Positions 1 through 64,000 of a stretch of 64,000 nucleotides of DNA are shown here, one piece after another. A program made the position numbers and the translations under genes. This DNA comes from Blastococcus sp. TF02A-30. GTDB lineage: Bacteria; Actinomycetota; Actinomycetes; Mycobacteriales; Geodermatophilaceae. The notes under the pieces were generated by a model that did not search any database, had not been told where the DNA came from, and worked only from the letters and a program-made list of their open reading frames with translations. The DNA is taken from positions 1-64,000 of the forward strand of contig NZ_QOHJ01000006.1 of the NCBI RefSeq assembly GCF_003319185.1, written 5' to 3'. Numbering within the stretch: the first letter of the stretch is position 1; every line of letters begins with the position of its first letter.

Positions 1-229
1 AGACGGGTCGCCATCGCTCGTGGTAATGCCGTTGACCAGCGATTTGACGCGGCGCGCGGACTCATCCGTCACATCTGGCGCATCCGTCGCATCCGCACTG
101 GCGCGAACCCGCATCCATCGTGCAGACTGTCTGCGAGAGCCCTGCTCCGCCACTGCCGAATACAGCGCGTCACCGAATCGATGGGTCCGTAGGGGAAGAC
201 GAGACCGATCGAGTCGATGGAGGTGCCCC
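1..229. other. Upstream region, no gene recognised
   Basis: No convincing gene is seen. Reading frames run through this stretch into the DUF3145 gene, but their composition is not protein-like. It holds several GCATCC-type short repeats at about 70-120 and a 13-nt inverted repeat at 122-134 (GCAGAC-T-GTCTGC) about 100 bp ahead of the DUF3145 start. The repeat could be an operator, but nothing else supports that. Confidence 0.4.
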
Positions 230-730
230 GTGCAGCGACGGTCTACCCAGGGTGTCGTCTTCGTGCACGCGTGCCCGAAGGCGCTCTGCCAGCACGTCGA
301 GTGGGCGCTGGAACGCGTCGTCGGCGCGCCGGTCTCCCTGTCGTGGGCCGAGCAGCCCGCGGCGCACGGTTCCTACCGTGCCGAGGTCGCCTGGACCGGT
401 GCTCCCGGTACCGGTGCGCGGCTGGTGGCTGCCCTCCGGGCGTGGCCGATGCTGCGCTTCGAGGTCACCGAGGAGGCGAGCCACGGCAACGACGGCGAGC
501 GCATGTCCTACGTGCCGGGCCAGGGCGTGTTCCGCGCCCCCACCAGCGCCAACGGCGACATCATGATCAGCGAGCAGCAGCTGCGGCACCTCGCCGCGAC
601 CGCGACCTCGATCGAGGCGTTCCGCCACGGGGTCGACGAGCTGCTCGGCGCGTCGTGGGACGCCGACCTCGAGGTCTACCGGCACGCCGGCGACGGCACC
701 CCGGTCACCTGGCTGCACCAGGTCGTCTAG
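230..730 (+). CDS. DUF3145 family protein
   Basis: A 166-residue protein of the actinobacterial DUF3145 family, whose function is unknown. The GTG start at 230 is chosen because GGAGG lies six bases upstream, and the family-like sequence begins with VQRRSTQGVVFVHACPKALC. The frame is open further upstream, but that part looks non-coding. The protein is acidic, has no signal peptide or membrane segment, and carries the segment SYVPGQGVFRAP in its middle. Family members often lie beside fatty-acid genes in Actinobacteria, as here, where it converges on accD. That hints at a link to acyl metabolism but does not show one. The gene ends in TAG. Confidence 0.85.
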   Translation: MQRRSTQGVVFVHACPKALCQHVEWALERVVGAPVSLSWAEQPAAHGSYRAEVAWTGAPGTGARLVAALRAWPMLRFEVTEEASHGNDGERMSYVPGQGVFRAPTSANGDIMISEQQLRHLAATATSIEAFRHGVDELLGASWDADLEVYRHAGDGTPVTWLHQVV

Positions 731-797
731 AGGTCACAGAACGAGCACGACGCCTCGGCCGGCGGGCCGATCGCGTCGTAGCCTGGACCAGGTCGTT

Positions 798-824
798 CGG
801 GCGCCGTCGGGGAAGCGGCGCCCG
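798..824. terminator. Hairpin between convergent genes
   Basis: Perfect 9-bp arms at 798-806 and 816-824 enclose a 9-nt loop just after the DUF3145 stop. No U tract follows, as is common for terminators in GC-rich actinobacteria. It probably ends DUF3145 transcription. Confidence 0.5.
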
Positions 825-864
825 GGCGACCTCTTCAGTTCCGGGCGTCCCCCGGCACCCCGAC

Positions 865-922
865 CACGCGGTGCAGCGGTCGCCCTCGCGGTCGACCGCG
901 AGGCGCGCTGCTGCACCGCGTG
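865..922. terminator. Nested hairpin between DUF3145 and accD
   Basis: Outer arms at 865-877 and 910-922 match perfectly over 13 bp. They enclose a perfect 20-bp palindrome at 884-903. The structure sits between the 3' ends of two convergent genes, 19 bases beyond the accD stop, so it is best read as a bidirectional terminator. Confidence 0.6.
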
Positions 923-941
923 GATCAGCGTGTCCGACGCG

Positions 942-2357
942 TCAGAGCGGGATGTTGCCGTGCGCGCCGCGCCCGTGGGGGGCCGCGGCCAGCGCGGCCA
1001 CCAGCCGGCGCTTGGTCTGCGTCGGCTCCACGACCTCGTCGACGACGCCGATCTGCAGCGCCCGGTTCACGCCCCCGGCGATCCGCTCGTGCTCCTCGGC
1101 CAGCTGCGCGTGCAGGGCCTCGCGCTCCCCGGGCGGCGCGGCGGCCAGCTTCTTGCGGTGCAGGATGCCGACGGCGGCCTTGGCGCCCATGACCGCGACC
1201 TCGGCGCCCGGCCACGCGTAGACCGCGGTCGCGCCCAGCGAGCGGGAGTTCATCGCGATGTAGGCACCGCCGTAGGACTTGCGGGTCACCAGCGTCACCC
1301 GCGGCACCACGGCCTCGGCGAAGGCGTGCAGCAGCTTGGCGCCGCGGCGCACGACGCCGTCCCACTCCTGGCCGACACCGGGCAGGTAGCCGGGGACGTC
1401 GACCAGCACGACCAGCGGCACCCCGAACGCATCGCACATCCGCACGAACCTCGCAGCCTTCTCCGCCGACGCGGAGTCCAGGCAACCGCCCAGCCGGATC
1501 GGGTTGTTGGCGATGACGCCCACGGTGCGCCCGGCCAGCCGGCCCAGGGCGGTGATCACGTTCGGGGCGAACCGCGGGTGCAGCTCCAGGCCGGGCTCGT
1601 CGAGGACGGCGCTGATCAGCGGCTTCACGTCGTAGGCCCGCTGCGGCTGCTCGGGGAGCAGGGCGCGCAGGTCGACGTCCGCCTCGTTCTCGGCCGGGGC
1701 GAACACCCCCTGGTTGGCGAGCAGGTCGACGGCCAGCCGGGCGGTCTCCAGCGCGGCGGCCTCGGAGTCGGTGACCACGTGCACGACGCCGGACCGGCGC
1801 CCGTGGGTGTCGGGGCCGCCCAGCTTCTCCTGGTCGACGTCCTCACCGGTGACCGAGCGGACGACGTCGGGACCCGTGACGAACACCCGTCCGGCCGGCC
1901 CCATGATCACCAGGTCGGTGAGCGCGGGACCGTACGCGGCGCCGCCGGCCGCGGCACCGAGCACCACCGAGATCTGCGGGATGCGCCCCGACGCTCGCAC
2001 CATCGCGGCGAAGACCTCGCCCACGGCGTGCAGGGCGGTGACGCCCTCGGCCAGCCGCGCGCCACCGGAGTGCCAGATGCCGACCGACGGCACGCGCTCG
2101 CGCAGCGCGAGGTCGATCGCGTCGACGATGTGCCGGCAGCCGTCGACACCCATCGCCCCGCCCATGACCGTGGCATCGGTGCAGAACGCGACGGTCGACG
2201 CCCCCGCGACGGTGCCGCGCGCGGCGAGCACGCCCGAGGTGTCACGGGCGGCCAGCAACTGCATGGAACCGGGGTCGAAGAACCGCTCGAGCCGGTCGTG
2301 CGGGTCCCGCGGGTCGGGGGCGGTCACAGCAGGGGGCGCAGCCTGGACTGTTGTCAC
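942..2357 (-). CDS. accD: Acyl-CoA carboxylase carboxyltransferase beta subunit
   Basis: A 471-residue carboxyltransferase of the AccD6/PccB type. It moves the carboxyl group from biotin on the alpha subunit to acetyl- or propionyl-CoA, giving malonyl- or methylmalonyl-CoA. The two crotonase-like halves are complete: WHSGGARLAEG near residue 100 and RKSYGGAYIAMNSR near 365 mark the CoA and biotin pockets. The GTG start has GGAGG five bases upstream. It is the last gene of the fabD-fabH-acpP-fabF-accD operon, the place of accD6 in mycobacteria, so malonyl-CoA supply for FAS-II is its likely role. The biotin-carrying alpha subunit is not in this window. Acetyl versus propionyl preference cannot be read from what I see. 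Confidence 0.93.
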   Translation of the reverse strand: MTTVQAAPPAVTAPDPRDPHDRLERFFDPGSMQLLAARDTSGVLAARGTVAGASTVAFCTDATVMGGAMGVDGCRHIVDAIDLALRERVPSVGIWHSGGARLAEGVTALHAVGEVFAAMVRASGRIPQISVVLGAAAGGAAYGPALTDLVIMGPAGRVFVTGPDVVRSVTGEDVDQEKLGGPDTHGRRSGVVHVVTDSEAAALETARLAVDLLANQGVFAPAENEADVDLRALLPEQPQRAYDVKPLISAVLDEPGLELHPRFAPNVITALGRLAGRTVGVIANNPIRLGGCLDSASAEKAARFVRMCDAFGVPLVVLVDVPGYLPGVGQEWDGVVRRGAKLLHAFAEAVVPRVTLVTRKSYGGAYIAMNSRSLGATAVYAWPGAEVAVMGAKAAVGILHRKKLAAAPPGEREALHAQLAEEHERIAGGVNRALQIGVVDEVVEPTQTKRRLVAALAAAPHGRGAHGNIPL

Positions 2358-2376
2358 GGGAACCTCCGGGTCATGT

Positions 2377-2433
2377 GGCCCCGTCCGGAGGCTCGCCCCG
2401 AGCCTGCGAGGGGTGAGGGGGACGGGGTCCTTC
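2377..2433 (-). repeat. Palindromic intergenic repeat, copy 1 (fabF-accD gap)
   Basis: Read on the minus strand it begins GAAGGACCCCGTC, has the core CTCGCAGGCTCG and ends GGACGGGGCC, so its ends pair with each other. It is a diverged copy of the 84-bp unit arrayed at 24729-25063. It lies just after the fabF stop and 20 bases before the accD start. A transcript hairpin here could modulate accD expression relative to fabF (inference). Confidence 0.75.
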
Positions 2434-2434
2434 G

Positions 2435-3676
2435 TCAGGCGGTGGTGAAGACCAGCGCGATGTTGTGGCCGCCGAACCCGAAGGAGTCGTTGACCGCGGC
2501 GGAGAACGTCGCCTTCCGCGGCTCGCGGCGGACGATGTCGAGGGCCTGGACGGCGGCGTCGTCGTCCGGGTCGTCGAGGTTCGCGGTGGCCGGCACGACC
2601 TGGTCGCGCAGCGCCAGGATCGTGAAGACCGACTCCAGGGCGCCGGCGGCGCCGAGCAGGTGGCCGGTCTGGCTCTTGGTGGCGGTGACCAGCACGTGCT
2701 CGCCGAGCGAGCCGCGGATGGCGGCGGCCTCGGCGGTGTCACCGACCGGCGTGGAGGTGGCGTGCGCGTTGACGTGGCCGATGTCGGTCGGCGTCAGCCC
2801 GGCGTCGCGGACCGCCGCGGCGATGGCCCGCCCGGCGCCCTCACCCTCGGGGTGCGGCGCGACCAGGTCGTAGCCGTCGGCGGTGGCGCCGGCGCCGGCG
2901 ACCCGGGCGTGGATCGTGGCGCCGCGGGCCTTCGCGGCGTCGGCGCGCTCGAGCACGAGGGCGGCGGCGCCCTCGCCGAGCACGAAGCCGTCGCGGGCCT
3001 TGTCGAACGGGCGGGAGGCGCGCTCGGGCTCGTCGTTGCGGGTGGACATGGCGCGCATGGCCGCGAACCCGGCCATCGGCAGCGGGTGCACGCAGGCCTC
3101 GGCGCCGCCGACGAGCACGACGTCGGCGCGGTCGAAGCGGATCAGGTCCAGGCCCCAGCGGATCGCCTCCGCGCCGGAGGCGCAGGCGCTCACCGGTGCG
3201 TGCACGCCACCCCGGGCGCCGATCGCCAGGCCCACCGCGGCGGCGGGGCCGTTGGGCATGAGCATCGGGATGGTGAAGGGGGAGACCCGCTTGGGGCCCT
3301 TCTGCTCCAGGACGTCGTCCTGGCCGAGCAGGGTCAGCGCGCCGCCGATGCCGGTGCCGAAGACGACGGCGATCCGCTCGGGGGCCACGCCGGAGCCCGC
3401 CGCGCCGGAGGAGGCCCAGGCCTGCTCGGCGGCGACGACGGCGACCTGCTGGCTGCGGTCCAGGCGCCGGGCGCGGACCCGGTCGATCTGCTCGGTGGGG
3501 TCGGCGGCCAGCCGGGCGACCAGCTGCGCCGGGTAGTCCGCGATCCAGTCGTCGGTGATCCGGCTGACCCCCGACCGGCCGGCCAGCAGCGCCTCCCAGG
3601 TGGAGTCGACGTCGCCACCGAGCGGGGTCGTGGCCCCGAGCCCGGTGACGACGACGTCAGCGGCGGACGTGCTCAT
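2435..3676 (-). CDS. fabF: 3-oxoacyl-ACP synthase II (KasA/FabF type)
   Basis: A 413-residue beta-ketoacyl-ACP synthase that condenses malonyl-ACP with acyl-ACP in each elongation round. The Cys-His-His triad is present: Cys165 in VSACASGAE, His near 305 in NAHATSTPVGD and His near 341 in QTGHLLGAAG. The ATG start is preceded by AGGAGG. It follows acpP and precedes accD. Mycobacteria have two such genes here (kasA, kasB); this operon has one, so it probably serves all elongation lengths. Family assignment is secure. The substrate range is not visible in the sequence. Confidence 0.95.
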   Translation of the reverse strand: MSTSAADVVVTGLGATTPLGGDVDSTWEALLAGRSGVSRITDDWIADYPAQLVARLAADPTEQIDRVRARRLDRSQQVAVVAAEQAWASSGAAGSGVAPERIAVVFGTGIGGALTLLGQDDVLEQKGPKRVSPFTIPMLMPNGPAAAVGLAIGARGGVHAPVSACASGAEAIRWGLDLIRFDRADVVLVGGAEACVHPLPMAGFAAMRAMSTRNDEPERASRPFDKARDGFVLGEGAAALVLERADAAKARGATIHARVAGAGATADGYDLVAPHPEGEGAGRAIAAAVRDAGLTPTDIGHVNAHATSTPVGDTAEAAAIRGSLGEHVLVTATKSQTGHLLGAAGALESVFTILALRDQVVPATANLDDPDDDAAVQALDIVRREPRKATFSAAVNDSFGFGGHNIALVFTTA

Positions 3677-3724
3677 GGAACTTCCTCCTGGGGATGCGGC
3701 CGGCCGGCCGGGGGTGGGCCCGAA

Positions 3725-3779
3725 GGCCCCGTGCAGGGCCCCACCGCGAGCCTGCGAGCGGTGGGGAGCAACGGGTCCT
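3725..3779 (-). repeat. Palindromic intergenic repeat, copy 2 (acpP-fabF gap)
   Basis: Read on the minus strand it runs from AGGACCCGTTG through CCACCGCTCGCAGGCTCGCG to GCACGGGGCC. The inner arms (CCCCACCGC and GCGGTGGGG) pair perfectly. It is the same family as the 24729-25063 array and starts directly behind the acpP stop, where a hairpin might stabilise the abundant acpP message or reduce read-through (inference). Confidence 0.75.
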
Positions 3780-3780
3780 C

Positions 3781-4023
3781 TTACTGGTTCTTCTCGATGT
3801 AGCTCATGGCGTCGCCGACGGTCTTGATGTTGGCGAGCTCGTCGTCCGGGATGGCGACGCCGAACTTGTCCTCGACGGCGGTGGCGATCTCGACCATCGA
3901 CAGCGAGTCGACGTCGAGGTCGTCGGTGAAGGACTTCTCCGGAGTGGCGTCGGCCGGGGTCACGCCGGCCACCTCCTCCAGGATCTCGGCAAGTCCGGCC
4001 TGGATCTCCTGGGTGCTAGCCAA
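3781..4023 (-). CDS. acpP: Acyl carrier protein
   Basis: An 80-residue acidic acyl carrier protein. Ser40 in LDVDSLSMVE is the expected phosphopantetheine site that holds the growing acyl chain. The frame is open far upstream as an antisense shadow of fabH, but the protein proper starts at the TTG at 4023 (LASTQEIQAGL), with AGAGAGG about ten bases ahead. Eighty residues is the normal bacterial length, without the long C-terminal tail of mycobacterial AcpM. Its operon place between fabH and fabF fits a FAS-II carrier. Confidence 0.93.
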   Translation of the reverse strand: MASTQEIQAGLAEILEEVAGVTPADATPEKSFTDDLDVDSLSMVEIATAVEDKFGVAIPDDELANIKTVGDAMSYIEKNQ

Positions 4024-4133
4024 CGCGGGTCCTCTCTCTCGGATGGGACGAGCGACCCCGTTCGGGTCGTCGTCGACGTCCGGGACGGGGTGTCCCGGGG
4101 TCTGGGGGGAGCGGGTGCGCTCCGGGGCGGCCG

Positions 4134-5102
4134 TCACGGCAGCCGCAGCACCTGGCCGGCGAAGGTGAGCCCCGCGCCGTAGCCGAGCACCAGCGCGAGG
4201 TCGCCGGACTTCGCCTCGCCCGACTCCACCAGCGCGGTGAGCGCCAGCGGGATGGAGGCCGCCGAGGTGTTGCCCGACTGCACGATGTCGCGGGCGATGA
4301 CGGTGTCCTCGCGGAAGCCGAGCTTCTTGGTCATCGACTCGACGATCCGCAGGTTCGCCTGGTGCGGTGCGAAGACGTCGATGTCGGCAGCGGTGACGCC
4401 GGCCTTCTCCATCGCCTCGACCAGCGTCTCGGTCAGCCGGGTGGTGGCCCACCGGTACACGGCCTGCCCGGCCATGGTCATGGTCGACTTCCCGGCCGCG
4501 ATCTCGATCGCGGAGTGCTGGTCGCCGTCGCTGCCCCAGGCCACCGGGCCGATGCCCGGCTCGTCGGAGGCGCCGATCACGGCCGCGCCGGCGCCGTCGG
4601 CGAAGATCACCGCCGTCGACCGGTCGGTCATGTCGGTGACGTCGGTGAGCCGCTCGACGCCGACGACCAGGGCGTTGCGCGCGTCGCCGGTGCGGATGGC
4701 GTCGGAGGCCATGCCGAGGGCGTAGCAGAACCCGGCGCAGCCGGCGTTGAGGTCGAACGCCCCGGGCCGCGGGATGCCGAGCTTGTGCGCCACCTGCGGG
4801 CCGATGCCCGGGATGGGGACGCGGAGGCTGGCGCTGGCCAGGATCACCAGGTCCACCTCGTCGGTGGCCAGGCCGCTGGCGGCCAGCGCCTTGCCCCCGG
4901 CCGCGGCGGCCATCTCGACGAGGGTCTCGTCCTCGTCGGCCCAGCGCCGCTCGGCGATCCCGACGCGCGACTGGATCCACTCGTCGTTGGTGTCCATGAC
5001 CTGGGCGAGCTCGTCGTTGGTGACGCGGCGCCGGGGGCGGTAGCCGCCGAGCCCGAGGATCCGGGCGCCGGGCGATCCGGCGGGGAGCTGGATGGTGCTC
5101 AA
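4134..5102 (-). CDS. fabH: 3-oxoacyl-ACP synthase III
   Basis: A 322-residue KAS III that starts chains by condensing an acyl-CoA with malonyl-ACP. The triad is visible: Cys122 in NAGCAGFCYAL, His near 250 in FAPHQANLRI and Asn near 281 in SGNTSAAS. I place the start at the TTG at 5102 with GGAG eight bases upstream; an in-frame GTG at 5111 is the alternative. The ribosome binding site lies in a repeat whose other copy does the same job for the RNase H gene at 25901. The order fabD-fabH-acpP-fabF is that of Streptomyces. In M. tuberculosis fabH lies elsewhere. Confidence 0.92.
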   Translation of the reverse strand: MSTIQLPAGSPGARILGLGGYRPRRRVTNDELAQVMDTNDEWIQSRVGIAERRWADEDETLVEMAAAAGGKALAASGLATDEVDLVILASASLRVPIPGIGPQVAHKLGIPRPGAFDLNAGCAGFCYALGMASDAIRTGDARNALVVGVERLTDVTDMTDRSTAVIFADGAGAAVIGASDEPGIGPVAWGSDGDQHSAIEIAAGKSTMTMAGQAVYRWATTRLTETLVEAMEKAGVTAADIDVFAPHQANLRIVESMTKKLGFREDTVIARDIVQSGNTSAASIPLALTALVESGEAKSGDLALVLGYGAGLTFAGQVLRLP

Positions 5103-5174
5103 CGTCCCCACTCCATTCCGTCCTCGTTCCGCTCCTCGGTCGCTGGCGCTCCCTGCGATGCTCGCTCGGGCGTC
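5103..5174 (-). repeat. RBS-carrying intergenic repeat, copy A
   Basis: A 30-bp core at 5128-5157 is identical, on the opposite strand, to 25852-25881. Similarity continues with small changes on both sides to the start codon. In both places the element reads in the direction of the downstream gene and ends in GGAGT followed by a GTG or TTG start. It fills most of the fabD-fabH gap. Confidence 0.7.
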
Positions 5175-5181
5175 ATGTTCG

Positions 5182-6381
5182 TCACGAGACCTCCGGGTAG
5201 AGACGGGCGATGGGGTCGCCGGCGTCCACGAGGTCCCCCTCGTGGACGAGCCACTCCGCCAGTACCCCGTCGTAGCCCGCCGAGACGTGGATCTCCTCGC
5301 GGCGGCTGCGGACGAGGCCGAGCGGCGTGCCGGCGGGGACGGAGGTGCCCTCGGCGATCTCGGCGGGGCTGATCGAGCCGCGGGCGGGGGAGACGACCAC
5401 CCGCCAGTCGGGCAGGTGCTCGGCCTCGGCACGGCCGCGCTCGGCGTCGATGAGCTCGCGGGCCCGGTCGAGGTCCTTCGGGCCGGCCAGCGTCAGGATC
5501 TCGACGCCGGAGCCCTTCCACTCCCGCTTGGCCAGCCCGGCGAGCGCGCCGGCCGGGGGCAGCTCCATCACCGAGGTGACGCCGAGGCCGCGCATGGTGG
5601 CGAGGCAGGAGTCGAACCGCACGGGGCTGGTGACCTGGCTGACCAGCCGGCGGAGCGCCTCGGCGCCGGAGTCGACCGCCTGGCCGTCGGCGTTGGACAG
5701 CAGCAGCCGGCTCGGGTCGGCCGGGCGCAGCCCGTCCACCAGCCCCTCGAGCTGCTCGCGGGCCGGGGCCATGTACGGCGTGTGGAAGGCGCCGGCGACC
5801 GACAGCGGCATGATCCGCGCCTTCGCCGGCGGGTCCGCCTTGAGCGCGGCCAGCCCGTCGAGCGGGCCGGCGGCGACGATCTGCCCCGCACCGTTCATGT
5901 TGGCCGGCGACAGCCCGTGCCGCTCGATCGCGGCCAGCACCTCGGCGGGGTCGCCGCCCAGGACGGCGGACATGCCGGTCGGCGTCTGCGCGCAGGCCGC
6001 GGCCATCGCGCGCCCGCGCACGGCGGTCAGCGCGATCGCGGCCTCGACGCTCAGCACGCCGGCCAGCGCCGCGGCGGTCAGCTCGCCGACGCTGTGGCCG
6101 GCGATGACGACGTCGCGCCCGGCGTGCGGCGTGTGGGTCACCGGACCGGGCAGGCCGCCGAGCTCGCGGGCGATGAACAGGCTCATGGCGACGACCAGCG
6201 GCTGGGTGACCGCGGTGTCCTTGATCGCCTCGGCGTCGCCGGTGGTGCCCAGCGTCAGGAGGTCGGCGTCGGCGATGGCGCCGGCCCAGCGGAAGAACGA
6301 CTCGGCTCCGGGGAGCTCCAGCCACTCGGTGAGCATTCCGGGCTTCTGCGCACCCTGACCGGGGGCGAGGACGGCGAGCAC
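5182..6381 (-). CDS. fabD: Malonyl-CoA:ACP transacylase with extra C-terminal carrier-like domain
   Basis: It loads malonyl units onto ACP. The acyltransferase part covers residues 1-310: the N-terminal motif VLAVLAPGQGAQ, Ser97 in GHSVGE and a His in GAFHTPYM near 197. I choose the GTG at 6381 because FabD proteins begin at exactly this motif and AGGGTGAAGG lies just upstream. An in-frame GTG at 6429 would add 16 residues. At 399 residues it is about 90 longer than usual. The last 75 residues (VVVSPARGSISPAEIAEG to the end) resemble a biotinyl/lipoyl carrier fold: beta-rich, with GTPLGLV, SAGYDGVLAEWLVHEGDLVDAGDPIARL. The attachment lysine is absent; the turn reads SRREEIHV. Confidence 0.9.
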   Translation of the reverse strand: MLAVLAPGQGAQKPGMLTEWLELPGAESFFRWAGAIADADLLTLGTTGDAEAIKDTAVTQPLVVAMSLFIARELGGLPGPVTHTPHAGRDVVIAGHSVGELTAAALAGVLSVEAAIALTAVRGRAMAAACAQTPTGMSAVLGGDPAEVLAAIERHGLSPANMNGAGQIVAAGPLDGLAALKADPPAKARIMPLSVAGAFHTPYMAPAREQLEGLVDGLRPADPSRLLLSNADGQAVDSGAEALRRLVSQVTSPVRFDSCLATMRGLGVTSVMELPPAGALAGLAKREWKGSGVEILTLAGPKDLDRARELIDAERGRAEAEHLPDWRVVVSPARGSISPAEIAEGTSVPAGTPLGLVRSRREEIHVSAGYDGVLAEWLVHEGDLVDAGDPIARLYPEVS

Positions 6382-6447
6382 CCCTTCACCCTGCCGAAGA
6401 GCGGCCTCCCGCGCGGTGCCGAGCGGCACGAAAGGACACCGGTGATC

Positions 6448-6466
6448 TTTGGAGGGTTCCTACAGA
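6448..6466. promoter_or_regulatory. Inverted repeat upstream of fabD, candidate FasR operator
   Basis: TTTGGAGG-GTT-CCTACAGA forms an 8-3-8 inverted repeat with six of eight pairs, 67 bp ahead of fabD in the 150-bp gap after fasR. FasR of Streptomyces and its mycobacterial homologue MabR bind inverted repeats in front of their FAS operons, so this is the natural operator candidate. The assignment rests on position and symmetry only. Confidence 0.4.
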
Positions 6467-6530
6467 ACTCGCGGCCAGACGCCGGGTGAACTGCGGTCGA
6501 CGTGGTGGGGATCGCACGAGGAGCGCGTGA

Positions 6531-7706
6531 TCAGTGCCAGAGCGAACGGTCGTCGGCCAGACGGGCGAGGGCCAGCGCGACCTGCAGCGTCCAGCCACCG
6601 CGCGGGTCGGTCACGGAGAGCCCGGTGAGGTCGGCGGCCCGCTTCAGCCGGTACCGGACGGTGTTCGGGTGGACGAAGATCGCCCGGGCGCTGGCCTCCA
6701 GGTTGCCGCCGCTGGCGAGCACCGCGCGCACCGTCTCGAGCACCCCGCCGCCGGCCGCGGCCAGCGGCCCGGCGACCTGCTCCTGGAGCGCCTGCCGCGC
6801 CAGCGGGTCCCCGGCCAGCGCCCGTTCCGCGAGGAGCGCGTCGGCGCTGACCGGCCGGGGCGCCTCCGGCCAGGCCGTCGCGGCGCGCAGCCCGGCCAGC
6901 GCAGCCGCCGCGGACTCGCCGGCGCGGCCGAGCCCGTCCACGACCGGGCCGGTGACCACGGGGCCGGGGCCGAACTCGTCGGCCACCCGCTCGGCGACCG
7001 ACTCGAGGTCCTCGTGCCCGCCGAGCACCACCACCAGCTGCTCGGCGTGCACGCCCACCAGCACCTCGCTGCGCAGCCCCCGGGCGGCGCGGCGGACCGC
7101 GGCGTGCGGGTCGTCCACCCCGGCCGGGGTGGCGCCCACGAGCACCATGACCGTGCTCATCGCCGACCAGCCGAGCGCCGCGGCCCGGGCGGCCAGCTCC
7201 TCGGAGCGCTCCCCGCGCACCAGCGCGTCGACCAGCAGCGCCTCCAGGCGGGCGTCCCACGCGCCCCGGCTCTCCGCGAAGCTGGCGTAGACGTGCGCGG
7301 TGGCGAAGGCGACCTCGCGGCTGAACTGCAGGACGGCCAGGCGCAGCGCGTCCTCGTCGCCCGGCTCGGCGAGCGAGGGGACGTGGTCCTCGAGCGTCTC
7401 GACGGTCACCTTGATCAGGTCGACGGTCTGCTTGAGCGCGACCACCCGCACCAGCTCGCGCGGGGCGGCGCCGAACACCTCGCCGGTGAGCCTGGGCGGC
7501 CGGCCGGGGTTGCGGCACCACTCGACCAGCGAGGCGATGCCGGCCTGCGCGACCAGGGTGACCCACGAGCGCTGGTCGGCCGGCATGGTGCGGAACCAGG
7601 TCAGCTCGTCGTCCATCCGTGCGACGGCCTGCGTCGCCAGCGACCCCGATGACCGTTCCAGGCGCCGGAGCGTGGCGGCGCTCGGGCGGTTCCCCCCGCT
7701 GCTCAC
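6531..7706 (-). CDS. fasR: PucR-type regulator of fatty acid synthesis
   Basis: A 391-residue cytoplasmic regulator with a long N-terminal region, a middle GGDEF-like/CdaR-type region and a C-terminal PucR helix-turn-helix near residues 325-385 (EASARAIFVHPNTVRYRLKRAADLTG region). It lies immediately upstream of fabD in the same direction, the place of FasR in Streptomyces coelicolor (an activator of the fab operon) and MabR (Rv2242) in M. tuberculosis. The GTG start at 7706 has only a weak GGTGGG ahead of it. It is divergent from a PAP2 gene with 44 bp between starts. The symbol is given by family and synteny. Activator versus repressor cannot be told here. Confidence 0.85.
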   Translation of the reverse strand: MSSGGNRPSAATLRRLERSSGSLATQAVARMDDELTWFRTMPADQRSWVTLVAQAGIASLVEWCRNPGRPPRLTGEVFGAAPRELVRVVALKQTVDLIKVTVETLEDHVPSLAEPGDEDALRLAVLQFSREVAFATAHVYASFAESRGAWDARLEALLVDALVRGERSEELAARAAALGWSAMSTVMVLVGATPAGVDDPHAAVRRAARGLRSEVLVGVHAEQLVVVLGGHEDLESVAERVADEFGPGPVVTGPVVDGLGRAGESAAAALAGLRAATAWPEAPRPVSADALLAERALAGDPLARQALQEQVAGPLAAAGGGVLETVRAVLASGGNLEASARAIFVHPNTVRYRLKRAADLTGLSVTDPRGGWTLQVALALARLADDRSLWH

Positions 7707-7750
7707 CCCACCAGCGTGTCACGACGGAGGGCGTCGGGGAGAGTGGTCGG

Positions 7751-8443
7751 GTGAGCGTTCCCCCGGACGGCACCGCCGTCGTCACCCGGACGCGTGCGCC
7801 ACGCGTCGGCCCGGCACTGGCCGTCGTCGCTGCCTGCGCGACGGTGGTGGCGCTGCTCGGCGCGGGCGTGCGGGCCGACTTCGGGGCGCAGCTGCGGGTG
7901 GACGCCGAGGTCGGCGAGGCGCTCTACGCCGGCGACGACCGCGCCCGGGCCCTCGACTGGCTGCTCGAGGCGCTCACCGCTCCGGGGCTCGCCGTCGTCC
8001 GGTACGCCCTCGCGGTGCCCGTGCTGGTCTGGCTGGTGCGCCGGGCGGCGTGGCGGACGGCCGCCTGGGTGGTGCTCGCCGCCGGCTTCGTCTCACCGCT
8101 CACCTCGCTGCTCAAGGACGCCTTCGGCCGCGTCCGGCCCGCGTTCGAGGACGGCGGTGCGCGGTACGACTCGCTCAGCTACCCGAGCGGGCACTCCTCG
8201 GGCATCGCCACGCTGGTCGCGGTCGGCCTGCTGCTCGCCTGGCCGCTGCTGGCCGCCCGCGCCCGTCGGCGCTGGCTGGCGGCCGGGGTGCTCGCCGTGC
8301 TGGTCGTCGGCCTCACCCGGCTGTGGCTCGGCGTGCACTTCCTCAGCGACGTCGTCGGCGGCTGGGCGCTCGGGCTCGGGTGGACGCTGCTCACCGCGGT
8401 TCTCCTCGGCGCGCTCCCCGGTGGACGGGCGGCGCTGCGGTGA
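7751..8443 (+). CDS. PAP2-family membrane phosphatase
   Basis: A 230-residue membrane protein with about five transmembrane helices and the PAP2 phosphatase signature: KDAFGRVRP, YPSGHSSG and the final histidine motif LGVHFLSDVVGG. Such enzymes remove phosphate from phosphatidic acid, undecaprenyl diphosphate or related lipids on the outer face of the membrane. The GTG at 7751 is preceded by GGGGAGA. The stop overlaps the next start (GTGA), so it is translationally coupled to the pirin-like gene. The substrate is unknown. The link to the neighbouring lipid-synthesis operon is by position only. Confidence 0.88.
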   Translation: MSVPPDGTAVVTRTRAPRVGPALAVVAACATVVALLGAGVRADFGAQLRVDAEVGEALYAGDDRARALDWLLEALTAPGLAVVRYALAVPVLVWLVRRAAWRTAAWVVLAAGFVSPLTSLLKDAFGRVRPAFEDGGARYDSLSYPSGHSSGIATLVAVGLLLAWPLLAARARRRWLAAGVLAVLVVGLTRLWLGVHFLSDVVGGWALGLGWTLLTAVLLGALPGGRAALR

Positions 8444-8988
8444 CCGGCCCGGAGCAGGCCACGGTGCTGGCGCCGGACGACGGCTCGCTCGGGCCGCTGC
8501 TGCGGGTGTCCGACGACCGGCTCCGGTCGGGGGAGGGGTACGGCCGGCACGAGCACCGCGCGGTCGACGTCGTCGCCGTCGTGCTCGCCGGATCGCTGCG
8601 GCACCGCTGGGCGGACGTCCCGGAGCTGACCGCCGGGGACGTCGGCGTGCTGCGCGCCGGCTCGGGGCTGGCGCACGACGAGACGGCCGGCGACGACGGC
8701 GTCCGGGTGCTGCAGTGCTACCTGCGGCCCGCCGACCCCGCGTCCCCGCCGTCGCACGAGGTGCTGCGGGCCGTCGACGGCCCGGTCGACCTGCGCCGCC
8801 CCGACGCGCGGCTGTGGATCACCCGCGCACGGGGTGGTGCGGCCGTCGACGTCCCGCCCGGGCTGCTGGTCGTGGCGGGGGACCGGTCGGCCACCCGGGC
8901 GCACGCCGGCGGGCCGGTCACGCCGGCCGAGGACGCGACCCTGGTCCTCTGGCAGCTGGACGCGAGCCGCCCGGCGTGGGCCGTGTGA
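8440..8988 (+). CDS. Pirin-like bicupin protein
   Basis: A 182-residue protein like the C-terminally shortened pirin/YhhW family. The N-terminal cupin shows the metal-binding pattern GYGRHEHRAVDVVAVVLAG and HRWADVPELTAGDVGVLRAGSGLAHDE. Pirin-family enzymes bind Fe or other metals, and some are quercetin dioxygenases. The first histidines (HEH) and the later LAHDE motif suggest the site is kept. The GTG start at 8440 overlaps the PAP2 stop by four bases. The second cupin half is short and rich in Ala and Gly. The natural substrate is unknown. Confidence 0.75.
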   Translation: MTGPEQATVLAPDDGSLGPLLRVSDDRLRSGEGYGRHEHRAVDVVAVVLAGSLRHRWADVPELTAGDVGVLRAGSGLAHDETAGDDGVRVLQCYLRPADPASPPSHEVLRAVDGPVDLRRPDARLWITRARGGAAVDVPPGLLVVAGDRSATRAHAGGPVTPAEDATLVLWQLDASRPAWAV

Positions 8989-8999
8989 GAGTGGAGGGC

Positions 9000-10205
9000 A
9001 TGCCGACCAGCCCCGCCGAGCTGCTCTCCGCGGCGTACAACGACGCCGACCGCACCATCGACCTGCGCCGTCGGCTGCACCGCCACCCGGAGATCGGCCT
9101 GCACCTCCCGCGGACGCAGGCGGCGGTCCTCGAGGCGTTCGCCGAGCTGCCGCTGGAGGTCACGACGGGGACGACGACCAGCTCGGTCGTCGGCGTGCTC
9201 CGCGGCGCCCGCCCCGGCCCCACCTACCTGCTGCGCGGCGACATGGACGCGCTGCCGGTGCAGGAGGACACCGGCCTGCCGTTCGCCTCCGAGGTCCCGG
9301 GCGCCATGCACGCCTGCGGGCACGACACCCACGTGGCGATGCTGGTCGGCGCGGCCCGGCTGCTGGCCGACCGGCGCGACGAGCTCGCCGGTCAGGTCGT
9401 GTTCATGGTGCAGCCGGGCGAGGAGGGCTTCCACGGCGCCCGCTACATGCTGGAGGAGGGCCTCCTCGACGTCGTCCCGGAGGCGCCGGTCAGCGGTGCG
9501 TTCGCGCTGCACATCTCCTCGACCCTGCCCAGCGGCACGGTGAACGTGCGCCCCGGCCCGATGATGGCCGCGGCCGACCAGTGGCGGATGACCGTGCGCG
9601 GTCGGGGCGGGCACGCCTCGGAGCCGCACGCCGCCGCCGACCCGATCCCGGTCGCGGCCGAGATCGTGCTCGCGCTGCAGGCGATGGTGACCCGGCAGGT
9701 CGACGTCTTCGACCCGGCCGTCGTCACCGTCGCGCACATCGAGGCCGGGTCCACCAACAACGTCATCCCCGACACCGCGTTCCTCGAGGGGACGATCCGG
9801 ACGCTGTCCCCGGAGCGCCGGGCGGCCGTCGTCGCCGCCGTGCAGCGGGTGGCCACCCACGTCGCGGCGGCGCACGAGATGACCGCCACCTTCGAGCACG
9901 ACCCCGGCTACCCGGTCACGGTCAACGACGTCGAGGTCGCCGCGCGGGTGCTGGAGACGGCGCGGACCATGCTCGGCGACCCGGCCGCCGTGCTGTCCCG
10001 GGCACCGCTCATGGGCGCGGAGGACTTCTCGTACGTGCTGGAGAAGGTGCCCGGGGCGATCGCCTGGCTCGGCGCCTGCCCGCCCGGGACCGACCCGGCC
10101 GACGCGCCGCCGAACCACTCGAACCTCGTCGTCTTCGACGAGGAGCCGCTGCCGGCCGGCGTCGCCCTCTACGCGCAGATGGCCCTGGACGCCCTGCGGG
10201 GCTAG
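9000..10205 (+). CDS. M20-family amidohydrolase
   Basis: A 401-residue cytoplasmic peptidase/amidohydrolase of the M20D group (hippurate hydrolase, IAA-amino-acid hydrolase and N-acyl amino acid deacylase types). Motifs for the two-metal site are present: LRRRLHRHPE near residue 22, LRGDMDALPV near 78, HACGHDTHVAML near 102 and QPGEEG near 139. The dimerisation domain starts near residue 190 (RGRGGHASEPHAAADP). The ATG follows GTGGAGGGC. The M20 metal ligands look complete. The gene ends in TAG, and a strong terminator hairpin follows. Confidence 0.9.
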   Translation: MPTSPAELLSAAYNDADRTIDLRRRLHRHPEIGLHLPRTQAAVLEAFAELPLEVTTGTTTSSVVGVLRGARPGPTYLLRGDMDALPVQEDTGLPFASEVPGAMHACGHDTHVAMLVGAARLLADRRDELAGQVVFMVQPGEEGFHGARYMLEEGLLDVVPEAPVSGAFALHISSTLPSGTVNVRPGPMMAAADQWRMTVRGRGGHASEPHAAADPIPVAAEIVLALQAMVTRQVDVFDPAVVTVAHIEAGSTNNVIPDTAFLEGTIRTLSPERRAAVVAAVQRVATHVAAAHEMTATFEHDPGYPVTVNDVEVAARVLETARTMLGDPAAVLSRAPLMGAEDFSYVLEKVPGAIAWLGACPPGTDPADAPPNHSNLVVFDEEPLPAGVALYAQMALDALRG

Positions 10206-10227
10206 CTGCCGCCGCGCGGGCCGGGAA

Positions 10228-10268
10228 CGCGGGACGGCCCGCCCCCCGGGGGAGACGGGCCGCCCGCG
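10228..10268. terminator. Bidirectional terminator hairpin
   Basis: CGCGGG and GGCCCG at 10228-10241 pair with CGGGCC and CCCGCG at 10256-10268 around a C/G-rich loop. It sits between the convergent M20 gene and aceE. Confidence 0.65.
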
Positions 10269-10277
10269 CCTACCGGC

Positions 10278-13082
10278 TCACGTGGCCGGGGAGGGGTCGC
10301 TCCGCTCCTCGGCCGGGGCCGCCTGCACGTCGCGGACCTGGTACTTCTCCACCGCCTGCCGGACGACGGACCGGTCGACCTGGCCCTCGTCGGCCAGCGA
10401 GGCCAGCGTGCGGACGACGATCGACTCGGCGTCCACGTGGAAGTGCCGGCGCAGCGCCGGGCGGGTGTCGGACAGCCCGAACCCGTCGGTGCCCAGCGAG
10501 GTGAGCCCGCCCGGCACGTAGGGCGCGATCAGGTCGGGGACGGCGCGCATCCAGTCCGACACCGCGACCACCGGCCCGGTCGTCTCCGACAGCCGCTGCG
10601 TCACGTACGGCGTCTGCGGGTCCTCCTCCGGGTGGAGCAGGTTGTGCTCGGTGACCGCGTCGGCCTGCCGGCGCAGCTCACCCCACGAGGTCACCGACCA
10701 GACGTCGGCCGAGACGTTCCAGTCGTTCGCCAGCAGCTCCTGCGCGCGCAGCGCCCACGGCACCGCCACGCCCGAGGCCAGCACCTGGGCCTTCGGCCCG
10801 TCGGTCTGCGGGCCCTCGGCGTAGCGGTACATGCCGGCCAGCAGGCCCTGCACGTCCAGGCCCTCCGGCTCGGCCGGCTGCACGAACGGCTCGTTGTAGA
10901 CGGTCAGGTAGTACATGACGTCCGGCGAGCGGTGCCCGCCCAGCGGAGCGCCCGGGTCGTCGCCGTACATGCGGACCAGGGCGTCCCTGGTGATGTGCGC
11001 GACCTCGTAGGAGAACGCCGGGTCGTAGGACACCACCGCGGGGTTGGTGTGCGCGAGCAGCAGCGAGTGGCCGTCCTCGTGCTGCAGCCCCTCGCCGTTG
11101 AGCGTCGTCCGGCCGGCCGTGGCACCGAGGACGAAGCCGCGGGTCATCTGGTCGGCCGCCGCCCAGAAGCCGTCACCGGTCCGCTGGAACCCGAACATCG
11201 AGTAGAAGATGTAGATCGGGATCATCGGCTCGCCGTGCGTGGCGTAGGCGCTGCCGACGGCGGTGAACGACGCCGTGGAACCGGCCTCGTTGATGCCCTC
11301 GTGCAGGATCACGCCCTGCTCGGACTCCTTGTAGGCCAGCATCAGCTCGCGGTCGACCGAGGTGTAGCGCTGGCCTGCCGGGTTGTAGATCTTGTGGCTG
11401 GAGAACAGGCTGTCGAGCCCGAACGTCCGGGCCTCGTCCGGGATGATCGGCACGAAGCGCGGGCCGAGCTCCTTGTCCTTGAGCAGCTCTTTCAGCAGGC
11501 GGACGAACGCCATCGTCGTCGCCACCTCCTGCTTGCCCGAGCCGCGGCGCAGGACCTCCAGCGCCTTGTCGTCGGGAGCCTTGAGCGCCTTGGCCTCCGA
11601 CCGGCGGCGCGGGACGGCGCCCCCGAGCTGGCGTCGGCGCTCGAGCATGTACTCGAGTTCCTCGGAGCCCTCCGCCGGCCGGTAGTAGGGCGGCAGGGTC
11701 TTGTCCAGCGCCGAGTCGGGGATGTCCAGGTAGAGCCGGTCGCGGAAGGCGGCGAGGTCCTCGGCGGTCAGCTTCTTCATCTGGTGCGTGGAGTTGCGGC
11801 CCTCGAAGTGGCTGCCCAGCGTCCAGCCCTTGATGGTCTTCGCGAGGATGACCGTCGGCTGGCCCTTGTGCTCCTGCGCCGCCTTGAACGCGGCGTAGAC
11901 CTTGCGGTAGTCGTGCCCGCCGCGGGAGAGGTTCCAGATCTCCTTGTCGCTCATGCCCTCGACGAGCTTGCGGGTGCGCGGGTCGCGGCCGAAGAAGTGC
12001 TCGCGCACGAAGGCGCCGTCCTCGGCCTTGTAGGTCTGGTAGTCGCCGTCGGGCGTCTGGTTCATCAGGTTGACCAGGGCGCCGTCGCGGTCGGCGGCCA
12101 GCAGGCCGTCCCACTCCCGGCCCCAGATCACCTTGATGACGTTCCAGCCGGCGCCGCGGAAGAACGACTCCAGCTCCTGGATGACCTTGCCGTTGCCGCG
12201 CACCGGCCCGTCGAGCCGCTGCAGGTTGCAGTTGATGACGAAGGTGAGGTTGTCCAGCTCCTCGCGGGCGGCCAGGCCGATCGCGCCGAGCGACTCGGGC
12301 TCGTCCATCTCGCCGTCGCCGAGGAAGGCCCAGACGTGCTGGTCGGAGGTGTCCTTGATGCCGCGGTCGTGCAGGTAGCGGTTGAACCGCGCCTGGTAGA
12401 TCGCGTTGAGCGGGCCCAGCCCCATGGAGACGGTCGGGAACTCCCAGAAGTCGGGCATCAGCCGCGGGTGCGGGTAGGACGACAGCCCGCCCCCGGGGTG
12501 GCTGACCTCCTGGCGGAACCCGTCGAGCTGCTGCTCGGAGAGCCGGCCCTCGAGGAAGGCGCGGGCGTAGATGCCGGGGGAGGCGTGGCCCTGGAACCAG
12601 ATCTGGTCGCCACCGCCGGGGTGGTCCTTGCCGCGGAAGAAGTGGTTGAAGCCCACCTCGTACAGCGACGCGGAGGAGGCGTAGGAGGAGATGTGGCCGC
12701 CGACGCCGATCCCGGGCCGCTGGGCGCGGTGCACCATGATCGCGGCGTTCCAGCGGATGTAGGCGCGGATCCGGCGCTCGACGTGCTCGTCGCCGGGGAA
12801 CCACGGCTCGCGCTCCGGCGGGATGGTGTTGATGTAGTCGGTGCTGCGCAGCGAGGGCACGCCGACCTGCTGCTCGCGGCTGCGCTCGAGCAGCCGGAGC
12901 ATGAGGTAGCGCGCGCGCTCGCGACCGGCGTGGTCCACGACGGCGTCGAGGGACTCGACCCACTCCTGGGTCTCGTCGGGATCGGTGTCGATCAGCTGGC
13001 TCGCCAATCCGCTGGTGATGACCGGGCGGGGCTGGCCTGCGTCGCGGGCGGGGTCGCCGTCCGGCTGCTGCGGTGCACTCAT
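10278..13082 (-). CDS. aceE: Pyruvate dehydrogenase E1 component (homodimeric AceE)
   Basis: A 934-residue homodimeric-type E1 of the pyruvate dehydrogenase complex. It uses thiamine diphosphate to decarboxylate pyruvate and acetylates the lipoyl domain of E2, feeding acetyl-CoA to the TCA cycle and fatty acid synthesis. The family hallmarks [19 protein letters not shown], the ThDP/Mg motif [10 protein letters not shown] near residue 260 and the C-terminal transketolase domain are present, and the length is typical. The ATG start is followed by [12 protein letters not shown], and AGGGGAG lies about 12 bases upstream. The frame is open upstream, but that part looks non-coding. Rv2241 (aceE) occupies the same position in M. 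tuberculosis. E2 and E3 genes are not nearby. Confidence 0.95.
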
Positions 13083-13472
13083 GCCCCCATCGTCTCCCCT
13101 CGGGGAGGTTCGCGTCACGCCTCCCGGCCACTGGACGGAGTGTCGGACCCGGGTCGCCGACCCGGCGCAGGCTTGCGCACGGGCGGTCATGCCCTACGCT
13201 TCCGCCCACGTGGCCCGGTGGAACGGGTCCCGTACCGGACGTCCGGCCGCACCGGCCGGACGCGCTCGACGTCGAGAGGGGTGACATGACCAGGCAGCGG
13301 GTTCTCCCGCCGGTCGTGTCCGAGCCCTGCTGCCCCGCCCGGGGGCCGTCCTCGTCACCGAACCGGTACCTCCGCCCGTGACGCGTCCGCGCGCGAGCAG
13401 CCCTCCGACAGGGCAGCATCCACCCCACCACCAGCGAACAGCAGCAGGTCCACCCATGGAGGAGCAGCAGGG
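13083..13472. other. 390-bp divergent promoter region
   Basis: No gene is seen between the starts of aceE (minus) and the DUF3052 gene (plus). It must hold promoters for both. One candidate plus-strand promoter is listed separately. The rest is GC-rich with no repeat of either family described here. Confidence 0.5.
13173..13200 (+). promoter_or_regulatory. Candidate promoter toward DUF3052 gene
   Basis: TTGCGC at 13173-13178 and TACGCT at 13195-13200 are spaced by 16 bp, a fair match to a housekeeping actinobacterial promoter. The predicted transcript would have a leader of about 265 nt, which weakens the case. Confidence 0.3.
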
Positions 13473-13892
13473 ATGAGCGTCGACAGCACCGGCATGGCGG
13501 CCCGGCTGGGCATCAAGCCGGGCATGGTCGTGCAGGAGCTCGGCTGGGACGAGGACGTCGACGAGGACCTGCGCGACGCGATCGTCGACGCTGCCGGAAG
13601 CGACATGGTCGACGAGGACACCGACGAGGTGGCCGACGTCGTGATCCTCTGGTGGCGCGAGGACGACGGCGACCTGTTCGACGCCCTCACCGACGCCATC
13701 ACGTCGCTGGCGGATGAAGGTGTCGTCTGGCTGCTGGTCCCCAAGTCGGGTCGGCCGGGGCACGTCGAGCCCGGCGACGTCACCGAGGTGGCGCCGACGG
13801 CGGGTCTCTCGCAGACCAGCAGCATCTCCGCGGCCAAGGACTGGTCGGGCATCCGCCTGGTCTCGCCGAAGGCCGCCAAGAGCCGTCGCTGA
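13473..13892 (+). CDS. DUF3052 family protein
   Basis: A 139-residue acidic protein of the actinobacterial DUF3052 family, function unknown. It begins MSVDSTGMAARLGIKPGMVVQE, has an acidic central stretch (DEDVDEDLRDAIVD, DMVDEDTDEVADVV) and ends in a basic tail (SPKAAKSRR). No membrane segment or catalytic motif is recognised. GAGGAGCAGCAGGG lies ahead of the ATG. It is divergent from aceE and precedes ahpE, the same trio as Rv2241, Rv2239c and Rv2238c in M. tuberculosis. The conserved pairing with aceE suggests a role near pyruvate or acetyl-CoA metabolism, unproven. Confidence 0.88.
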   Translation: MSVDSTGMAARLGIKPGMVVQELGWDEDVDEDLRDAIVDAAGSDMVDEDTDEVADVVILWWREDDGDLFDALTDAITSLADEGVVWLLVPKSGRPGHVEPGDVTEVAPTAGLSQTSSISAAKDWSGIRLVSPKAAKSRR

Positions 13893-13900
13893 TCGAAGTC

Positions 13901-13957
13901 GAAGGACCCCGTCCTCCTCATCCCTCGCACGCTCGGGACGAGCCTCGGGACGGGGCC
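13901..13957 (+). repeat. Palindromic intergenic repeat, copy 3 (DUF3052-ahpE gap)
   Basis: GAAGGACCCCGTC at the left end pairs with GGACGGGGCC at the right; the middle contains CTCGCACGCTCGGG. It is a diverged relative of the 84-bp unit arrayed at 24729-25063. A short direct repeat follows (about 13958-14001: two versions of GGCCG-TTCCAGC-CACCTG). Confidence 0.7.
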
Positions 13958-14021
13958 GCTTCCAGCACGTCACCTGGGGGCCGTTCCAGCGCCTCACCTG
14001 CGGTGCGGCACGATCGGTGGC

Positions 14022-14483
14022 ATGAGCCTCTCCGTCGGTGACGTCGCGCCCGAGTTCAGCCTCCCCGACCAGGACAAGCAGGTCGTCTCCCTCGCCGAGC
14101 TGCGGGGCACGCCCGTGCTGCTGGTCTTCTACCCCTTCGCTTTCTCCGGGATCTGCACCGGCGAGCTGTGCCAGCTCCGCGACGAGCTGGCCAACTACAC
14201 CGACGCCGGCGTGCGGGTGCTCGCGATCAGCACCGACCCGGTGTTCACCCTCAAGGCATTCAAGGCCCAGGAGGGCCTGGACTTCCCCCTGCTCAGCGAC
14301 TTCTGGCCGCACGGTGCGACCGCCCAGGCCTACGGCGTCTTCAACGAGAAGGCCGGCATGGCGCTGCGCGGGACGTTCCTGATCGACGCGGAGGGCCGGA
14401 TCGCCTTCGCCGAGGTCAACCAGCCCGGCGACCCGCGCGAGCAGTCCGGCTGGAAGGACGCCGTCGGGCAGTTGGCCGCCTGA
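14022..14483 (+). CDS. ahpE: AhpE-type peroxiredoxin
   Basis: A 153-residue peroxiredoxin that reduces peroxides in the cytoplasm. The peroxidatic Cys45 sits in YPFAFSGICTGELCQLRD with the expected Pro38 and Arg nearby. Length and the N-terminus MSLSVGDVAPEFSLPDQD match AhpE of M. tuberculosis (Rv2238c), which is a 1-Cys enzyme. Here a second cysteine, Cys50, lies five residues on in the same helix, where a Prx of the Q/E class can form an intramolecular disulfide. A 2-Cys mechanism is therefore possible. The synteny with aceE and the DUF3052 gene is conserved. Confidence 0.92.
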   Translation: MSLSVGDVAPEFSLPDQDKQVVSLAELRGTPVLLVFYPFAFSGICTGELCQLRDELANYTDAGVRVLAISTDPVFTLKAFKAQEGLDFPLLSDFWPHGATAQAYGVFNEKAGMALRGTFLIDAEGRIAFAEVNQPGDPREQSGWKDAVGQLAA

Positions 14484-14527
14484 CGAGGGGACGCCCGGGG
14501 TCGCATCACTACCCTGGGGCGTCCCGG

Positions 14528-14599
14528 GGGCGCGTAGCTCAGCGGTAGAGCTCTCGCCTTACAAGCGAGCGGTCGCAGGTTCGAACCCTGTCGCGCCCA
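14528..14599 (+). tRNA. tRNA-Val (anticodon TAC)
   Basis: The acceptor arms GGGCGCG (14528-14534) and CGCGCCC (14592-14598) pair, with discriminator A at 14599. The anticodon stem CTCGC/GCGAG encloses the loop CTTACAA, giving anticodon TAC, which reads GTA/GTG valine codons. The T arm has GGTTCGAACCC. CCA is not encoded, as is usual in Actinobacteria. Confidence 0.96.
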
Positions 14600-14626
14600 C
14601 CCCTGCTCCCCGTCTAGCGTCCCGCC

Positions 14627-15460
14627 GTGCCCACCTACCCCGGAGCCGACGGCGCCGCGCTGTTCTACGACCGGCTCGGCGACGGCGACGGCGGTGCCCC
14701 GCCGCTGGTGGTGATCGCCGGCGGGGCCGCCCTCCACCCGGCCTATCTCGGCGACCTCGCCGGGCTGCCGGCGGTGCGGCCGCTGGTCGTGCCGCACCTG
14801 CGCGGGGTGGGGGAGTCCCCGGGCCCGCCGGCGTCCTAGTGGCAGCAGGCAGAGGACGTCGAGGCCCTCCGGCAGCACCTCGGGCTCGAGCGGCTCGCGG
14901 TCGCCGGTCACTCCGCGGGCACCCGGCTGGCGCTGGCGTGGGCGGCGCGGTTCCCCGAGCGGGTGGACCGGCTGCTGCTGATCACCCCGCCGGCCCGGGT
15001 GGTGCCCGCTGCCGTGGCCGACGGCGGCGCGCTGCTCGACGCCCGCCGCGGGGACCCGGCCGTGGACGCGGCCGTGGTCGCGATGGAGCAGGGCCCCGAC
15101 CTCACCGACGACGAGACGTTCAACGCCTACTTCCGCGCCGTCGCACCGTTGAGCTACGCCGCCTGGACCGGGCGGGAACGCGCCCACGCGGAGGCCTGCC
15201 GCTTCGACAAGGACGCGATGCTGGCCTACTTCGCCGTCGAGCCGCCGGCCGACCTGCCGCAGCGGCTGGCCGCGGTGACCGCCCCCGTGCTGGTGGTGGC
15301 CGGGGCGCAGGACGCGCCGGTCGGGCCTACCCCGCCGCGCGTCGTCGCCGGGCTGTTCCCGGCCGGTGACCTGGCGGTGCTGGACCGGTGCGGGCACTTC
15401 CCGTGGGTGGAGCAGCCCGGGGCCTTCCGCGCCGCCGTCGACCCGTTCGCGTCCGCCTAG
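14627..15460 (+). pseudogene. Alpha/beta hydrolase with in-frame TAG
   Basis: Translation from the GTG at 14627 gives a normal hydrolase N-terminus (YPGADGAALFYDRLGDG, LRGVGESPGP) that stops at a TAG at 14837-14839. The same frame continues without a gap (WQQAEDVEALRQHLGLERL) through the nucleophile motif GHSAGTRLAL to the final His motif RCGHFPWVEQPG, ending at 15460. With the TAG read as an amino acid the protein is 277 residues with the Ser, Asp (AGAQDAP) and His triad in place. One base change, such as TGG or TAC to TAG, explains it. No in-phase restart gives a working fold, since the nucleophile elbow needs the first part. Recent pseudogene, suppressed stop or sequencing error. Confidence 0.8.
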
Positions 15461-16200
15461 GCCGGCGGCCGTTCGGCGGCGCCGGTCTGCCGTTCCAGCT
15501 GCTCGCGCAGGGCCGCGACCTGCGCGGTCAGCGCGGCGATGTCGCGGCGGGTGACCGCCTCGGACGCCTCGTCGGCCTGCTGCACCTTCTCGACCAGCCA
15601 GGACGCGACCGACGCGGTGACCGTGCCCAGCAGCGCGATGCCGACCAGCATGAGGCCCGCGGCGATGAGCCGGCCGGTGCCCGTGACGGGGAACCGGTCG
15701 CCGTACCCGACGGTGGTCACCGTGGCGAAGGACCACCAGAGGGCATCGGGGAAGTCGGTAACGTTCGCCTCGGGGTGGCCGCGTTCGGCGTCCAGCAGCG
15801 CGACGGCCGACATGAACATGACGAGGCCGGTGGCCGAGCCGACGTAGGTCAGCACCCGGCCGCGCAGGGCGCCGCCGGCGTAGCGGTTCAGCACGTTGAG
15901 CACCGTCACCAGGCGCAGCAGCCGCAGCGGGCGCAGCAGGGGCAGCACGACGACGGCGAGGTCCAGGAGGTGCCCGCGCACGAACCGCCAACGGTCGTCG
16001 GCGAGCACGAGACGGGCCGCGTAGTCGACGGCGAACGCCGACCAGGTCACCCAGGTCACGACCTCGCACGTGACCAGCCACGGGCGCGACAGGCCCGTGT
16101 CCAGGACCGGCCAGGCGTAGGCGACCAGGAAGAGGACCGACGCGACGGTGAGCGGCCAGTCGGCCCGCTCCTCCCATCGTCGGCTGCGCGGGATCGTCAC
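15457..16200 (-). CDS. Voltage-gated-like potassium channel
   Basis: A 247-residue ion channel with an S1-S6 type layout. The selectivity filter TVTTVGYGDRFPV lies near residue 165, marking a K+ channel. An arginine-rich S4-like stretch RPLRLLRLVTVLNVLNR lies near residue 95. A cytoplasmic C-terminal coiled coil (DIAALTAQVAALREQLERQ) probably drives tetramer assembly. The GTG start at 16200 has a weak upstream signal. Its stop overlaps that of the convergent hydrolase by four bases. Its physiological trigger is unknown. Confidence 0.88.
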   Translation of the reverse strand: MTIPRSRRWEERADWPLTVASVLFLVAYAWPVLDTGLSRPWLVTCEVVTWVTWSAFAVDYAARLVLADDRWRFVRGHLLDLAVVVLPLLRPLRLLRLVTVLNVLNRYAGGALRGRVLTYVGSATGLVMFMSAVALLDAERGHPEANVTDFPDALWWSFATVTTVGYGDRFPVTGTGRLIAAGLMLVGIALLGTVTASVASWLVEKVQQADEASEAVTRRDIAALTAQVAALREQLERQTGAAERPPA

Positions 16201-16237
16201 CGGCAGAGGATGCCACCGGTGGCGGGAGGCGGTGGCG

Positions 16238-17044
16238 TCAGGCGGCGGGGGAGTGCGCCGCCAGCGGGTTCCCGGCCGCCGGCTCGGCCGGCCGGGGGAA
16301 CGCGGGACGCAGGAACCGCGGGGGCTGGAAGGGCGACCAGGTGCCCTCCGGCTGGGCCAGCCGGTCGGTGATCGCCCAGATGGCGGCCGGGTGGTGCCCC
16401 AGGCCCAGGTGGCTGGCGGTCACGGCGATGTTCTCGCAGCGCTCGCCGGGGGTGTCCAGGCAGGTCTGCCAGTGCACGATCCCGTCGAGGTGGGAGTAGA
16501 TGGAGGTGGCGGGCACCGGCAGCGGGACGCCGGGGGGCTCCAGCGGCAGGGTGCGCTGCTCCACGTGCAGGTGCGAGAAGCGGTCGAACACCCGGGCCGC
16601 GCGCGTCTGGCTGTACCGGGCCAGCCGGAACGGGCTGCCCAGGGTGATCACCTGGCGCACCGAGTCCGGCGACCGGCGGGCGAGGTCGCGGGCGAAGATC
16701 CCGCCCAGGCTCCAGCCGATGAGGGTGACCGGGCGCTTGTAGCGCCCGTGCAGGTAGTCGAGCTTGTCGCGGAGGCCGTTGACGCACAGCGCGGTCGGGC
16801 CGATGTTGCGGCCCAGGCCCCAGCCGTGGACCCGGTAGTCGAGGCGGCGCAGGGTGGCCCGCAGGACGCGGGTCGAGGCGTCGTCGGCCAGCAGACCCGG
16901 GACGACGAGGACGGGGTGCCCGTCGCCGCGCGGCAGCCGGGGCGTCAGCGGGCGGGCGGCCAGGTACAGGCCGAAGTCCGCGACCGCGCGTCCGGGTTCG
17001 CTCAGGTAGAGCGGGAGACCCGGCCCGTCCTGCCGTGCTGCCAC
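16238..17044 (-). CDS. Alpha/beta hydrolase (lipase/esterase-like)
   Basis: A 268-residue hydrolase with nucleophile motif LIGWSLGG near residue 110 and an oxyanion-side motif VLVVPGLLADD. The GTG at 17044 is chosen for the GGAGG six bases upstream; the frame is open further but would run through the promoter region. No clear signal peptide is seen, though YLSEPGRAV near the start is similar to PHB-depolymerase/PhaC-like lipases. The late histidine is likely the one in ASHLGLGHHPAAIW. The substrate is unknown. It is divergent from another hydrolase across 224 bp. Confidence 0.78.
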   Translation of the reverse strand: MAARQDGPGLPLYLSEPGRAVADFGLYLAARPLTPRLPRGDGHPVLVVPGLLADDASTRVLRATLRRLDYRVHGWGLGRNIGPTALCVNGLRDKLDYLHGRYKRPVTLIGWSLGGIFARDLARRSPDSVRQVITLGSPFRLARYSQTRAARVFDRFSHLHVEQRTLPLEPPGVPLPVPATSIYSHLDGIVHWQTCLDTPGERCENIAVTASHLGLGHHPAAIWAITDRLAQPEGTWSPFQPPRFLRPAFPRPAEPAAGNPLAAHSPAA

Positions 17045-17133
17045 ATCGACCTCCGAGGTCCGAGAACGCGTTACGCCCCAGTACCAAGATGCGCTCTGGC
17101 TCACACTCCGTTCATCGAACGCGCGGGCACATG

Positions 17134-17161
17134 TTGCCCAAATGTGTCCTGCGTCATAAGT
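17134..17161 (+). promoter_or_regulatory. Candidate promoter for hydrolase at 17269
   Basis: TTGCCC at 17134-17139 and ATAAGT at 17156-17161, 16 bp apart, stand out in an unusually AT-rich patch between two divergent hydrolase genes. The expected leader is about 100 nt. Confidence 0.4.
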
Positions 17162-17268
17162 CGACGTCACCATGGACCGGTATGCCGCGGGACGGAAGGC
17201 CTGCTGACGCGCCATGTCGCACGGCGTGCCACCGTACGGAGGACGACGCGACGCGGAGGGACGATCGG

Positions 17269-18174
17269 GTGGCAGAGCAGGCGCCAGGGGAGAGCCGCAC
17301 CGTGGACCTGGACGGCCCGGTGCACTACGTCGACTTCGGCGGGCCGGAGGACGCCCCGCGGGTGGTCCTCGTGCACGGCCTGGGCGGCTCGCACCTGAAC
17401 TGGGACGTGCTCGCCCCGCTGCTGCGACCGCACGCCCGCGTGCTCGCCATCGACCTCCCGGGGTTCGGCCGCAGCGAGCCGGGGGAGCGGCGGGCCACGG
17501 TGCAGGCCAACGTGGCCGTGCTCGACCGGTTCCTGGCCGAGGTGGCCGGCGAGCCGGTGGTCCTGGTCGGCAACTCGATGGGCGGGATGATCTCGATCCT
17601 GCAGGCGGCCGCGCACCCGGGGTCGGTGAGCGGGCTGGTGCTGCTCGACCCGGCCGTCCCGGGGCCTCGTCGCAAGCTCGACCCCCTGGTGGCCGCCACC
17701 TTCGCCCTCTACGCCGTCCCCTTCCTCGGTGAGCGCTTCCTGTGGCTGCGGCGCAGCCGCACCACCCCGCTGCAGCGCGTTCGGGAGACCCTGCGGCTGG
17801 TCGGCGTCGACCCCGACGAGCTGCCGCCGCACGTCATCGACCGCTCCGTCGTGCTGCTCGAGGAGCGCCAGGACGTGTCGGGCATGGACAAGGCCTTCCT
17901 CGTCGCCGCCCGGTCGCTGCTCATCCAGCTGGCGGCACCGCAGCGCTACCGCGAGGCCATGGAAGCGGTCACCGCACCGGTGCTCCTCGTGCAGGGCGAC
18001 CGCGACCGGCTGGTGTCGGTCCACGCCGCCCGCGACATCGCGCGACGGCACCCCCGGTGGCGCTACGTCGAGCTCGCCGGTGTGGGGCACGTGCCGCAGC
18101 TCCAGGTGCCCGACCGGGTGGCCGAGGAACTGCTCGGCTGGCTCGCGCAGACCCCTGGCGCGCAGCGGGCCTGA
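17269..18174 (+). CDS. Alpha/beta hydrolase
   Basis: A 301-residue alpha/beta hydrolase with VHGLGGSHLNWD (oxyanion loop), IDLPGFGRSEPGE, nucleophile Ser in VGNSMGGMI near residue 103, acid in VQGDRDRLV and catalytic His in GVGHVPQLQVPD near 280. The full triad is present. The GTG at 17269 has GGAGGG eight bases upstream. The relatively long lid between the Ser and the acid (residues 130-220) resembles MhpC/BphD-like and epoxide-hydrolase-like members. The substrate is not evident. Its stop lies inside a TGACCGGCGGTCA palindrome shared with the stop of the convergent epimerase gene. Confidence 0.85.
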   Translation: MAEQAPGESRTVDLDGPVHYVDFGGPEDAPRVVLVHGLGGSHLNWDVLAPLLRPHARVLAIDLPGFGRSEPGERRATVQANVAVLDRFLAEVAGEPVVLVGNSMGGMISILQAAAHPGSVSGLVLLDPAVPGPRRKLDPLVAATFALYAVPFLGERFLWLRRSRTTPLQRVRETLRLVGVDPDELPPHVIDRSVVLLEERQDVSGMDKAFLVAARSLLIQLAAPQRYREAMEAVTAPVLLVQGDRDRLVSVHAARDIARRHPRWRYVELAGVGHVPQLQVPDRVAEELLGWLAQTPGAQRA

Positions 18175-18181
18175 CCGGCGG

Positions 18182-19210
18182 TCAGCCGTCGAGCGTCGCG
18201 CGCAGCGCCTCCAGGCCGGTGTACCGCGGGCGCCAGCCCAGCTGCTCGCGGGCCCGCGTGGTGTCCATGATCGCCGGTCGGGTCGCGGCCTCCACCCACT
18301 CGGCCACCGGCGGCAGGAACGGCAGCCGGGTGACCGCCCGGGCCGCGGCCTGCCCGGCGCCGGCGGGCACCGGGATCGGCAGCGCGCCGAACTCCCGGGC
18401 GACGTCGCCCGCGGTGAGCACCCCGTCGCCCGCGATGTTGTAGGCGCCGGGCGGGCCCGCTGCGACGACGCACAGCTGCAGCGCCTGGCCCACGTCCTCC
18501 TCGTGGACGAACTGCAGGGGCAGCTCCGGGACGACGACGGGCACCGGCAGCGGCAGCCGGCGGGGCCGGGAGAACAGCCGCCGGCCGAGCGGTGCCAGCG
18601 GGCCCGGGAGGACGTCCTTGGCGCCGACGACGTTGGGGCCCAGCACGACCGGCGGGCGCAGCAGGTAGAGGGCGAGGTCCGGCGCGGTCGCCTGCTCCTG
18701 CTCCAGCAGCTGCTCGAGCTCGGCCTTCTCCTGCGCGTAGAACAGCCGGGACGCCGGCCGGGTCGGCCAGTCCTCGCCGATCAGCGCCGGGTTGTCGGGG
18801 TGGAAGCCGTAGGCGGCCACCGACGAGGCGTACACGAACCGGCGGGCGCCGACGGCGGCCGCGGCGCGGAAGACGTTGAGCGTGCCGTCGACGTTGATCG
18901 CCCGGGTGGTCTCGCGCGAGGCGTTGCCCGTGATCAGGAAGGCCAGGTGCACGACGACGTCGGCCCCCCGGAACGCCTCCAGCAGCGCACCGGAGTCGCG
19001 GACGTCGCCCTGCCGGTACTCCATCTTCGACCAGCCGCGCGCGGCGGGGTCGAACGGGCGGCGGGCGATGCCGATGACCCGGTCGACGCGGTCGTCCTCC
19101 TGGAGGAGCGGGACCAGGCCGGCCCCGAAGGTGCCGGTGGGTCCGGTGACCGCGACGGTCAGGCCGCGCTCACCGGTCGGGCCGGGACGGCGCTTCCGGG
19201 CCGGGCTCAC
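18182..19210 (-). CDS. NAD-dependent epimerase/dehydratase
   Basis: A 342-residue extended SDR. The Rossmann motif VTGPTGTFGAGLV lies near residue 20 after a basic N-terminal extension (SPARKRRPGPTGERG). DVVVHLAF, YASSVAAYG and the catalytic FYAQEK (Tyr-x-x-x-Lys near 157) follow. These proteins act on nucleotide sugars or on steroid or aldehyde substrates. The GTG start overlaps the stop of the wax-ester-synthase-like gene (GTGA), so the two are co-translated and may act in one lipid pathway, possibly reducing a fatty or isoprenoid intermediate (inference). Confidence 0.85.
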   Translation of the reverse strand: MSPARKRRPGPTGERGLTVAVTGPTGTFGAGLVPLLQEDDRVDRVIGIARRPFDPAARGWSKMEYRQGDVRDSGALLEAFRGADVVVHLAFLITGNASRETTRAINVDGTLNVFRAAAAVGARRFVYASSVAAYGFHPDNPALIGEDWPTRPASRLFYAQEKAELEQLLEQEQATAPDLALYLLRPPVVLGPNVVGAKDVLPGPLAPLGRRLFSRPRRLPLPVPVVVPELPLQFVHEEDVGQALQLCVVAAGPPGAYNIAGDGVLTAGDVAREFGALPIPVPAGAGQAAARAVTRLPFLPPVAEWVEAATRPAIMDTTRAREQLGWRPRYTGLEALRATLDG

Positions 19211-20703
19211 CGGGCGGCTGCCGACGCCGACCGCTTCCGCGGCTTGCGCGCGCGGCCGGTGCCCGGCGGTGGTGAGGGGGTCGCGGGCTGCTGCACCTCC
19301 GGTGTCTGCTGCTGGGCGCGGGCGTGCACCAGGAGCTCCTCCAGACCGCGGCGGATGCCGTTGGAGAGCACGTCGACGTCGGGGAAGGCGTCGAAGTCGG
19401 CGTTGATGCCGAAGGTGATCGTGTCGAGGTAGCTGAAGATCCCGATCGAGCAGCGGGTGCCGCCGGCGATGGGCACGTAGGCGTGCGCCGAGCACATGCG
19501 CCGGCCGAGGACGTACAGCGGCACGCGCGGGCCGGGCACGTTCGTGGTCACCGCCTGGCACCACATCTGCCCGGCGTTCACGGCGGCACGGACCCCCGCG
19601 GCCAGCAGCGTCGGCGCGACGAAGTCGCCCATCGCGATGATCGACGGCACGTCGACCGCCTGCATCGCCTTCTTGTACTCGTCCATCTGCCCGCGGATGC
19701 TGCGCAGCCGGGACAGCGGATCGGGGTCGCCGACGGGCAGGTCGACGAAGACGGCGGACACCCGGTTGTCCAGGGTGCCGCGCTGGCCCTCCGAGCGCAC
19801 CGACACCGGCACCATCGACCGGACGACGAGCTTCTCCGACGACAGCTCGCCGCGGGCCTTCAGCAGGTCGCGGAACCCGGCGGCGATCGCGGTGAGGACG
19901 ACGTCGTTGACCGTGCCGCCCAGGGCCGTGCGCGCGGCCTTGAACTCGTCGAGCTGGCCGCTGGTCCAGGCCCAGCGGCGGTGGGGGCCGATGGGCCCGT
20001 TGAGCGAGCGGGCGGTGGGTGTGACCGCCTGCTTGGCCAGCGAGGGCAGCGTGGACGCCAGCGTGCGCCCGGACTCGAGCAGCCCCTTGGCCGTCCGCGA
20101 GACGGAGCCGGCGCCGGGCAGCGAGGTCACCTGGCGCAGCGGGTGGCTCACCGCGTCGGCGACGGCGCCGGCGACCAGGGCCGCGTTGGACGGGCTGCGC
20201 TGCGGCGTCCAGTCGCGCGGCTCCTCGTGCTGGGCGTCGGGGGAGAGGTCGAACATCAGCTGCATCAGGTCGGTGCCGGCGACGCCGTCGACCATGCAGT
20301 GGTGGACCTTGGAGATGATCGCCCAGCGCCCTTCGGCCAGGCCCTCGACCAGCCACAGCTCCCACAGCGGCTTGGCCATGTCGAGGCGCTGGCCCAGCAC
20401 CCGGCCGGCCAGGTTGCGCAGCTGCTCGTCCGACCCGGGGCTGGGCACGGCGGTGTGCCGCACGTGGTACAGGATCTGGAAGTGCGGGTCGTCCACCCAC
20501 ATCGGGCGGCCCAGCTGCATCGGCACCTCGCGCACCCGCTGCCGGTAGCGGGGCACCAGCGGCAGCTTGCCCAGCAGCAGCCGGACGATGTCGCCGTAGG
20601 ACGGGGCCGGGCCCTCGAAGACCGCCACCGATCCGACGTGCATGGGGGTGTTCTCGTGCTCGGCGAAGTAGAAGCCGCTGTCGAGCGCGCTCATCCGGTC
20701 CAC
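19207..20703 (-). CDS. WS/DGAT-family acyltransferase
   Basis: A 498-residue wax ester synthase/diacylglycerol acyltransferase family protein, which joins acyl-CoA to an alcohol or diacylglycerol to make storage lipid. The catalytic HHxxxDG motif is intact (VHHCMVDG near residue 134), as is the PLW motif (AKPLWELWLVEG) and the C-terminal NVPGP motif. The GTG at 20703 gives VDRMSALDSGFYFAE, the standard family N-terminus, with GAGGAG seven bases upstream. The C-terminal 45 residues are a Pro/Ala/Arg-rich tail not needed by the fold. It is the first gene of a two-gene unit with the epimerase. Storage-lipid synthesis would fit a soil or rock actinobacterium. Confidence 0.92.
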   Translation of the reverse strand: MDRMSALDSGFYFAEHENTPMHVGSVAVFEGPAPSYGDIVRLLLGKLPLVPRYRQRVREVPMQLGRPMWVDDPHFQILYHVRHTAVPSPGSDEQLRNLAGRVLGQRLDMAKPLWELWLVEGLAEGRWAIISKVHHCMVDGVAGTDLMQLMFDLSPDAQHEEPRDWTPQRSPSNAALVAGAVADAVSHPLRQVTSLPGAGSVSRTAKGLLESGRTLASTLPSLAKQAVTPTARSLNGPIGPHRRWAWTSGQLDEFKAARTALGGTVNDVVLTAIAAGFRDLLKARGELSSEKLVVRSMVPVSVRSEGQRGTLDNRVSAVFVDLPVGDPDPLSRLRSIRGQMDEYKKAMQAVDVPSIIAMGDFVAPTLLAAGVRAAVNAGQMWCQAVTTNVPGPRVPLYVLGRRMCSAHAYVPIAGGTRCSIGIFSYLDTITFGINADFDAFPDVDVLSNGIRRGLEELLVHARAQQQTPEVQQPATPSPPPGTGRARKPRKRSASAAAR

Positions 20704-20853
20704 GTTCAGCTCCTCACCGCCCGGCGTCCGCTTCTGGGACGCCCCGGCAGTTCCACGTCGTCGGGGTGGCAGCGAAGCTAGGGCCGGAGCCCTGGCCCCG
20801 CAAACCGGCCGTGTGATGGCGACCACAGGAGTCGTGCCCCGGTTACCGCCCGG

Positions 20854-21819
20854 TCAACCGGACTTCCGGAACCCGCCGTCCACGCGGTCGAGCAACGTGA
20901 GGAACGCCTGGTCCACGACCTGGTTACGGGTGAGGTTGACGCTGTGCCCGGCCCCTGGGACGACGACCAGCTCGGCGCCCACGGCCTCCGCGATCCGCCG
21001 TCCGTGGGCCGCGGGGGTGAGCCGGTCGTGCGTCGCGGCCACGACGGTGACCGGCACCCGCCGCAGCACCTCCAGCGCCGCCGTCTCGTCGTGGTCGAGG
21101 AACGTCGCGTAGAAGGCGGCGGCCACCGGGTAGGGCGTCTCCTCGAGCAGCTGCTGCACCAACCGGACGTGCGCGGGGGTGGCGTCGTCCCGGCCGAACA
21201 GCAGCCGACGGGTGAACCAGCGGCCGAAGGCGCTGCCCCGCCACCGGAAGCGCTCGAGCAGCGGGGCGACGAGCTGGAGCAGGCGCAGGTAGAACGGCAG
21301 CAGCCGGAGCCGGCGGATCAGCTGCACGAGCCGGCCGAGGACGCCGGTCTCGACCAGGCCGCCGGCCGAGGTGGCCAGCAGGAAGACACCGACGACGCGG
21401 GTGCCGAACAGCTCGGGCCGCTGCCGGGCCAGCGCCAGCACGCTCATCCCGCCCATGGAGTGCCCGGCCAGCACGACGGGCCCGGACGGCGCGGTCGCGT
21501 CCAGCACCTGCCCCAGGTCGCGGCCGGTACGGTCGATCGTCGCCTCCGACAGCGGCGTCCACCCCGACCGGCCGTGCCCGCGGTGGTCCCAGAGCACGAC
21601 CCGGGCGCGGTCGCGCAGCGCGGCGCGCTGCAGCTCCCACTCGGCCAGCCGGGCGGTGAACCCGTGCGACAGGACCACGGTCAGCGGCGCGTCCTCCCGC
21701 CCGTCGACCTCGACGTGCAGGTCGACGCCGTCGTCGGTGCGGACGGTCCGCGATCCCGGCGGCGGCGGTCCGGTCAGGGGCGGGAGCTCGAGCACGGGTT
21801 CGGGGCGCACACCGCTCAT
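20854..21819 (-). CDS. Alpha/beta hydrolase
   Basis: A 321-residue hydrolase with VVLSHGFTARLAEWE, WDHRGHGRSG, nucleophile Ser in AGHSMGGMSVLAL near residue 121 and final His in PGAGHSVNLTRNQ near 300. A basic helical cap (RLVQLIRRLRLLPFYLRLLQL) sits between Ser and the acid, which may touch the membrane or a lipid substrate. The N-terminus before residue 20 is Pro-rich. It lies between the acyltransferase unit and the FUSC gene, on the same strand but 150 bp from the former. The substrate is unknown. Confidence 0.85.
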   Translation of the reverse strand: MSGVRPEPVLELPPLTGPPPPGSRTVRTDDGVDLHVEVDGREDAPLTVVLSHGFTARLAEWELQRAALRDRARVVLWDHRGHGRSGWTPLSEATIDRTGRDLGQVLDATAPSGPVVLAGHSMGGMSVLALARQRPELFGTRVVGVFLLATSAGGLVETGVLGRLVQLIRRLRLLPFYLRLLQLVAPLLERFRWRGSAFGRWFTRRLLFGRDDATPAHVRLVQQLLEETPYPVAAAFYATFLDHDETAALEVLRRVPVTVVAATHDRLTPAAHGRRIAEAVGAELVVVPGAGHSVNLTRNQVVDQAFLTLLDRVDGGFRKSG

Positions 21820-21857
21820 CCGAGGGTGCCGCGGTCGCCGGTGCAACCGCAGGCCGG

Positions 21858-23825
21858 TCAGCGCTCCCCGGCGGCTCTCCGGCCGGGGGCGTTCTCCCGC
21901 ACCAGGCGGCGGGCGGTGTCCACCTCGCGGGCGACCGGGGCGAGCACGCCCTCGGCCAGCAGCTCCGCGTCGTCGTCCGCTGCCGATGCCCGCACGTCGT
22001 CCTCCAGCTGCCGGATCGCCCGCCGCAGGACGGCGACCTGCGCGAGGTCGGGGACCGGCTCGCCCTCGCGGGTCGCGATCACCGCCTCGGTGACGGCGTC
22101 CGCGGTCCGCTCCAGCTGCACGATGACCGGCCACCAGGCGGCCGCACGGGTGCTGATCGGCGGGGGCTCGGCGAGTCGGCGCTGCAGCTGGGTCTGCAGC
22201 TCGGTGAGCGCCCGGTAGGTGCGCCGGCGCGCCCGCCGGCGATCGGCCGAGCTGCCGGTGAACGCGGCCTCGACGAACCCGTCGAGGGCCACGGCGGCGT
22301 CGCGCAGCGCCTGGTCCAGCGGTGCCCGCCAGGTCTGCGGCCACAGCAGGTACCCGAAGACGAGCACGATGGCGCAGCCGATGAGGGTGTCGGTGAGCCG
22401 CTCCAGGACCAGGCTGGGGTCGTCGAGGGCCAGGTCGAGCATCAGCAGGATCACCGGGGTCTGGAAGACCGAGAACAGGCCGAAGTTGGCCGCCCGGGCC
22501 CACGGCAGCACGCCGGCGAAGACGGCGATGGCCAGGACGAGCCATCCGCTGCGGGGGAACGCGGCCAGCAGCGCCGAGCCGAGCAGCACCCCGAGCAGGG
22601 TGCCGGCGCCGCGCTGCACCGCCCGGCCGAACACCGATCCGAAGTCGGGCTTGAGCACGATCGCCACGGTGAGCAGCACCCAGTAGGGACGGTGCGTGGG
22701 CAGCCACTGGCGGGCCACCTCGGCGATGCTCATGCACAGCGTGAGGCGGAGGGCGAACGCCCGGCTGTCGGCGCTGGCCAGCGTGCGGTCGACCAGCTCG
22801 CGCGCGCGGGCCCGGCGGTCGAGCGCAGGGCTCGGGGCGGCGGCCCCCGCCCGTTCCTCGGGGTCGCCGACGACGTTCCACACCAGCCGGACGCCGTGCC
22901 GCACGGCCCGTCGGACGGGCAGCCCCTCCTCGACCGGTGCCGGGCGCTCGCCGGGCAGCTCCCGGTCGCCGGTGAGCGCCGCCGCGAGGTCCCGCGCGGC
23001 CGCGACGTCCACCGGATCGGCCGGCACCCGTGCGCGGGCGGCGGCCACCGAGGCCTCGACGAGCGGAGCGGCGGAGTTGAGCACCCCGGCCAGCTCGGAG
23101 AGCTCGCGCACCCGCCCGGCCATGTGGCTGCGGCTGCGGATCACCCGGTCGTAGGCGGCGTTCAGCGCGGTGGTCAGCGCACGCCGGGCGTCGTCGGCGT
23201 CCTCGGGGCGGCCGGCCTCCAGCAGGTCGGCGATCCGGGAGAAGACGGCGGCGACGGCGGTGCGGTCGGGATCCGCGGCCTCGGTCGCCGTCTGGACGAG
23301 GGTGAGCGCGGTCGCCCACGCGGCGCCCACGAGGAAGCAGCCGATCTCCTCGTACCAGGACAGCGACGACGCGAAGCCCGACGCCAGCGCGGTGTAGACC
23401 AGCAGCTGCAGCGAGGCCAGCGACATCGTGGCGTTCACCTGGCTGATCAGCGCCGCGGCCGCGGAGATCAGCGCGATGACCAGCACCGGCGCCCACCCGC
23501 CGCCCTCGGCGAACCCGCCGACGACCAGCCCGAGCACGCCGAACGCCGTCGCCGCGGTGGTCCGCCGCAGCTTGTCGCGCAGCGGCCCCGCCTGCGGGGC
23601 GAGGGTGGCGACGAGGGCGCCCATCGTCGCGAAGACACCGGCGCTCAGGGCCGCCCCGGGCCGCACGCCACCGGTCGCCGCCACGGTCACCGCCAGCGGT
23701 GCGGGGATGGCGACGGCGAAGCGGGCGACGTCCCGCCAGGGCACCGGCGGCCGGTTGGTGCGCACCAGCTCCTCGAGCCAGGCCGGCGCGTGCAGGCTCC
23801 TGCTCCTGCCGCCCGCGCCGCTCAC
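21858..23825 (-). CDS. FUSC-family membrane transporter
   Basis: A 655-residue membrane protein with two bundles of about six helices each (residues 35-190 and 365-510) separated and followed by long cytoplasmic helical regions. This is the layout of the fusaric-acid-resistance/aromatic-acid-exporter (FUSC, AaeB-like) family. The second bundle carries the family motif LKPDFGSVFGRAVQRGAGTLLG. Members export aromatic acids, but no membrane-fusion partner is encoded beside it, as expected for a Gram-positive. The GTG start at 23825 is divergent from the nif3-like gene 71 bp away. The exported compound is unknown. Confidence 0.85.
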   Translation of the reverse strand: MSGAGGRSRSLHAPAWLEELVRTNRPPVPWRDVARFAVAIPAPLAVTVAATGGVRPGAALSAGVFATMGALVATLAPQAGPLRDKLRRTTAATAFGVLGLVVGGFAEGGGWAPVLVIALISAAAALISQVNATMSLASLQLLVYTALASGFASSLSWYEEIGCFLVGAAWATALTLVQTATEAADPDRTAVAAVFSRIADLLEAGRPEDADDARRALTTALNAAYDRVIRSRSHMAGRVRELSELAGVLNSAAPLVEASVAAARARVPADPVDVAAARDLAAALTGDRELPGERPAPVEEGLPVRRAVRHGVRLVWNVVGDPEERAGAAAPSPALDRRARARELVDRTLASADSRAFALRLTLCMSIAEVARQWLPTHRPYWVLLTVAIVLKPDFGSVFGRAVQRGAGTLLGVLLGSALLAAFPRSGWLVLAIAVFAGVLPWARAANFGLFSVFQTPVILLMLDLALDDPSLVLERLTDTLIGCAIVLVFGYLLWPQTWRAPLDQALRDAAVALDGFVEAAFTGSSADRRRARRRTYRALTELQTQLQRRLAEPPPISTRAAAWWPVIVQLERTADAVTEAVIATREGEPVPDLAQVAVLRRAIRQLEDDVRASAADDDAELLAEGVLAPVAREVDTARRLVRENAPGRRAAGER

Positions 23826-23896
23826 GCCCGAAGCTTGTCACCGACCGCCCGGCCTCCGCCGGAGGGCGGGGCGGGTGCTCCGTTACGGTCCGAGCC

Positions 23897-24736
23897 GTGA
23901 CCGTGCTGCTCGGCGAGGTGCTCGCGGCCCTCGAGGCCCGCTACGACCCGGCGCTGGCCGAGGGCTGGGACGCCGTCGGGCTGGTGTGCGGGGACCCGGC
24001 CGAACCGGTGCGCCGCGTGCTGTTCGCCGTCGACCCCACGACCGCCGTCGTCGACGAGGTGCTGGAGACAGGGGCGGACCTGCTGGTCACCCACCACCCG
24101 CTGCTGCTCAGCCCGGTGCACGGCGTGCCCGCCGACGACCCGAAGGGGCGCGTGGTGCACCGGCTGGTCCGCGCGGGTGCGGCGCTGTTCGTGGCGCACA
24201 CGAACGCCGACCGCGCGCCCGACGTCGGGGTGAACGCGGCGCTCGCCGGCGTCCTCGGGCTCGTCGGAGCCGTGCCGCTCGAGCCGGTGCCCACGGATCC
24301 GCGCGCCGGCCTGGGCCGGATCGGCGAGCTGCCGCAGCCGGTCTCCCTGCGCGGCTTCGCCGACCTGGTCGCGCGGGCGCTGCCGGCCACCGCCGGCGGG
24401 GTCCGGATCGCCGGCGACCCGGACCGGGAGGTGCGGCGCGTCGCGGTGTGCGGCGGCAGCGGCGGCTCGGTGCTCCCCGCCGCGGCCGCCGCCGGGGCCG
24501 ACGTGCTGCTGACCAGCGACCTCAAGCACCACCCGGTGTCCGACGCGCTGGAGGTGCCGGGCCCGGCGCTCTGCGACGTCGCGCACTGGGCCAGCGAGTG
24601 GCCGTGGCTGCCGGTGGCCGCGCGCACCCTGCGGGCGGACCTGGGGGAGCGGGTGGAGGTGGCCGTCTCCACCGTCCGCACCGATCCCTGGACGCACGCC
24701 ACCGGACCGCTCGGGGACGGCGCACCAGCCGGGTAG
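23897..24736 (+). CDS. Nif3-like dinuclear metal centre protein (DUF34)
   Basis: A 279-residue protein of the Nif3/YbgI (DUF34) family. The metal ligands are recognisable: LVTHHPLLL near residue 65, VAHTNADRAPDVG near 98 and the C-terminal half with VLLTSDLKHHPVSDA and CDVAHWASEW. Members form hexameric rings with two metals per subunit. A role as GTP cyclohydrolase I-like or as a metallochaperone has been proposed but is not settled. It is the short form, without the inserted PII-like domain. It begins the trio nif3-like, zinc-ribbon, RNase H conserved as Rv2230c-Rv2228c. Confidence 0.9.
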   Translation: MTVLLGEVLAALEARYDPALAEGWDAVGLVCGDPAEPVRRVLFAVDPTTAVVDEVLETGADLLVTHHPLLLSPVHGVPADDPKGRVVHRLVRAGAALFVAHTNADRAPDVGVNAALAGVLGLVGAVPLEPVPTDPRAGLGRIGELPQPVSLRGFADLVARALPATAGGVRIAGDPDREVRRVAVCGGSGGSVLPAAAAAGADVLLTSDLKHHPVSDALEVPGPALCDVAHWASEWPWLPVAARTLRADLGERVEVAVSTVRTDPWTHATGPLGDGAPAG

Positions 24737-25063
24737 TCGAAGGACCCCCGTGCCCCCCACCGCTCGCACGCTCGCGGCGGGCCCTGCACGGGGGCCGACC
24801 CACCGGACCTCCCGGGTAGTTGAAGGACCCCCGTGCCCCCCACCGCTCGCACGCTCGCGGCGGGGCCCTGCACGGGGGCCGACCCACCGGACCTCCCGGG
24901 TAGTCGAAGCACCCCCGTGCCCCCCACCGCTCGCACGCTCGCGGCGGGGCCCTGCACGGGGGCCGACCCACCGGACCTCCCGGGTAGTCGAAGGACCCCC
25001 GTGCCCCCCACCGCTCGCACGCTCGCGGCGGGGCCCTGCACGGGGGCCGACCCACCGGACCTC
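24729..25063 (+). repeat. Four tandem copies of an 84-bp palindromic repeat
   Basis: Copies lie at 24729-24811 (83 bp, one G short), 24812-24895, 24896-24979 and 24980-25063, followed by a 9-bp partial copy. They are almost identical: one T for C at the GTAGT(T/C)GA position of copy 2, and C for G in GAAG(C)A of copy 3. Each unit folds on itself: CCCCCGTGC pairs with GCACGGGGG outside, and CCCCACCGC with GCGGCGGGG inside. The array starts inside the nif3-like stop region (TAG at 24734-24736 is part of copy 1) and ends 18 bp before the next start. Single diverged copies occur at 2377, 3725, 13901 and 45095. Confidence 0.95.
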
Positions 25064-25080
25064 CCGGGTAGGTTCTTCCC

Positions 25081-25821
25081 GTGAAGGTCGACCACTTCGA
25101 GCAGCAGAAGCTCCTGGACCTCGCGGCGGAAGACGTCGCGCTGACCCAGCTGGCCCATCGCCGGAAGAACCTGCCGGAGGCCGCCGCGGTCGAGAGCGCC
25201 GAAGAGGCCGAGCGGGCGCTGGCCGGCGACGTGGTGCGGGCCGAGACCGAGGTCCGCGACCTCGAGCGCGACGTCAAGCGGCTCGAAGGCGACGTCGACA
25301 CCGTCCGCCAGCGGGCCGCCCGCGACCAGCAGCGCCTCGACGCCGGCGGGGTCAGCGCCCGGGAGACCACGAGCCTGCAGCTGGAGCTGGAGTCGCTGGG
25401 CCGCCGGCAGGCCGACCTGGAGGACCAGGAGCTCGAGCTCATGGAGCGGCTGGAGACGGCCGAGAAGGCGCTCGCCGCGGCGCGCGAGGGGCACGAGAAG
25501 GCCCGCGCGGAGCTGGAGCGGGCCACGCAGCTGCGCGACGACGCGCTGGCCGACATCGCCGACGGCACCAGCCGGCACGAGGCCGCCCGCGCGGCGGTGG
25601 CCGGCGGCATCTCCGCTCCGTTGCTGTCGCTGTACGACCGCATCCGCACCCAGACCGGCACCACCGGCGCCGCCATGCTCAAGGCCCGCCAGTGCCAGGG
25701 CTGCCGCATCGAGCTGTACGGCAACGAGCTGAACGCCGTCCGCAACGCCGATCCGCACGAGGTCGTCCGCTGCGAGAACTGCGGCCGGATCCTGGTGCGC
25801 ACCGCCGAGTCGGGGCTGTGA
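25081..25821 (+). CDS. Coiled-coil C4-type zinc-ribbon protein
   Basis: A 246-residue protein: a long helical coiled coil over residues 5-190 (repeated ERD, LEREVKRLE-like heptads) and a C-terminal zinc ribbon with CQGC near 205 and CENC near 231. It belongs to the zf-RING_7/CdsZ family (Rv2229c). Related proteins have been linked to RNA or nucleic-acid handling, and the neighbours here include RNase H. The GTG start at 25081 lies directly after the repeat array, so its leader may begin within the array. The next gene follows after 79 bp containing a second kind of repeat. Confidence 0.9.
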   Translation: MKVDHFEQQKLLDLAAEDVALTQLAHRRKNLPEAAAVESAEEAERALAGDVVRAETEVRDLERDVKRLEGDVDTVRQRAARDQQRLDAGGVSARETTSLQLELESLGRRQADLEDQELELMERLETAEKALAAAREGHEKARAELERATQLRDDALADIADGTSRHEAARAAVAGGISAPLLSLYDRIRTQTGTTGAAMLKARQCQGCRIELYGNELNAVRNADPHEVVRCENCGRILVRTAESGL

Positions 25822-25837
25822 GCCCCGCGAGGACGAC

Positions 25838-25900
25838 GGTCGGGGGAGCACCGCAGGGAGCGCCAGCGACCGAGGAGCGGATCGAGACCGGAGTCGAGCT
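25838..25900 (+). repeat. RBS-carrying intergenic repeat, copy B
   Basis: The 30-bp core at 25852-25881 is identical to the reverse complement of 5128-5157 in front of fabH. It ends GACCGGAGTCGAGCT, placing GGAG eight bases ahead of the GTG at 25901. The copy has the same orientation relative to the following gene as copy A. Confidence 0.7.
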
Positions 25901-26992
25901 GTGACCCGCCGGTTCGTCGTCGAGGCCGACGGCGGGTCCCGGGGCAACCCCGGCCCCGCCGGTTACGGCGCCCTGGTCCGCGACGCCGACACGGGCAAGG
26001 TCCTGGCCGAGCGCGCCGCGTCCGTCGGCCGGGCGACCAACAACGTCGCGGAGTACGGCGGCCTGGTCGCCGGCCTGCAGGCGGCGCTCGACCTCGACGC
26101 CTCCGCCGAGGTCGAGGTCCGGATGGACTCCAAGCTCGTCGTCGAGCAGATGTCGGGCCGCTGGCAGATCAAGCACCCCGACATGCGCCAGCTCGCGCTG
26201 CAGGCCCGCGCCATCGCCTCGAAGCTCGGCGGGGTCCGCTACACCTGGGTGCCGCGCGCGCAGAACGGTGCCGCCGACGCCCTGGCCAACAGCGCGATGG
26301 ACGGCAGGCCGGTGCACCGCGACGCCGCGGCCGAGCCGAGCGTCGCCGAGACCGACGTCCAGCCCGAGGAGCCGGCACCGGCGATCACCACCGTCACCCA
26401 CCTGCTGCGGCACGGGCAGACCGAGCACACCCCCGAGCGTCGTTACAGCGGCCGCAACGAGCTGCCGCTGTCGCGCACCGGCCGGGCCGAGGCCGAGGCC
26501 GCGGCCGCCCGCGCGGCCCAGCTGGGCATCGAGGTCGTGGTCGCCTCACCGCTGCGGCGCACCCGGGAGACCGCCGAGATCGTGGCGGCCGAGCTGGGCC
26601 TGCCGGTGCAGTTCGACGACGACCTGGTCGAGCTCGACTTCGGCGACCTCGAGGGCCTGACCGCCGACGAGGCGCGGAGCAAGCACCCGCTCGCGGTCCG
26701 GCGGTTCGCGACCGACGTCCGGGTGGCCGCTCCCGGTGGCGAGTCGGTCGCCGACGTCGCCGCGCGGGTGGCCCGGGCCCGCCGCCGGATCCTCGAGCGG
26801 CACGCCGGCCGGACCGTGCTGGTGGTCAGCCACGTGACACCGATCAAGCTGCTGCTGGCCGCCGGGCTGGGCGTGGCCGAGGACGTCGTCCACCGGGTGT
26901 TCCTCGAGGCGGCGTCGCTGTGCACCGTGGCCTGGTCGTCGGACGGCCGGTCCGCGGTGCGGCTGGTCAACGACACCGCGCACCTGCGCTGA
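25901..26992 (+). CDS. Bifunctional RNase H / acid phosphatase
   Basis: A 363-residue two-domain protein. Residues 1-135 are a type I RNase H (VVEADGGSRGNPGPAGYG, NNVAEYGGL, MDSKLVVEQM, NGAADALAN) that cuts RNA in RNA:DNA hybrids. After a Glu/Pro-rich linker, residues 165-363 are a histidine phosphatase of the CobC/PhoE type (HLLRHGQTEHT near 168, SPLRRTRETAE, VVSHVTPIK). Rv2228c has the same fusion, and the second domain there shows alpha-ribazole phosphatase-like activity linked to B12. The key residues of both domains are present. The gene ends four bases from the convergent ABC ATPase gene. Confidence 0.93.
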   Translation: MTRRFVVEADGGSRGNPGPAGYGALVRDADTGKVLAERAASVGRATNNVAEYGGLVAGLQAALDLDASAEVEVRMDSKLVVEQMSGRWQIKHPDMRQLALQARAIASKLGGVRYTWVPRAQNGAADALANSAMDGRPVHRDAAAEPSVAETDVQPEEPAPAITTVTHLLRHGQTEHTPERRYSGRNELPLSRTGRAEAEAAAARAAQLGIEVVVASPLRRTRETAEIVAAELGLPVQFDDDLVELDFGDLEGLTADEARSKHPLAVRRFATDVRVAAPGGESVADVAARVARARRRILERHAGRTVLVVSHVTPIKLLLAAGLGVAEDVVHRVFLEAASLCTVAWSSDGRSAVRLVNDTAHLR

Positions 26993-26996
26993 GCCG

Positions 26997-27746
26997 CTAG
27001 AGCCGGCCGGCGTCGATCACGCGGGCGAGGAACCGCCGCGTGCGCTCCTCGACGGGGTCGCCCAGCACCTGCTCCGGCGGGCCGGACTCCAGGACGACGC
27101 CGCCGTCGAGGAAGGCGACGGTGTCGGCCACCTGGCGGGCGAAGCCCATCTCGTGGGTGGCCATGAGGATGGTCATCCCCTGCGCGGCGACCTCGCGGAC
27201 CACCGCCAGCACCTCGCCGACCAGCTCCGGGTCCAGCGCGCTGGTGATCTCGTCGAGCAGCAGCACCCGCGGCCGCACGCCCAGCGCGCGGGCGATCGCC
27301 ACCCGCTGCTGCTGGCCGCCCGACAGCCGGTCGGGGTACTCACCGGCCTTGTCCGCCAGGCCCATGCGGGCCAGCATCGCCCGCGCCTCCTCCTGCACCT
27401 CGGCCTTCGGGCGGCCGTGGACGACCGTGGGCGCCAGGGTCACGTTGTCCAGCACGGTCATGTGCGGGAACAGGTTGTAGGCCTGGAACACCACCCCGAG
27501 GCGGCGGCGGACGGCGTCGGCGTCGACCCGCGGGTCGGTGACGTCCTCCCCGTCGAGCAGCACCTGCCCGTCGTCCACGGTCTCGAGCAGGCTGGCGCAG
27601 CGCAGCAGCGTCGACTTGCCCGACCCCGACCCGCCGATGAGCGCCACGACCTGGTGCTCGCCGACGGACAGGTCGACCCCGCGCAGCACCACGGTGTCGC
27701 CGAAGGTCTTCACCACGCCGCGGACGTCCAGGACCGGTGCGCTCAC
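26997..27746 (-). CDS. Amino-acid ABC transporter ATP-binding protein
   Basis: A 249-residue ATPase of the GlnQ/polar amino acid type. Walker A GGSGSGKST near residue 41, the signature LSGGQQQRVAIARAL near 140, Walker B RVLLLDEITSALD and the switch His in ATHEM are all present. It powers uptake with the permease and lipoprotein encoded just upstream; its GTG overlaps the permease stop (GTGA). The substrate is probably a polar or charged amino acid, from the family only. It ends in TAG. Confidence 0.93.
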   Translation of the reverse strand: MSAPVLDVRGVVKTFGDTVVLRGVDLSVGEHQVVALIGGSGSGKSTLLRCASLLETVDDGQVLLDGEDVTDPRVDADAVRRRLGVVFQAYNLFPHMTVLDNVTLAPTVVHGRPKAEVQEEARAMLARMGLADKAGEYPDRLSGGQQQRVAIARALGVRPRVLLLDEITSALDPELVGEVLAVVREVAAQGMTILMATHEMGFARQVADTVAFLDGGVVLESGPPEQVLGDPVEERTRRFLARVIDAGRL

Positions 27747-28651
27747 AGGAGTCCTCCCGACTGCTGCCGACGGCGAGCCCGGGCGGTCACCGCGTCGGCG
27801 AGCCGGGCCGAGGGGACGGCGAGCAGCACGAACAGCAGGCCGGCGACGACGTACGGGGTGAAGTTGAAGCTCTGGCCGACCAGGATCTGCGCCGATCGGA
27901 CCGCGTCGACCGCGCCCAGCACCGAGATCAGACCGACATCCTTCTGCAGCGCGACGAAGTCGTTGAGCAGCGCGGGGGTCACCGTGCGCATCGCCTGCGG
28001 CAGCACGACGATCCGCATGGTCTGCCGGTGGGTGAGCCCGAGCGACCGGGCCGCCGCCCGCTGGCTGGGGTGCACCGACTCGATGCCGGCGCGGAAGACC
28101 TCGGCCACGTAGGCGCTGTAGGTGAGCACGATCGCGACCGTGCCCAGCACGAACGGCGACGTCGGCATGCCCTGCAGCCCGAGAGCCGGGAAGCCGAAGC
28201 CCACCAGGTACAGCGTGATGATCAGCGGGATGCCGCGGAAGAGGTCGACGTAGCCGGTCGCCAGGATCCGCAGCGGCGCGAAGGCCGGCCCCCGCAGCGC
28301 GCGGGTCAGCGCCACGAGCAGGCCGAGCACGAGCACCAGCAGCCCGCCGACGACGAGGACCTGCAGGTTCAACCACAGCCCGGAGAGGATCTCGGGCAGC
28401 GACTCCCACGCCACGCTCGGGGAGAAGAACGTCGCCTGGACCCGCGGCCAGCCGGGAGCGCTGGTCACCACCAGGTAGGCCACCGCCGCGAAGAGCAGGG
28501 TGGAGGCCAGCGCGACCAGCGTCGACCGCCGGGCCCGACGGCGACGCCAGGCCCGGCGGGACAGCTCGAGCGGGCTGGGCGCCGGCAGCGCCCCGCCCGG
28601 GGGAACGGTGGTCAGCTGAGGACGGGGGCGTCGGCGACGTCGGAGAGCCAC
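27743..28651 (-). CDS. Amino-acid ABC transporter permease
   Basis: A membrane protein of the HisMQ/GlnP family with about five or six helices and the EAA loop (EVFRAGIESVHPSQRAAARSLG). No ATG, GTG or TTG exists between the end of the lipoprotein gene and the first membrane helix, so I place the start at the GTG at 28651, inside the lipoprotein gene, with GGAG five bases upstream. This gives 302 residues and a very basic N-terminus (VALRRRRRPRPQLTT). A CTG at 28615 is the alternative. With only one permease gene the transporter is probably a homodimer in the membrane. Confidence 0.88.
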   Translation of the reverse strand: MALRRRRRPRPQLTTVPPGGALPAPSPLELSRRAWRRRRARRSTLVALASTLLFAAVAYLVVTSAPGWPRVQATFFSPSVAWESLPEILSGLWLNLQVLVVGGLLVLVLGLLVALTRALRGPAFAPLRILATGYVDLFRGIPLIITLYLVGFGFPALGLQGMPTSPFVLGTVAIVLTYSAYVAEVFRAGIESVHPSQRAAARSLGLTHRQTMRIVVLPQAMRTVTPALLNDFVALQKDVGLISVLGAVDAVRSAQILVGQSFNFTPYVVAGLLFVLLAVPSARLADAVTARARRRQQSGGLL

Positions 28652-29478
28652 TGCTGCTCCAGGTCGGCGAGGGTGCCGTCCTCGCGCAGCGCGTCGACCG
28701 CCCGGCTCACGCAGTCGGTCAGCGGGCTGTCCTTGGCCAGGAGCAGGCCGAACTGGTCGCCGCCCTCGCCGGAGTCCTCGAGCTGGCCGACGATCACGCC
28801 GTCGTCCAGCTCCGCCGCGGTGATGTAGAAGGCGGTGGGCAGGTCGACGACGATCGCGTCGACCTGGCCGTTCTGCAGCGCCAGCTTCGCGTCGTCGTTG
28901 CTGTTGAAGACCACCGGGTCGCTGCTCGGGGCGATGACCTCGGTGAGCACCTGGAGGCTGGTGGTGGCCACCTGAGCGCCGATGCGCAGGTCCTTCAGGT
29001 CGGCGACGCTCTCCGCGCCGTCGGCCGCGGAGCCGGCGGTGGTGATGACCGCCTGGCTGACCGTGTAGTACGGCGAGGAGAAGTCGACCGCCTGCTTGCG
29101 CTCCTCGGTGATCGAGAACTGGTTGACGTCGAAGTCGAACGGCCGGGCCCCGGGCTGGATGGCGGCGTTGAACGGCACGCGGGTCCAGGTGACGTCGCCC
29201 TCCTCGTAGCCCAGCTCCTCGGCGACGGCGTAGGCGACCGCGGCCTCGAAGCCCTCGCCGTTCTCCGGGGCGTCCTCGCTGAACCACGGCTCGTAGGCCG
29301 GCTGGTCGGTGGCGATGGTGAGCGTGCCGGGCTCGAGGGTGTCGAGGGACTCGGGGGTGCAGGCGTCGCTGCTGCTGCCGGAGGCGGCCGGTTCGTCGGC
29401 CTCGTCCTGCGGGGCGCACGCGGCGACCGACAGCGCGGTCACGGCGAGAGCGGCGAGGGTGGCGGAGCGACGGCGCAT
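28612..29478 (-). CDS. Amino-acid ABC transporter substrate-binding lipoprotein
   Basis: A 288-residue family 3 solute-binding protein. The lipoprotein signal MRRRSATLAALAVTALSVAAC places the lipid anchor on Cys21. A Ser/Asp linker follows, then the two-lobed fold with TLTIATDQPAYEPWF, FDVNQFSITEERKQAVDFS and LAKDSPLTDCV. It captures an amino acid outside the cell and hands it to the permease. The ATG has AAGGGA eight bases upstream. It is the first gene of the operon. Confidence 0.92.
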   Translation of the reverse strand: MRRRSATLAALAVTALSVAACAPQDEADEPAASGSSSDACTPESLDTLEPGTLTIATDQPAYEPWFSEDAPENGEGFEAAVAYAVAEELGYEEGDVTWTRVPFNAAIQPGARPFDFDVNQFSITEERKQAVDFSSPYYTVSQAVITTAGSAADGAESVADLKDLRIGAQVATTSLQVLTEVIAPSSDPVVFNSNDDAKLALQNGQVDAIVVDLPTAFYITAAELDDGVIVGQLEDSGEGGDQFGLLLAKDSPLTDCVSRAVDALREDGTLADLEQQWLSDVADAPVLS

Positions 29479-29524
29479 CGGGTGGGTCCCTTGGAGTCGG
29501 TGGTTTCGTCCGGCGATGGCGCGG

Positions 29525-29553
29525 ATCCTATGAGATCGCCGGCGTCCGTCTGA
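29525..29553 (-). promoter_or_regulatory. Candidate promoter for ABC uptake operon
   Basis: On the minus strand TAGGAT (29530-29525) is a good -10 box. TCAGAC (29553-29548) lies 17 bp further upstream as a weak -35. Transcription would start about 40 nt before the lipoprotein ATG. Confidence 0.45.
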
Positions 29554-29591
29554 CCTGGGCCTTCGTGCACCGCTCGGGCTCGGAGCGCGGG

Positions 29592-31856
29592 TCAGCGCGC
29601 CGCGACCGCCACCCGGTCGGCGAGCCAGCGCTCGAGCACGTCCGCCGGGAGGGCGGGGGAGTGCAGGAACCCCTGGCTCGTGTCGCAGCCCAGCGAGCGG
29701 AGGTGGGTCAGCGTCTCCTCCTGCTCCACGCCCTCCGCGACCACCCGCAGGCCCAGCCGGTGCGCGAGGTCGACGGTGCTGGCGACGATCGCCTCGGTGC
29801 GCGCGTCGGTGAGCAGGTCCGCGGTGAAGGAGCGGTCCAGCTTGAGCTCGGCCACGGGCAGGTCGCGCAGGTAGGCCAGCGACGAGTAGCCGGTGCCGAA
29901 GTCGTCGATGCTGACCGTCGTCCCCAGCCCCGCCAGCGCCGCCACGACGGCGAGGCTGCGCTCGGGATCGGTCAGCAGCACGCTCTCGGTCACCTCGAGC
30001 ACGAGCGACGTCGGGGGCAGGGCGTGCCGGTCGAGCAGCTCGGCCACGCGGGCGGGCAAGCCCACGTCGAGCAGGTTGCTCGCGGAGAGGTTCACCGAGA
30101 TCGGGAGGTCCAGCCCCCGCCGGTGCCACGCGGCGGCCTGCGCCACGGCGTCGGCGAGCACCGCCTCGGTCAGCCGGCCCATGAGCCCGTGGACCTCCGC
30201 CAGCGGCAGGAAGGCGCCCGGCCCCAGCAGCCCCCGCTCGGGGTGCGCCCAGCGCACCAGGGCCTCGACGCCCACCACCCGTCCGGTCGCGACGTCGAGC
30301 TGCGGCTGGTGGTGCAGGACGAACTCACCGGCGTCCAGCGCCGTCCGCAGCTCCTCGACCAGCGCCAGGTGCCCGCTGCTGTCCGCGTGCCGGGCGGGGT
30401 CGTAGAGCGCCACCCCCGAGCCGGAGCGCTTGGCGTCGTACATGGCGACGTCGGCGCGGCGCAGCAGCTGGGTCGGCCGCCGGGCGTCGTCGTCCGTCGT
30501 CGTCACGCCCACGCTGGCAGAGGAGTGCACGAACATGCCCTCCACCGGGAAGGGCTCGGCCAACCGCTCGTGCAGCCGGGCGCCCAGGGACCGTGCCGCG
30601 TCGGCGGCGGGGACGTGGGGGTCGAGCGCGGCCACCACCGCGAACTCGTCACCGCCCAGCCGGCCGAGCAGGTCACCGGCGCGCAGCGCGGGTTCGAGGC
30701 GGCGTGCCACCTGGCGCAGCAGGTCGTCACCCGCCCCGTGCCCGAGCGCGTCGTTGACCTCCTTGAACTTGTCGACGTCGAGCAGCGCCAGGGCCGCCGG
30801 CGTGCCCTCGGCGCACAGCTCCTCCACGCGGCGGAGCACCGCTCGCCGGTTGGCCAGGCCGGTGAGCTCGTCGGTCAGCGCCTCCCGGCGGCTGACCGCC
30901 AGCTGGGCGAGCTCCCGGACGTTCACCGCCATCCGCAGCCCGGCGCCGCTCGCGGCCAGGGCGGCGCACCCCGTGGCAGCGAGGCCGCTGCCGACCAGCG
31001 TGTTGACCACCAGCACGACGGTGGAGGCCAGGATGACGACGAACGCGCCGATGGTGGCGGCGCTGGGATCGGTCGGCTGCGGGGCGGACCGCCGTGACCG
31101 CAGCACGGCGGCTCCCGCCAGGCACGCCACCAGGGTCGGCTGGGTGACCGCGCCCCAGCCCACGCGCTCGCCGCCGGCCAGCAGCGTCGCCGTCGTGCCG
31201 GCCAGCCCGGCGCCGAAGGCGGTGACCACCAGCCAGATCCGGACGTCGCGGGCGAGCGCCCCGAGGGACGGCAGGGTGAGCGCGGTCCCCAGCAGGACGA
31301 AGGCCACAGCGAACTGCGCCAGCAGCGGCTGGAGCTCCCACCAGGGGAGCCGGGACAGCGCACCGCCGGTGGCATCCACCACCAGGTTGAGCACGGCCAC
31401 GACCGCGAGCACGGCGGCCGCGCCGTTCAGGACGTCGTTGGGGTCGGCGAGGCTGGTGCTGTACCGGTTCCACCGGACCAGCCCGCCGTACCAGAACGGG
31501 AACACCGCCACCCCGGCCCACAGCACCGGCAGGGCGGCGACGTCCCGCGTGGCCGGGAGGACCGCGAGCAGCGCGCTGACCGCGAAGGCCAGGACGAACA
31601 CCGCGGCACCCAGCGCCAGCCGGACCCACACGGCGTGCTCGGTGTCCACGGTGCGCGCGCGCCACCACAGCAGCCCGAGCAGGGCCAGGTGCAGCACGAC
31701 CAGCACGGGGACGTCGATCCCGTCGAGCGGACCGGCGGCGCCGGGCAGCGCGACGCGCACCACGCCCAGCGCGGCGAACGGCACGGCCAGGACGAGGGCG
31801 GTCGTCAGCAGGCGGCGCGGCGCCCCGGGCAGCAGCGGGGAGCGGGCGGCGGCCAT
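29592..31856 (-). CDS. GGDEF-EAL cyclic-di-GMP enzyme
   Basis: A 754-residue membrane signalling protein. About nine hydrophobic helices fill residues 15-310. A GGDEF domain follows (DELTGLANRR, intact RLGGDEF near residue 402) and then an EAL domain (VGVEALVRW near 530, IDDFGTGYSSL, ELKLDRSF, VAEGVE). Both catalytic signatures are intact, so it may both make and break c-di-GMP, or one domain may sense GTP. No known sensor family is recognised in the membrane part. It stands alone in its orientation, with no obvious target gene beside it. Confidence 0.93.
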   Translation of the reverse strand: MAAARSPLLPGAPRRLLTTALVLAVPFAALGVVRVALPGAAGPLDGIDVPVLVVLHLALLGLLWWRARTVDTEHAVWVRLALGAAVFVLAFAVSALLAVLPATRDVAALPVLWAGVAVFPFWYGGLVRWNRYSTSLADPNDVLNGAAAVLAVVAVLNLVVDATGGALSRLPWWELQPLLAQFAVAFVLLGTALTLPSLGALARDVRIWLVVTAFGAGLAGTTATLLAGGERVGWGAVTQPTLVACLAGAAVLRSRRSAPQPTDPSAATIGAFVVILASTVVLVVNTLVGSGLAATGCAALAASGAGLRMAVNVRELAQLAVSRREALTDELTGLANRRAVLRRVEELCAEGTPAALALLDVDKFKEVNDALGHGAGDDLLRQVARRLEPALRAGDLLGRLGGDEFAVVAALDPHVPAADAARSLGARLHERLAEPFPVEGMFVHSSASVGVTTTDDDARRPTQLLRRADVAMYDAKRSGSGVALYDPARHADSSGHLALVEELRTALDAGEFVLHHQPQLDVATGRVVGVEALVRWAHPERGLLGPGAFLPLAEVHGLMGRLTEAVLADAVAQAAAWHRRGLDLPISVNLSASNLLDVGLPARVAELLDRHALPPTSLVLEVTESVLLTDPERSLAVVAALAGLGTTVSIDDFGTGYSSLAYLRDLPVAELKLDRSFTADLLTDARTEAIVASTVDLAHRLGLRVVAEGVEQEETLTHLRSLGCDTSQGFLHSPALPADVLERWLADRVAVAAR

Positions 31857-31920
31857 GACCTGGTGATCGGCGGGGCCGGATCCCCGGTGAACCGGTGGCG
31901 CCGGCCCTCACCCGGAGGGG

Positions 31921-32676
31921 TCAGGCGCGGGTGAACAGGTAGATGGCGACGGCGACGCCGAAGACCACGATGAGCACCCGCAGCGGCGTCGGCGGGATGC
32001 GGGTCGCGATCCGGGCGCCGAGGAAGCCGCCGAGCAGGCTGGCCGGGGCGGCGACCGCGACCACTCCCCAGTGCACGTCGCCGAAGAACCCGAAGACGAC
32101 GACGGTCACCGTCGCGGTCACCGCGGAGAGCGCCGACTTGAGCGCGTTGGCCAGCTTCAGGCGGTGCAGCGCCAGCCCCAGGACGCCGACCAGGATGACG
32201 CCCAGCGCGCCGCCGAAGTAGCCGCCGTAGGCGGTCGCGAGGAACAGCGCCACGTACAGCCAGACCGGGTCGGCCGCGCCGCCGTCGTCCTCGGCCCGGC
32301 GCAGCCGCGAGGTGACCAGCGGCTGGACGGCCAGCAGCAGGCTGGCGAGGAGCACGAGCACCGGGACGACGACGTCGAAGGCCTCCGACGGCGTCGTCAG
32401 CAGCAGCACGCTGCCCGCCGTCCCGCCGAGGACGGCGACCAGCCCCAGGCGCAGCAGCCGGGCGCGCTGACCGCGGTACTCCTGCCGGAAGCCGGCCACG
32501 CCGCCGAGGTAGCCGGGCCACTGCGCCACGGAGTTGGTCACGTTGGCCTCGACCGTGCCCAGGCCGAGCGCCACCAGGGTGGGGAAGAGGATCAGGGACC
32601 CGCCGCCGGCGATCGAGTTGACCCCGCCGGCGAGGAGGGCGACGGCCGCGGCCACCAGCAGGTCGACGGGGGTCAC
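31921..32676 (-). CDS. TSUP/TauE-SafE family membrane transporter
   Basis: A 251-residue membrane protein with eight predicted helices and the typical family openings LLVAAAVALLAGGVNSIAGGGSLILFP and, in the second half, GGYFGGALGVILVGVLGL. TSUP proteins move sulfite, sulfoacetate or other small organosulfur anions. The GTG at 32676 is the first start before the first helix. It is divergent from the damaged DoxX-like gene, 23 bp away. The substrate is not shown by context. Confidence 0.9.
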   Translation of the reverse strand: MTPVDLLVAAAVALLAGGVNSIAGGGSLILFPTLVALGLGTVEANVTNSVAQWPGYLGGVAGFRQEYRGQRARLLRLGLVAVLGGTAGSVLLLTTPSEAFDVVVPVLVLLASLLLAVQPLVTSRLRRAEDDGGAADPVWLYVALFLATAYGGYFGGALGVILVGVLGLALHRLKLANALKSALSAVTATVTVVVFGFFGDVHWGVVAVAAPASLLGGFLGARIATRIPPTPLRVLIVVFGVAVAIYLFTRA

Positions 32677-32699
32677 GGCGGTCAACCTACGGTGGGCCC

Positions 32700-33058
32700 A
32701 TGCGGCTTCCGGGCAGGGACAAGGTGTTGGCGGCGCTGCTCGGGGGTCGGGCGTGCTGCACCTGGTCCGGCCGCGCACCTACGAGTGGCTGGTGCCGCCG
32801 GAGCTGGGCGACGCGCGCCGCTGGGTGCTGGCCACCGGGGTCGCCGAGATCGGCACCGCGGCGCTGCTGAGCGCGCCGGCGACCCGCCGGGCCGGGGGCT
32901 GGTCGGCGGCCACCCTGCTGCTCGGGTTCGTGCCGGCCCACCTGCACCACCTGCGGCTCGGCCGCGGGCGCCCTCCCGTGCTGGCGGCCGCCGTCGTCCG
33001 GCTGCCGCTCCAGGTGCCGTTGATCCGCAGCGCGCTGGCCGTCGCCCGGGGCCGCTGA
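32700..33058 (+). pseudogene. DoxX-like membrane protein, frameshifted
   Basis: The ATG at 32700 begins MRLPGRDKVLAALLGG, then the frame leaves the protein sequence at a run of five G (32742-32746). In the frame shifted by one base the protein continues as SGVLHLVRPRTYEWLVPPELG and three further hydrophobic segments to the TGA at 33056. Adding one G to the run restores a continuous DoxX-like protein of about 119 residues. The downstream part has no start codon and keeps protein-like sequence, so the shift is recent or a homopolymer sequencing error. Members are small membrane proteins often tied to redox or thiol stress. Confidence 0.72.
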
Positions 33059-33130
33059 GCCGCCGGCGCAGGGTCTCGTGCCGCGCGCGGAGTGGTCGCG
33101 GCGGCGGGGGCCGCGCAGCAGACTGCGGGC

Positions 33131-33847
33131 ATGCCCGCACCGATGCCCGACGACTGGCAGCGCGCCCTCGTCGTCGCCGCCCACCCCGACGACATCGAGT
33201 ACGGCCTGGCGGCCGCCGTCGCGGTCTGGACGGCCGCCGGCAAGGAGGTCCGCTACCTGCTGGCCACCCGCGGGGAGGCCGGGATGGCCGGGGTCCCGCC
33301 GGCGGAGGCGGGGCCGATCCGCGAGGACGAGGAGCGCCGGTCGGCCGCTGTCGTGGGCGTCACCGAGGTCGAGTTCCTCGACCACCGCGACGGCGTCCTC
33401 GTCGCCGGGCCGGAGCTGCGCCGCGACCTGGCCGCGGCGATCCGGAGGCACCGGCCGGACCTCGTCGTCACCGGGTACTTCGGTCCGACGTGGACCCCGC
33501 CGGGCGTCTCCCCAGCCTACCTCAACTCCGCCGACCACCAGGCGCTCGGCCAGTCGGTGCTCGACGCGGTCGCCGACGCCGGGAACGAGTGGATCTTCCC
33601 GGACCTGCCCGAGGAGCGGTGGGCCGGCGTCCAGTACATCGCCGTCGGGGAGATGACCGATCCACCGCACGAGGTGGACGTGACCGAGGCGGTGGAGCTG
33701 GCGGTGCGGTCGCTGTCGGAGCACCGGCGCTACCTCGAGCTGCTGTCCGACGACCCCGTCGAGGACCAGGCCCGGCAGGTGGTCGACATGTCGACGCTCA
33801 AGGAGGACGGCGGGCGCCGCGTGGGCTTCCGCCTCTACTGGGGGTGA
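33131..33847 (+). CDS. PIG-L family deacetylase
   Basis: A 238-residue zinc-dependent N-acetyl hydrolase of the LmbE/PIG-L family. The metal motif AAHPDDIEYG lies near residue 17. DHRDG and the distal NSADHQALG motif follow. Family members deacetylate GlcNAc-linked molecules, including MshB and Mca in mycothiol metabolism. The sequence is short and closer to the general LmbE group than to MshB, so the substrate is open. The ATG lies within a perfect 16-bp palindrome (33124-33139). Confidence 0.87.
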   Translation: MPAPMPDDWQRALVVAAHPDDIEYGLAAAVAVWTAAGKEVRYLLATRGEAGMAGVPPAEAGPIREDEERRSAAVVGVTEVEFLDHRDGVLVAGPELRRDLAAAIRRHRPDLVVTGYFGPTWTPPGVSPAYLNSADHQALGQSVLDAVADAGNEWIFPDLPEERWAGVQYIAVGEMTDPPHEVDVTEAVELAVRSLSEHRRYLELLSDDPVEDQARQVVDMSTLKEDGGRRVGFRLYWG

Positions 33848-33855
33848 GCGCCCCG

Positions 33856-33861
33856 TAGACT
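33856..33861 (+). promoter_or_regulatory. -10 box of the RNase P RNA gene
   Basis: TAGACT lies ten bases before the first base of the P1 helix, the right distance for the RNA start. No convincing -35 box is seen, perhaps because this part overlaps the end of the deacetylase gene. Confidence 0.55.
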
Positions 33862-33870
33862 CGCCGGCAC

Positions 33871-34278
33871 GACGGACGAGTCGGCTGGGCGGTCGCGTCG
33901 GCGGGGGAGACCCCGTCGCCGAGGAACGTCCGGGCTCCACAGGGCAGGGTGGTCGTTAACAGCGACCCGGGGTGACCCGCGGGACAGTGCCACAGAGAAC
34001 AGACCGCCAGTGCTCGCACTGGTAAGGGTGAAACGGCGGTGTAAGAGACCACCGCACACCGGGTGACCGGTGTGGCTCGGTAAACCCCACCCGGAGCAAG
34101 GTCAAGAAGGGACGGCGGGAACGTCGTCCTGCGCAGGCGTTCGAGGGCGGCCCGCCCGATGCCTGCGGGTAGACCGCTCGAGCCTGCCGGCAACGGCAGG
34201 CCTAGATGGATGACCGCCCATCGGGAGGCCGTGAGGCACCCGTGGACAGAACCCGGCGTACAGGCCGACTCGTCCGTC
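33871..34278 (+). ncRNA. rnpB: RNase P RNA (bacterial class A)
   Basis: The catalytic RNA that matures tRNA 5' ends. The P1 helix is a 15-bp pairing of 33871-33885 with 34264-34278. The 5' core GAGGAACGTCCGGGCTCC at 33921-33938 and the AGGGCAGGGTGGT and GTTAACAGC elements follow. CACAGAGAACAGACCGCC, GGTAAGGGTGAAACGG and TAAGAGACCACCG form the middle. The 3' core AGATGGATGACCGCC and ACAGAACCCGGCGTA at 34246-34260 completes it. About 408 nt, normal for Actinobacteria. Confidence 0.97.
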
Positions 34279-34322
34279 GCCCCGCGCGGCGACCGGTTCC
34301 CCCGACGGCGGCACGGGCCTAG

Positions 34323-34348
34323 CGTCGGCCTTCCCACGGGGGCCGACG
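34323..34348 (+). terminator. Hairpin after rnpB
   Basis: CGTCGGCC (34323-34330) and GGCCGACG (34341-34348) pair perfectly around a 10-nt loop, 45 bases behind the RNase P RNA and ahead of the next gene. No U tract. Confidence 0.55.
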
Positions 34349-34365
34349 ACGGCGGGAGGCTCGCC

Positions 34366-35046
34366 ATGTTCGCTCAGCTCATCCAGGGCAGGACGTCGGA
34401 CGCCGAGGGCGTGCGGGCGGCGCTGGACTCGTGGATGCGGGATCTCCAGCCCGGCGCGGTCGGCTGGCTGGGCAGCACGATCGGGATCGCCGATGACGGC
34501 CGGTTCTTCGCGCTCGCCCGCTTCGAGTCGGCCGAGGCCGCGGCCCGCAACTCGGCACGACCCGAGCAGGACCGGTGGTGGAACGAGACGGGACGGCTCT
34601 TCGACGGGGAGGTCGAGTTCGCCGAGAGCGGGGACGTCGACGTGGACCGCATCGGCGACCTCGACCGTGCCGGCTTCGTGCAGGTGATGCGCGGCCGGGT
34701 GACCGACCGCGAGCGGGCCAGGGAGCTCATGGGCCGGCTGTCGACCGCCGACATGGCCGACTTCCGCCCCGAGATCCTCGGCAGCGTGATGATCAACCAC
34801 GACGCGGACCGGTGGACCCAGGTCCTGTACTTCACCTCGGAGGCGGCGGCCCGGGAGGGCGAGCGCAAGGAGCCGCCGGCGGAGGTGCAGGCCGTCATGG
34901 CAGAGCTGATGGTCCTCAGCCCCGAACGGCCCGAGTTCATCGACCTGCGGCAGCCGCTCCTCCAGTCGCCCCCCGAGCCGGGGGCCGGTGTGCCGGGGCC
35001 GCGGTCGGCATCGGAGACCGCGGAGAAGGCGGAGCGCTCCGCCTGA
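34366..35046 (+). CDS. Hypothetical protein with two ABM-like repeats
   Basis: A 226-residue soluble protein. Two halves begin alike (FAQLIQGRTSDAEGVRAALDSW near residue 2 and FVQVMRGRVTDRERARELMGRL near 108), as in dimeric alpha/beta-barrel (antibiotic-biosynthesis-monooxygenase-like) proteins where two ferredoxin-like repeats fold together. No catalytic residues are recognised. A Pro/Glu-rich tail ends the protein. The ATG has GGGAGG seven bases upstream. It is followed after 17 bp by a small repeat protein and is likely co-transcribed with it. Function unknown. Confidence 0.8.
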   Translation: MFAQLIQGRTSDAEGVRAALDSWMRDLQPGAVGWLGSTIGIADDGRFFALARFESAEAAARNSARPEQDRWWNETGRLFDGEVEFAESGDVDVDRIGDLDRAGFVQVMRGRVTDRERARELMGRLSTADMADFRPEILGSVMINHDADRWTQVLYFTSEAAAREGERKEPPAEVQAVMAELMVLSPERPEFIDLRQPLLQSPPEPGAGVPGPRSASETAEKAERSA

Positions 35047-35063
35047 GCCGGGAGGAGAAGACC

Positions 35064-35357
35064 ATGGGGCAGCAGCTGCGAGGGCGGGCGCTGAGCAGGC
35101 GGGACCGGCCGGTCGTGGTGGCGCGGCCGCTGGACGTCCGCGCGGTGGCCGTCCGCTCGCTGGCGGTGGGCGCGGCCTCGGCCGCCGGGCTGGCGGTCGG
35201 TGCGCTCGCCGTCGGTGCGCTGGCGGTCGGTGCGCTGGCGGTGGGCCGGCTGGTCATCGGCCGCGCCGACATCCGCGACCTGCGCGTCGGCCGGCTGGAG
35301 GTCGGCGAGCTCGTCGTGACGAGCCGGCCGACCGCTTCCCCGGACGGCGTCGGCTGA
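35064..35357 (+). CDS. Small pentad-repeat protein
   Basis: A 97-residue protein. Residues 32-87 are built of consecutive five-residue units of the form x-L-x-V-G: GLAVG, ALAVG (three times), RLVIG, RADIR, DLRVG, RLEVG, ELVVT. This regular spacing resembles pentapeptide-repeat proteins, which form a square beta-helix, though the hydrophobic ALAVG units could also insert in a membrane. The N-terminus is basic. The ATG has GGAGGAG nine bases upstream. The function is unknown. It appears to form an operon with the ABM-like gene. Confidence 0.7.
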   Translation: MGQQLRGRALSRRDRPVVVARPLDVRAVAVRSLAVGAASAAGLAVGALAVGALAVGALAVGRLVIGRADIRDLRVGRLEVGELVVTSRPTASPDGVG

Positions 35358-35400
35358 GGGTCCGACCGCAGCAGCGGTGCGCGCCCGCGCCGCGTCGTCC

Positions 35401-35763
35401 TCACGGCGCCAGCACGGCGCGCACCAGGTCGGTGAGGTGCTCATCGGGGATCCGGGCGGCGTCGGCGTGCGGGATCCTGAGCGTCCCCTTGGCGCCGCAC
35501 AGCGCCGGGTAGCGGTCGCAGAAGCCGCCGCTGCGTTCCGGGCTCCAGCCGTAGAGCGAGAGGCCGTGCTTCCAGACGCCGACGTGCAGCTGCCGGTCGC
35601 CCACGACGTAGGTGGGCATCGCGTACCTCAGCACCACGGCGACGCCGGGGTGAGCGGCGACGACGAGCGCGTGCAACCGGTCGAACAGCGCCCTCCCCTC
35701 CGGGTCCAGCCCGTCGAGGTGGGTCTGCGCGTCGTCGTCGATCCGGCTCTCGCCACCGGCCAC
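35401..35763 (-). CDS. DUF1801/YdhG-like protein
   Basis: A 120-residue protein of the DUF1801 family: AHPGVAVVLRYAMPTYVVGDRQLHVGVWKHGLSLYGW is the typical core. Family members are small cytoplasmic proteins with an iron-sulfur-assembly-frataxin-like fold and unclear function. The GTG at 35763 has GGAGGGGGCGAC just upstream. It is divergent from the chromate transporter, 78 bp between starts. Confidence 0.8.
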   Translation of the reverse strand: MAGGESRIDDDAQTHLDGLDPEGRALFDRLHALVVAAHPGVAVVLRYAMPTYVVGDRQLHVGVWKHGLSLYGWSPERSGGFCDRYPALCGAKGTLRIPHADAARIPDEHLTDLVRAVLAP

Positions 35764-35841
35764 GTCGCCCCCTCCACCTGCTGTTCACCGTCGTGCCCGA
35801 CACTGTGCAGCACCAGTCGGCCGGAGTCCCGGGAGTCGTGC

Positions 35842-37209
35842 GTGGCGAGCAGCACCGATCGGCCGTCGGTGCCGGCCATCCCGTTCCGGGAGGCGGTCCG
35901 GACCTGGTTCCTCATCTCGCTGCAGACCTTCGGCGGCCCGGCCGGCCAGATCGCGGTGATGCAGCGGACGCTGGTCGACGACAAGCGCTGGATCGGCCAG
36001 CGCCGCTTCCTGCACGCGATGAACTACTGCATGCTGCTGCCCGGCCCGGAGGCACAGCAGCTGGCCACCTACGTCGGCTGGCTGCTGCACGGCACCCGCG
36101 GCGGGCTCGTCGCCGGTGGCTTTTTCGTCCTGCCCGGGGTCGTGGCGCTGCTCGTCCTGTCCGCCGTCTACGTCGGGTACGGGGACACGCTCGCCGTCAC
36201 CGCGCTGTTCGCCGGTCTCGCGCCGGCGGTGCTCGCGATCGTCGCGCAGGCGGTCGGCCGGGTGGGCAAGCGGGCGCTGACCGACCCGGCGCTCGTCGCC
36301 CTCGCCGTCGCCGCCTTCCTGGCCCTCACCCTCCTCGCCGTCCCCTTCCCGGTGGTCGTGCTCGGTGCCGGTGCCGTCGGCTGGCTGCTGGGCCGGCACC
36401 GCCCGGCGGCGGTGGCCGAACCGGCGACGGACGACGGACCCCCACCGGTCATCCCGGACGACGCCCTGCACGCCGAACGGCCCTCGGGACGCCGGACGCT
36501 GCGCGTGCTGGTCACCGGGCTCGTCGCCTGGGGCGTGCCCATCGCCGTCGCGGCCCTGCTGACCGGCACGGGCAGCGTGTTCACCGAGCAGGGGCTCTTC
36601 TTCTCCGGCGCCGCCGTCGTCACCTTCGGTGGGGCGTACGCGGTGCTCGCCTACGTGGCGCAGCAGGCGGTGCAGGTCTACGGCTGGCTGGCACCGGGGG
36701 AGATGGTGCGCGGCCTCGCGCTGGCCGAGACGACGCCCGGGCCGCTGATCATGGTGGTGCAGTTCGTCGCGTTCGTCGGCGCCTACCGGGCTCCCGGCGA
36801 CCTCGATCCGTGGGCGGCCGCGGTCCTCGCCTCGCTGCTGGTCACCTGGGTGACCTTCGTGCCGAGCTTCCTGTTCGTGCTGCTGGGCGCGCCCTACATG
36901 GAGCGGCTGCGCGGCAACCGGTCGCTGTCCGCCGCCCTGACCGGGATCACCGCGGCCGTCGTCGGCGTCATCGCCAACCTGGCGGTCTACTTCGCCGTGC
37001 ACACGCTGTTCGACGGCTCCACCCGCCGCGAGTGGGGGCCGCTGCAGCTGGAGCTGCCGGACCTCACCGAGCCGCGGTGGGTGCCGGTCGCCGTCGCGGT
37101 GGTCGCCGCGGTGCTGATCTTCCGGCTGAGGTGGTCGGTGCTGCGCACGCTCGGTGTGTGCGCGCTGCTGGGCCTGGCCGCGGGTCTGGCCGGCCTGCCC
37201 GTCGGCTGA
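35842..37209 (+). CDS. chrA: Chromate transporter (CHR family)
   Basis: A 455-residue membrane protein with two homologous CHR halves joined by a charged linker near residues 190-220. The first half has FGGPAGQIAVMQRTLVDD and PGPEAQQLATYVGWL; the second has TFGGAYAVLAYVAQQAV and TTPGPLIMVVQFVAFVGAYR. These are the paired motifs of long-chain ChrA transporters that pump chromate out in exchange with sulfate-like ions. The GTG at 35842 is chosen for the GGGAG seven bases upstream; a GTG at 35869 is also possible. No chromate reductase or chrB regulator is beside it. Confidence 0.92.
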   Translation: MASSTDRPSVPAIPFREAVRTWFLISLQTFGGPAGQIAVMQRTLVDDKRWIGQRRFLHAMNYCMLLPGPEAQQLATYVGWLLHGTRGGLVAGGFFVLPGVVALLVLSAVYVGYGDTLAVTALFAGLAPAVLAIVAQAVGRVGKRALTDPALVALAVAAFLALTLLAVPFPVVVLGAGAVGWLLGRHRPAAVAEPATDDGPPPVIPDDALHAERPSGRRTLRVLVTGLVAWGVPIAVAALLTGTGSVFTEQGLFFSGAAVVTFGGAYAVLAYVAQQAVQVYGWLAPGEMVRGLALAETTPGPLIMVVQFVAFVGAYRAPGDLDPWAAAVLASLLVTWVTFVPSFLFVLLGAPYMERLRGNRSLSAALTGITAAVVGVIANLAVYFAVHTLFDGSTRREWGPLQLELPDLTEPRWVPVAVAVVAAVLIFRLRWSVLRTLGVCALLGLAAGLAGLPVG

Positions 37210-37330
37210 TCCGGCTGCGATCGCGACCCACCGGTCACGGCCGGCACAGCGGTATCGGATCGTCTTGGTACCCGTCGCTATGTTCGCGCGGCCGCCGTCC
37301 GGCGGCGCACCCTCGAACACAGGAGTTCCC

Positions 37331-37954
37331 GTGCTGCGTCGTGCCCTCTCGGCGGTGGCTGTGACCGCCGCCGTCGTCCTCGTGCCATCGGTGGCGTCGG
37401 CTGCGCCGTCATCGACCACCTCGTCGCTCCCCGTGACGACGTCGGTCAGCTACCTGGCCCAGGGCGAGGTGCAGCTGGCCGACGGCCGCACCGCCCAGGT
37501 GTCGCTCGGCGAGTACGCGTCGCGTCTCTTCGGTCCGCGGCAGGGGAGCCTGGGCGTCTCCATCGCCGCCCCGTGCGCGAGCTTCCCGTGCGGGGCGCCG
37601 GAGTCGGGCTACGCGGAGCTGACCGGCGCGCAGGTGGACTTCGCGCTCAACCTCGGCCGGGCGTCGGTGTCGGAGGTGCCGGTCACCCTCACCAGCTCGA
37701 GCTACGGGCCCGACGGGTGGACCCGGACGGAGCGGCAGGTGACCGCCAGCGTCACGTTCACCGCCACCGGCCCGACCGTCCGCAACGCGTACAGCTCCCC
37801 GGTGTGCGGGGACGGCAGCGAGGGGTGCCGGTCGTTCCGCCTGGACGCGAGCCGTCCGGCCGCCGTGACGGTCGTGATCGACGGAGCGTCCTCTTCCGGG
37901 AGCGGGACGCTGGGCTACGGGTACGGGTTGGACATCGGTACGCCGCAGGGCTGA
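37331..37954 (+). CDS. Secreted hypothetical protein
   Basis: A 207-residue exported protein. It has a clear signal peptide (VLRRALSAVAVTAAVVLVPSVASA, cut after ASA near residue 24), then a Ser/Thr-rich start and a beta-rich domain. Four cysteines occur in two pairs (APCASFPCG and PVCGDGSEGCRS), consistent with disulfides outside the cell. No enzyme motif is seen. The GTG has AGGAG five bases upstream. A strong terminator follows. Function unknown. Confidence 0.82.
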   Translation: MLRRALSAVAVTAAVVLVPSVASAAPSSTTSSLPVTTSVSYLAQGEVQLADGRTAQVSLGEYASRLFGPRQGSLGVSIAAPCASFPCGAPESGYAELTGAQVDFALNLGRASVSEVPVTLTSSSYGPDGWTRTERQVTASVTFTATGPTVRNAYSSPVCGDGSEGCRSFRLDASRPAAVTVVIDGASSSGSGTLGYGYGLDIGTPQG

Positions 37955-37960
37955 GCCGGG

Positions 37961-37991
37961 CCGGGCGCCGCCACCCGGTGGCGGCGCCCGG
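37961..37991. terminator. Bidirectional terminator
   Basis: A perfect 31-nt inverted repeat: 15-base arms at 37961-37975 and 37977-37991 around one base. It lies between two convergent genes that end at 37954 and 38001. Confidence 0.8.
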
Positions 37992-38000
37992 GCGTCGGCG

Positions 38001-38345
38001 TCAGCCGGTGGAGCGGGGCTGGGCGGGGTTGGTCGGGTCGCCCTGCGACGGCGGGTTCATCGCCGGACCGGTGGTCGCCTCCGACACCTTGGAGCCCCCG
38101 GCACCGTGCTGCGGGTCGTCGGCCGCCGCCGTGGCGGGCTCGCCGCCGGAAGGCTGCGCGCCGGACTTCAGCGCGGACAGGCGGTGCTCCATGATCTGCA
38201 CCACCTGGATGCGGTTGGCGTGCCCCCGCTCGTAGTCGAGCAGCGTCTGCAGCCCCTGCGTGTCCAGGGTGCGGATGCGCGAGGTCAGCCCTCCCACCGG
38301 CAGCTGGTCGTAGTCGGGAATCGGCAACTGGTCGTGCTCGGTCAT
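38001..38345 (-). CDS. Small acidic hypothetical protein
   Basis: A 114-residue actinobacterial conserved protein. The helical core reads LPIPDYDQLPVGGLTSRIRTLD, LLDYERGHANRIQVVQIMEHRL (residues 7-60). The C-terminal half is disordered and rich in Ala, Gly, Pro and Ser. No catalytic motif. The ATG lies only nine bases behind a GGGTAG element, so it may be translated from a leaderless or very short leader message under a SigB/SigF-type sigma factor. It is divergent from the release-factor-like gene. Confidence 0.75.
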   Translation of the reverse strand: MTEHDQLPIPDYDQLPVGGLTSRIRTLDTQGLQTLLDYERGHANRIQVVQIMEHRLSALKSGAQPSGGEPATAAADDPQHGAGGSKVSEATTGPAMNPPSQGDPTNPAQPRSTG

Positions 38346-38354
38346 GGCGACCGC

Positions 38355-38380
38355 CTACCCCCGCCCCCGGCATCCGACAC
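38355..38380 (-). promoter_or_regulatory. SigB/SigF-like promoter for gene 38345-38001
   Basis: On the minus strand GTGT (38380-38377), 16 bp, then GGGTAG (38360-38355), nine bases before the ATG. It fits the general stress sigma pattern GNNT-N14-16-GGGTA known for Streptomyces SigB-type and mycobacterial SigF promoters. Confidence 0.5.
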
Positions 38381-38383
38381 CGG

Positions 38384-38408
38384 GTGTGAGGTCCCGGTCG
38401 GTGGGTAG
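38384..38408 (+). promoter_or_regulatory. SigB/SigF-like promoter for the stress island
   Basis: GTGT (38384-38387), 15 bp, then GGGTAG (38403-38408). It faces the release-factor-like gene that starts at 38486 and is back to back with a matching promoter on the other strand. Confidence 0.5.
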
Positions 38409-38485
38409 GCGGCGATCACGTCGACATCGCGGCTCAGACACGGCCGCGGCGTCCACCCGATCGACCGAGGAGTTGCCCCGCAGTC

Positions 38486-39610
38486 ATGGACGTGTCCTTC
38501 CTGCAGCCCGTCTTCGCCGCGCCCGGGCCCTACGCTACGGTGTGCGCCGACGTCACGCACACCACCGAGAACGCCGACGCCGAGCTCGACCTCCGGGTCC
38601 GGGCCATCGCCGAGAAGCTCACCGAGCAGGGAGCGCCCGAGGCGGTCGTGAAGGCGGTGCGCGACCGGCTGCTCGAGGGCAACGACGGCGGTGAGGCCGG
38701 CACCCTGCGCGGCCGGGCGATGGTGGTCGCCTCCGACGGCGCCGTCGTGCTCGACGAGATCCTCGCCGCAGCTCCGGCGCGCGAGTCCGCCGAGTGGTCG
38801 CCGCAGCCCGATCTCGTACCCGTCCTGCGCCAGCTGGTCGGCCGCGTGCCGCATGTCGTCGTGATCGCCGACCGCGTCGGGGCCGACATCGTCGTCGTCG
38901 GCGACTCCGGCCAGGTGGAGGAGCAGCAGGTGGAAGGTGACACCTTCCACATGCGCAAGGTGAAGGTCGGCGGGTGGGCGCACAACACCTACATGCACAC
39001 GGCGGAGAACCAGTGGGAGGAGAACCTCGGCCGGGTCGCCGACGAGCTGGACTCCCTGGCGCGCCGGCTACCGCTGCGCTTCGTGCTCATCGCCGGTGAC
39101 GTGCGTGCCCGGCAGATCCTGGCGGACAAGGCGAGCGGCTCCTGGTCGGACCTGATCGTGTCCATGGACGAGGGCGGCCGGGCCGCCGGCGCCGACCGCG
39201 AGCCGGTCGACCGGCGCGCCGCGGAGCTCATCGCCGAGCACGAGGCCCGCGAGATCGCCGACACGATGGAGAAGGTGGAGGCGGCCAGCGCCCACGGCCT
39301 GTCGGTCACCGGCACCGAGCACGTCGTCGAGGCGCTGCGCAAGGGCCAGGTCGAGACCCTCGTCCTCGCCGACGAGCAGGACGACGCCACGCTGCTGGTC
39401 GGCGGCTCGCCGCTGGAGCTGGGCGTCGAGCAGCAGGACATGGACGCGCTCGGCATCCACGGCGAGGTCGTCCCCGCCGACCGGGCCCTGGTCCAGGCGG
39501 CGGTGGCCAGCGCGGCCGCCGTCGTCGTCGTCCCCGGCTCGGCGCTCAGCGGCACCCCCGTGGCCGCGATCCTCCGCTACACCGACGACTCCACCGACGC
39601 GGGGTCCTGA
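38486..39610 (+). CDS. Release-factor-like protein (baeRF/Vms1 superfamily, Rv2629-like)
   Basis: A 374-residue cytoplasmic protein of the bacterial archaeo-eukaryotic release factor group (Rv2629 family), related to eRF1 and Vms1/ANKZF1. The middle domain (residues 120-250: HVVVIADRVGADIVVV, NTYMHTAENQWEENLGRVADEL) matches the family where the catalytic or GGQ-like loop would sit; a GGQ is not seen. The third domain (GTEHVVEALRKGQVETLVLADE) is L7Ae-like. Related proteins are proposed to act on stalled ribosomes or as hibernation factors. A SigB/SigF-like promoter precedes it, and stress-type genes follow. Confidence 0.85.
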   Translation: MDVSFLQPVFAAPGPYATVCADVTHTTENADAELDLRVRAIAEKLTEQGAPEAVVKAVRDRLLEGNDGGEAGTLRGRAMVVASDGAVVLDEILAAAPARESAEWSPQPDLVPVLRQLVGRVPHVVVIADRVGADIVVVGDSGQVEEQQVEGDTFHMRKVKVGGWAHNTYMHTAENQWEENLGRVADELDSLARRLPLRFVLIAGDVRARQILADKASGSWSDLIVSMDEGGRAAGADREPVDRRAAELIAEHEAREIADTMEKVEAASAHGLSVTGTEHVVEALRKGQVETLVLADEQDDATLLVGGSPLELGVEQQDMDALGIHGEVVPADRALVQAAVASAAAVVVVPGSALSGTPVAAILRYTDDSTDAGS

Positions 39611-39641
39611 GCCCGCACCCCGACCACGAAGGAGCACCCCC

Positions 39642-39899
39642 GTGACCGACCCGCACCAGCCCGCCACCGCGCCCGGCACCTCCGAGGGCGGCATCGAGCG
39701 CCGCGCAGCCATCGCCGAGACCCTGGGCAAGGAGATCTGGCCGGCCGACCGCGACCAGCTGATCGCCAAGGCCCAGGAGACCCCCGACGCCGACCGCGTG
39801 GTCGCCGACCTGCGGCGGCTGCCCGAGGGGCAGCAGTTCGGCAACGTCCAGGAGGTGGCCGAGGCGCTGGGCATCGGCACCGAGCAGCAGCGGTTCTGA
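39642..39899 (+). CDS. DUF2795 domain protein
   Basis: An 85-residue protein with a DUF2795 fold over residues 20-80 (AAIAETLGKEIWPADRDQLIAKAQ, LRRLPEGQQFGNVQEVAEALGIG), a small helical domain common in actinobacterial stress loci. Function unknown. The GTG has AAGGAG seven bases upstream. Its TGA overlaps the next ATG by one base (TGATG), so the two are translationally coupled. Confidence 0.85.
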   Translation: MTDPHQPATAPGTSEGGIERRAAIAETLGKEIWPADRDQLIAKAQETPDADRVVADLRRLPEGQQFGNVQEVAEALGIGTEQQRF

Positions 39900-40129
39900 T
39901 GACCACGCAGAAGGCACCCAGCCCGGAGGCGCTGGCCAACGTCACCGAGGGCAACGTGGAGAGCAGGGCGGAGCTGCTGCCCGAGGAGGAGGCGATGCGC
40001 GGCAGCGGCATGGAGGAGGTGGCCGCCGAGGTGATCCTCGCCGAGTCCGAGGAGCGCACCGTGCACGCCGACCCGGACGACGCCCAGGGCGCCCACCGGC
40101 AGTCGGCGGAGACGGCGGACCTGCCCTGA
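39899..40129 (+). CDS. Small acidic hypothetical protein
   Basis: A 76-residue strongly acidic protein without recognisable domains (ESRAELLPEEEAMRGSGMEEVAAEVILAESEERT region). Its start overlaps the stop of the DUF2795 gene, which supports it being real. Its end overlaps the probable CTG start of the thioesterase gene. Confidence 0.65.
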   Translation: MTTQKAPSPEALANVTEGNVESRAELLPEEEAMRGSGMEEVAAEVILAESEERTVHADPDDAQGAHRQSAETADLP

Positions 40130-40515
40130 GCGAGAAGCACGAGCACCCGGTAAGGCTCCGCTGGTCGGACCCGGACATGCTCGGGCACGTCAACCACGCC
40201 CGGGCGCTGAGCCTGCTCGAGGACGCCCGGCTGGCCATGGTCGACGGCCGGCCGGGCGGCTCGATGATCCTGGCGCGGCTGGAGGTCGACTACCTGCGGC
40301 AGCTGTACTACCGGGTCGGCGAGGAGCTCGTCGTCACCAGCTGGGTGACCCGGCTGGGCACGAAGTCCTTCACCGTGCGGCAGGAGCTGGTGCAGGACGG
40401 CGAGGTCGCCATCCGCGCCGACGTCGTCCTGGTGGTGTTCGACTTCGAGAGCAACAGCAGCCGGGTCCTGACCGACGACGAACGCGCGCACTGGTCGCGG
40501 TACCTGCCCGCCTGA
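40126..40515 (+). CDS. 4HBT-family thioesterase with probable CTG start
   Basis: A hot-dog thioesterase of the 4-hydroxybenzoyl-CoA type that cleaves acyl-CoA esters. RWSDPDMLGHVNHARALSLLEDAR carries the family active-site Asp and His. The first ATG in frame (40177) falls inside this motif and would remove the Asp. No ATG, GTG or TTG exists further upstream before a stop. The sequence is protein-like back to a CTG at 40126 that overlaps the previous stop as CTGA, so I infer a CTG start and a 129-residue product. Otherwise the gene is truncated. Confidence 0.7.
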   Translation: MSEKHEHPVRLRWSDPDMLGHVNHARALSLLEDARLAMVDGRPGGSMILARLEVDYLRQLYYRVGEELVVTSWVTRLGTKSFTVRQELVQDGEVAIRADVVLVVFDFESNSSRVLTDDERAHWSRYLPA

Positions 40516-40540
40516 ACGGGTGAGCGGTCCTCGACGACGT

Positions 40541-40564
40541 GATCCGCCAGGTCGGGTGGGGTAG
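40541..40564 (+). promoter_or_regulatory. Possible SigB/SigF-like promoter for chaB-type gene
   Basis: GGGTAG at 40559-40564 with a weak GTGA at 40539-40542, 16 bp apart. Same -10 box as the divergent pair at 38355-38408. The -35 match is poor. Confidence 0.3.
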
Positions 40565-40593
40565 TGCCGGACCCGACGAGGAAGGGAGCAGTC

Positions 40594-41028
40594 ATGCCCA
40601 AGACCACGAAGAAGGGCGACGCCAAGAAGTCGGAGCTGCCCAGCACCTTGCTGCGCTCGCCGAAGAAGGCGCAGCGCACCTTCGCCAAGGCGCACGACTC
40701 GGCCGCCGACGAGTACGGCGACGAGCGCCGCGCCAACCAGGTCGCCTGGGCGGCCGTGAAGCACTCCTTCGAGAAGGTGGGCGACCACTGGGAGAAGAAG
40801 GAGGGCGGCAAGAAGGGTCCGTCCGACGAGCAGGCCGAGGGCGGCCGCGACACCGACCGGAAGACGGCGGGCGGCGTCGACGCCAACGCGTCGAAGGACC
40901 ACCTCCTGAAGCTGGCCAAGAAGCTCGACATCTCCGGCCGGTCGACGATGAAGAAGAAGGAACTGGTCGAGGCGATCCAGAAGGCCAACGGCAAGAAGAC
41001 CGCGGACGCGCGCAAGAAGAAGAAGTAG
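40594..41028 (+). CDS. ChaB / Rho N-terminal domain protein
   Basis: A 144-residue lysine-rich protein. Residues 12-70 form a ChaB domain (LPSTLLRSPKKAQRTFAKAHDSAADEYGDERRANQVAWAAVKH region). Residues 105-140 form a Rho N-terminal/SAP-like helix pair (LLKLAKKLDISGRSTMKKKELVEAI). A KKK tail closes it. The mix suggests a nucleic-acid-binding stress protein. Related proteins are annotated as cation transport regulators in E. coli, but this role is doubtful here. The ATG has AAGGGAG upstream. It ends in TAG inside a terminator stem region. Confidence 0.85.
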   Translation: MPKTTKKGDAKKSELPSTLLRSPKKAQRTFAKAHDSAADEYGDERRANQVAWAAVKHSFEKVGDHWEKKEGGKKGPSDEQAEGGRDTDRKTAGGVDANASKDHLLKLAKKLDISGRSTMKKKELVEAIQKANGKKTADARKKKK

Positions 41029-41034
41029 CCCGCC

Positions 41035-41067
41035 GTCCCGGCCGGCTGGTGCTCAGCCGGCCGGGAC
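41035..41067. terminator. Bidirectional terminator
   Basis: Perfect 13-bp arms (41035-41047 and 41055-41067) with a 7-nt loop between the convergent chaB-type and M24 genes; the right arm includes the M24 stop codon. Confidence 0.7.
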
Positions 41068-42339
41068 GACGATCAGCGCGGTCTGCCGGCCGTCGAGGTA
41101 CTGCACGCCGTCGGCGGTGAGCGCGATGCCCTGCTCGAGCCCCATCCGGACGCACTGGCCGCCCCACTCCGGCACCGGACGGCGCACCGCCAGCTCCAGC
41201 GCCCACGCGGTCTGGGGGTGCACGGTGCGGTCGCCGGCACCGGGGACGCCGCCCTGCTCGTCCCAGTGGCCGATCGCCGGCCCGGCGCCGTGGCCGTGCA
41301 CGCCGATGGGGTGCGAGTAGACGTCGGCGTCGATGCCCGCGGCCGCGGCGGCCGACCGGGCCGCGGCCAGCACCTCGTTGCCGGTGCGGCCCGGGCGCAG
41401 CTCCGCCGTCGTCAGGTCCTGCATGCGGTTGCCCACCGCCAGCAGATCGGCCAGCCCGGCCGGTGGCTCCTCCTCGCCGGGACGCAGGACGTAGGCGTTG
41501 CGCTGCGTGTCCGTGCGCAGGCCGAGGCTGCTCAGCCCGACGTCGCAGTGCAGCAGGTCGCCCGGCTCGACGACCGCGTCCCAGGGGACGGCGGGCAGCA
41601 GGGTCCCGCGCTCGCGGACGAGCGGGACCCCCCGGCGCTGGAGCGCCACCGACGGCTGGAACCACGGGTCGGCACCGAGGTCGGCCAGGCGCTGGCGCAG
41701 CCACCACGCCACGTCGAGGGCGGTGGTGACGCCCGGTGTGACGACGGCGGGGGAGAGGGCCTCCTCGATGACCCGGTGGGCCAGCGCGTTGAGGGCGTGC
41801 AGGGCAACCAGCTCCTCGGGGAGCCGGGTCTCCAGCCACCGCACCGCGAGCTCCTCGGCAGGGACGAGCCGCCGGGCGTGGTCGCCCAGTGCCCGCCGCA
41901 GCAGCTGGTGCTCGGTGTGCGAGAGCCCGTCGGCGAGGGCGAAGTCCTGCGACACGTCGACGCCGATCCGCGCCGGGCCGGCCTGGTCGACGAAGCGGCG
42001 CACCGCGGCCCACTCCGTCGGCTCGTCGGTCCAGGCGGGCTGGAACTGGCCCACGGGGTAGCGCGACACCGCCGCCGCTGTCACCCCGTCGTCGCTGCGG
42101 TGCAGCAGCAGGACCGTGCGCCGGCGGGCGGACAGCCAGGTGGCCGGGAGCAGCGTGGTCAGGACCGGGTCCTCGTTGTACTCGCGCCCGGCCACGATCC
42201 ACAGGTCGATGCCGGCGTCGTCCATCAGCGACGGGAGGACGTCGAGCAGCCGCTGCGTGAGCCACCGGTCGCGGATGTCGGCCTGGGCGCGCAGGGGCAG
42301 CGGCACGGTGCGCGTGGGGTCGGGCGCGGCCGGCGGCAT
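41053..42339 (-). CDS. M24-family metallopeptidase (Xaa-Pro aminopeptidase-like)
   Basis: A 428-residue protein with an N-terminal creatinase-like domain (residues 20-180) and a pita-bread M24 catalytic domain (residues 185-428). VVEPGDLLHCDVGLSSLGLRTDTQRNAYV holds the first metal aspartates, GHGAGPAIGHWD the histidine and the late TAWALELAVRRPVPEW the glutamate. The metal site looks present but slightly unusual, so a different substrate than Xaa-Pro peptides is possible. The ATG at 42339 gives MPPAAPDPTRT; the ribosome binding site is weak. Confidence 0.82.
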   Translation of the reverse strand: MPPAAPDPTRTVPLPLRAQADIRDRWLTQRLLDVLPSLMDDAGIDLWIVAGREYNEDPVLTTLLPATWLSARRRTVLLLHRSDDGVTAAAVSRYPVGQFQPAWTDEPTEWAAVRRFVDQAGPARIGVDVSQDFALADGLSHTEHQLLRRALGDHARRLVPAEELAVRWLETRLPEELVALHALNALAHRVIEEALSPAVVTPGVTTALDVAWWLRQRLADLGADPWFQPSVALQRRGVPLVRERGTLLPAVPWDAVVEPGDLLHCDVGLSSLGLRTDTQRNAYVLRPGEEEPPAGLADLLAVGNRMQDLTTAELRPGRTGNEVLAAARSAAAAAGIDADVYSHPIGVHGHGAGPAIGHWDEQGGVPGAGDRTVHPQTAWALELAVRRPVPEWGGQCVRMGLEQGIALTADGVQYLDGRQTALIVVPAG

Positions 42340-42397
42340 GCTTCCAGCGAAGCAGAGAACCGGCCGGTCCACCGGTCGAGCGCGGCAGGTTCCCCGT

Positions 42398-43558
42398 TCA
42401 GGCGACGTCGGAGCGGGCCGGCACCGCCCACATGGTCGCCACCTGGTCGCGGCCGCGCTGCTTGGCCTCGTACATCGCCGCGTCGGCCCGGTCGATCAGC
42501 TTCCACAGGGCGTCGGTGACGTCCTCGCCGTCCACGGGGCGGGTCAGCGCCACCCCGATCGACGCCGTCACCGCCGGCCCCTCGGCGGTACCGCAGGCGG
42601 CCACCGCCGCGCGCAGCCGCTCGGCCAGGTGGGTCGCCTCGTCGGTGTCGGCGACCAGCCCCAGCACCACCAGCTCCTCCCCGCCGGTGCGGGCGAGCAC
42701 GTCGGTCGGCCGGACGGTCGCGCTCAACGCCCGGGCCACCGCCCGGAGGACGGCGTCCCCGGTGGCGTGCCCGTGGGCGTCGTTGAGCCGCTTGAAGTGG
42801 TCGAGGTCGAGCACCATCGCCGCCACCCGCGTGCCGTCACGTCGGGCCTGGCGCCAGATGCGGGGCGCCTGGGCGACCAGGAACCGGCGGTTGCGCAGCC
42901 CGGTCAGGGGGTCCTGCTCGGAGAGCGTCCGGGTGTCGTCGAGGAGACGTTCCACCCGGCGCCGGAGGACGAAGACGCCGACCGAGGCCGCGTTGAGGGT
43001 GAGCGCGCTGACCCCGACCTGGACGGCGAGACCGACGGGTGGCCCCCCGAGCTGCCAGAGGCCGGCCAGGCAGGCCGCCGTCACCACGACCATGTTGACG
43101 GCGAGCTCCCACGGCCCGAGGAACCAGGCGGCGACCAGGGCCGGGAACAGGAGCATGAGCGGGCTGGCGTGCCGGACCGGGTCGTCCATGCAGAGGGCGA
43201 CCACCACGTAGATGAGGTCGCCGAGCAGCACGAGGCCGAAGGTCTGCCAGCGGCCCGCCCGCTGCCGCACCAGCAGCGGGACGGCGGCGACGACGCAGAG
43301 CAGCATCGCCCCGCCGTAGAGCCAGCGCCGCACCCCGTCGTGCACGAGCCCCTCGACGAGCAGGTTCGCCGAGCCCATGACCCCGCCGAGCACGAGCAGG
43401 CAGGCCATCGTCAGCGCGGAGACCCGGTGCTCCGGCCCGCGGCCGACCACCGGCGGACGCCCGCCTCTGCGCTGCCACGGATCGAGCACGGCGAGCAGGA
43501 TGCCGCACCCGGGCCCGGTGCGGAGGCTTCCCGGCGCTCCCACCTCGGCTTTTCGCAA
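42398..43558 (-). CDS. Diguanylate cyclase (GGDEF) membrane protein
   Basis: A protein of up to 386 residues. About six hydrophobic helices fill residues 45-205, then a GGDEF domain: EQDPLTGLRNRRFL, DLDHFKRLNDAHGHATGD and the variant active-site ARTGGEELVVLG near residue 291. GGEEL is a functional version in many cyclases. It should make c-di-GMP. The start is unsure: TTG at 43558, GTG at 43543 or later starts are possible, with none well supported. It is the second c-di-GMP gene in the window. Confidence 0.85.
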   Translation of the reverse strand: MRKAEVGAPGSLRTGPGCGILLAVLDPWQRRGGRPPVVGRGPEHRVSALTMACLLVLGGVMGSANLLVEGLVHDGVRRWLYGGAMLLCVVAAVPLLVRQRAGRWQTFGLVLLGDLIYVVVALCMDDPVRHASPLMLLFPALVAAWFLGPWELAVNMVVVTAACLAGLWQLGGPPVGLAVQVGVSALTLNAASVGVFVLRRRVERLLDDTRTLSEQDPLTGLRNRRFLVAQAPRIWRQARRDGTRVAAMVLDLDHFKRLNDAHGHATGDAVLRAVARALSATVRPTDVLARTGGEELVVLGLVADTDEATHLAERLRAAVAACGTAEGPAVTASIGVALTRPVDGEDVTDALWKLIDRADAAMYEAKQRGRDQVATMWAVPARSDVA

Positions 43559-43611
43559 CAGCGGTGCAACCTGCGGCCCCGTCGTCCGGGGCCGGGTGCC
43601 AGGGTGAGGTC

Positions 43612-44085
43612 ATGTCGCACCTCGATCCCGCGCTGGTCGCCGTCCGCACCGTGGCCGAGCACCCGCTCGTCGATGCCGGCACCGGCCGGTCGCTGCGGAT
43701 GGTGGCGCCGGGCGCGGTCACCGACGGGAGGTTCGGGCTGGTCGAGTACCACCTCGCGCCGCGGACACCGGGTGCCGCCCCGCACTACCACCAGACGTTC
43801 TCCGAGTCGTTCTACGTGCTGTCCGGCGAGCTCACGCTGTTCGTCGACGGGAGGTGGCAGCCCTACCGGCCCGGCGACTTCGCCATCGCCCGCTAGCGCG
43901 GCGTGCACGGCTTCCGCAACGACGGCGACGAGCCCGCGGCGGTGCTCATCCTGTTCACGCCCGGCATCGCGCGGGAGACGTTCTTCGCCGAGATGGCCGA
44001 GATCGGCCGCAGCGGGCGGAAGCCGTCGAAGGAGGAGATGGCCGCGATCTACGCCCGCCACGACCAGGTGATGGTCGACATCTGA
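43612..44085 (+). pseudogene. Cupin-domain protein with in-frame TAG
   Basis: From the ATG at 43612 the sequence is a standard single cupin: GAAPHYHQTFSESFYVLSGELTLFVDGRW, PYRPGDFAIAR, then TAG at 43894-43896, and in the same frame RGVHGFRNDGDEPAAVLILFTPG to the TGA at 44083. The stop falls between the two conserved cupin motifs. Motif 1 (HxH with Glu) lies before it and the motif 2 His (RGVHGF) after it, so the truncated 94-residue product cannot form the full metal site. Read through, it is a normal 156-residue protein. A single base change explains it. Confidence 0.82.
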
Positions 44086-44144
44086 GCGGGCCGCCGTCCC
44101 TGGTGGGAGGCTGGTGCCGACCCCCGGACACAGGAGGAGCGCAC

Positions 44145-44327
44145 ATGGCTGGTGGGCCCTGGTTCTTCTGCCTCAAGCACCACACCGTCGAGCCCCGCGA
44201 CGGCTGCGCCGAGCGGCACCGCCTCGGCCCCTACGCCACGCGGGAGGAGGCGGAGCACGCGCTCCAGTCGGTGGCCGAGCGCGAGGAGCAGCTCACCGCC
44301 GAGGACCGCAGGTGGGAGGGCGACTGA
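44145..44327 (+). CDS. Small conserved protein with Cys/His pattern
   Basis: A 60-residue protein: WFFCLKHHTVEPRDGC (Cys9, His12-13, Cys20), then RLGPYATREEAEHALQSVAEREEQ. The second part resembles a short SPOR-like beta-alpha repeat. The Cys/His residues could bind a metal. The ATG has an excellent AGGAGGAG ribosome binding site. Similar small actinobacterial proteins are annotated as hypothetical. Confidence 0.75.
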   Translation: MAGGPWFFCLKHHTVEPRDGCAERHRLGPYATREEAEHALQSVAEREEQLTAEDRRWEGD

Positions 44328-44397
44328 GGCCCCCCGGACCGCCCAGGCATGATCGGGGGAGGCAGCCGGGCGGACCGGCGCCGCGGAGGGGGCTGAC

Positions 44398-45093
44398 GTG
44401 ACCGAGGGTCGTGCGGTGGAGGAGCTGGTCGTCGGTGTCCTGGGGGGCACCGGACCGCAGGGGCGCGGGCTCGCCGTCCGCCTGGCCGCAGCGGGTCAGC
44501 GCATCCTCCTGGGCTCCCGCGACGCCGACCGCGCGGCCGAGGTGGCCGCCGAGGTCGCCACCCGTGCCAGCGCCGCGGCCGGCGGGGTCGAGGTGTCGGT
44601 GCAGGGCGGCTCGAACGCCGACGTGGCCGGGGCCGCCGACCTGGTGATCGTCGCCGTCCCGTACGCCGGGCACGCGGAGCTGCTGGCCGAGCTGGCCACC
44701 CCGCTGGCCGGCAAGATCGTGGTCGACTGCGTCGTCCCCATGGGCTTCGACGAGCTGGGCGCCTACGTTCTCGACGTCCCGGAGGGGAGCGCGACGCAGC
44801 AGGCGGCCGCGCTGCTGCCCGACTCGCACGTCGTCGGTGCGTTCCACCACCTGTCGGCCCGGCTGCTCGAGGACCTCTCGCACCCCACCATCGACGGCGA
44901 CGTCATGGTGGTCGGCGACGACCGCGCGTCGATGGACACCGTGCAGGCCCTCGCCGGGCGGCTGCCCGGCATGCGCGGCATCTACTCCGGCCGGCTGCGC
45001 AACGCCCGCCAGGTCGAGGCGCTGACGATCAACCTCGTGTCGGTCAACCGCCGCTACAAGGTGCACGCCGGGATCCGCGTCACCGACGTCTGA
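44398..45093 (+). CDS. npdG: NADPH-dependent F420 reductase
   Basis: A 231-residue reductase that exchanges hydride between NADPH and cofactor F420, keeping F420H2 available for nitro- or enoyl-reducing enzymes. The Rossmann motif VVGVLGGTGPQGRGLAVRLA lies near residue 11. GSRDADRA binds the NADPH phosphate. VIVAVPYAG, GAFHHLSARLL and the C-terminal INLVSVNRRYKVHAGIRVT are typical. The GTG has GGAGGGGG upstream. Its presence implies that the organism makes F420. Confidence 0.92.
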   Translation: MTEGRAVEELVVGVLGGTGPQGRGLAVRLAAAGQRILLGSRDADRAAEVAAEVATRASAAAGGVEVSVQGGSNADVAGAADLVIVAVPYAGHAELLAELATPLAGKIVVDCVVPMGFDELGAYVLDVPEGSATQQAAALLPDSHVVGAFHHLSARLLEDLSHPTIDGDVMVVGDDRASMDTVQALAGRLPGMRGIYSGRLRNARQVEALTINLVSVNRRYKVHAGIRVTDV

Positions 45094-45094
45094 C

Positions 45095-45150
45095 GGAGGA
45101 CCTCGCGCCCCTGCTCGCACGCTCGCGGCCGACCCCTGCACGAGCAGCCG
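45095..45150 (+). repeat. Palindromic intergenic repeat, diverged copy
   Basis: GGAGGACC, CTGCTCGCACGCTCGCGG and CCCCTGCACGAGCAG keep the core and right end of the 84-bp repeat, but the left arm has changed. CTGCTCG pairs with CGAGCAG. It follows the F420 reductase gene. Confidence 0.6.
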
Positions 45151-45191
45151 TCGGGCACGGCGTGGGTTGACCGCCGCGTCAGACTGAGGTC

Positions 45192-45572
45192 GTGCTGCTG
45201 CTCGCCGCCGCGGTGGCCGTCCTGCACGCCGCCGCCGTCCTGTTCATGCTCACCGGTGCGCTGCTGGGGCTCCGGTGGCCACGGCTGCTGCTCGCGCACG
45301 CACCGGTCGCCCTGGCGATCCTGGCCGTCAACGTCGCCGGGGCGGACTGCCCGCTCACCGATCTGGAGCTGGCACTCCGCGACGCCGGGGGAGCGGCGCC
45401 CTACACCGGCGGCTTCCTGGACCACTACCTGTTCGGCCCGCTCGGGCTGGACGCGGAGGCGCCGGGCACCCAGCTCGGGGTGTACGCCACCGCGTTCGGC
45501 CTCAACGCGGTCGGCTACGGCCGGCTCGCAGGCCGCGCGCACCGCCGCCGGGCGGGGGTGCGCGCGGCCTAG
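45192..45572 (+). CDS. DUF2784 membrane protein
   Basis: A 126-residue membrane protein with three hydrophobic segments (residues 2-30, 35-52 and 90-112) and the DUF2784 pattern CPLTDLELALRDAGGAAPYTGGFLDHYLFGPLGL. Family function unknown. The GTG at 45192 directly begins the first helix. Ends in TAG, 3 bp from the convergent panB end. Confidence 0.85.
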   Translation: MLLLAAAVAVLHAAAVLFMLTGALLGLRWPRLLLAHAPVALAILAVNVAGADCPLTDLELALRDAGGAAPYTGGFLDHYLFGPLGLDAEAPGTQLGVYATAFGLNAVGYGRLAGRAHRRRAGVRAA

Positions 45573-45575
45573 CGG

Positions 45576-46406
45576 CTACTCGAACGAGTGCTCGGGACCG
45601 GGGAAGGTCCCGCCGCGCACGTCGTCGGCGTACTCCCTGGCCGCCGCCAGCAGCTGCGCGCGCAGGTCCGCGTACTTCTTCACGAACTTCGGCACCCGGC
45701 CACCCGTCATGCCGGCCATGTCCGGCCACACGAGCACCTGGGCGTCGCAGTCCGGCCCGGCGCCGATGCCGATCGTCGGGATGGCCAGTTCCTTGGTCAC
45801 CTGGCCGGCGATCTCGGCGGGCACCATCTCCATGACGACGGCGAAGGCACCGGCCTCCTGGACGGCGTGCGCGTCGGCCAGCAGCTGCTCGGCCCCCGCC
45901 CCCCGGCCCTGCACCCGGAACCCGCCGAGCGCGTGCTCGCTCTGCGGCGTGAACCCGATGTGCGCCATGACCGGGATGCCGGACTCGCTGAGCAGCTTGA
46001 TCTGCGGGGCGACGCGCACCCCGCCCTCGAGCTTGACCGCCTGCGCGCCACCCTCCTTCATCAGCCGGACGGCGGTGTCGAACGCCTGCTGCGGGCCGGA
46101 CTCGTAGGAGCCGAACGGCAGGTCGGCGACGATCAGCGACCGCCTGGTGGACCGGGTGACGGCGCGGGTGAGGAACAGGATGTCGTCGACCGTGACCGGC
46201 ACCGTGGAGCTCAGCCCCATGACGACGTTGCCGGCCGAGTCGCCGACCAGCATCACCGGGATGCCCGCCTCCTCGAAGACGGCGGCGCTGTAGGTGTCGT
46301 AGGCGGTGAGCATCGCCCACTTCTCGCCGCGCTCCTTGGCCTGCTGCAGGTGGTGGATGCGCACCCGCGCCGTCGACGTGCCGCCGTACAGCACCGACTC
46401 GGTCAT
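45576..46406 (-). CDS. panB: 3-methyl-2-oxobutanoate hydroxymethyltransferase
   Basis: A 276-residue enzyme of pantothenate synthesis. It transfers a hydroxymethyl group from methylene-tetrahydrofolate to 2-oxoisovalerate, giving ketopantoate. The Mg-binding and catalytic motifs [50 protein letters not shown] and [18 protein letters not shown] are complete. The ATG overlaps the nadE stop (ATGA) with GGAG six bases upstream, so both are made from one transcript; CoA and NAD supply are thus co-expressed. panB also lies by glnA2 in M. tuberculosis (Rv2225). Confidence 0.95.
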
Positions 46407-48238
46407 GCCTGGGCTCCTTCGCGCACGGTGGGCAGGGTCTCCCGCCACCGGTTGGTGATGGGCAGCCGCCGGTCGCGGCCGAACGCCTTGAGGCTGATCT
46501 TGGTGCCCGGGGCCGACTGGCGGCGCTTGAACTCGGCCGTGTCCACCAGCCGGAGGACGCGCGCGACCACCTCGGCGTCGTGCCCCCGCTCCAGCAGCTC
46601 GGCCAGGCCCAGGTCGCGGTCGACGTAGTCGGCGATGACGGCGTCGAGCTGGTCGTAGGAGGGCAGGGAGTCGCTGTCCTGCTGGCCCGGCGCGAGCTCG
46701 GCCGACGGCGGTTTGTCGATCGAGTTCTGCGGGATCGGCTCGGTCTCGCCGCGGTCGCGGGCGTAGGCGTTGCGCCAGCGCGCCAGGTCCCACACCAGGG
46801 TCTTGGGCACGTCCTTGATCGGGGCGAAGCCGCCGGCGGCGTCGCCGTAGAGCGTCGAGTAGCCGACGGCGACCTCGCTCTTGTTCGACGTCGCCAGCAG
46901 CAGGTGCCCGTGCTGGTTGGACAGACCCATCAGCAGCGTGCCGCGCACCCGGGCCTGCAGGTTCTCCGCGGCCACGCCGCTGAGCTCGACGGACTTCTCG
47001 AACGCCTCGACCATCGGTGCGATCGGGACGACGGAGTAGTGCATGCCCAGGCGCTGCGCCGAGTCCTCGGCGTCGGACAGCGAGTGCTCGCTGGACCACC
47101 GGGAGGGCAGCCCGACGCCGTGCACCCGGTCGGCACCGAGCGCGTCGACGGCGATCGCGGCCACCAGCGCCGAGTCGATCCCGCCGGACATGCCGAGCAC
47201 CACCGAGGGCATGCCGTTCTTGTCGATGAAGTCGCGGAGCCCGAGCACCAGGGCGCGCCAGACCTCCTCGCAGTCGGTCAGCGGCTCTGCGACCGGGGCC
47301 TCCCGGCGCTCGAACGCGGCCGGCGGCTGCTCCGAGACCACGTGCCGGGTGACCGTCATCGGGCCGATCCGGCCCTCGCGTCGCTCCGGCACCGACGACG
47401 GGTCGAGGTCCAGGTCGACGGTGAGCAGGTGCTCGACGAACTGCGGTGACCGGCCCAGCAGGGTGCCGTCGGCGGCGACCGCCATCGAGTCGCCGTCGAA
47501 GACGAGCTCGTCCTGCCCGCCCACCTGGTTGCAGTAGACGATCGTCGCCCGCGCCTCGGCGGCCCGGCGGCGGACGAGGGGCAGCCGCAGGTCGTCCTTG
47601 GCCCGCTCGTACGGCGAGGCGTTGGGCGACACCACCAGGTCGACGCCGGCCTGCCCGGCCACGCCGCACGGCCCGCCCTCGACCCAGAGGTCCTCGCAGA
47701 CGGTCAGCGCGACGTCGACGCCGTGCAGGCGGACCACCGGCAGCTCGGTGCCCGGCACGAAGTAGCGGGCCTCGTCGAAGACGCCGTAGTTGGGCAGGTG
47801 CCGCTTGTAGTACCGCGCGACCACCTCGCCGCCGTGGAGCAGGGCGGCGGCGTTGCGGGGCGCGCCGCGGCGGGGGTTGGCGTCGGCCGGGCGGTCGTCG
47901 TCGGTGGGCGGCTGGTCGACCGGCGCCGGGCCGCTGCCCTCGGTGTGCGCCAGGTAGCCGACGACGACGGCGAGCCCGCCCAGCCCCCGGTCGGCCAGGG
48001 TCGAGGCGAGGTCGACCAGCGCCCGCTCGCTGGCGCGGGCGAAGGACTCCCGCAGGACCAGGTCTTCGGGCGGGTACCCGGTCAGGGTCATCTCCGGGAA
48101 GACGACGAGGTGCGCGTCCTCCGCGGCCGCCTTCGCGGCCCAGCGCACCACCAGGTCGCAGTTGCCCTCGATGTCACCGACGCGGGTGTCGACCTGGGCC
48201 GACGCCACCCGCAGCTGCACCGGCTGCTGATCGCTCAC
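46403..48238 (-). CDS. nadE: Glutamine-dependent NAD+ synthetase
   Basis: A 611-residue two-domain enzyme. The N-terminal nitrilase-type glutaminase (residues 10-290: [25 protein letters not shown], catalytic Cys near 180 in [14 protein letters not shown]) makes ammonia. The C-terminal synthetase (residues 320-611: [12 protein letters not shown] near 349, [17 protein letters not shown]) amidates deamido-NAD. Length fits the compact family form. It is divergent from the glutamine synthetase gene, 178 bp between starts, so a glutamine producer and a glutamine user share a control region. The GTG start has a weak upstream signal. Confidence 0.95.
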
Positions 48239-48386
48239 GGGGGTCAGTCTGGTCGCCGGGGTGGCGGAACGGCCAGGCGGGAGCCTGTCCGGGTGATCAC
48301 GGCACGGCGAACCGTCGACGAAGGCGCGGCGAGGTCCGTGACGGGATCACCCCGACGGGGCAGGCTGGGGGACGACCGACGGTGAC

Positions 48387-48402
48387 GTCACATCCCGGAA
48401 AC
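48387..48402 (+). promoter_or_regulatory. GlnR-like half site before glutamine synthetase gene
   Basis: GTCAC-N6-GAAAC at 48387-48402 matches one half of the GlnR consensus gTnAC-n6-GaAAC of Streptomyces exactly. The first part belongs to a perfect 10-bp palindrome GTGACGTCAC (48382-48391). A second half site is not evident. It ends 14 bases before the ATG, so it would overlap the leader and is closer to the gene than a classic activator site. Confidence 0.4.
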
Positions 48403-48416
48403 GAGCGGACTGGATC

Positions 48417-49766
48417 ATGCCGAACATGGACCGACAGCAGGAGTTCGTCCTGCGCACCCTGGAAGAGCGCGACATCCGCTTCGTGCGGCTGTGGTTCACC
48501 GACGTCTCCGGCTACCTCAAGGCCGTCGCGGTGGCCCCCGCGGAGATCGAGGCGGCGTTCGCCGAGGGCATCGGGTTCGACGGCTCGGCGATCGAGGGCT
48601 TCGCCCGCGTCTACGAGTCCGACATGCTCGCCAAGCCCGATCCCGGCACCTTCCAGGTGATGCCCGCCCGTGAGGGCCGGCCCAGCGACACCGCGCGCAT
48701 GTTCTGCGACGTCACGCTGCCCGACGGCTCGCCGGCCTGGGCCGATCCGCGGCACGTGCTGCGCCGGACCCTGGCCAAGGCCGCGGACATGGGGTTCACC
48801 TTCTACACCCACCCCGAGATCGAGTTCTTCCTGCTCAAGGACCTCCCGGCCGACGGCACCCCGCCGGAGCCGGCCGACAACGGCGGCTACTTCGACCTCT
48901 CCACGCACAACGTGGCGCACGACTTCCGCCGCGAGGCGGTCTTCGCCCTCGAGGCCATGGGCATCTCGGTGGAGTTCAGCCACCACGAGGTGGCGCCCGG
49001 CCAGCAGGAGATCGACCTGCGCTACGCCGACGCCCTGTCCATGGCCGACAACATCATGACGCTGCGGCACATCGTCCGGGAGGTCGCGCTCGCCCAGGGC
49101 GTGCACGCCACGTTCATGCCCAAGCCGTTCACCGCGGAGGCGGGGTCGGCGATGCACACCCACCTGTCGCTGTTCGAGGGCGACCGCAACGCCTTCCACG
49201 ACGCCGCGGACCCGATGCGGCTGTCGACCACCGCGAAGCAGTTCATCGCCGGCCTGCTCACGCACGCCCGCGAGTTCACCGCCGTCACCAACCAGACGGT
49301 CAACTCCTACCGCCGGTTGCTGGCCGGCACCGAGGCGCCCACCGCCGCGACCTGGGGCCGGGCCAACCGCTCGGCCCTGGTGCGCATCCCGGAGTACAAG
49401 CCGAGCAAGGCGCAGTCGGCGCGGGTCGAGGTCCGCTCGCCCGACTCCGCCTGCAACCCCTACCTCACCTTCGCCGTCCTGCTCGCTGCCGGGCTGCGGG
49501 GCATCGAGAAGGGCTACGAGCTGCCGCCGGAGGCCGAGGACGACGTCTGGTCGCTCACCGACACCGAGCGCCGGGCCGCCGGCTACGAGGACCTGCCGGT
49601 CAGCCTGGGCGAGGCGCTCACCGCCATGCAGGGCAGCGAGCTGGTCGCCGAGACGCTCGGCGAGCACGTCTTCGAGTTCTTCCTCCGCAACAAGTGGGAG
49701 GAGTTCAACTCCTACCGGCAGAACGTCACGCCGTTCGAGCTCAAGCGCTACCTGCCCGGCCTCTGA
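48417..49766 (+). CDS. glnA2: Glutamine synthetase type I (GlnA2-like)
   Basis: A 449-residue type I glutamine synthetase that joins ammonia and glutamate using ATP, working as a dodecamer. DGSAIEGFARVYESDMLAKPDP, EIEFFLL, QQEIDLRY and the metal/ATP motifs AGSAMHTHLSLF and RVEVRSPDSACNPYL are complete. It is shorter than GlnA1 (about 475 residues) and has the I-alpha look of GlnA2. The segment KGYELPPEAEDD is where the adenylylated tyrosine lies in I-beta enzymes; a Tyr is present, but modification cannot be concluded. glnE lies three genes downstream, as Rv2222c/Rv2221c are neighbours in M. tuberculosis. Confidence 0.93.
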   Translation: MPNMDRQQEFVLRTLEERDIRFVRLWFTDVSGYLKAVAVAPAEIEAAFAEGIGFDGSAIEGFARVYESDMLAKPDPGTFQVMPAREGRPSDTARMFCDVTLPDGSPAWADPRHVLRRTLAKAADMGFTFYTHPEIEFFLLKDLPADGTPPEPADNGGYFDLSTHNVAHDFRREAVFALEAMGISVEFSHHEVAPGQQEIDLRYADALSMADNIMTLRHIVREVALAQGVHATFMPKPFTAEAGSAMHTHLSLFEGDRNAFHDAADPMRLSTTAKQFIAGLLTHAREFTAVTNQTVNSYRRLLAGTEAPTAATWGRANRSALVRIPEYKPSKAQSARVEVRSPDSACNPYLTFAVLLAAGLRGIEKGYELPPEAEDDVWSLTDTERRAAGYEDLPVSLGEALTAMQGSELVAETLGEHVFEFFLRNKWEEFNSYRQNVTPFELKRYLPGL

Positions 49767-49884
49767 CCGGCCGGCGTCGCAGCATCCGGGAACACCCTCC
49801 CGGGTGCTGCCGCCGGGTGCCGCGACCTGCGTACGCTTCCGCTCCGGTGAGCGGTCGACGACCGCGGGTGACGGCGGGAGAGCG

Positions 49885-51948
49885 ATGACGACGGTGCTGC
49901 CCGCTCCGGCGACGGCGACGCCGGAGTCCCCCCGGCGTGCCGCCGTCCGCCGGCCGGAGATCGACGGGTTGCGGGCCCTGGCGGTCGCGCTGGTCGTCGT
50001 CTACCACGTGGCCACCGGCCGCGTCTCCGGCGGCGTGGACGTGTTCCTGGTGCTCACCGGGTTCTTCCTGGTCGGCAGCCTGTCGGGGGTGCTGCGTCGC
50101 CCCGGACGCCGCAACCCCCTGCAACCCGTCGCCCGGAGCCTGTCCCGGCTCGGCCCCGCGGCCTTCGTGGTGCTCGCGGCCACCGTCGTCGGCGGCATCG
50201 CGCTGCTCCCGGAGACCCGCTGGCGGGACCTGACCACGCATCTCGTCGCGTCGGCGACCTTCACCGAGAACGTGCACCTGGTGCAGCAGTCGACGCAGTA
50301 CGCCGCCGACGACGCCTCCGCCAGCCCGATGCAGCAGTTCTGGTCGCTGTCCATCCAGGTCCAGGTGCTGGTCGTCGTCCCGCTGCTGGTGGTGGCCGGG
50401 GCCGCCATCCTGCGCCGTCTGCACGCCGAGCACCTCGGGCGCCGGCTCGCCGTCGGGGTCGCGATGGCCGTCACCGCCGGGTCCTTCGCCTGGTCGCTCG
50501 TGGCCACGTCGGCCGACCAGCAGGCGGCCTACTTCTCCACCTGGACGCGGCTGTGGGAGCTGGGCGTCGGGGTGCTGCTGGCGTTGCTGCTGGGCGGCCG
50601 CCGCGCGGGCGGGGCGATCGGTGCCGTCCTGGGCTGGGCGGGGGTCGTCGGGCTGATCGCCTGCGGGGCGGTGCTGGACGGCGTCTCCACCTTCCCCGGG
50701 TGGCAGGCCGGCTGGCCGGTCCTGTGCGCCGTCGCGATCCTGGCGGCAGGCACGAGCGGGGGTCGGTTCGGCGCCGGGCGGGCGCTGTCGTGGGCCCCGC
50801 TGCAGTGGCTGGGCCGGCGGGCGTACGGCCTCTACCTCTGGCACTGGCCGATCCTGGTCGTCTACCTCGCCAGCAGCGATCGGGGCGAGGTGACCGTCCT
50901 CGCCGGTGTCCTCATCGTCGCGTCGTCGGTGCTGCTCGCCGCCGGGACCTACCGGCTGGTGGAGCAGCCCGGCCAGACCCTGCTGCGCTCCCGGCGCCCG
51001 GCGTGGGCGGTCCTCCTCGTGCTGGCCTGCGCGGCCCCGCTGGTGGCGGCGGGGGCGACGGCGACGGAGCAGCTGGACCGCGACCTCGCATCGTTCGTCC
51101 CCGCCCTCGACGACCCCGACTACCCGGGCGCGCGGGCGCTGCTCGGACCGGCCGCGGACGGCGTCGGTCCGGCCGACGTCCGGCTGGTCCCGCCGCTGGC
51201 GGTGATCCGCTCGGACTGGGCCCGGACCGCGGGCGCCCGCTGCATCGGGACCGACGGCGACACCACACCCGGGCCGCTGGTCACGTACGAGTGCGTTCGC
51301 GGTCCGGACGGCGCGGACCGCCACATCGTGCTGGTCGGCGATTCCCACGCCGCGCACTGGCTCCAGCCCCTGGGCGACATGGCCGAGCAGCGCGGCTGGA
51401 AGTTGACCGCGCTCATCCACCCGGGGTGCAACCTGTCCACGCGGTCGGAGTTCATCCCCCGGAGCTCACCGGACTACGACGACTGCGCCGCCTGGCGGTA
51501 CGTGCTCATCCCGCGCATCGCCACGATGGACGCCGACGTGGTGGTCGTCCAGGGCACGCGGATCGCCTCGGGTGAGCGGGAGGTGCTGCCCATCGGTTAC
51601 CGGCAGGCGTGGGAGCAGCTCTCCGACCGTGGGATCCCGGTCATCGCGATGCGAGACACCCCGCGGCACGACTTCGACGTCCCCGACTGCCTCGCGGAGG
51701 AGGGCGACGACTCGGCCGCCTGCGCCGTGGCTCCGGAGGACGTCTACGACGACGACGTCCTGAGCGCGGATCTGCCGGCGGGCGTGACCCTGCTGGACAC
51801 CCGCCCGTACTTCTGCACCAGCCGCAGCTGCCCGTCGGTGGTCGGCAACATCCGCGTCTACATGGACGACGCGCACGTGACCAACACGTACCTGCGCACC
51901 GTGCGCCCGCTGCTCGAGGCCGATTTCCTCGCGCTGACCGGCTGGTGA
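49885..51948 (+). CDS. Acyltransferase 3 with SGNH domain
   Basis: A 687-residue OatA-like protein. Residues 25-385 hold about ten membrane helices of acyltransferase 3 (EIDGLRALAVALVVVYHVATG, GVDVFLVLTGFFLVG). Residues 430-687 are an extracytoplasmic SGNH domain (HIVLVGDSHAAHW near 483, late DDAHVTN). Such proteins move an acyl group across the membrane and place it on cell-wall sugars. The membrane motif normally written as SLxVEEQFY reads FWSLSIQVQVLVV here, so the usual acidic pair is missing. Two cysteines (FCTSRSCPS) likely form a disulfide. It lies between glutamine genes without an obvious link to them. Confidence 0.9.
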   Translation: MTTVLPAPATATPESPRRAAVRRPEIDGLRALAVALVVVYHVATGRVSGGVDVFLVLTGFFLVGSLSGVLRRPGRRNPLQPVARSLSRLGPAAFVVLAATVVGGIALLPETRWRDLTTHLVASATFTENVHLVQQSTQYAADDASASPMQQFWSLSIQVQVLVVVPLLVVAGAAILRRLHAEHLGRRLAVGVAMAVTAGSFAWSLVATSADQQAAYFSTWTRLWELGVGVLLALLLGGRRAGGAIGAVLGWAGVVGLIACGAVLDGVSTFPGWQAGWPVLCAVAILAAGTSGGRFGAGRALSWAPLQWLGRRAYGLYLWHWPILVVYLASSDRGEVTVLAGVLIVASSVLLAAGTYRLVEQPGQTLLRSRRPAWAVLLVLACAAPLVAAGATATEQLDRDLASFVPALDDPDYPGARALLGPAADGVGPADVRLVPPLAVIRSDWARTAGARCIGTDGDTTPGPLVTYECVRGPDGADRHIVLVGDSHAAHWLQPLGDMAEQRGWKLTALIHPGCNLSTRSEFIPRSSPDYDDCAAWRYVLIPRIATMDADVVVVQGTRIASGEREVLPIGYRQAWEQLSDRGIPVIAMRDTPRHDFDVPDCLAEEGDDSAACAVAPEDVYDDDVLSADLPAGVTLLDTRPYFCTSRSCPSVVGNIRVYMDDAHVTNTYLRTVRPLLEADFLALTGW

Positions 51949-52035
51949 CCGGCGACCGGCACCGCCTCGCGGAGGAGCCGGTCCCGGTCCACGAGGCGCG
52001 GGGGACGACGTGTCCCGTCCACTAGCCTCGACCTC

Positions 52036-52779
52036 GTGACCTCCAGCGGCCGCCTGCTCGTCGTCGTCCCGAGCGAGACCGATCCGCCGGCCCGTCTGGG
52101 GGAGTGGCTGAGCGCGGCCGGGCTGGAGCTCGACGAACGCCGGCTCGGGCTCGGCGAGCAGCTGCCGCAGAACCTCGGCGGGTACGACGGCCTGCTCGTG
52201 CTCGGGGGGCCCCAGTCCGCGCTGGACGACGAGGCGACCCGCCCCGAGCTGACCGGCGTGCGCGCGCTCCTGCAGGAGGCCGTGGCGGCCGACGTGCCCA
52301 CCCTCGCCGTCTGCCTGGGCGCCCAGCTCCTGGCCCAGGTCGCCGGCGGGCGGGTCCGGGTCGGCGCGGAGGGTCCCGAGGTGGGCGCCACCCTGGTGGC
52401 CAAGCGCGACGCCGCCTACGCCGACCCGGTGTTCGGCCCGCTGCCGCTCTCGCCGGACGTGCTCCAGTGGCACCACGACGAGATCGCGGCGCTGCCGCCG
52501 GGCGCGACCCTGCTGGCCAGCAACCCGCACTACGCGAACCAGGCCTTCCGCCTGGGGCAGCACGTCTACGGCGTGCAGTTCCACGTCGAGACGACGCCGG
52601 AGGTCGTGCGTGCGTGGGCGGCGAGCGACCCGGTCGGCGTCGCCGCGAGCTCGCTCGACGCCGAGACGCTGTGCGCCCGCGCCGAGGCGGTGCACCCCGA
52701 CCTCGAGGAGACGTGGGCGCCGTTCGCCGGGCGGTTCGCCGACCTGGTGCGCGGGGCCGCCGGGGCGGGCGCCGCGTGA
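52036..52779 (+). CDS. Class I glutamine amidotransferase
   Basis: A 247-residue GATase1 protein with nucleophile Cys near residue 94 (LAVCLGAQLLAQVAGG) and the His-Glu pair near 180 (YGVQFHVETTPE). The QWHHDEI motif in between matches GMP-synthase-like stand-alone amidotransferases. It frees ammonia from glutamine for an unknown acceptor. Its stop overlaps the glnE start (GTGA), so it is translated together with the glutamine synthetase modifier. Confidence 0.88.
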   Translation: MTSSGRLLVVVPSETDPPARLGEWLSAAGLELDERRLGLGEQLPQNLGGYDGLLVLGGPQSALDDEATRPELTGVRALLQEAVAADVPTLAVCLGAQLLAQVAGGRVRVGAEGPEVGATLVAKRDAAYADPVFGPLPLSPDVLQWHHDEIAALPPGATLLASNPHYANQAFRLGQHVYGVQFHVETTPEVVRAWAASDPVGVAASSLDAETLCARAEAVHPDLEETWAPFAGRFADLVRGAAGAGAA

Positions 52780-55700
52780 GCGCGCCCGAGACGGAGATCC
52801 CGCGCCGCGCCGTCGTCCGGCTGGTCCGCTTCGGCTTCGACGACGGCGAGCGGGCCGCCCGGCTGCTCTCCGACCCGGCGCTGGGCCTGTGGGACCTGGA
52901 GCGCAACGAGCCGGCCGATCCCGAGGCCGGTCCCGTGGTCGCCGCCCTGGCCCGCGCCGGCGACCCCGACCTGGCGGTGCGCTCGCTGCACCGGCTGGTC
53001 GAGGCCCTGGACGAGGCCGATCCCAGCGGCGGGTCGGCCGCCTCGCTGCTGGCCCGGCTGCGCGGGGAGGCGCTGCTGCGCGCCCGCCTGCTCTCGGTCC
53101 TGGGGGCGAGCTCCGGGCTGGCCGACCACCTCGCCGCCCACCCCGGCGACTGGACCGCGCTGGACGGCGAGGGCCGCGGCCCGGCCCGGCCGACCCCGCA
53201 GGCGCTGGAACGGCAGATGCTGGTGGCGGTCGGCGCCGACCCGGACGACCCGCCGTGGGGCGTGCGCCTCGGCCGGGCCGCGCCGGACGCCTCGCCGTCG
53301 CGGGTCGCCGCGCTCCGGCACGCCTACCGGCTGGCGATCCTGTCGCTGGCCGGCCGCGACCTCGGTGAGGGGCTGGCGGCCGAGGACGTCGCTGCCGAGC
53401 TGGCCGACATCGCCGCCGCCGTCCTGACCGCCGGGCTGGCGCTGGCCGTGGCCGAGCAACCGGAGAGCGCCGCCGCCTGCCGGCTGGCCGTCATCGCCCT
53501 GGGCAAGACCGGCGGGCGGGAGCTGAACTACGTCAGCGACGTCGACGTCGTCTTCGTCGGCGAGCCGGTCGACCCGTCGGACCCCGAGAGCGCCGCGCTG
53601 TCGAGCGCCACCAGGGTCGCCGCCGCCCTCATGCGGATCTGCCGCGAGGCCGCCTGGGAGGTCGACGCCGCGCTGCGCCCGGAGGGCAAGGCCGGGGTGC
53701 TGGTGCGCACCGTCGCCGGGCACCGCGCCTACTACGAGCAGTGGGCGAGCACCTGGGAGTTCCAGGCGCTGCTCAAGATGCGCCCGGTGGCCGGCGACCC
53801 GGACCTGGGCCGCGGCTACGTCGAGGCGCTCTGGCCGATGGTGTGGAAGGCCGGGGACCGCCCGGGCTTCGTCGCCGAGGTGCAGGCGATGCGCCGCCGG
53901 GTGGAGGCGCACATCCCGCCGACCCAGGCCGACCGCGAGCTCAAGCTCGGGCCCGGCGGCCTGCGCGACGTCGAGTTCGCCGTCCAGCTGCTGCAGCTGG
54001 TGCACGGTCGCGCCGACACCTCGCTGCGGGTCGGGGGCACGCTGCCCGCGCTGATGTCGCTCTCGGCCGGCGGCTACGTCGGCCGGGAGGACGCCGCCAC
54101 GCTGATCGCCTCCTACCGGTTCCTGCGCACCGTCGAGCACCGGCTGCAGCTGCTCCGTCTCCGGCGCACCCACCTGCTGCCCACCGACGAGCAGCAGCTG
54201 CGCTGGCTGGCCCGGTCGATGGGCTACAAGCCGGACGCTCGCGGCGGCGCGGTGGACGTGCTGCAGGCGGAGCTGGCGCTGCACACCCGCGAGGTGCGCC
54301 GGCTGCACGAGAAGCTCTTCTACCGGCCGCTGCTCTCGGCGGTCGCCCGGGTGCCGGGGGAGCACCTGCACCTGGGGTCCAGGGCGGCCGGCGACTGGCT
54401 GCGCGCCCTCGGGTTCGCCGACCCCGACGCCGCGCTGCGCCACCTGGGCGCGCTCACCGGAGGGGTGTCCCGCTCCGCGTCGATGCAGAAGTACCTGCTG
54501 CCGGTGCTGCTGCAGACCTTCGCCTCCTGCCCCAGCCCGGACGCCGGGCTGCTCGCCTACCGGCAGGTCAGCGAGGCCCTCGGCGGCAACCAGTGGTACC
54601 TGCGGTTGCTGCGCGACGAGGGCCAGGTGGCCGAGCGGCTGGCCCAGCTGCTCGGGTCCAGCCAGTACGTCGCCGCGCTGCTCACCCGCACCCCCGAGGC
54701 GCTGCGCATCCTGGCCGAGGACGAGGAGCTGGAGCCCCGCGGCGCCGCGCACCTGGCGAAGGCCTGGCGGGCGGCCGCCGGCCGGGCCGCGGACCCCCAG
54801 GCCGGCATCCGGGTGCTGCGCGGCCTGCGCCGGCAGGAGCTGCTGCGGGTGGCGTGCGCGGACCTGCTGGGCCGGCTGGACACCGTCCGGGTCGGTCAGG
54901 CGCTCACCGACATCGCCGTCGCCACCCTGCAGGCCGGGCTGGACGTCGCGCTCCGGGCCCACGCCGAGGAGACCGGCACCGCGGTCGAGGACGTGCCGGT
55001 GGACCTGGCGGTCATCGGCATGGGCCGGCTCGGCGGGGGCGAGATGGGCTACGGCTCCGACGCCGACGTCCTCTTCGTGCACCGTCCTCGGGCCGGCGCC
55101 GACGAGGCCAAGGCGTCCGCCTCGGCCAACGCCGTCGCGCACACCCTGCGCCGGCTGCTGGGCGAGCCGGCACCCGACCCCGCGTTCGAGGTGGACGCCG
55201 ACCTCCGGCCCGAGGGGCGGCAGGGCGCGCTGGTGCGTAGCCTCTCCGCCTTCCGCGAGTACTACGAGCGCTGGGTGTCGGTGTGGGAGGTGCAGGCCCT
55301 GCTGCGCGCGGTGCCGGTGGCCGGCGACGAGCAGCTGGGCGCGGACTTCGTCGCGATGATCGACCCCATCCGCTACCCCGGGGCGGGGCTCACCGCTGAG
55401 CAGGTCGCGGAGATCCGCCGGATCAAGGCGCGGGTGGAGCGCGAGCGGCTCCCGCGGGGCGCCGATCCGGGCACCCACACCAAGCTCGGCCGGGGTGGGC
55501 TGGCCGACGTCGAGTGGACCGTCCAGCTGCTCCAGCTCCAGCACGCCGCGGAGCACCCGCAGCTGCGGGTCCCGACGACCGTCGGCGCGCTCGCCGCGCT
55601 CCAGGACGCGGGCCTGCTCGACGACGAGCCCGCCGTGGCCCTGCGCGCGTCGTGGGAGCTGGCCAGCCGTGCCCGCAACGCGATCTTCCTGGTCCGCGGG

Positions 55701-55874
55701 CGGCCCAGCGACCAGCTGCCCCGGCCCGGCCTCGAGCTCGCCGGGGTCGCCCGGGCCTGCGGGTACGGGCCCGAGCAGGACCCGGGGCAGTTCCTCGACG
55801 ACTACCGCCGCACCACCCGGCACGCGCGCACGGTGGTGGAGCACGTCTTCTACGGCTACCCCGCCGAGGGCTGA
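52776..55874 (+). CDS. glnE: Glutamine synthetase adenylyltransferase/deadenylylase
   Basis: A 1032-residue two-headed enzyme that adds AMP to glutamine synthetase or removes it according to nitrogen status. Both nucleotidyltransferase sites are present: GGRELNYVSDVDVVFV near residue 246 (deadenylylase half) and GGGEMGYGSDADVLFV near 752 (adenylylase half). Each has its repeat (LGPGGLRDVEFAVQLLQL and LGRGGLADVEWTVQLLQL). The length is normal. The GTG start overlaps the amidotransferase stop. It should act on GlnA1, which lies outside this window; GlnA2 may not be its target. Confidence 0.95.
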   Translation: MSAPETEIPRRAVVRLVRFGFDDGERAARLLSDPALGLWDLERNEPADPEAGPVVAALARAGDPDLAVRSLHRLVEALDEADPSGGSAASLLARLRGEALLRARLLSVLGASSGLADHLAAHPGDWTALDGEGRGPARPTPQALERQMLVAVGADPDDPPWGVRLGRAAPDASPSRVAALRHAYRLAILSLAGRDLGEGLAAEDVAAELADIAAAVLTAGLALAVAEQPESAAACRLAVIALGKTGGRELNYVSDVDVVFVGEPVDPSDPESAALSSATRVAAALMRICREAAWEVDAALRPEGKAGVLVRTVAGHRAYYEQWASTWEFQALLKMRPVAGDPDLGRGYVEALWPMVWKAGDRPGFVAEVQAMRRRVEAHIPPTQADRELKLGPGGLRDVEFAVQLLQLVHGRADTSLRVGGTLPALMSLSAGGYVGREDAATLIASYRFLRTVEHRLQLLRLRRTHLLPTDEQQLRWLARSMGYKPDARGGAVDVLQAELALHTREVRRLHEKLFYRPLLSAVARVPGEHLHLGSRAAGDWLRALGFADPDAALRHLGALTGGVSRSASMQKYLLPVLLQTFASCPSPDAGLLAYRQVSEALGGNQWYLRLLRDEGQVAERLAQLLGSSQYVAALLTRTPEALRILAEDEELEPRGAAHLAKAWRAAAGRAADPQAGIRVLRGLRRQELLRVACADLLGRLDTVRVGQALTDIAVATLQAGLDVALRAHAEETGTAVEDVPVDLAVIGMGRLGGGEMGYGSDADVLFVHRPRAGADEAKASASANAVAHTLRRLLGEPAPDPAFEVDADLRPEGRQGALVRSLSAFREYYERWVSVWEVQALLRAVPVAGDEQLGADFVAMIDPIRYPGAGLTAEQVAEIRRIKARVERERLPRGADPGTHTKLGRGGLADVEWTVQLLQLQHAAEHPQLRVPTTVGALAALQDAGLLDDEPAVALRASWELASRARNAIFLVRGRPSDQLPRPGLELAGVARACGYGPEQDPGQFLDDYRRTTRHARTVVEHVFYGYPAEG

Positions 55875-56003
55875 TCGGCGCCTTCCCGGAACCGAAGGTC
55901 CCTGTCGGCTGCCCGCGGTGGAGGGCGAGGCTCGTCGTGCCCGCACCGTGGTCGCCGTCGGGGTGGCGCGGGGGAGCGGATGCGGTCGGCCAGGAGGTCC
56001 CCG

Positions 56004-56816
56004 GTGTCTCCCACGCTCGTCCGTTCGCTCATCGCCGAGTTCGTCGGCACGGCCCTGCTCGTCCTCGTCGCCGTGGGCGCGGCCGTCGGCGGCATCGACA
56101 GCATCGGCGCCCTGGGCGTCGCCCTGGCGTTCGGTCTCACGCTGCTGGCGCTGGCCTACGCGATCGGGCCGATCTCCGGCTGCCACGTCAACCCGGCGGT
56201 GACCCTCGGCGTCCTGCTCTCCCGGGGCATGACCGCCACCGAGGCCGGGCTCTACTGGATCGCGCAGTTCGCCGGCGGCATCGCAGGGGCCGCCGTCCTG
56301 CAGCTGCTGACCAGCGACTTCGGCGAGGTCACCGACCAGACCGGGACGCTCGGCGCCAACGACTGGGGCGCGACCATCAGCGGCGGCGGCGCCTTCGTCA
56401 TCGAGGTGCTGCTCACCTTCGTCCTGGTCGCCGTGGTCCTGCTGGTCACCGGCAAGGCGGCCGCGCCCGGCTTCGCGGGCCTGGCCATCGGGCTCACGCT
56501 GGCCGCGGTGCACCTGGTCGGCATCCCGCTGACCGGGACGTCGGTGAACCCCGCCCGGTCGCTCGGCCCGGCGCTGTTCGCCGGCGGGGACCCGCTCGCC
56601 CACGTGTGGCTGTTCCTGCTCGCCCCGCTGGTGGGCGCGGTGCTGGCGGTGCTCGTCGTCCGGCTGCTCGCCGTCCCGACGCTGACCGGGCCCGCGGCGG
56701 AGGCCGACGAGACCGGGGCGCAGCTGCCGGAGGAGGCGGCCGCCGAGCGGGGCGACGACGGCGCGCTCCCGCGGGCCCGCTCCTCGCAGGAGACGGCGAC
56801 CCGGCACCGCGCCTGA
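56004..56816 (+). CDS. Aquaporin (MIP family)
   Basis: A 270-residue water channel. Six membrane helices and both NPA boxes (GCHVNPAVTLG near residue 62 and GTSVNPARSLGPAL near 185) are intact. SVNPARS with the arginine after the second NPA, and the His before it (AAVHLVG), indicate a water-selective AqpZ-like pore. I place the start at the GTG at 56004, with AGGAGG six bases upstream, not the ATG at 55980. The C-terminal 45 residues are charged and probably cytoplasmic. Confidence 0.9.
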   Translation: MSPTLVRSLIAEFVGTALLVLVAVGAAVGGIDSIGALGVALAFGLTLLALAYAIGPISGCHVNPAVTLGVLLSRGMTATEAGLYWIAQFAGGIAGAAVLQLLTSDFGEVTDQTGTLGANDWGATISGGGAFVIEVLLTFVLVAVVLLVTGKAAAPGFAGLAIGLTLAAVHLVGIPLTGTSVNPARSLGPALFAGGDPLAHVWLFLLAPLVGAVLAVLVVRLLAVPTLTGPAAEADETGAQLPEEAAAERGDDGALPRARSSQETATRHRA

Positions 56817-56836
56817 GTCACCCGGCCGGGTCCGGT

Positions 56837-56866
56837 CCGCGGGGCGGGCGTGTGCCCGCCCCGCGG
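56837..56866 (+). terminator. Terminator after aquaporin gene
   Basis: Perfect 13-bp arms (56837-56849 and 56854-56866) with a GTGT loop, 20 bases behind the aquaporin stop and ahead of the CDGSH gene. Confidence 0.75.
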
Positions 56867-56884
56867 GCGGGGCAGTGTGGGCCC

Positions 56885-57223
56885 GTGCCGCGATCCCTCC
56901 CTCCCGAGCCCGAGCTGCCCGAGGGCACCCGATTCGACGCCGACCTGCCCGACGAGCCCGGTGCCGAGCGGGGGAGCGGGGCCACGATCACGCCCTACCG
57001 CGACGGCCCGCTCATCGTGCGGGGCAGCTTCCGCCTGGTGGACCAGGACGGTCAGGAGATCGACCCCGGGCGGCAGACCATCGCCCTGTGCCGGTGCGGC
57101 AAGTCCGGGATCAAGCCGTTCTGCGACGGCTCGCACAAGCGTGCCGGGTTCTCCGCCCCCAGCGCGCCCAGCCGGCCGCGGCCCGCCGCGCAGCTCCGCA
57201 GCGGGTCGCGCCGGGACGGCTGA
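56885..57223 (+). CDS. CDGSH iron-sulfur protein
   Basis: A 112-residue protein with one CDGSH zinc-finger-like motif, LCRCGKSGIKPFCDGSHK, near residues 70-88. Its three Cys and one His bind a redox-active [2Fe-2S] cluster. The N-terminal region (RFDADLPDEP, TITPYRDGPLIVRGSFRL) is the usual beta-rich lead-in. The GTG at 56885 is the first start after a terminator. The C-terminus is basic. Its partner is not known. Confidence 0.87.
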   Translation: MPRSLPPEPELPEGTRFDADLPDEPGAERGSGATITPYRDGPLIVRGSFRLVDQDGQEIDPGRQTIALCRCGKSGIKPFCDGSHKRAGFSAPSAPSRPRPAAQLRSGSRRDG

Positions 57224-57229
57224 CCGGCC

Positions 57230-58795
57230 TCAGCGCCCGGAGTCGAAGGCGCGGGCCATCCGGACCTGCTCCTCGAGCACCTCGTTGATCCGGGCCTGCA
57301 CCTCGTCCAGCCGGCCGATGACCTCGCTGGTGGCGTGGATGCCGGCCGACACCGACTCGGTGCCGGCCTGGATGCCGGCGATCTGCTCCGACACCTTCTG
57401 CGTGGCCGCGGCCGTTTCGCGGGCCAGGTCCTTGACCTCCCCGGCGACGACCGCGAAACCGCGTCCCAGCTCGCCGGCACGAGCCGCCTCGATGGTCGCG
57501 TTGAGCGCGAGGAGGTTCGTCTGGTCGGCGATGGAGGAGATGATCCGGATGACGTCGTCGACCGCGCCGGACGCCTCGGCCAGCGCCTGCACCTGCCCGG
57601 TCATCGCCGACGCCTGGCCGACCGCGCGCTCGGCGACCTGACCGGCCTCGGCGGCGGCCTCGCGCAGCCGGTCGACGGTCTCCAGGAGGCCGCGGGAGCT
57701 CTCCGCGTCCGCCTGCGCGCGGCGCAGCATGTCCAGCCGCTGGTTGACCAGCTGCTGCACGTTGCGCAGTGCCGAGGCGCGCGACTCGGACAGGTCGATG
57801 GTCTCGGTGACGAAGAAGTCCATCGTGCCGACGACCCGGCCGTCGGCGGTGATGGGGAAGCACACGCCGGACCGGACGCCGGCGCGCTGCGCGGCCGGCG
57901 CGCGCACGCAGTCGGTGACCTCGGCCAGGTCGCGCACGAAGACCAGGTCGCGGTTGCGCCACGCGCGACCGGACAGGCCCACGCCCTCGGCGAAGCTGGC
58001 GGAGAGCGTGACCTGGCGGAACTCCTCGCCCGCGGACCCCGACTCCTGGGCGAACCGCAGCACGCCGGCCTCCTCGTCGAGGGCCCAGAAGGAGCCGTAC
58101 GCCCAGCCGAAGGCGGTGCGCACCTCCTCGAGCGCGACCCGCAGGGCGGTCTGCTCGTCCCGGGCCTTGCCGACCTCGGCCACGACCTTGGTCACCGCCT
58201 CGCGGTCGTCGAGCGTCTCGCGCAGCTGGCCCACGGCCAGCGCGCTGCGCCGGGCGTGCGCGACGACCCGGCCGATCGCCTGCCACTTGTCCGCCCGGCC
58301 GCCGAAGAACGGCAGCTCGCGGTCGCTGTAGTACTCGAGGACCGCGGTGACCCGGTCGCCCTCGACGACCGGGAGGAAGCAGCCCTGGTGCGCCCCGGCC
58401 GCCTGCGCGGTCCGCCAGCGCAGGCAGGTGGCGGTGGAGGAGGCGTCGTCCATCAGCACCGGACGGCGGCGGCGCAGCGCCTCGCCGCCGTACCCGGCGC
58501 CCTCGACCTGCGCGTCCCTGCCGACGACGGCGTCCCCGCCGGGCCACGCCGCGGCCATGGCGTCGGCGATCGCCCCCTCGGCCACCCGCAGCACGTAGCT
58601 GCCCTGGTGGTCGGGCAGCCAGGCCGCTCCGTAGGAGAGGCCGAGCGCCTCGACCAGCGCGTGCATGATCCGTGCGTGCGCGTCCAGCTCGCTGGTGACG
58701 TCGCCGTCCAGGGCGGCGATGACCCGCTCCAGCGCCTCGACGTCCCGGGGGTGCTGGACCGGCTCCTCCCGACGTGCCGCAGCCCGCTTGCGCAT
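57230..58795 (-). CDS. Soluble chemoreceptor-like protein with two GAF domains
   Basis: A 521-residue protein without membrane segments. Two GAF-type sensor domains (about residues 20-185 and 205-355) precede a short methyl-accepting-type signalling region with the highly conserved tip [21 protein letters not shown] near 445 and [18 protein letters not shown]. The MCP hairpin is shorter than in classical receptors. A conserved Cys ([19 protein letters not shown]) in GAF1 may bind a cofactor. The ATG has GGAGG five bases upstream. No CheA or CheW gene lies nearby, so the partner is elsewhere or the protein signals in another way. Confidence 0.88.
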
Positions 58796-59028
58796 GGGTC
58801 CTCCGTGGCTCGGGAGCGGCGGAGCGCGTCACCCCGCCCGCTCGATCGCTGCTCTTTCGGTTGCGCACCACGGATGTTGAGCCGACTCGGTACCGGATCG
58901 ATCGCGCCACGCGTCCACCCGTTCGGGAACGCGTCCGGGCGCGCCGGTTCCGCGGCCTCACCGGACCGGACATCATGTGGGCCGCACCACACCGCGGGCA
59001 CCGTCGCCCGCCCCGAACGGAGGACCGC

Positions 59029-59928
59029 GTGGACTCAGCCCTGAGCACCGTCGCCCTGCCGGCCGCGCTGGCCGTCGTCATGCTCGGGCTGGGCCTGTCC
59101 CTGACCGTGGGCGACTTCGCCCGCGTGGGCCGGCAGCCCCGGGCGGTGGCCGTCGCGCTCGCGCTGCAGCTGCTCGTGCTGCCGGCCGTGTGCGTCGGCA
59201 TCGTGCTCGCCTTCGACCTGCCGCCGGTGCTCGCCGTCGGCATGCTGCTCCTCGCCGCTTCGCCGGGCGGGACGACGGCCAACCTGTTCAGCCACCTGTT
59301 CCGCGGGGACGTCGCGCTCAACGTCACCCTCACGGCGGTGAACTCGCTGGTCGCCGTGATCACCCTGCCGGTGGTCACGAACCTGGCGATCGGCTGGTTC
59401 GACCCGGCCGACGGCGGCAGCCTGGGCCTGCAGTTCGGCAAGACGGTGCAGGTCTTCGCGGTCGTCCTCGTGCCCGTCGCCCTCGGCATGCTCGTCCGGC
59501 GCCGTTCGCCGGCCTTCGCCGACCGGATGGACCGGCCCGTGCGGGTGCTCTCGGCCGCGGTCCTCGCGCTGGTCATCGTCGGGACGATCCTCGCGGAACG
59601 GGAGAACGTCGGCGACTACCTGCGGGACGTCGGCCTCCCGGCGCTGCTGTTCTGCCTGGTGAGCCTGACCCTCGGCTTCGTCGTCCCGCGCGCCCTGGGC
59701 ATCGTCCGGCGGCAGGCGGTCGCCGGTGCGTTCGAGATCGGGGTGCACAACAGCACGCTGGCCATCGCCGTGGCGATCAGCGTGCTGGACAGCGTCGAGC
59801 TGGCCGTCCCGGCCGCCGTCTACGGGGTGCTCATGTTCCCGGTCGCGGCGGCGTTCGGCTGGGCCGTCACCCGGGGCAGCCGCGACGAGGCGGCGGTCCC
59901 GGAGCCGGTGGCCGGCGTCCGACGCTGA
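59029..59928 (+). CDS. Bile acid:sodium symporter family transporter
   Basis: A 299-residue membrane protein with nine to ten helices of the BASS/SBF family. The Na+-binding signatures AASPGGTTANLFSHLFRGD (near residue 78) and FEIGVHNSTLAIAVAISVL (near 235) are present. Bacterial members import pyruvate, pantothenate-like or steroid-like organic anions with sodium. The GTG at 59029 has GGAGG five bases upstream. It ends 1 bp from the convergent di-iron enzyme gene. The substrate is unknown. Confidence 0.9.
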   Translation: MDSALSTVALPAALAVVMLGLGLSLTVGDFARVGRQPRAVAVALALQLLVLPAVCVGIVLAFDLPPVLAVGMLLLAASPGGTTANLFSHLFRGDVALNVTLTAVNSLVAVITLPVVTNLAIGWFDPADGGSLGLQFGKTVQVFAVVLVPVALGMLVRRRSPAFADRMDRPVRVLSAAVLALVIVGTILAERENVGDYLRDVGLPALLFCLVSLTLGFVVPRALGIVRRQAVAGAFEIGVHNSTLAIAVAISVLDSVELAVPAAVYGVLMFPVAAAFGWAVTRGSRDEAAVPEPVAGVRR

Positions 59929-60987
59929 TCAGGCGGCGAGCGCGGGCTGCCGGCGCAACGCCGAGCGGCCGGCCTCCCACGCGCCCAGCAGGTGCCGGGC
60001 GGCCAGCCCGTCCATCGCCAGCGAGCAGCGGGCGCCGAAGAGGACGTCGGGCAGCAGGGCGGGGTCGTCGGCGACGAGGGACCCGCACATGTCCACCGAG
60101 GCGATCTGCTCGTGCACGGCGTCGGCCTCCACGTGCTCGTCGTAGAAGACCGTCGTCCGCTCGTCGTAGCCGAGCCGGCGCAGCCCCGCGGAGTACCGGC
60201 GGCTGGGCTCCGAGGAGGTCATCTCCACGACCGCGAGGTGGCCGAGGGCGGCGCCGCGCCAGCGGCGGTGCAGCCCGAACAGCGACATGGTGTTGACCGA
60301 CGTGAACGCCGCGGCCGGCGCGTCGTCCCACAACGCCCCGTAGCGCGGGTCGAGGTCCAGGTCGTGCATGAGGTCGGCGAACAGCCGGCTGTGCATCCGC
60401 TCCGCCGAGCCGCCGCCGTACTCGTCGGCCTGGATCTCGACCATCGCCGCCTTCGCCCGCCCGGCCAGCCGGGGGATGGCGAAGGTGTGCGGGTCGGCCT
60501 CCTTGAGGTGGTACACGGAGCGGAGGGTGAGGTACTCCCGCCACTGCTCGAGGGTGCCCTGCTTGGCCATGTAGCTCGACAGCGAGGGCCCGTCGTCGGC
60601 GGCGATCGCGGTGGCGAGCTGGACGTCGACCGGCTCGTCGGTGACCGGCACCTCGCCGACCAGGGCGTGCAGGGCGCCGAGGTGCAGCCGCTCGAGCGAG
60701 GCACGCAGCCGCAGCAGCTGCGGATCCCACTCCCAGTCGTCGGAGACCTCGTCGAAGCCCTGGTAGTGCAGCTCGTAGCAGATCGCCAGCGTCAGCTGCA
60801 GGTCCTCGTCGGTCAGCGGCGCGGTCGGCGCCTCCGCGAGACGGGCCGCGCACTCGAGGGTGCGGGCGGACAGCGTGGACCGGCTGGTCAGGTCGGCGAC
60901 CAGGGAGGCGCTGAGCGGGCCCCGGGGCTGGGGGAGGTGCATGGTCGCGATCATGCCCAGCAGCCGGGCGGCTATGCCTGGACGCAT
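59929..60987 (-). CDS. Haem-oxygenase-like di-iron enzyme (HDO family)
   Basis: A 352-residue helical protein of the iron-containing redox enzyme group. The expected metal ligands are visible: EIQADEYGGG near residue 185 and FYDEHVEADAVHE near 279, with a further conserved YELHYQGFDEVSDDWEWDP near 72. Enzymes of this fold bind two irons and carry out oxidative cleavage or oxidation of amino- and fatty-acid derivatives. The ATG at 60987 has GGGGGA about seven bases upstream; ATG codons at 60954 and 60942 are alternatives. It is divergent from the SDR gene with 29 bp between starts, so both may be controlled together. Confidence 0.85.
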   Translation of the reverse strand: MRPGIAARLLGMIATMHLPQPRGPLSASLVADLTSRSTLSARTLECAARLAEAPTAPLTDEDLQLTLAICYELHYQGFDEVSDDWEWDPQLLRLRASLERLHLGALHALVGEVPVTDEPVDVQLATAIAADDGPSLSSYMAKQGTLEQWREYLTLRSVYHLKEADPHTFAIPRLAGRAKAAMVEIQADEYGGGSAERMHSRLFADLMHDLDLDPRYGALWDDAPAAAFTSVNTMSLFGLHRRWRGAALGHLAVVEMTSSEPSRRYSAGLRRLGYDERTTVFYDEHVEADAVHEQIASVDMCGSLVADDPALLPDVLFGARCSLAMDGLAARHLLGAWEAGRSALRRQPALAA

Positions 60988-61016
60988 GTGATGTCCCCCG
61001 TGGGTAGGAACGCGGC

Positions 61017-61862
61017 ATGCCCGATCGCAGCAGCCGCGTCGTCCTCGTCACCGGCGGTAGCGCCGGCATCGGCCGGGCGGCGGTCGCGCGGGTGGCGGAG
61101 ACCGGTGCCCGGGTGGTCACCTGCGCCCGGTCCGGCGTCCGGCTGGCCGAGGCGGTCGGCGGCCTGCCGGGGGTCACGGCGGTGGTCGCCGACCTGACCC
61201 GGGGCGAGGACAGGCAGCGGCTCGTGGACCGGGTGCTCGCCGACCACGGCCGGCTGGACGCCGTGGTGCTCAACGCGGGGCAGGGCTGGGCCGGGCTGGT
61301 CGAGGACATGCCGGGGGAGCGGGTGGAGGAGCTCGTCGCGCTCAACCTCACCGGAGCGATCGATCTGACGCGGCTGGCGCTGCCGCACCTCCTCGCCGCG
61401 GCGCGGGAGCACGGGCGGGCCGACGTCGTCGCGCTGTCGTCGGTGGCGGCCTGGGCGCGGGTGCCGCCGCTGACCGTCTACTCCGCGACCAAGGCGGGGC
61501 TGGACGGCTTCGTGAAGGGCCTGCGCCGGGAGGTGACGGCCCGCGGGGTGCGGGTGCACACGGTGAACCCGTTCTTCGTGCGCACCGAGTGGCTGGCCCG
61601 GGGGCACGGCAGCCCGCCGGTGTCGGACGACGACGCGCGCGGCCGGTTGTCCCGCGGGATCGACCCCGACCGGGTGGCCGCGCAGGTGGTCTCCTGCCTG
61701 GACGCACCCCGCTCGCGGACGGTCGCCGTCCCGCGCTGGGCGGGTGCGGCCCGGCTGGGCGAGGTGACGCCGGTGAACCGGGTGCTCGACCGGGTCCTGT
61801 CCGGGCAGGTGTCCCGTATCCGGGCGATCGCCACCCGGGCGGTGCGCAAGCGCACCGGGTGA
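61017..61862 (+). CDS. Short-chain dehydrogenase/reductase
   Basis: A 281-residue classical SDR. The NAD(P) motif TGGSAGIGRAA lies near residue 12, NAG at NAGQGWAGL near 90, and the catalytic Ser and YSATKAGLDG (Tyr-x-x-x-Lys) near 142-159. The C-terminal 70 residues (VPRWAGAARLGEVTPVNRVLDRVL) resemble the extended SDRs of actinobacterial lipid metabolism. The ATG is preceded by TAGGAA. A GGGTAG with GCAT 14 bp upstream (60984-61007) could be a SigB/SigF-like promoter, weakly. It is divergent from the di-iron enzyme gene. The substrate is unknown. Confidence 0.88.
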   Translation: MPDRSSRVVLVTGGSAGIGRAAVARVAETGARVVTCARSGVRLAEAVGGLPGVTAVVADLTRGEDRQRLVDRVLADHGRLDAVVLNAGQGWAGLVEDMPGERVEELVALNLTGAIDLTRLALPHLLAAAREHGRADVVALSSVAAWARVPPLTVYSATKAGLDGFVKGLRREVTARGVRVHTVNPFFVRTEWLARGHGSPPVSDDDARGRLSRGIDPDRVAAQVVSCLDAPRSRTVAVPRWAGAARLGEVTPVNRVLDRVLSGQVSRIRAIATRAVRKRTG

Positions 61863-61865
61863 AGG

Positions 61866-63722
61866 TCAGCCGTCGATCTCGACCAGGCCGACGACGCCGG
61901 AGTCGATGCAGACGGACAGCTGCTGCGTCGTGCCGATGACCTGCAGGCTCCCCCCACCGCCGACGAGGGACGCGTAGACGGTGTGCGCCCCCGACCGCAC
62001 CGGGACCGGTAGCGGCTCCCCCTGGTCGAAGGAGACCTCGAGCATCCCGTCCTGGCTGGCCAGGTAGTTGAGCTGCACCGTCCAGGCACCGGCCATGATG
62101 TCGGGTGCCACGGGGATGGTGACCGGGCGCCCGCCCTCCGCGATGTGGCCGCAGCCCGGGACCGGCCCCGCGGGGAGGACGCGGACGTCGGTGACGCGTC
62201 CAGGGACCAGCCGCCCGGTGTCGTCGAGGACCGCGAGGTCGTCGGTGACCTTCGTGACCGCGACGCCGGTGGCGGCGAAGACGCGCGAGATCCGGTTGTA
62301 CGGCGCAGCCGGGCCCCACACCACGTCGCTCGGCACGGGGGCATCCAGGATTGGGCGGCCGTACCCGGCCAGGGATGCGCGCGCGGTGTCCAGGTACTCG
62401 GCGGTGCCGTCGGTGTCCCACGCCCGGTCGTACGCGACCGTCGACCAGGTGCTGAGCCCGACGAACAGCGCGGTGACGACGACCGCGGCGTCGCGACGCT
62501 CGGTGCTGGTCAGGAGGCGGCGGAGGCCGGTCCGGGGCGGCGCCCGGAGGACCAGCGCGAGCCCGACGGCCACGACCAGGGTGGTCTCGGGGTAGTCGCG
62601 CAGGCCCAGTGCGAGCCCGGCCGGTGCGGTCGAGGTCAGCCTGGTGGACACCATCAGCAGCGCACCGCCGACGACGTACCCGGCGAGCAGCCACCAGATC
62701 ACGCCGGTGCCCTGCCGCCGCCAGGCGCTCCCGCCCACCGCGGCGGCGAGGGCGACGGCGGCGACGGTGACGAGGACCGTCGGCGGATCCACCCAGGGGC
62801 CGCGCTCGAGCCAGAACAGGGGGCCGCCGACGAGGGTGGTGAGCACGCCGTCGACCAGCCGCAGGCGGACGGCCTCCACGGCGGTGGACACCAGCCCGGA
62901 ACGCTCGGGCTCCACGAGCAGGGGGCCCATCGCCGCTGACCAGAACCACCACCACGTCCCGACCACCGCGGCACCGGCGGCCCACAGCCACCGGCCGGAG
63001 CGCAGCGCCGCCAGGAGGGGCCGGGGGGCGCCGTCCTGGCGCTGCACGACAGCGGCCGTGGCGAGGGCCACGACCGGGATGACCAGCGCCTTCTCGGCGA
63101 AGGCGAAGGTGAGCGCGAGCACGAGGGTGCCGCTGACCGCGTGCCGGGCGCGGCCGGTGCGCACCAGCTGCACGGCGTCGCCGCACACCCACGCCAGGCC
63201 GGCCACGAGCGGCACGGTCGTCACCGCGCTCGCCCAGGCGGACGACGCGGGGAGCGCCAGCGGGGCGAAGAGGTAGACGACGAGCGGCAGCAGGGCGACC
63301 GGGCGCGCACCCAGCAGCAACCGCAGCAGCCGCCAGACCGCCAGCGCCGCCGCGGTCTGGAACAGCAGGTTCACCGCGGCGAAGGGAACCGGGTCCAGCG
63401 GGGACAGCCGGGTGAGTGCGTCGGTGAGGAGGATGCCGGCGGGCAGGAAGCGCCCCTCGTACCCGTCGAGGAGCACGTCGGCCGTCAGCGGTGTCGTGGC
63501 CGTCCGCCCGATGAGGACGAGCTCGTCCTGGCCCAGGCCGCCGCGCGCCGCGACCCATCCCCGCAGCAGCAGGTGGACGGCGATCAGCGCGAACCCGGCG
63601 AGGGCTGCCCGTGGTGCTCCGTCGAGTCGGCGGACCAACGGGTGAGGCAGAGGTGTGCGCAGCGGCGTGCCGGCGGGTGGCGCGAGGACGTCCTCGCGGG
63701 TCACCGGTGCCTCCACGCTCAC
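61866..63722 (-). CDS. Large polytopic membrane protein with C-terminal soluble domain
   Basis: A 618-residue protein. Residues 35-430 contain about eleven hydrophobic helices (LIAVHLLLRGWVAARGGLGQDELV, LLPLVVYLFAPLALP, TWWWFWSAAMG). The remaining 190 residues are outside or soluble and beta-rich with two cysteines (GCGHIAEG, LSVCIDSG). The layout resembles membrane glycosyltransferases of the GT-C type, where an early Asp/Glu (GQDELVLIGR, DGYEGRFLP) is catalytic, but I cannot name the family. The GTG at 63722 is the best start because the sequence before it looks non-coding. It ends three bases from the convergent SDR gene. Perhaps a cell-envelope sugar enzyme. Confidence 0.7.
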   Translation of the reverse strand: MSVEAPVTREDVLAPPAGTPLRTPLPHPLVRRLDGAPRAALAGFALIAVHLLLRGWVAARGGLGQDELVLIGRTATTPLTADVLLDGYEGRFLPAGILLTDALTRLSPLDPVPFAAVNLLFQTAAALAVWRLLRLLLGARPVALLPLVVYLFAPLALPASSAWASAVTTVPLVAGLAWVCGDAVQLVRTGRARHAVSGTLVLALTFAFAEKALVIPVVALATAAVVQRQDGAPRPLLAALRSGRWLWAAGAAVVGTWWWFWSAAMGPLLVEPERSGLVSTAVEAVRLRLVDGVLTTLVGGPLFWLERGPWVDPPTVLVTVAAVALAAAVGGSAWRRQGTGVIWWLLAGYVVGGALLMVSTRLTSTAPAGLALGLRDYPETTLVVAVGLALVLRAPPRTGLRRLLTSTERRDAAVVVTALFVGLSTWSTVAYDRAWDTDGTAEYLDTARASLAGYGRPILDAPVPSDVVWGPAAPYNRISRVFAATGVAVTKVTDDLAVLDDTGRLVPGRVTDVRVLPAGPVPGCGHIAEGGRPVTIPVAPDIMAGAWTVQLNYLASQDGMLEVSFDQGEPLPVPVRSGAHTVYASLVGGGGSLQVIGTTQQLSVCIDSGVVGLVEIDG

Positions 63723-63918
63723 GGTCGGTGATGCTAGGCGGGGGTCGGACGGGGCGCGATCACCCGACCGGTGCGCCGGGTTGCGGGTGGACGGGCGAGC
63801 AGCGGCGCCCTGGCCCGGTCCAGGCGAGTTGCAGCACTCCGCAGCCGGCGGGCTCGCGCCGGCAAGGTTGCGCCGGACGTCCTGCACGAGGAGGAAGGCC
63901 CCCACCTACCATCCGCCC

Positions 63919-64000
63919 GTGCGGCCCTTCCTCCTCCTGTCCTCCCGCGCCGAGGACCTCGCCGCCGAGGAGGAGTACGGCTCCTTCCTCCGGTGCACCG
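63919..64000 (+). CDS. Glutamine amidotransferase-like protein, 5' part
   Basis: The last 82 bases encode VRPFLLLSSRAEDLAAEEEYGSF and continue beyond the window. This start is typical of the actinobacterial stand-alone GATase1 proteins found near glutamine synthetase genes. The active-site residues lie outside the window. The GTG at 63919 is preceded by a weak signal. Confidence 0.55.
   Translation, partial: MRPFLLLSSRAEDLAAEEEYGSFLRCT

Follow-up and report, generated by a model that had tools for sequence, protein, structure and literature searches.

An apparently mobile, family-wide hairpin element and its tandem array between a nif3-like and a zinc-ribbon gene in Blastococcus sp. TF02A-30

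The four tandem units between the nif3-like gene and the zinc-ribbon gene of Blastococcus sp. TF02A-30 are copies of a real, family-wide and apparently mobile hairpin element, and the array itself is apparently a local amplification of this element. The window analysed here, the whole stretch of 64,000 nucleotides, holds four more matches to a covariance model of the element, and the copies are tied to stop codons; this dispersed nature was overlooked in the first-pass annotation. We consider it likely that each unit is a copy of a non-autonomous, REP/MITE-like mobile hairpin with MIRU-like placement, that the array arose by local duplication and that most copies are passengers. The features of the window are as follows.

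2362..2442, − strand: dispersed element copy (60.2 bits)
3711..3790, − strand: dispersed element copy (64.3 bits)
13892..13973, + strand: dispersed element copy (69.6 bits)
23699..24736, + strand: nif3-like (DUF34/NIF3) ORF upstream of the array (Pfam PF01784, E 1.4e-69, on 23912-24733)
24729..24811, + strand: unit 1 (83 bp), hairpin about 24742-24796 (model match 24730-24811, 76.7 bits)
24812..24895, + strand: unit 2 (84 bp), hairpin about 24825-24880 (model match 24813-24895, 86.4 bits)
24896..24979, + strand: unit 3 (84 bp), hairpin about 24909-24964 (model match 24897-24979, 74.2 bits)
24980..25063, + strand: unit 4 (84 bp), hairpin about 24993-25048 (model match 24981-25063, 83.1 bits)
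25064..25071, + strand: fifth CCGGGTAG, the direct repeat closing the array
25069..25074, + strand: TAGGTT, likely −10 box of a putative leaderless zinc-ribbon transcript
25081..25821, + strand: zinc-ribbon gene downstream, CT398-like coiled coil and C4 zinc ribbon (PF24481, PF02591)
45086..45163, + strand: dispersed element copy, weak (33.7 bits)

The array and the distribution of its unit

The array extends over 24729-25071 as delimited by Tandem Repeats Finder (period 84, 4.1 copies, 98% matches). Its joints are formed by CCGGGTAG, which recurs at 24729, 24812, 24896, 24980 and 25064 and divides 24729-25063 into units of 83, 84, 84 and 84 bp. With unit 4 as the reference, unit 1 lacks one G and units 2 and 3 carry one substitution each. 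The first-pass annotation had described four 84-bp palindromes in tandem; the array is confirmed, but the folded part covers only some 56 of the 84 bp, the hairpin is imperfect and unit 1 is one base shorter. The proposal that the duplication was local and recent is supported. The nif3 ORF stops at the TAG at 24734-24736, which abuts unit 1, and the zinc-ribbon ORF starts at the GTG at 25081. A TANNNT box is found 5-9 nt 5' of this GTG in all 58 relatives, from which we infer that the zinc-ribbon transcript is leaderless. In the window, TAG is present on both sides of each element at this site. A separate GC-rich tandem repeat with units of 15-30 bp occupies positions 35128-35253 of the window.

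The named relatives put the window closest to Blastococcus. In 16 of 58 relatives, the covariance model places an element just 5' of the zinc-ribbon gene (a count in which L050 offers only 121 bases upstream). In six of the 58 (L056, L066, L080, L081, L106 and L111) it is the TAG of TAGGTT that terminates the nif3 ORF, and in these the model detected no element upstream of the zinc-ribbon gene. Tandem forms are present at the locus in L104 (2.5 copies, period 85) and in L079, where two model matches flank an assembly gap; Tandem Repeats Finder did not report L079, nor did it report an 84-bp array in L091. An element within an element, the outer one partly lost, was recognized by eye in L061, L068, L074, L099 and L100. 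The copy number of the array had been predicted to vary between strains; variation between species, the level that these loci cover, is supported.

It is highly improbable that the array or the family is an assembly artefact or a chance palindrome. The genome is a draft in 38 contigs, and an assembly gap falls at the same locus in L079, both of which would suit such an explanation. A simple artefact is nevertheless argued against by the private differences in three of the four units and by the tandem forms in L104 and L079, and copies of the element occur in many independent assemblies, including genomes listed with one contig such as G002, G022 and G037.

When the unit was searched as DNA against all 4.13 Mb of the genome, 43 matches were returned, comprising the four in the array and, as the first-pass annotation had suggested looking for, 39 elsewhere (E ≤ 5e-5). 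The covariance model, for which 27 copies were selected (one array unit and 26 of the 39 dispersed copies), gave 86 matches at E up to 0.1 from 150 candidates scored, two of the 86 being below 25 bits. With the same model at E up to 0.001, the element was found in 47 of 57 sampled Geodermatophilaceae genomes, and the unit is not confined to one genome; approximately 80 candidates were scored per genome, so that counts near 80 are lower bounds. The ten genomes without a match include G019, which is listed as 100% complete, and several that are fragmented or incomplete. Counts are low in G039 (four matches) and G003 (five). In a sample of the order 20 of 150 genomes match, 18 of them from the family itself. 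The stray strong matches in other families of the order, in G109 (contig C17:90-172, at the start of L264) and G118, may represent contamination or transfer. In a sample of the phylum the matches were confined to two of 296 genomes, namely the Blastococcus genome itself and G196 (one hit, 41 bits). Phage records and plasmid records gave no match to the element, and neither did a single exact-pattern scan of viral contigs. A BLAST hit in L014 at position 640 was dropped as unrelated. A literature search of titles and abstract openings, with little subscription content, returned no description of such an element for the Geodermatophilaceae.

Placement at stop codons

Placement was assessed in 82 copies, these being the 84 hits above 33 bits less one without a fetched locus and one without a recognisable foot. 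Genes were called with a custom codon-usage scorer trained on the same genome, so single boundaries may err. In 59 of the 82 copies the stop codon of a gene on the element's own strand ends between −2 and +4 nt from the AGG of the foot, compared with approximately 3.6% expected for random intergenic placement. The stop-to-foot distance has peaks at 3 nt (28 copies), 1 nt (11) and 0 nt (8), and the stops beside the copies are TGA in 46 cases, TAG in nine and TAA in six. The flanks of the model were learned from copies that often follow TGA, which may bias it towards such copies; despite this possible bias, a search with the array unit itself, which has a TAG flank, recovers the same neighbours. 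In a second set drawn from three other genomes the rule holds in 18 of 22 copies against an expectation of 3.7%, although these are not 22 independent events because some are orthologous or nested.

The remaining 23 of the 82 copies lie away from a sense stop. Three are the extra units of the array, about nine are (by eye) beside a TAG or CTA in the apparent −10 box of a divergent gene, and a few are inside reading frames or follow no clear rule. A fixed GTAG or TA target was rejected, TGA being dominant among the stops. A stop-like triplet as the sole target was likewise rejected: the intergenic DNA of the window contains 131 such triplets against 64 gene ends, and a real gene stop is present in 58 of the 73 copies that have a stop-like triplet at −1 to +4, 59 of 73 being the count used in the corresponding test.

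By gene context, 43 copies are co-directional, or 40 once the extra units of the array are set aside, and 18 are convergent. The gene pairs of the window itself number 39 co-directional and 12 convergent, corresponding to 39 and 24 stops, and the ratio of 40 to 18 therefore indicates no preference for convergent pairs. Of the 18 convergent copies, 11 have their end no more than 14 nt from the stop of the second gene. In three loci (L012, L135 and L139) an ATGA or GTGA start-stop overlap precedes the element, which can be translated as a leader to the following gene; in L012 this gene is a glycosyltransferase. The element lies in frame within a predicted gene in L019, and the peptides encoded by in-frame elements are alike, each containing a form of PHxSxAR or PQTSQAR.

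Hairpin structure and alleles among relatives

The element spans approximately 60-75 bp. Its foot, GAAGGACC, leads into a two-part hairpin that contains a bulge and has a CTCGCANGCTCG-type tip; GGCC comes next, followed in some copies by a GTTCCAGCACGTCAC-like tail. In the 27-copy alignment, standard pairs make up 93% of the pair cells and changes on both sides occur at ten pairs. None of 500 shuffles attains any of five covariation measures, and the signal is lost when the partner columns are slid. Alignment of 83 distinct copies from the genome, fitted to a covariance model that favours pairing generally, gave 1516 Watson-Crick, 15 G-T, 34 A-C and 42 other pair cells. Pair 39-54, which is perhaps not a true pair, accounts for 11 of the 34 A-C cells, and its exclusion leaves 15 G-T and 23 A-C. 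If the helix were selected as RNA, G-T pairs would be expected to outnumber A-C pairs on the element strand; this is not seen, which leans against a primary RNA role. The unpaired A of GG-A-CC and the hairpin tip are well conserved, which suggests that the structure has a specific reader. The unit had also been expected to form a strong RNA hairpin. A hairpin does exist, but as RNA the array unit folds just 1.4-1.6 SD below shuffles, so RNA stability alone proves little. Rfam 15 returned no match to the array at E up to 1 and, for 11 copy-bearing loci, only two tRNAs at the gathering score, neither of them at the element.

Filled and empty sites were compared behind two conserved genes, with 30 loci of 56 matched genomes inspected for each. 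A model match lies beside the native stop in six of 30 DNA polymerase I loci and in 11 of 30 ABC-F loci, and is absent from the others. The matches at these stops include weak ones in L181 (26 bits) and L215 (23 bits), and L180 has an additional hit away from the native stop. Among the counted matches, those in L168 and L206 are reversed behind the polymerase or ABC-F gene, the L168 copy seemingly following the stop of a convergent gene. By eye, another GC-rich hairpin is visible downstream of the ABC-F gene in many loci, both without the element and, where one is present, behind it, and apparent relics of the element are found at the ABC-F gene in L198, L205 and L217. Some empty alleles may be relics of lost elements, and the presence of an element at the same stop in several species may reflect shared descent and loss.

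Closer comparisons were available between G006, G017 and G032, in which most compared flanks are 93-99% identical and a few 84-92%. At one stop the element-free allele has TGA and the element-bearing allele TAA; at another, two genomes carry different elements (with TGA and TAG), and a promoter-side copy occupies the place of 56 unrelated bases in the others. No consistent target duplication was found across the compared alleles, several of which look like replacement of neighbouring bases and not clean insertion. Such alleles are unlike simple cut-and-paste with a clean target duplication. They count against the simplest mobile reading and suggest that recombination has a share, so that it or gene conversion could contribute to the element alleles.

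Origin of the copies and comparison with known systems

On the mobile-hairpin reading that we favour, the element has settled mostly at gene ends on the sense strand, its foot lying within the stop codon or directly behind it. A stop is preserved, either because the native codon is retained or because a GA or AA end of the element completes a T or TA. In several empty relatives the TAG appears to do double duty, ending nif3 and opening the −10 box. Growth of the array was probably due to duplication between the flanking CCGGGTAG direct repeats, the putative substrate through which slippage or unequal exchange may have expanded one element into four units. A putative enzyme probably recognises the hairpin in single-stranded DNA. 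The majority of copies would be near-harmless passengers whose influence on transcript ends, if any, would be secondary. The data establish the dispersal, the structure, the anchoring at stops, the nesting and the differences in presence between relatives; transposition as the underlying process and the lack of a primary host function are inferred.

No Y1 transposase (Y1_Tnp, PF01797) was found in the genome or in any of the 57 family genomes, whereas five of 14 control genomes were positive, and the element is thus not a standard REP. Reverse transcriptase was found in eight of 15 chosen genomes and was not found in the Blastococcus genome or in the copy-rich G020, G028 and G049, which indicates that it is not a required partner. 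The search for an IS91-type Y2_Tnp (none in 15 genomes) is uninformative, as its controls gave no signal.

The first-pass annotation proposed that the array could act as a terminator, a transcript-stability element or a protein-binding site. Extended to the family, the first two of these possible roles would make the copies chiefly terminators or mRNA 3'-end stability hairpins kept after stops by selection on RNA, their spread being incidental. The sense-strand location directly after stops, the covariation and the closeness of the element to the second stop in most convergent cases would all suit such a role. The rest of the data lean against it, however: G-T does not exceed A-C on the element strand, a second hairpin is present at the ABC-F gene with or without the element, convergent pairs are not preferred, some copies sit beside divergent promoters or within reading frames, the folding energy is only 1.4-1.6 SD below that of shuffles and the genome G019, judged 100% complete, has no match. 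We therefore regard a primary RNA role as unlikely; a terminator role is possible but seemingly secondary. Copying by recombination and not by dedicated transposition, in the form of gene conversion, template switching at hairpins or horizontal exchange of 3' ends, would account for the replacement-like alleles, the nesting with loss of the outer loop, the partial tandem duplications, the presence in close relatives of different elements at a shared stop and the failure to find a transposase. Recombination alone leaves unexplained how new copies came to the stops of unrelated genes and why the bulge and tip are conserved, and as the sole process it seems to us quite improbable.

A bolder form of the mobile hairpin reading is put forward tentatively, as we think it rather doubtful. 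The system might find TGA, TAG or TAA as such, in sense orientation, and remake the stop at the junction, and would then be previously undescribed. It might employ a putative hairpin-specific recombinase, or insertion might be coupled to translation termination or to transcript ends. Were this so, the element would have near-harmless landing sites within a gene-dense genome.

Integron attC sites are bulged hairpins that lie after stop codons and are read as single-stranded DNA. The element is likewise a bulged hairpin after stops, but its copies follow ordinary chromosomal genes and not cassettes, and the attC core motifs are not apparent. MITEs are recognised by the terminal inverted repeats of a parent insertion sequence together with a target site duplication. 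The ends of the element are roughly complementary, and GGTAG or a longer sequence is present on both sides at the zinc-ribbon locus only, with no consistent duplication elsewhere. MIRUs have the target DTGA, and a covarying hairpin is not known as a MIRU trait. MIRUs are described as inserting at start codons or start-stop overlaps, with the repeat ORF joined to the downstream gene (PMC12548453). The element resembles MIRUs as described there in being interspersed and apparently mobile, in having tandem variants and in occupying start-stop overlaps in three loci, but differs in that most of its copies follow the stops of complete genes without such an overlap.

For REPs, PMC3733652 states that the conv-REPs are mostly situated <20 bp from 3' ends, that the ends of GTAG REPs frequently supply a TAG stop codon, that some REPs are in frame inside genes and that CGTC REPs are said to have no transposase; the terms Actinobacteria, Blastococcus, Geodermatophilus and Frankia are absent from its main text. 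Like REPs, the element has many short palindromic copies, mostly extragenic and near 3' ends. Its hairpin is longer and bulged, however, its foot has no fixed GTAG or CGTC tag (CGTC does occur in the tail of some copies, approximately 9 nt from the stem and not at the foot), it uses all three stops with TGA predominating, and the RAYT/Y1 transposase of GTAG REPs is missing from the 57 genomes. The element behaves like a REP or MIRU yet differs from REPs in both tag and transposase. Rickettsia palindromic elements, which are named in PMC3733652, are comparable in that the palindrome can be read in frame inside a gene, as in L019, but in-gene copies of the present element are few and most are at stops.

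A family-wide, high-copy repeat placed by stops within a few bases would represent a sharper safe-site strategy than the <20 bp given for REPs in PMC3733652. The mover, if found, may be a new hairpin-reading enzyme, and the close species with filled and empty alleles make the question of the mover testable. Arrays of this kind may also be mistaken for small genes or for CRISPRs; one survey lists 0-7 questionable CRISPRs per Geodermatophilaceae genome (PMC9686282), and a link between the two would be a guess. Such arrays may, in addition, serve as typing markers.
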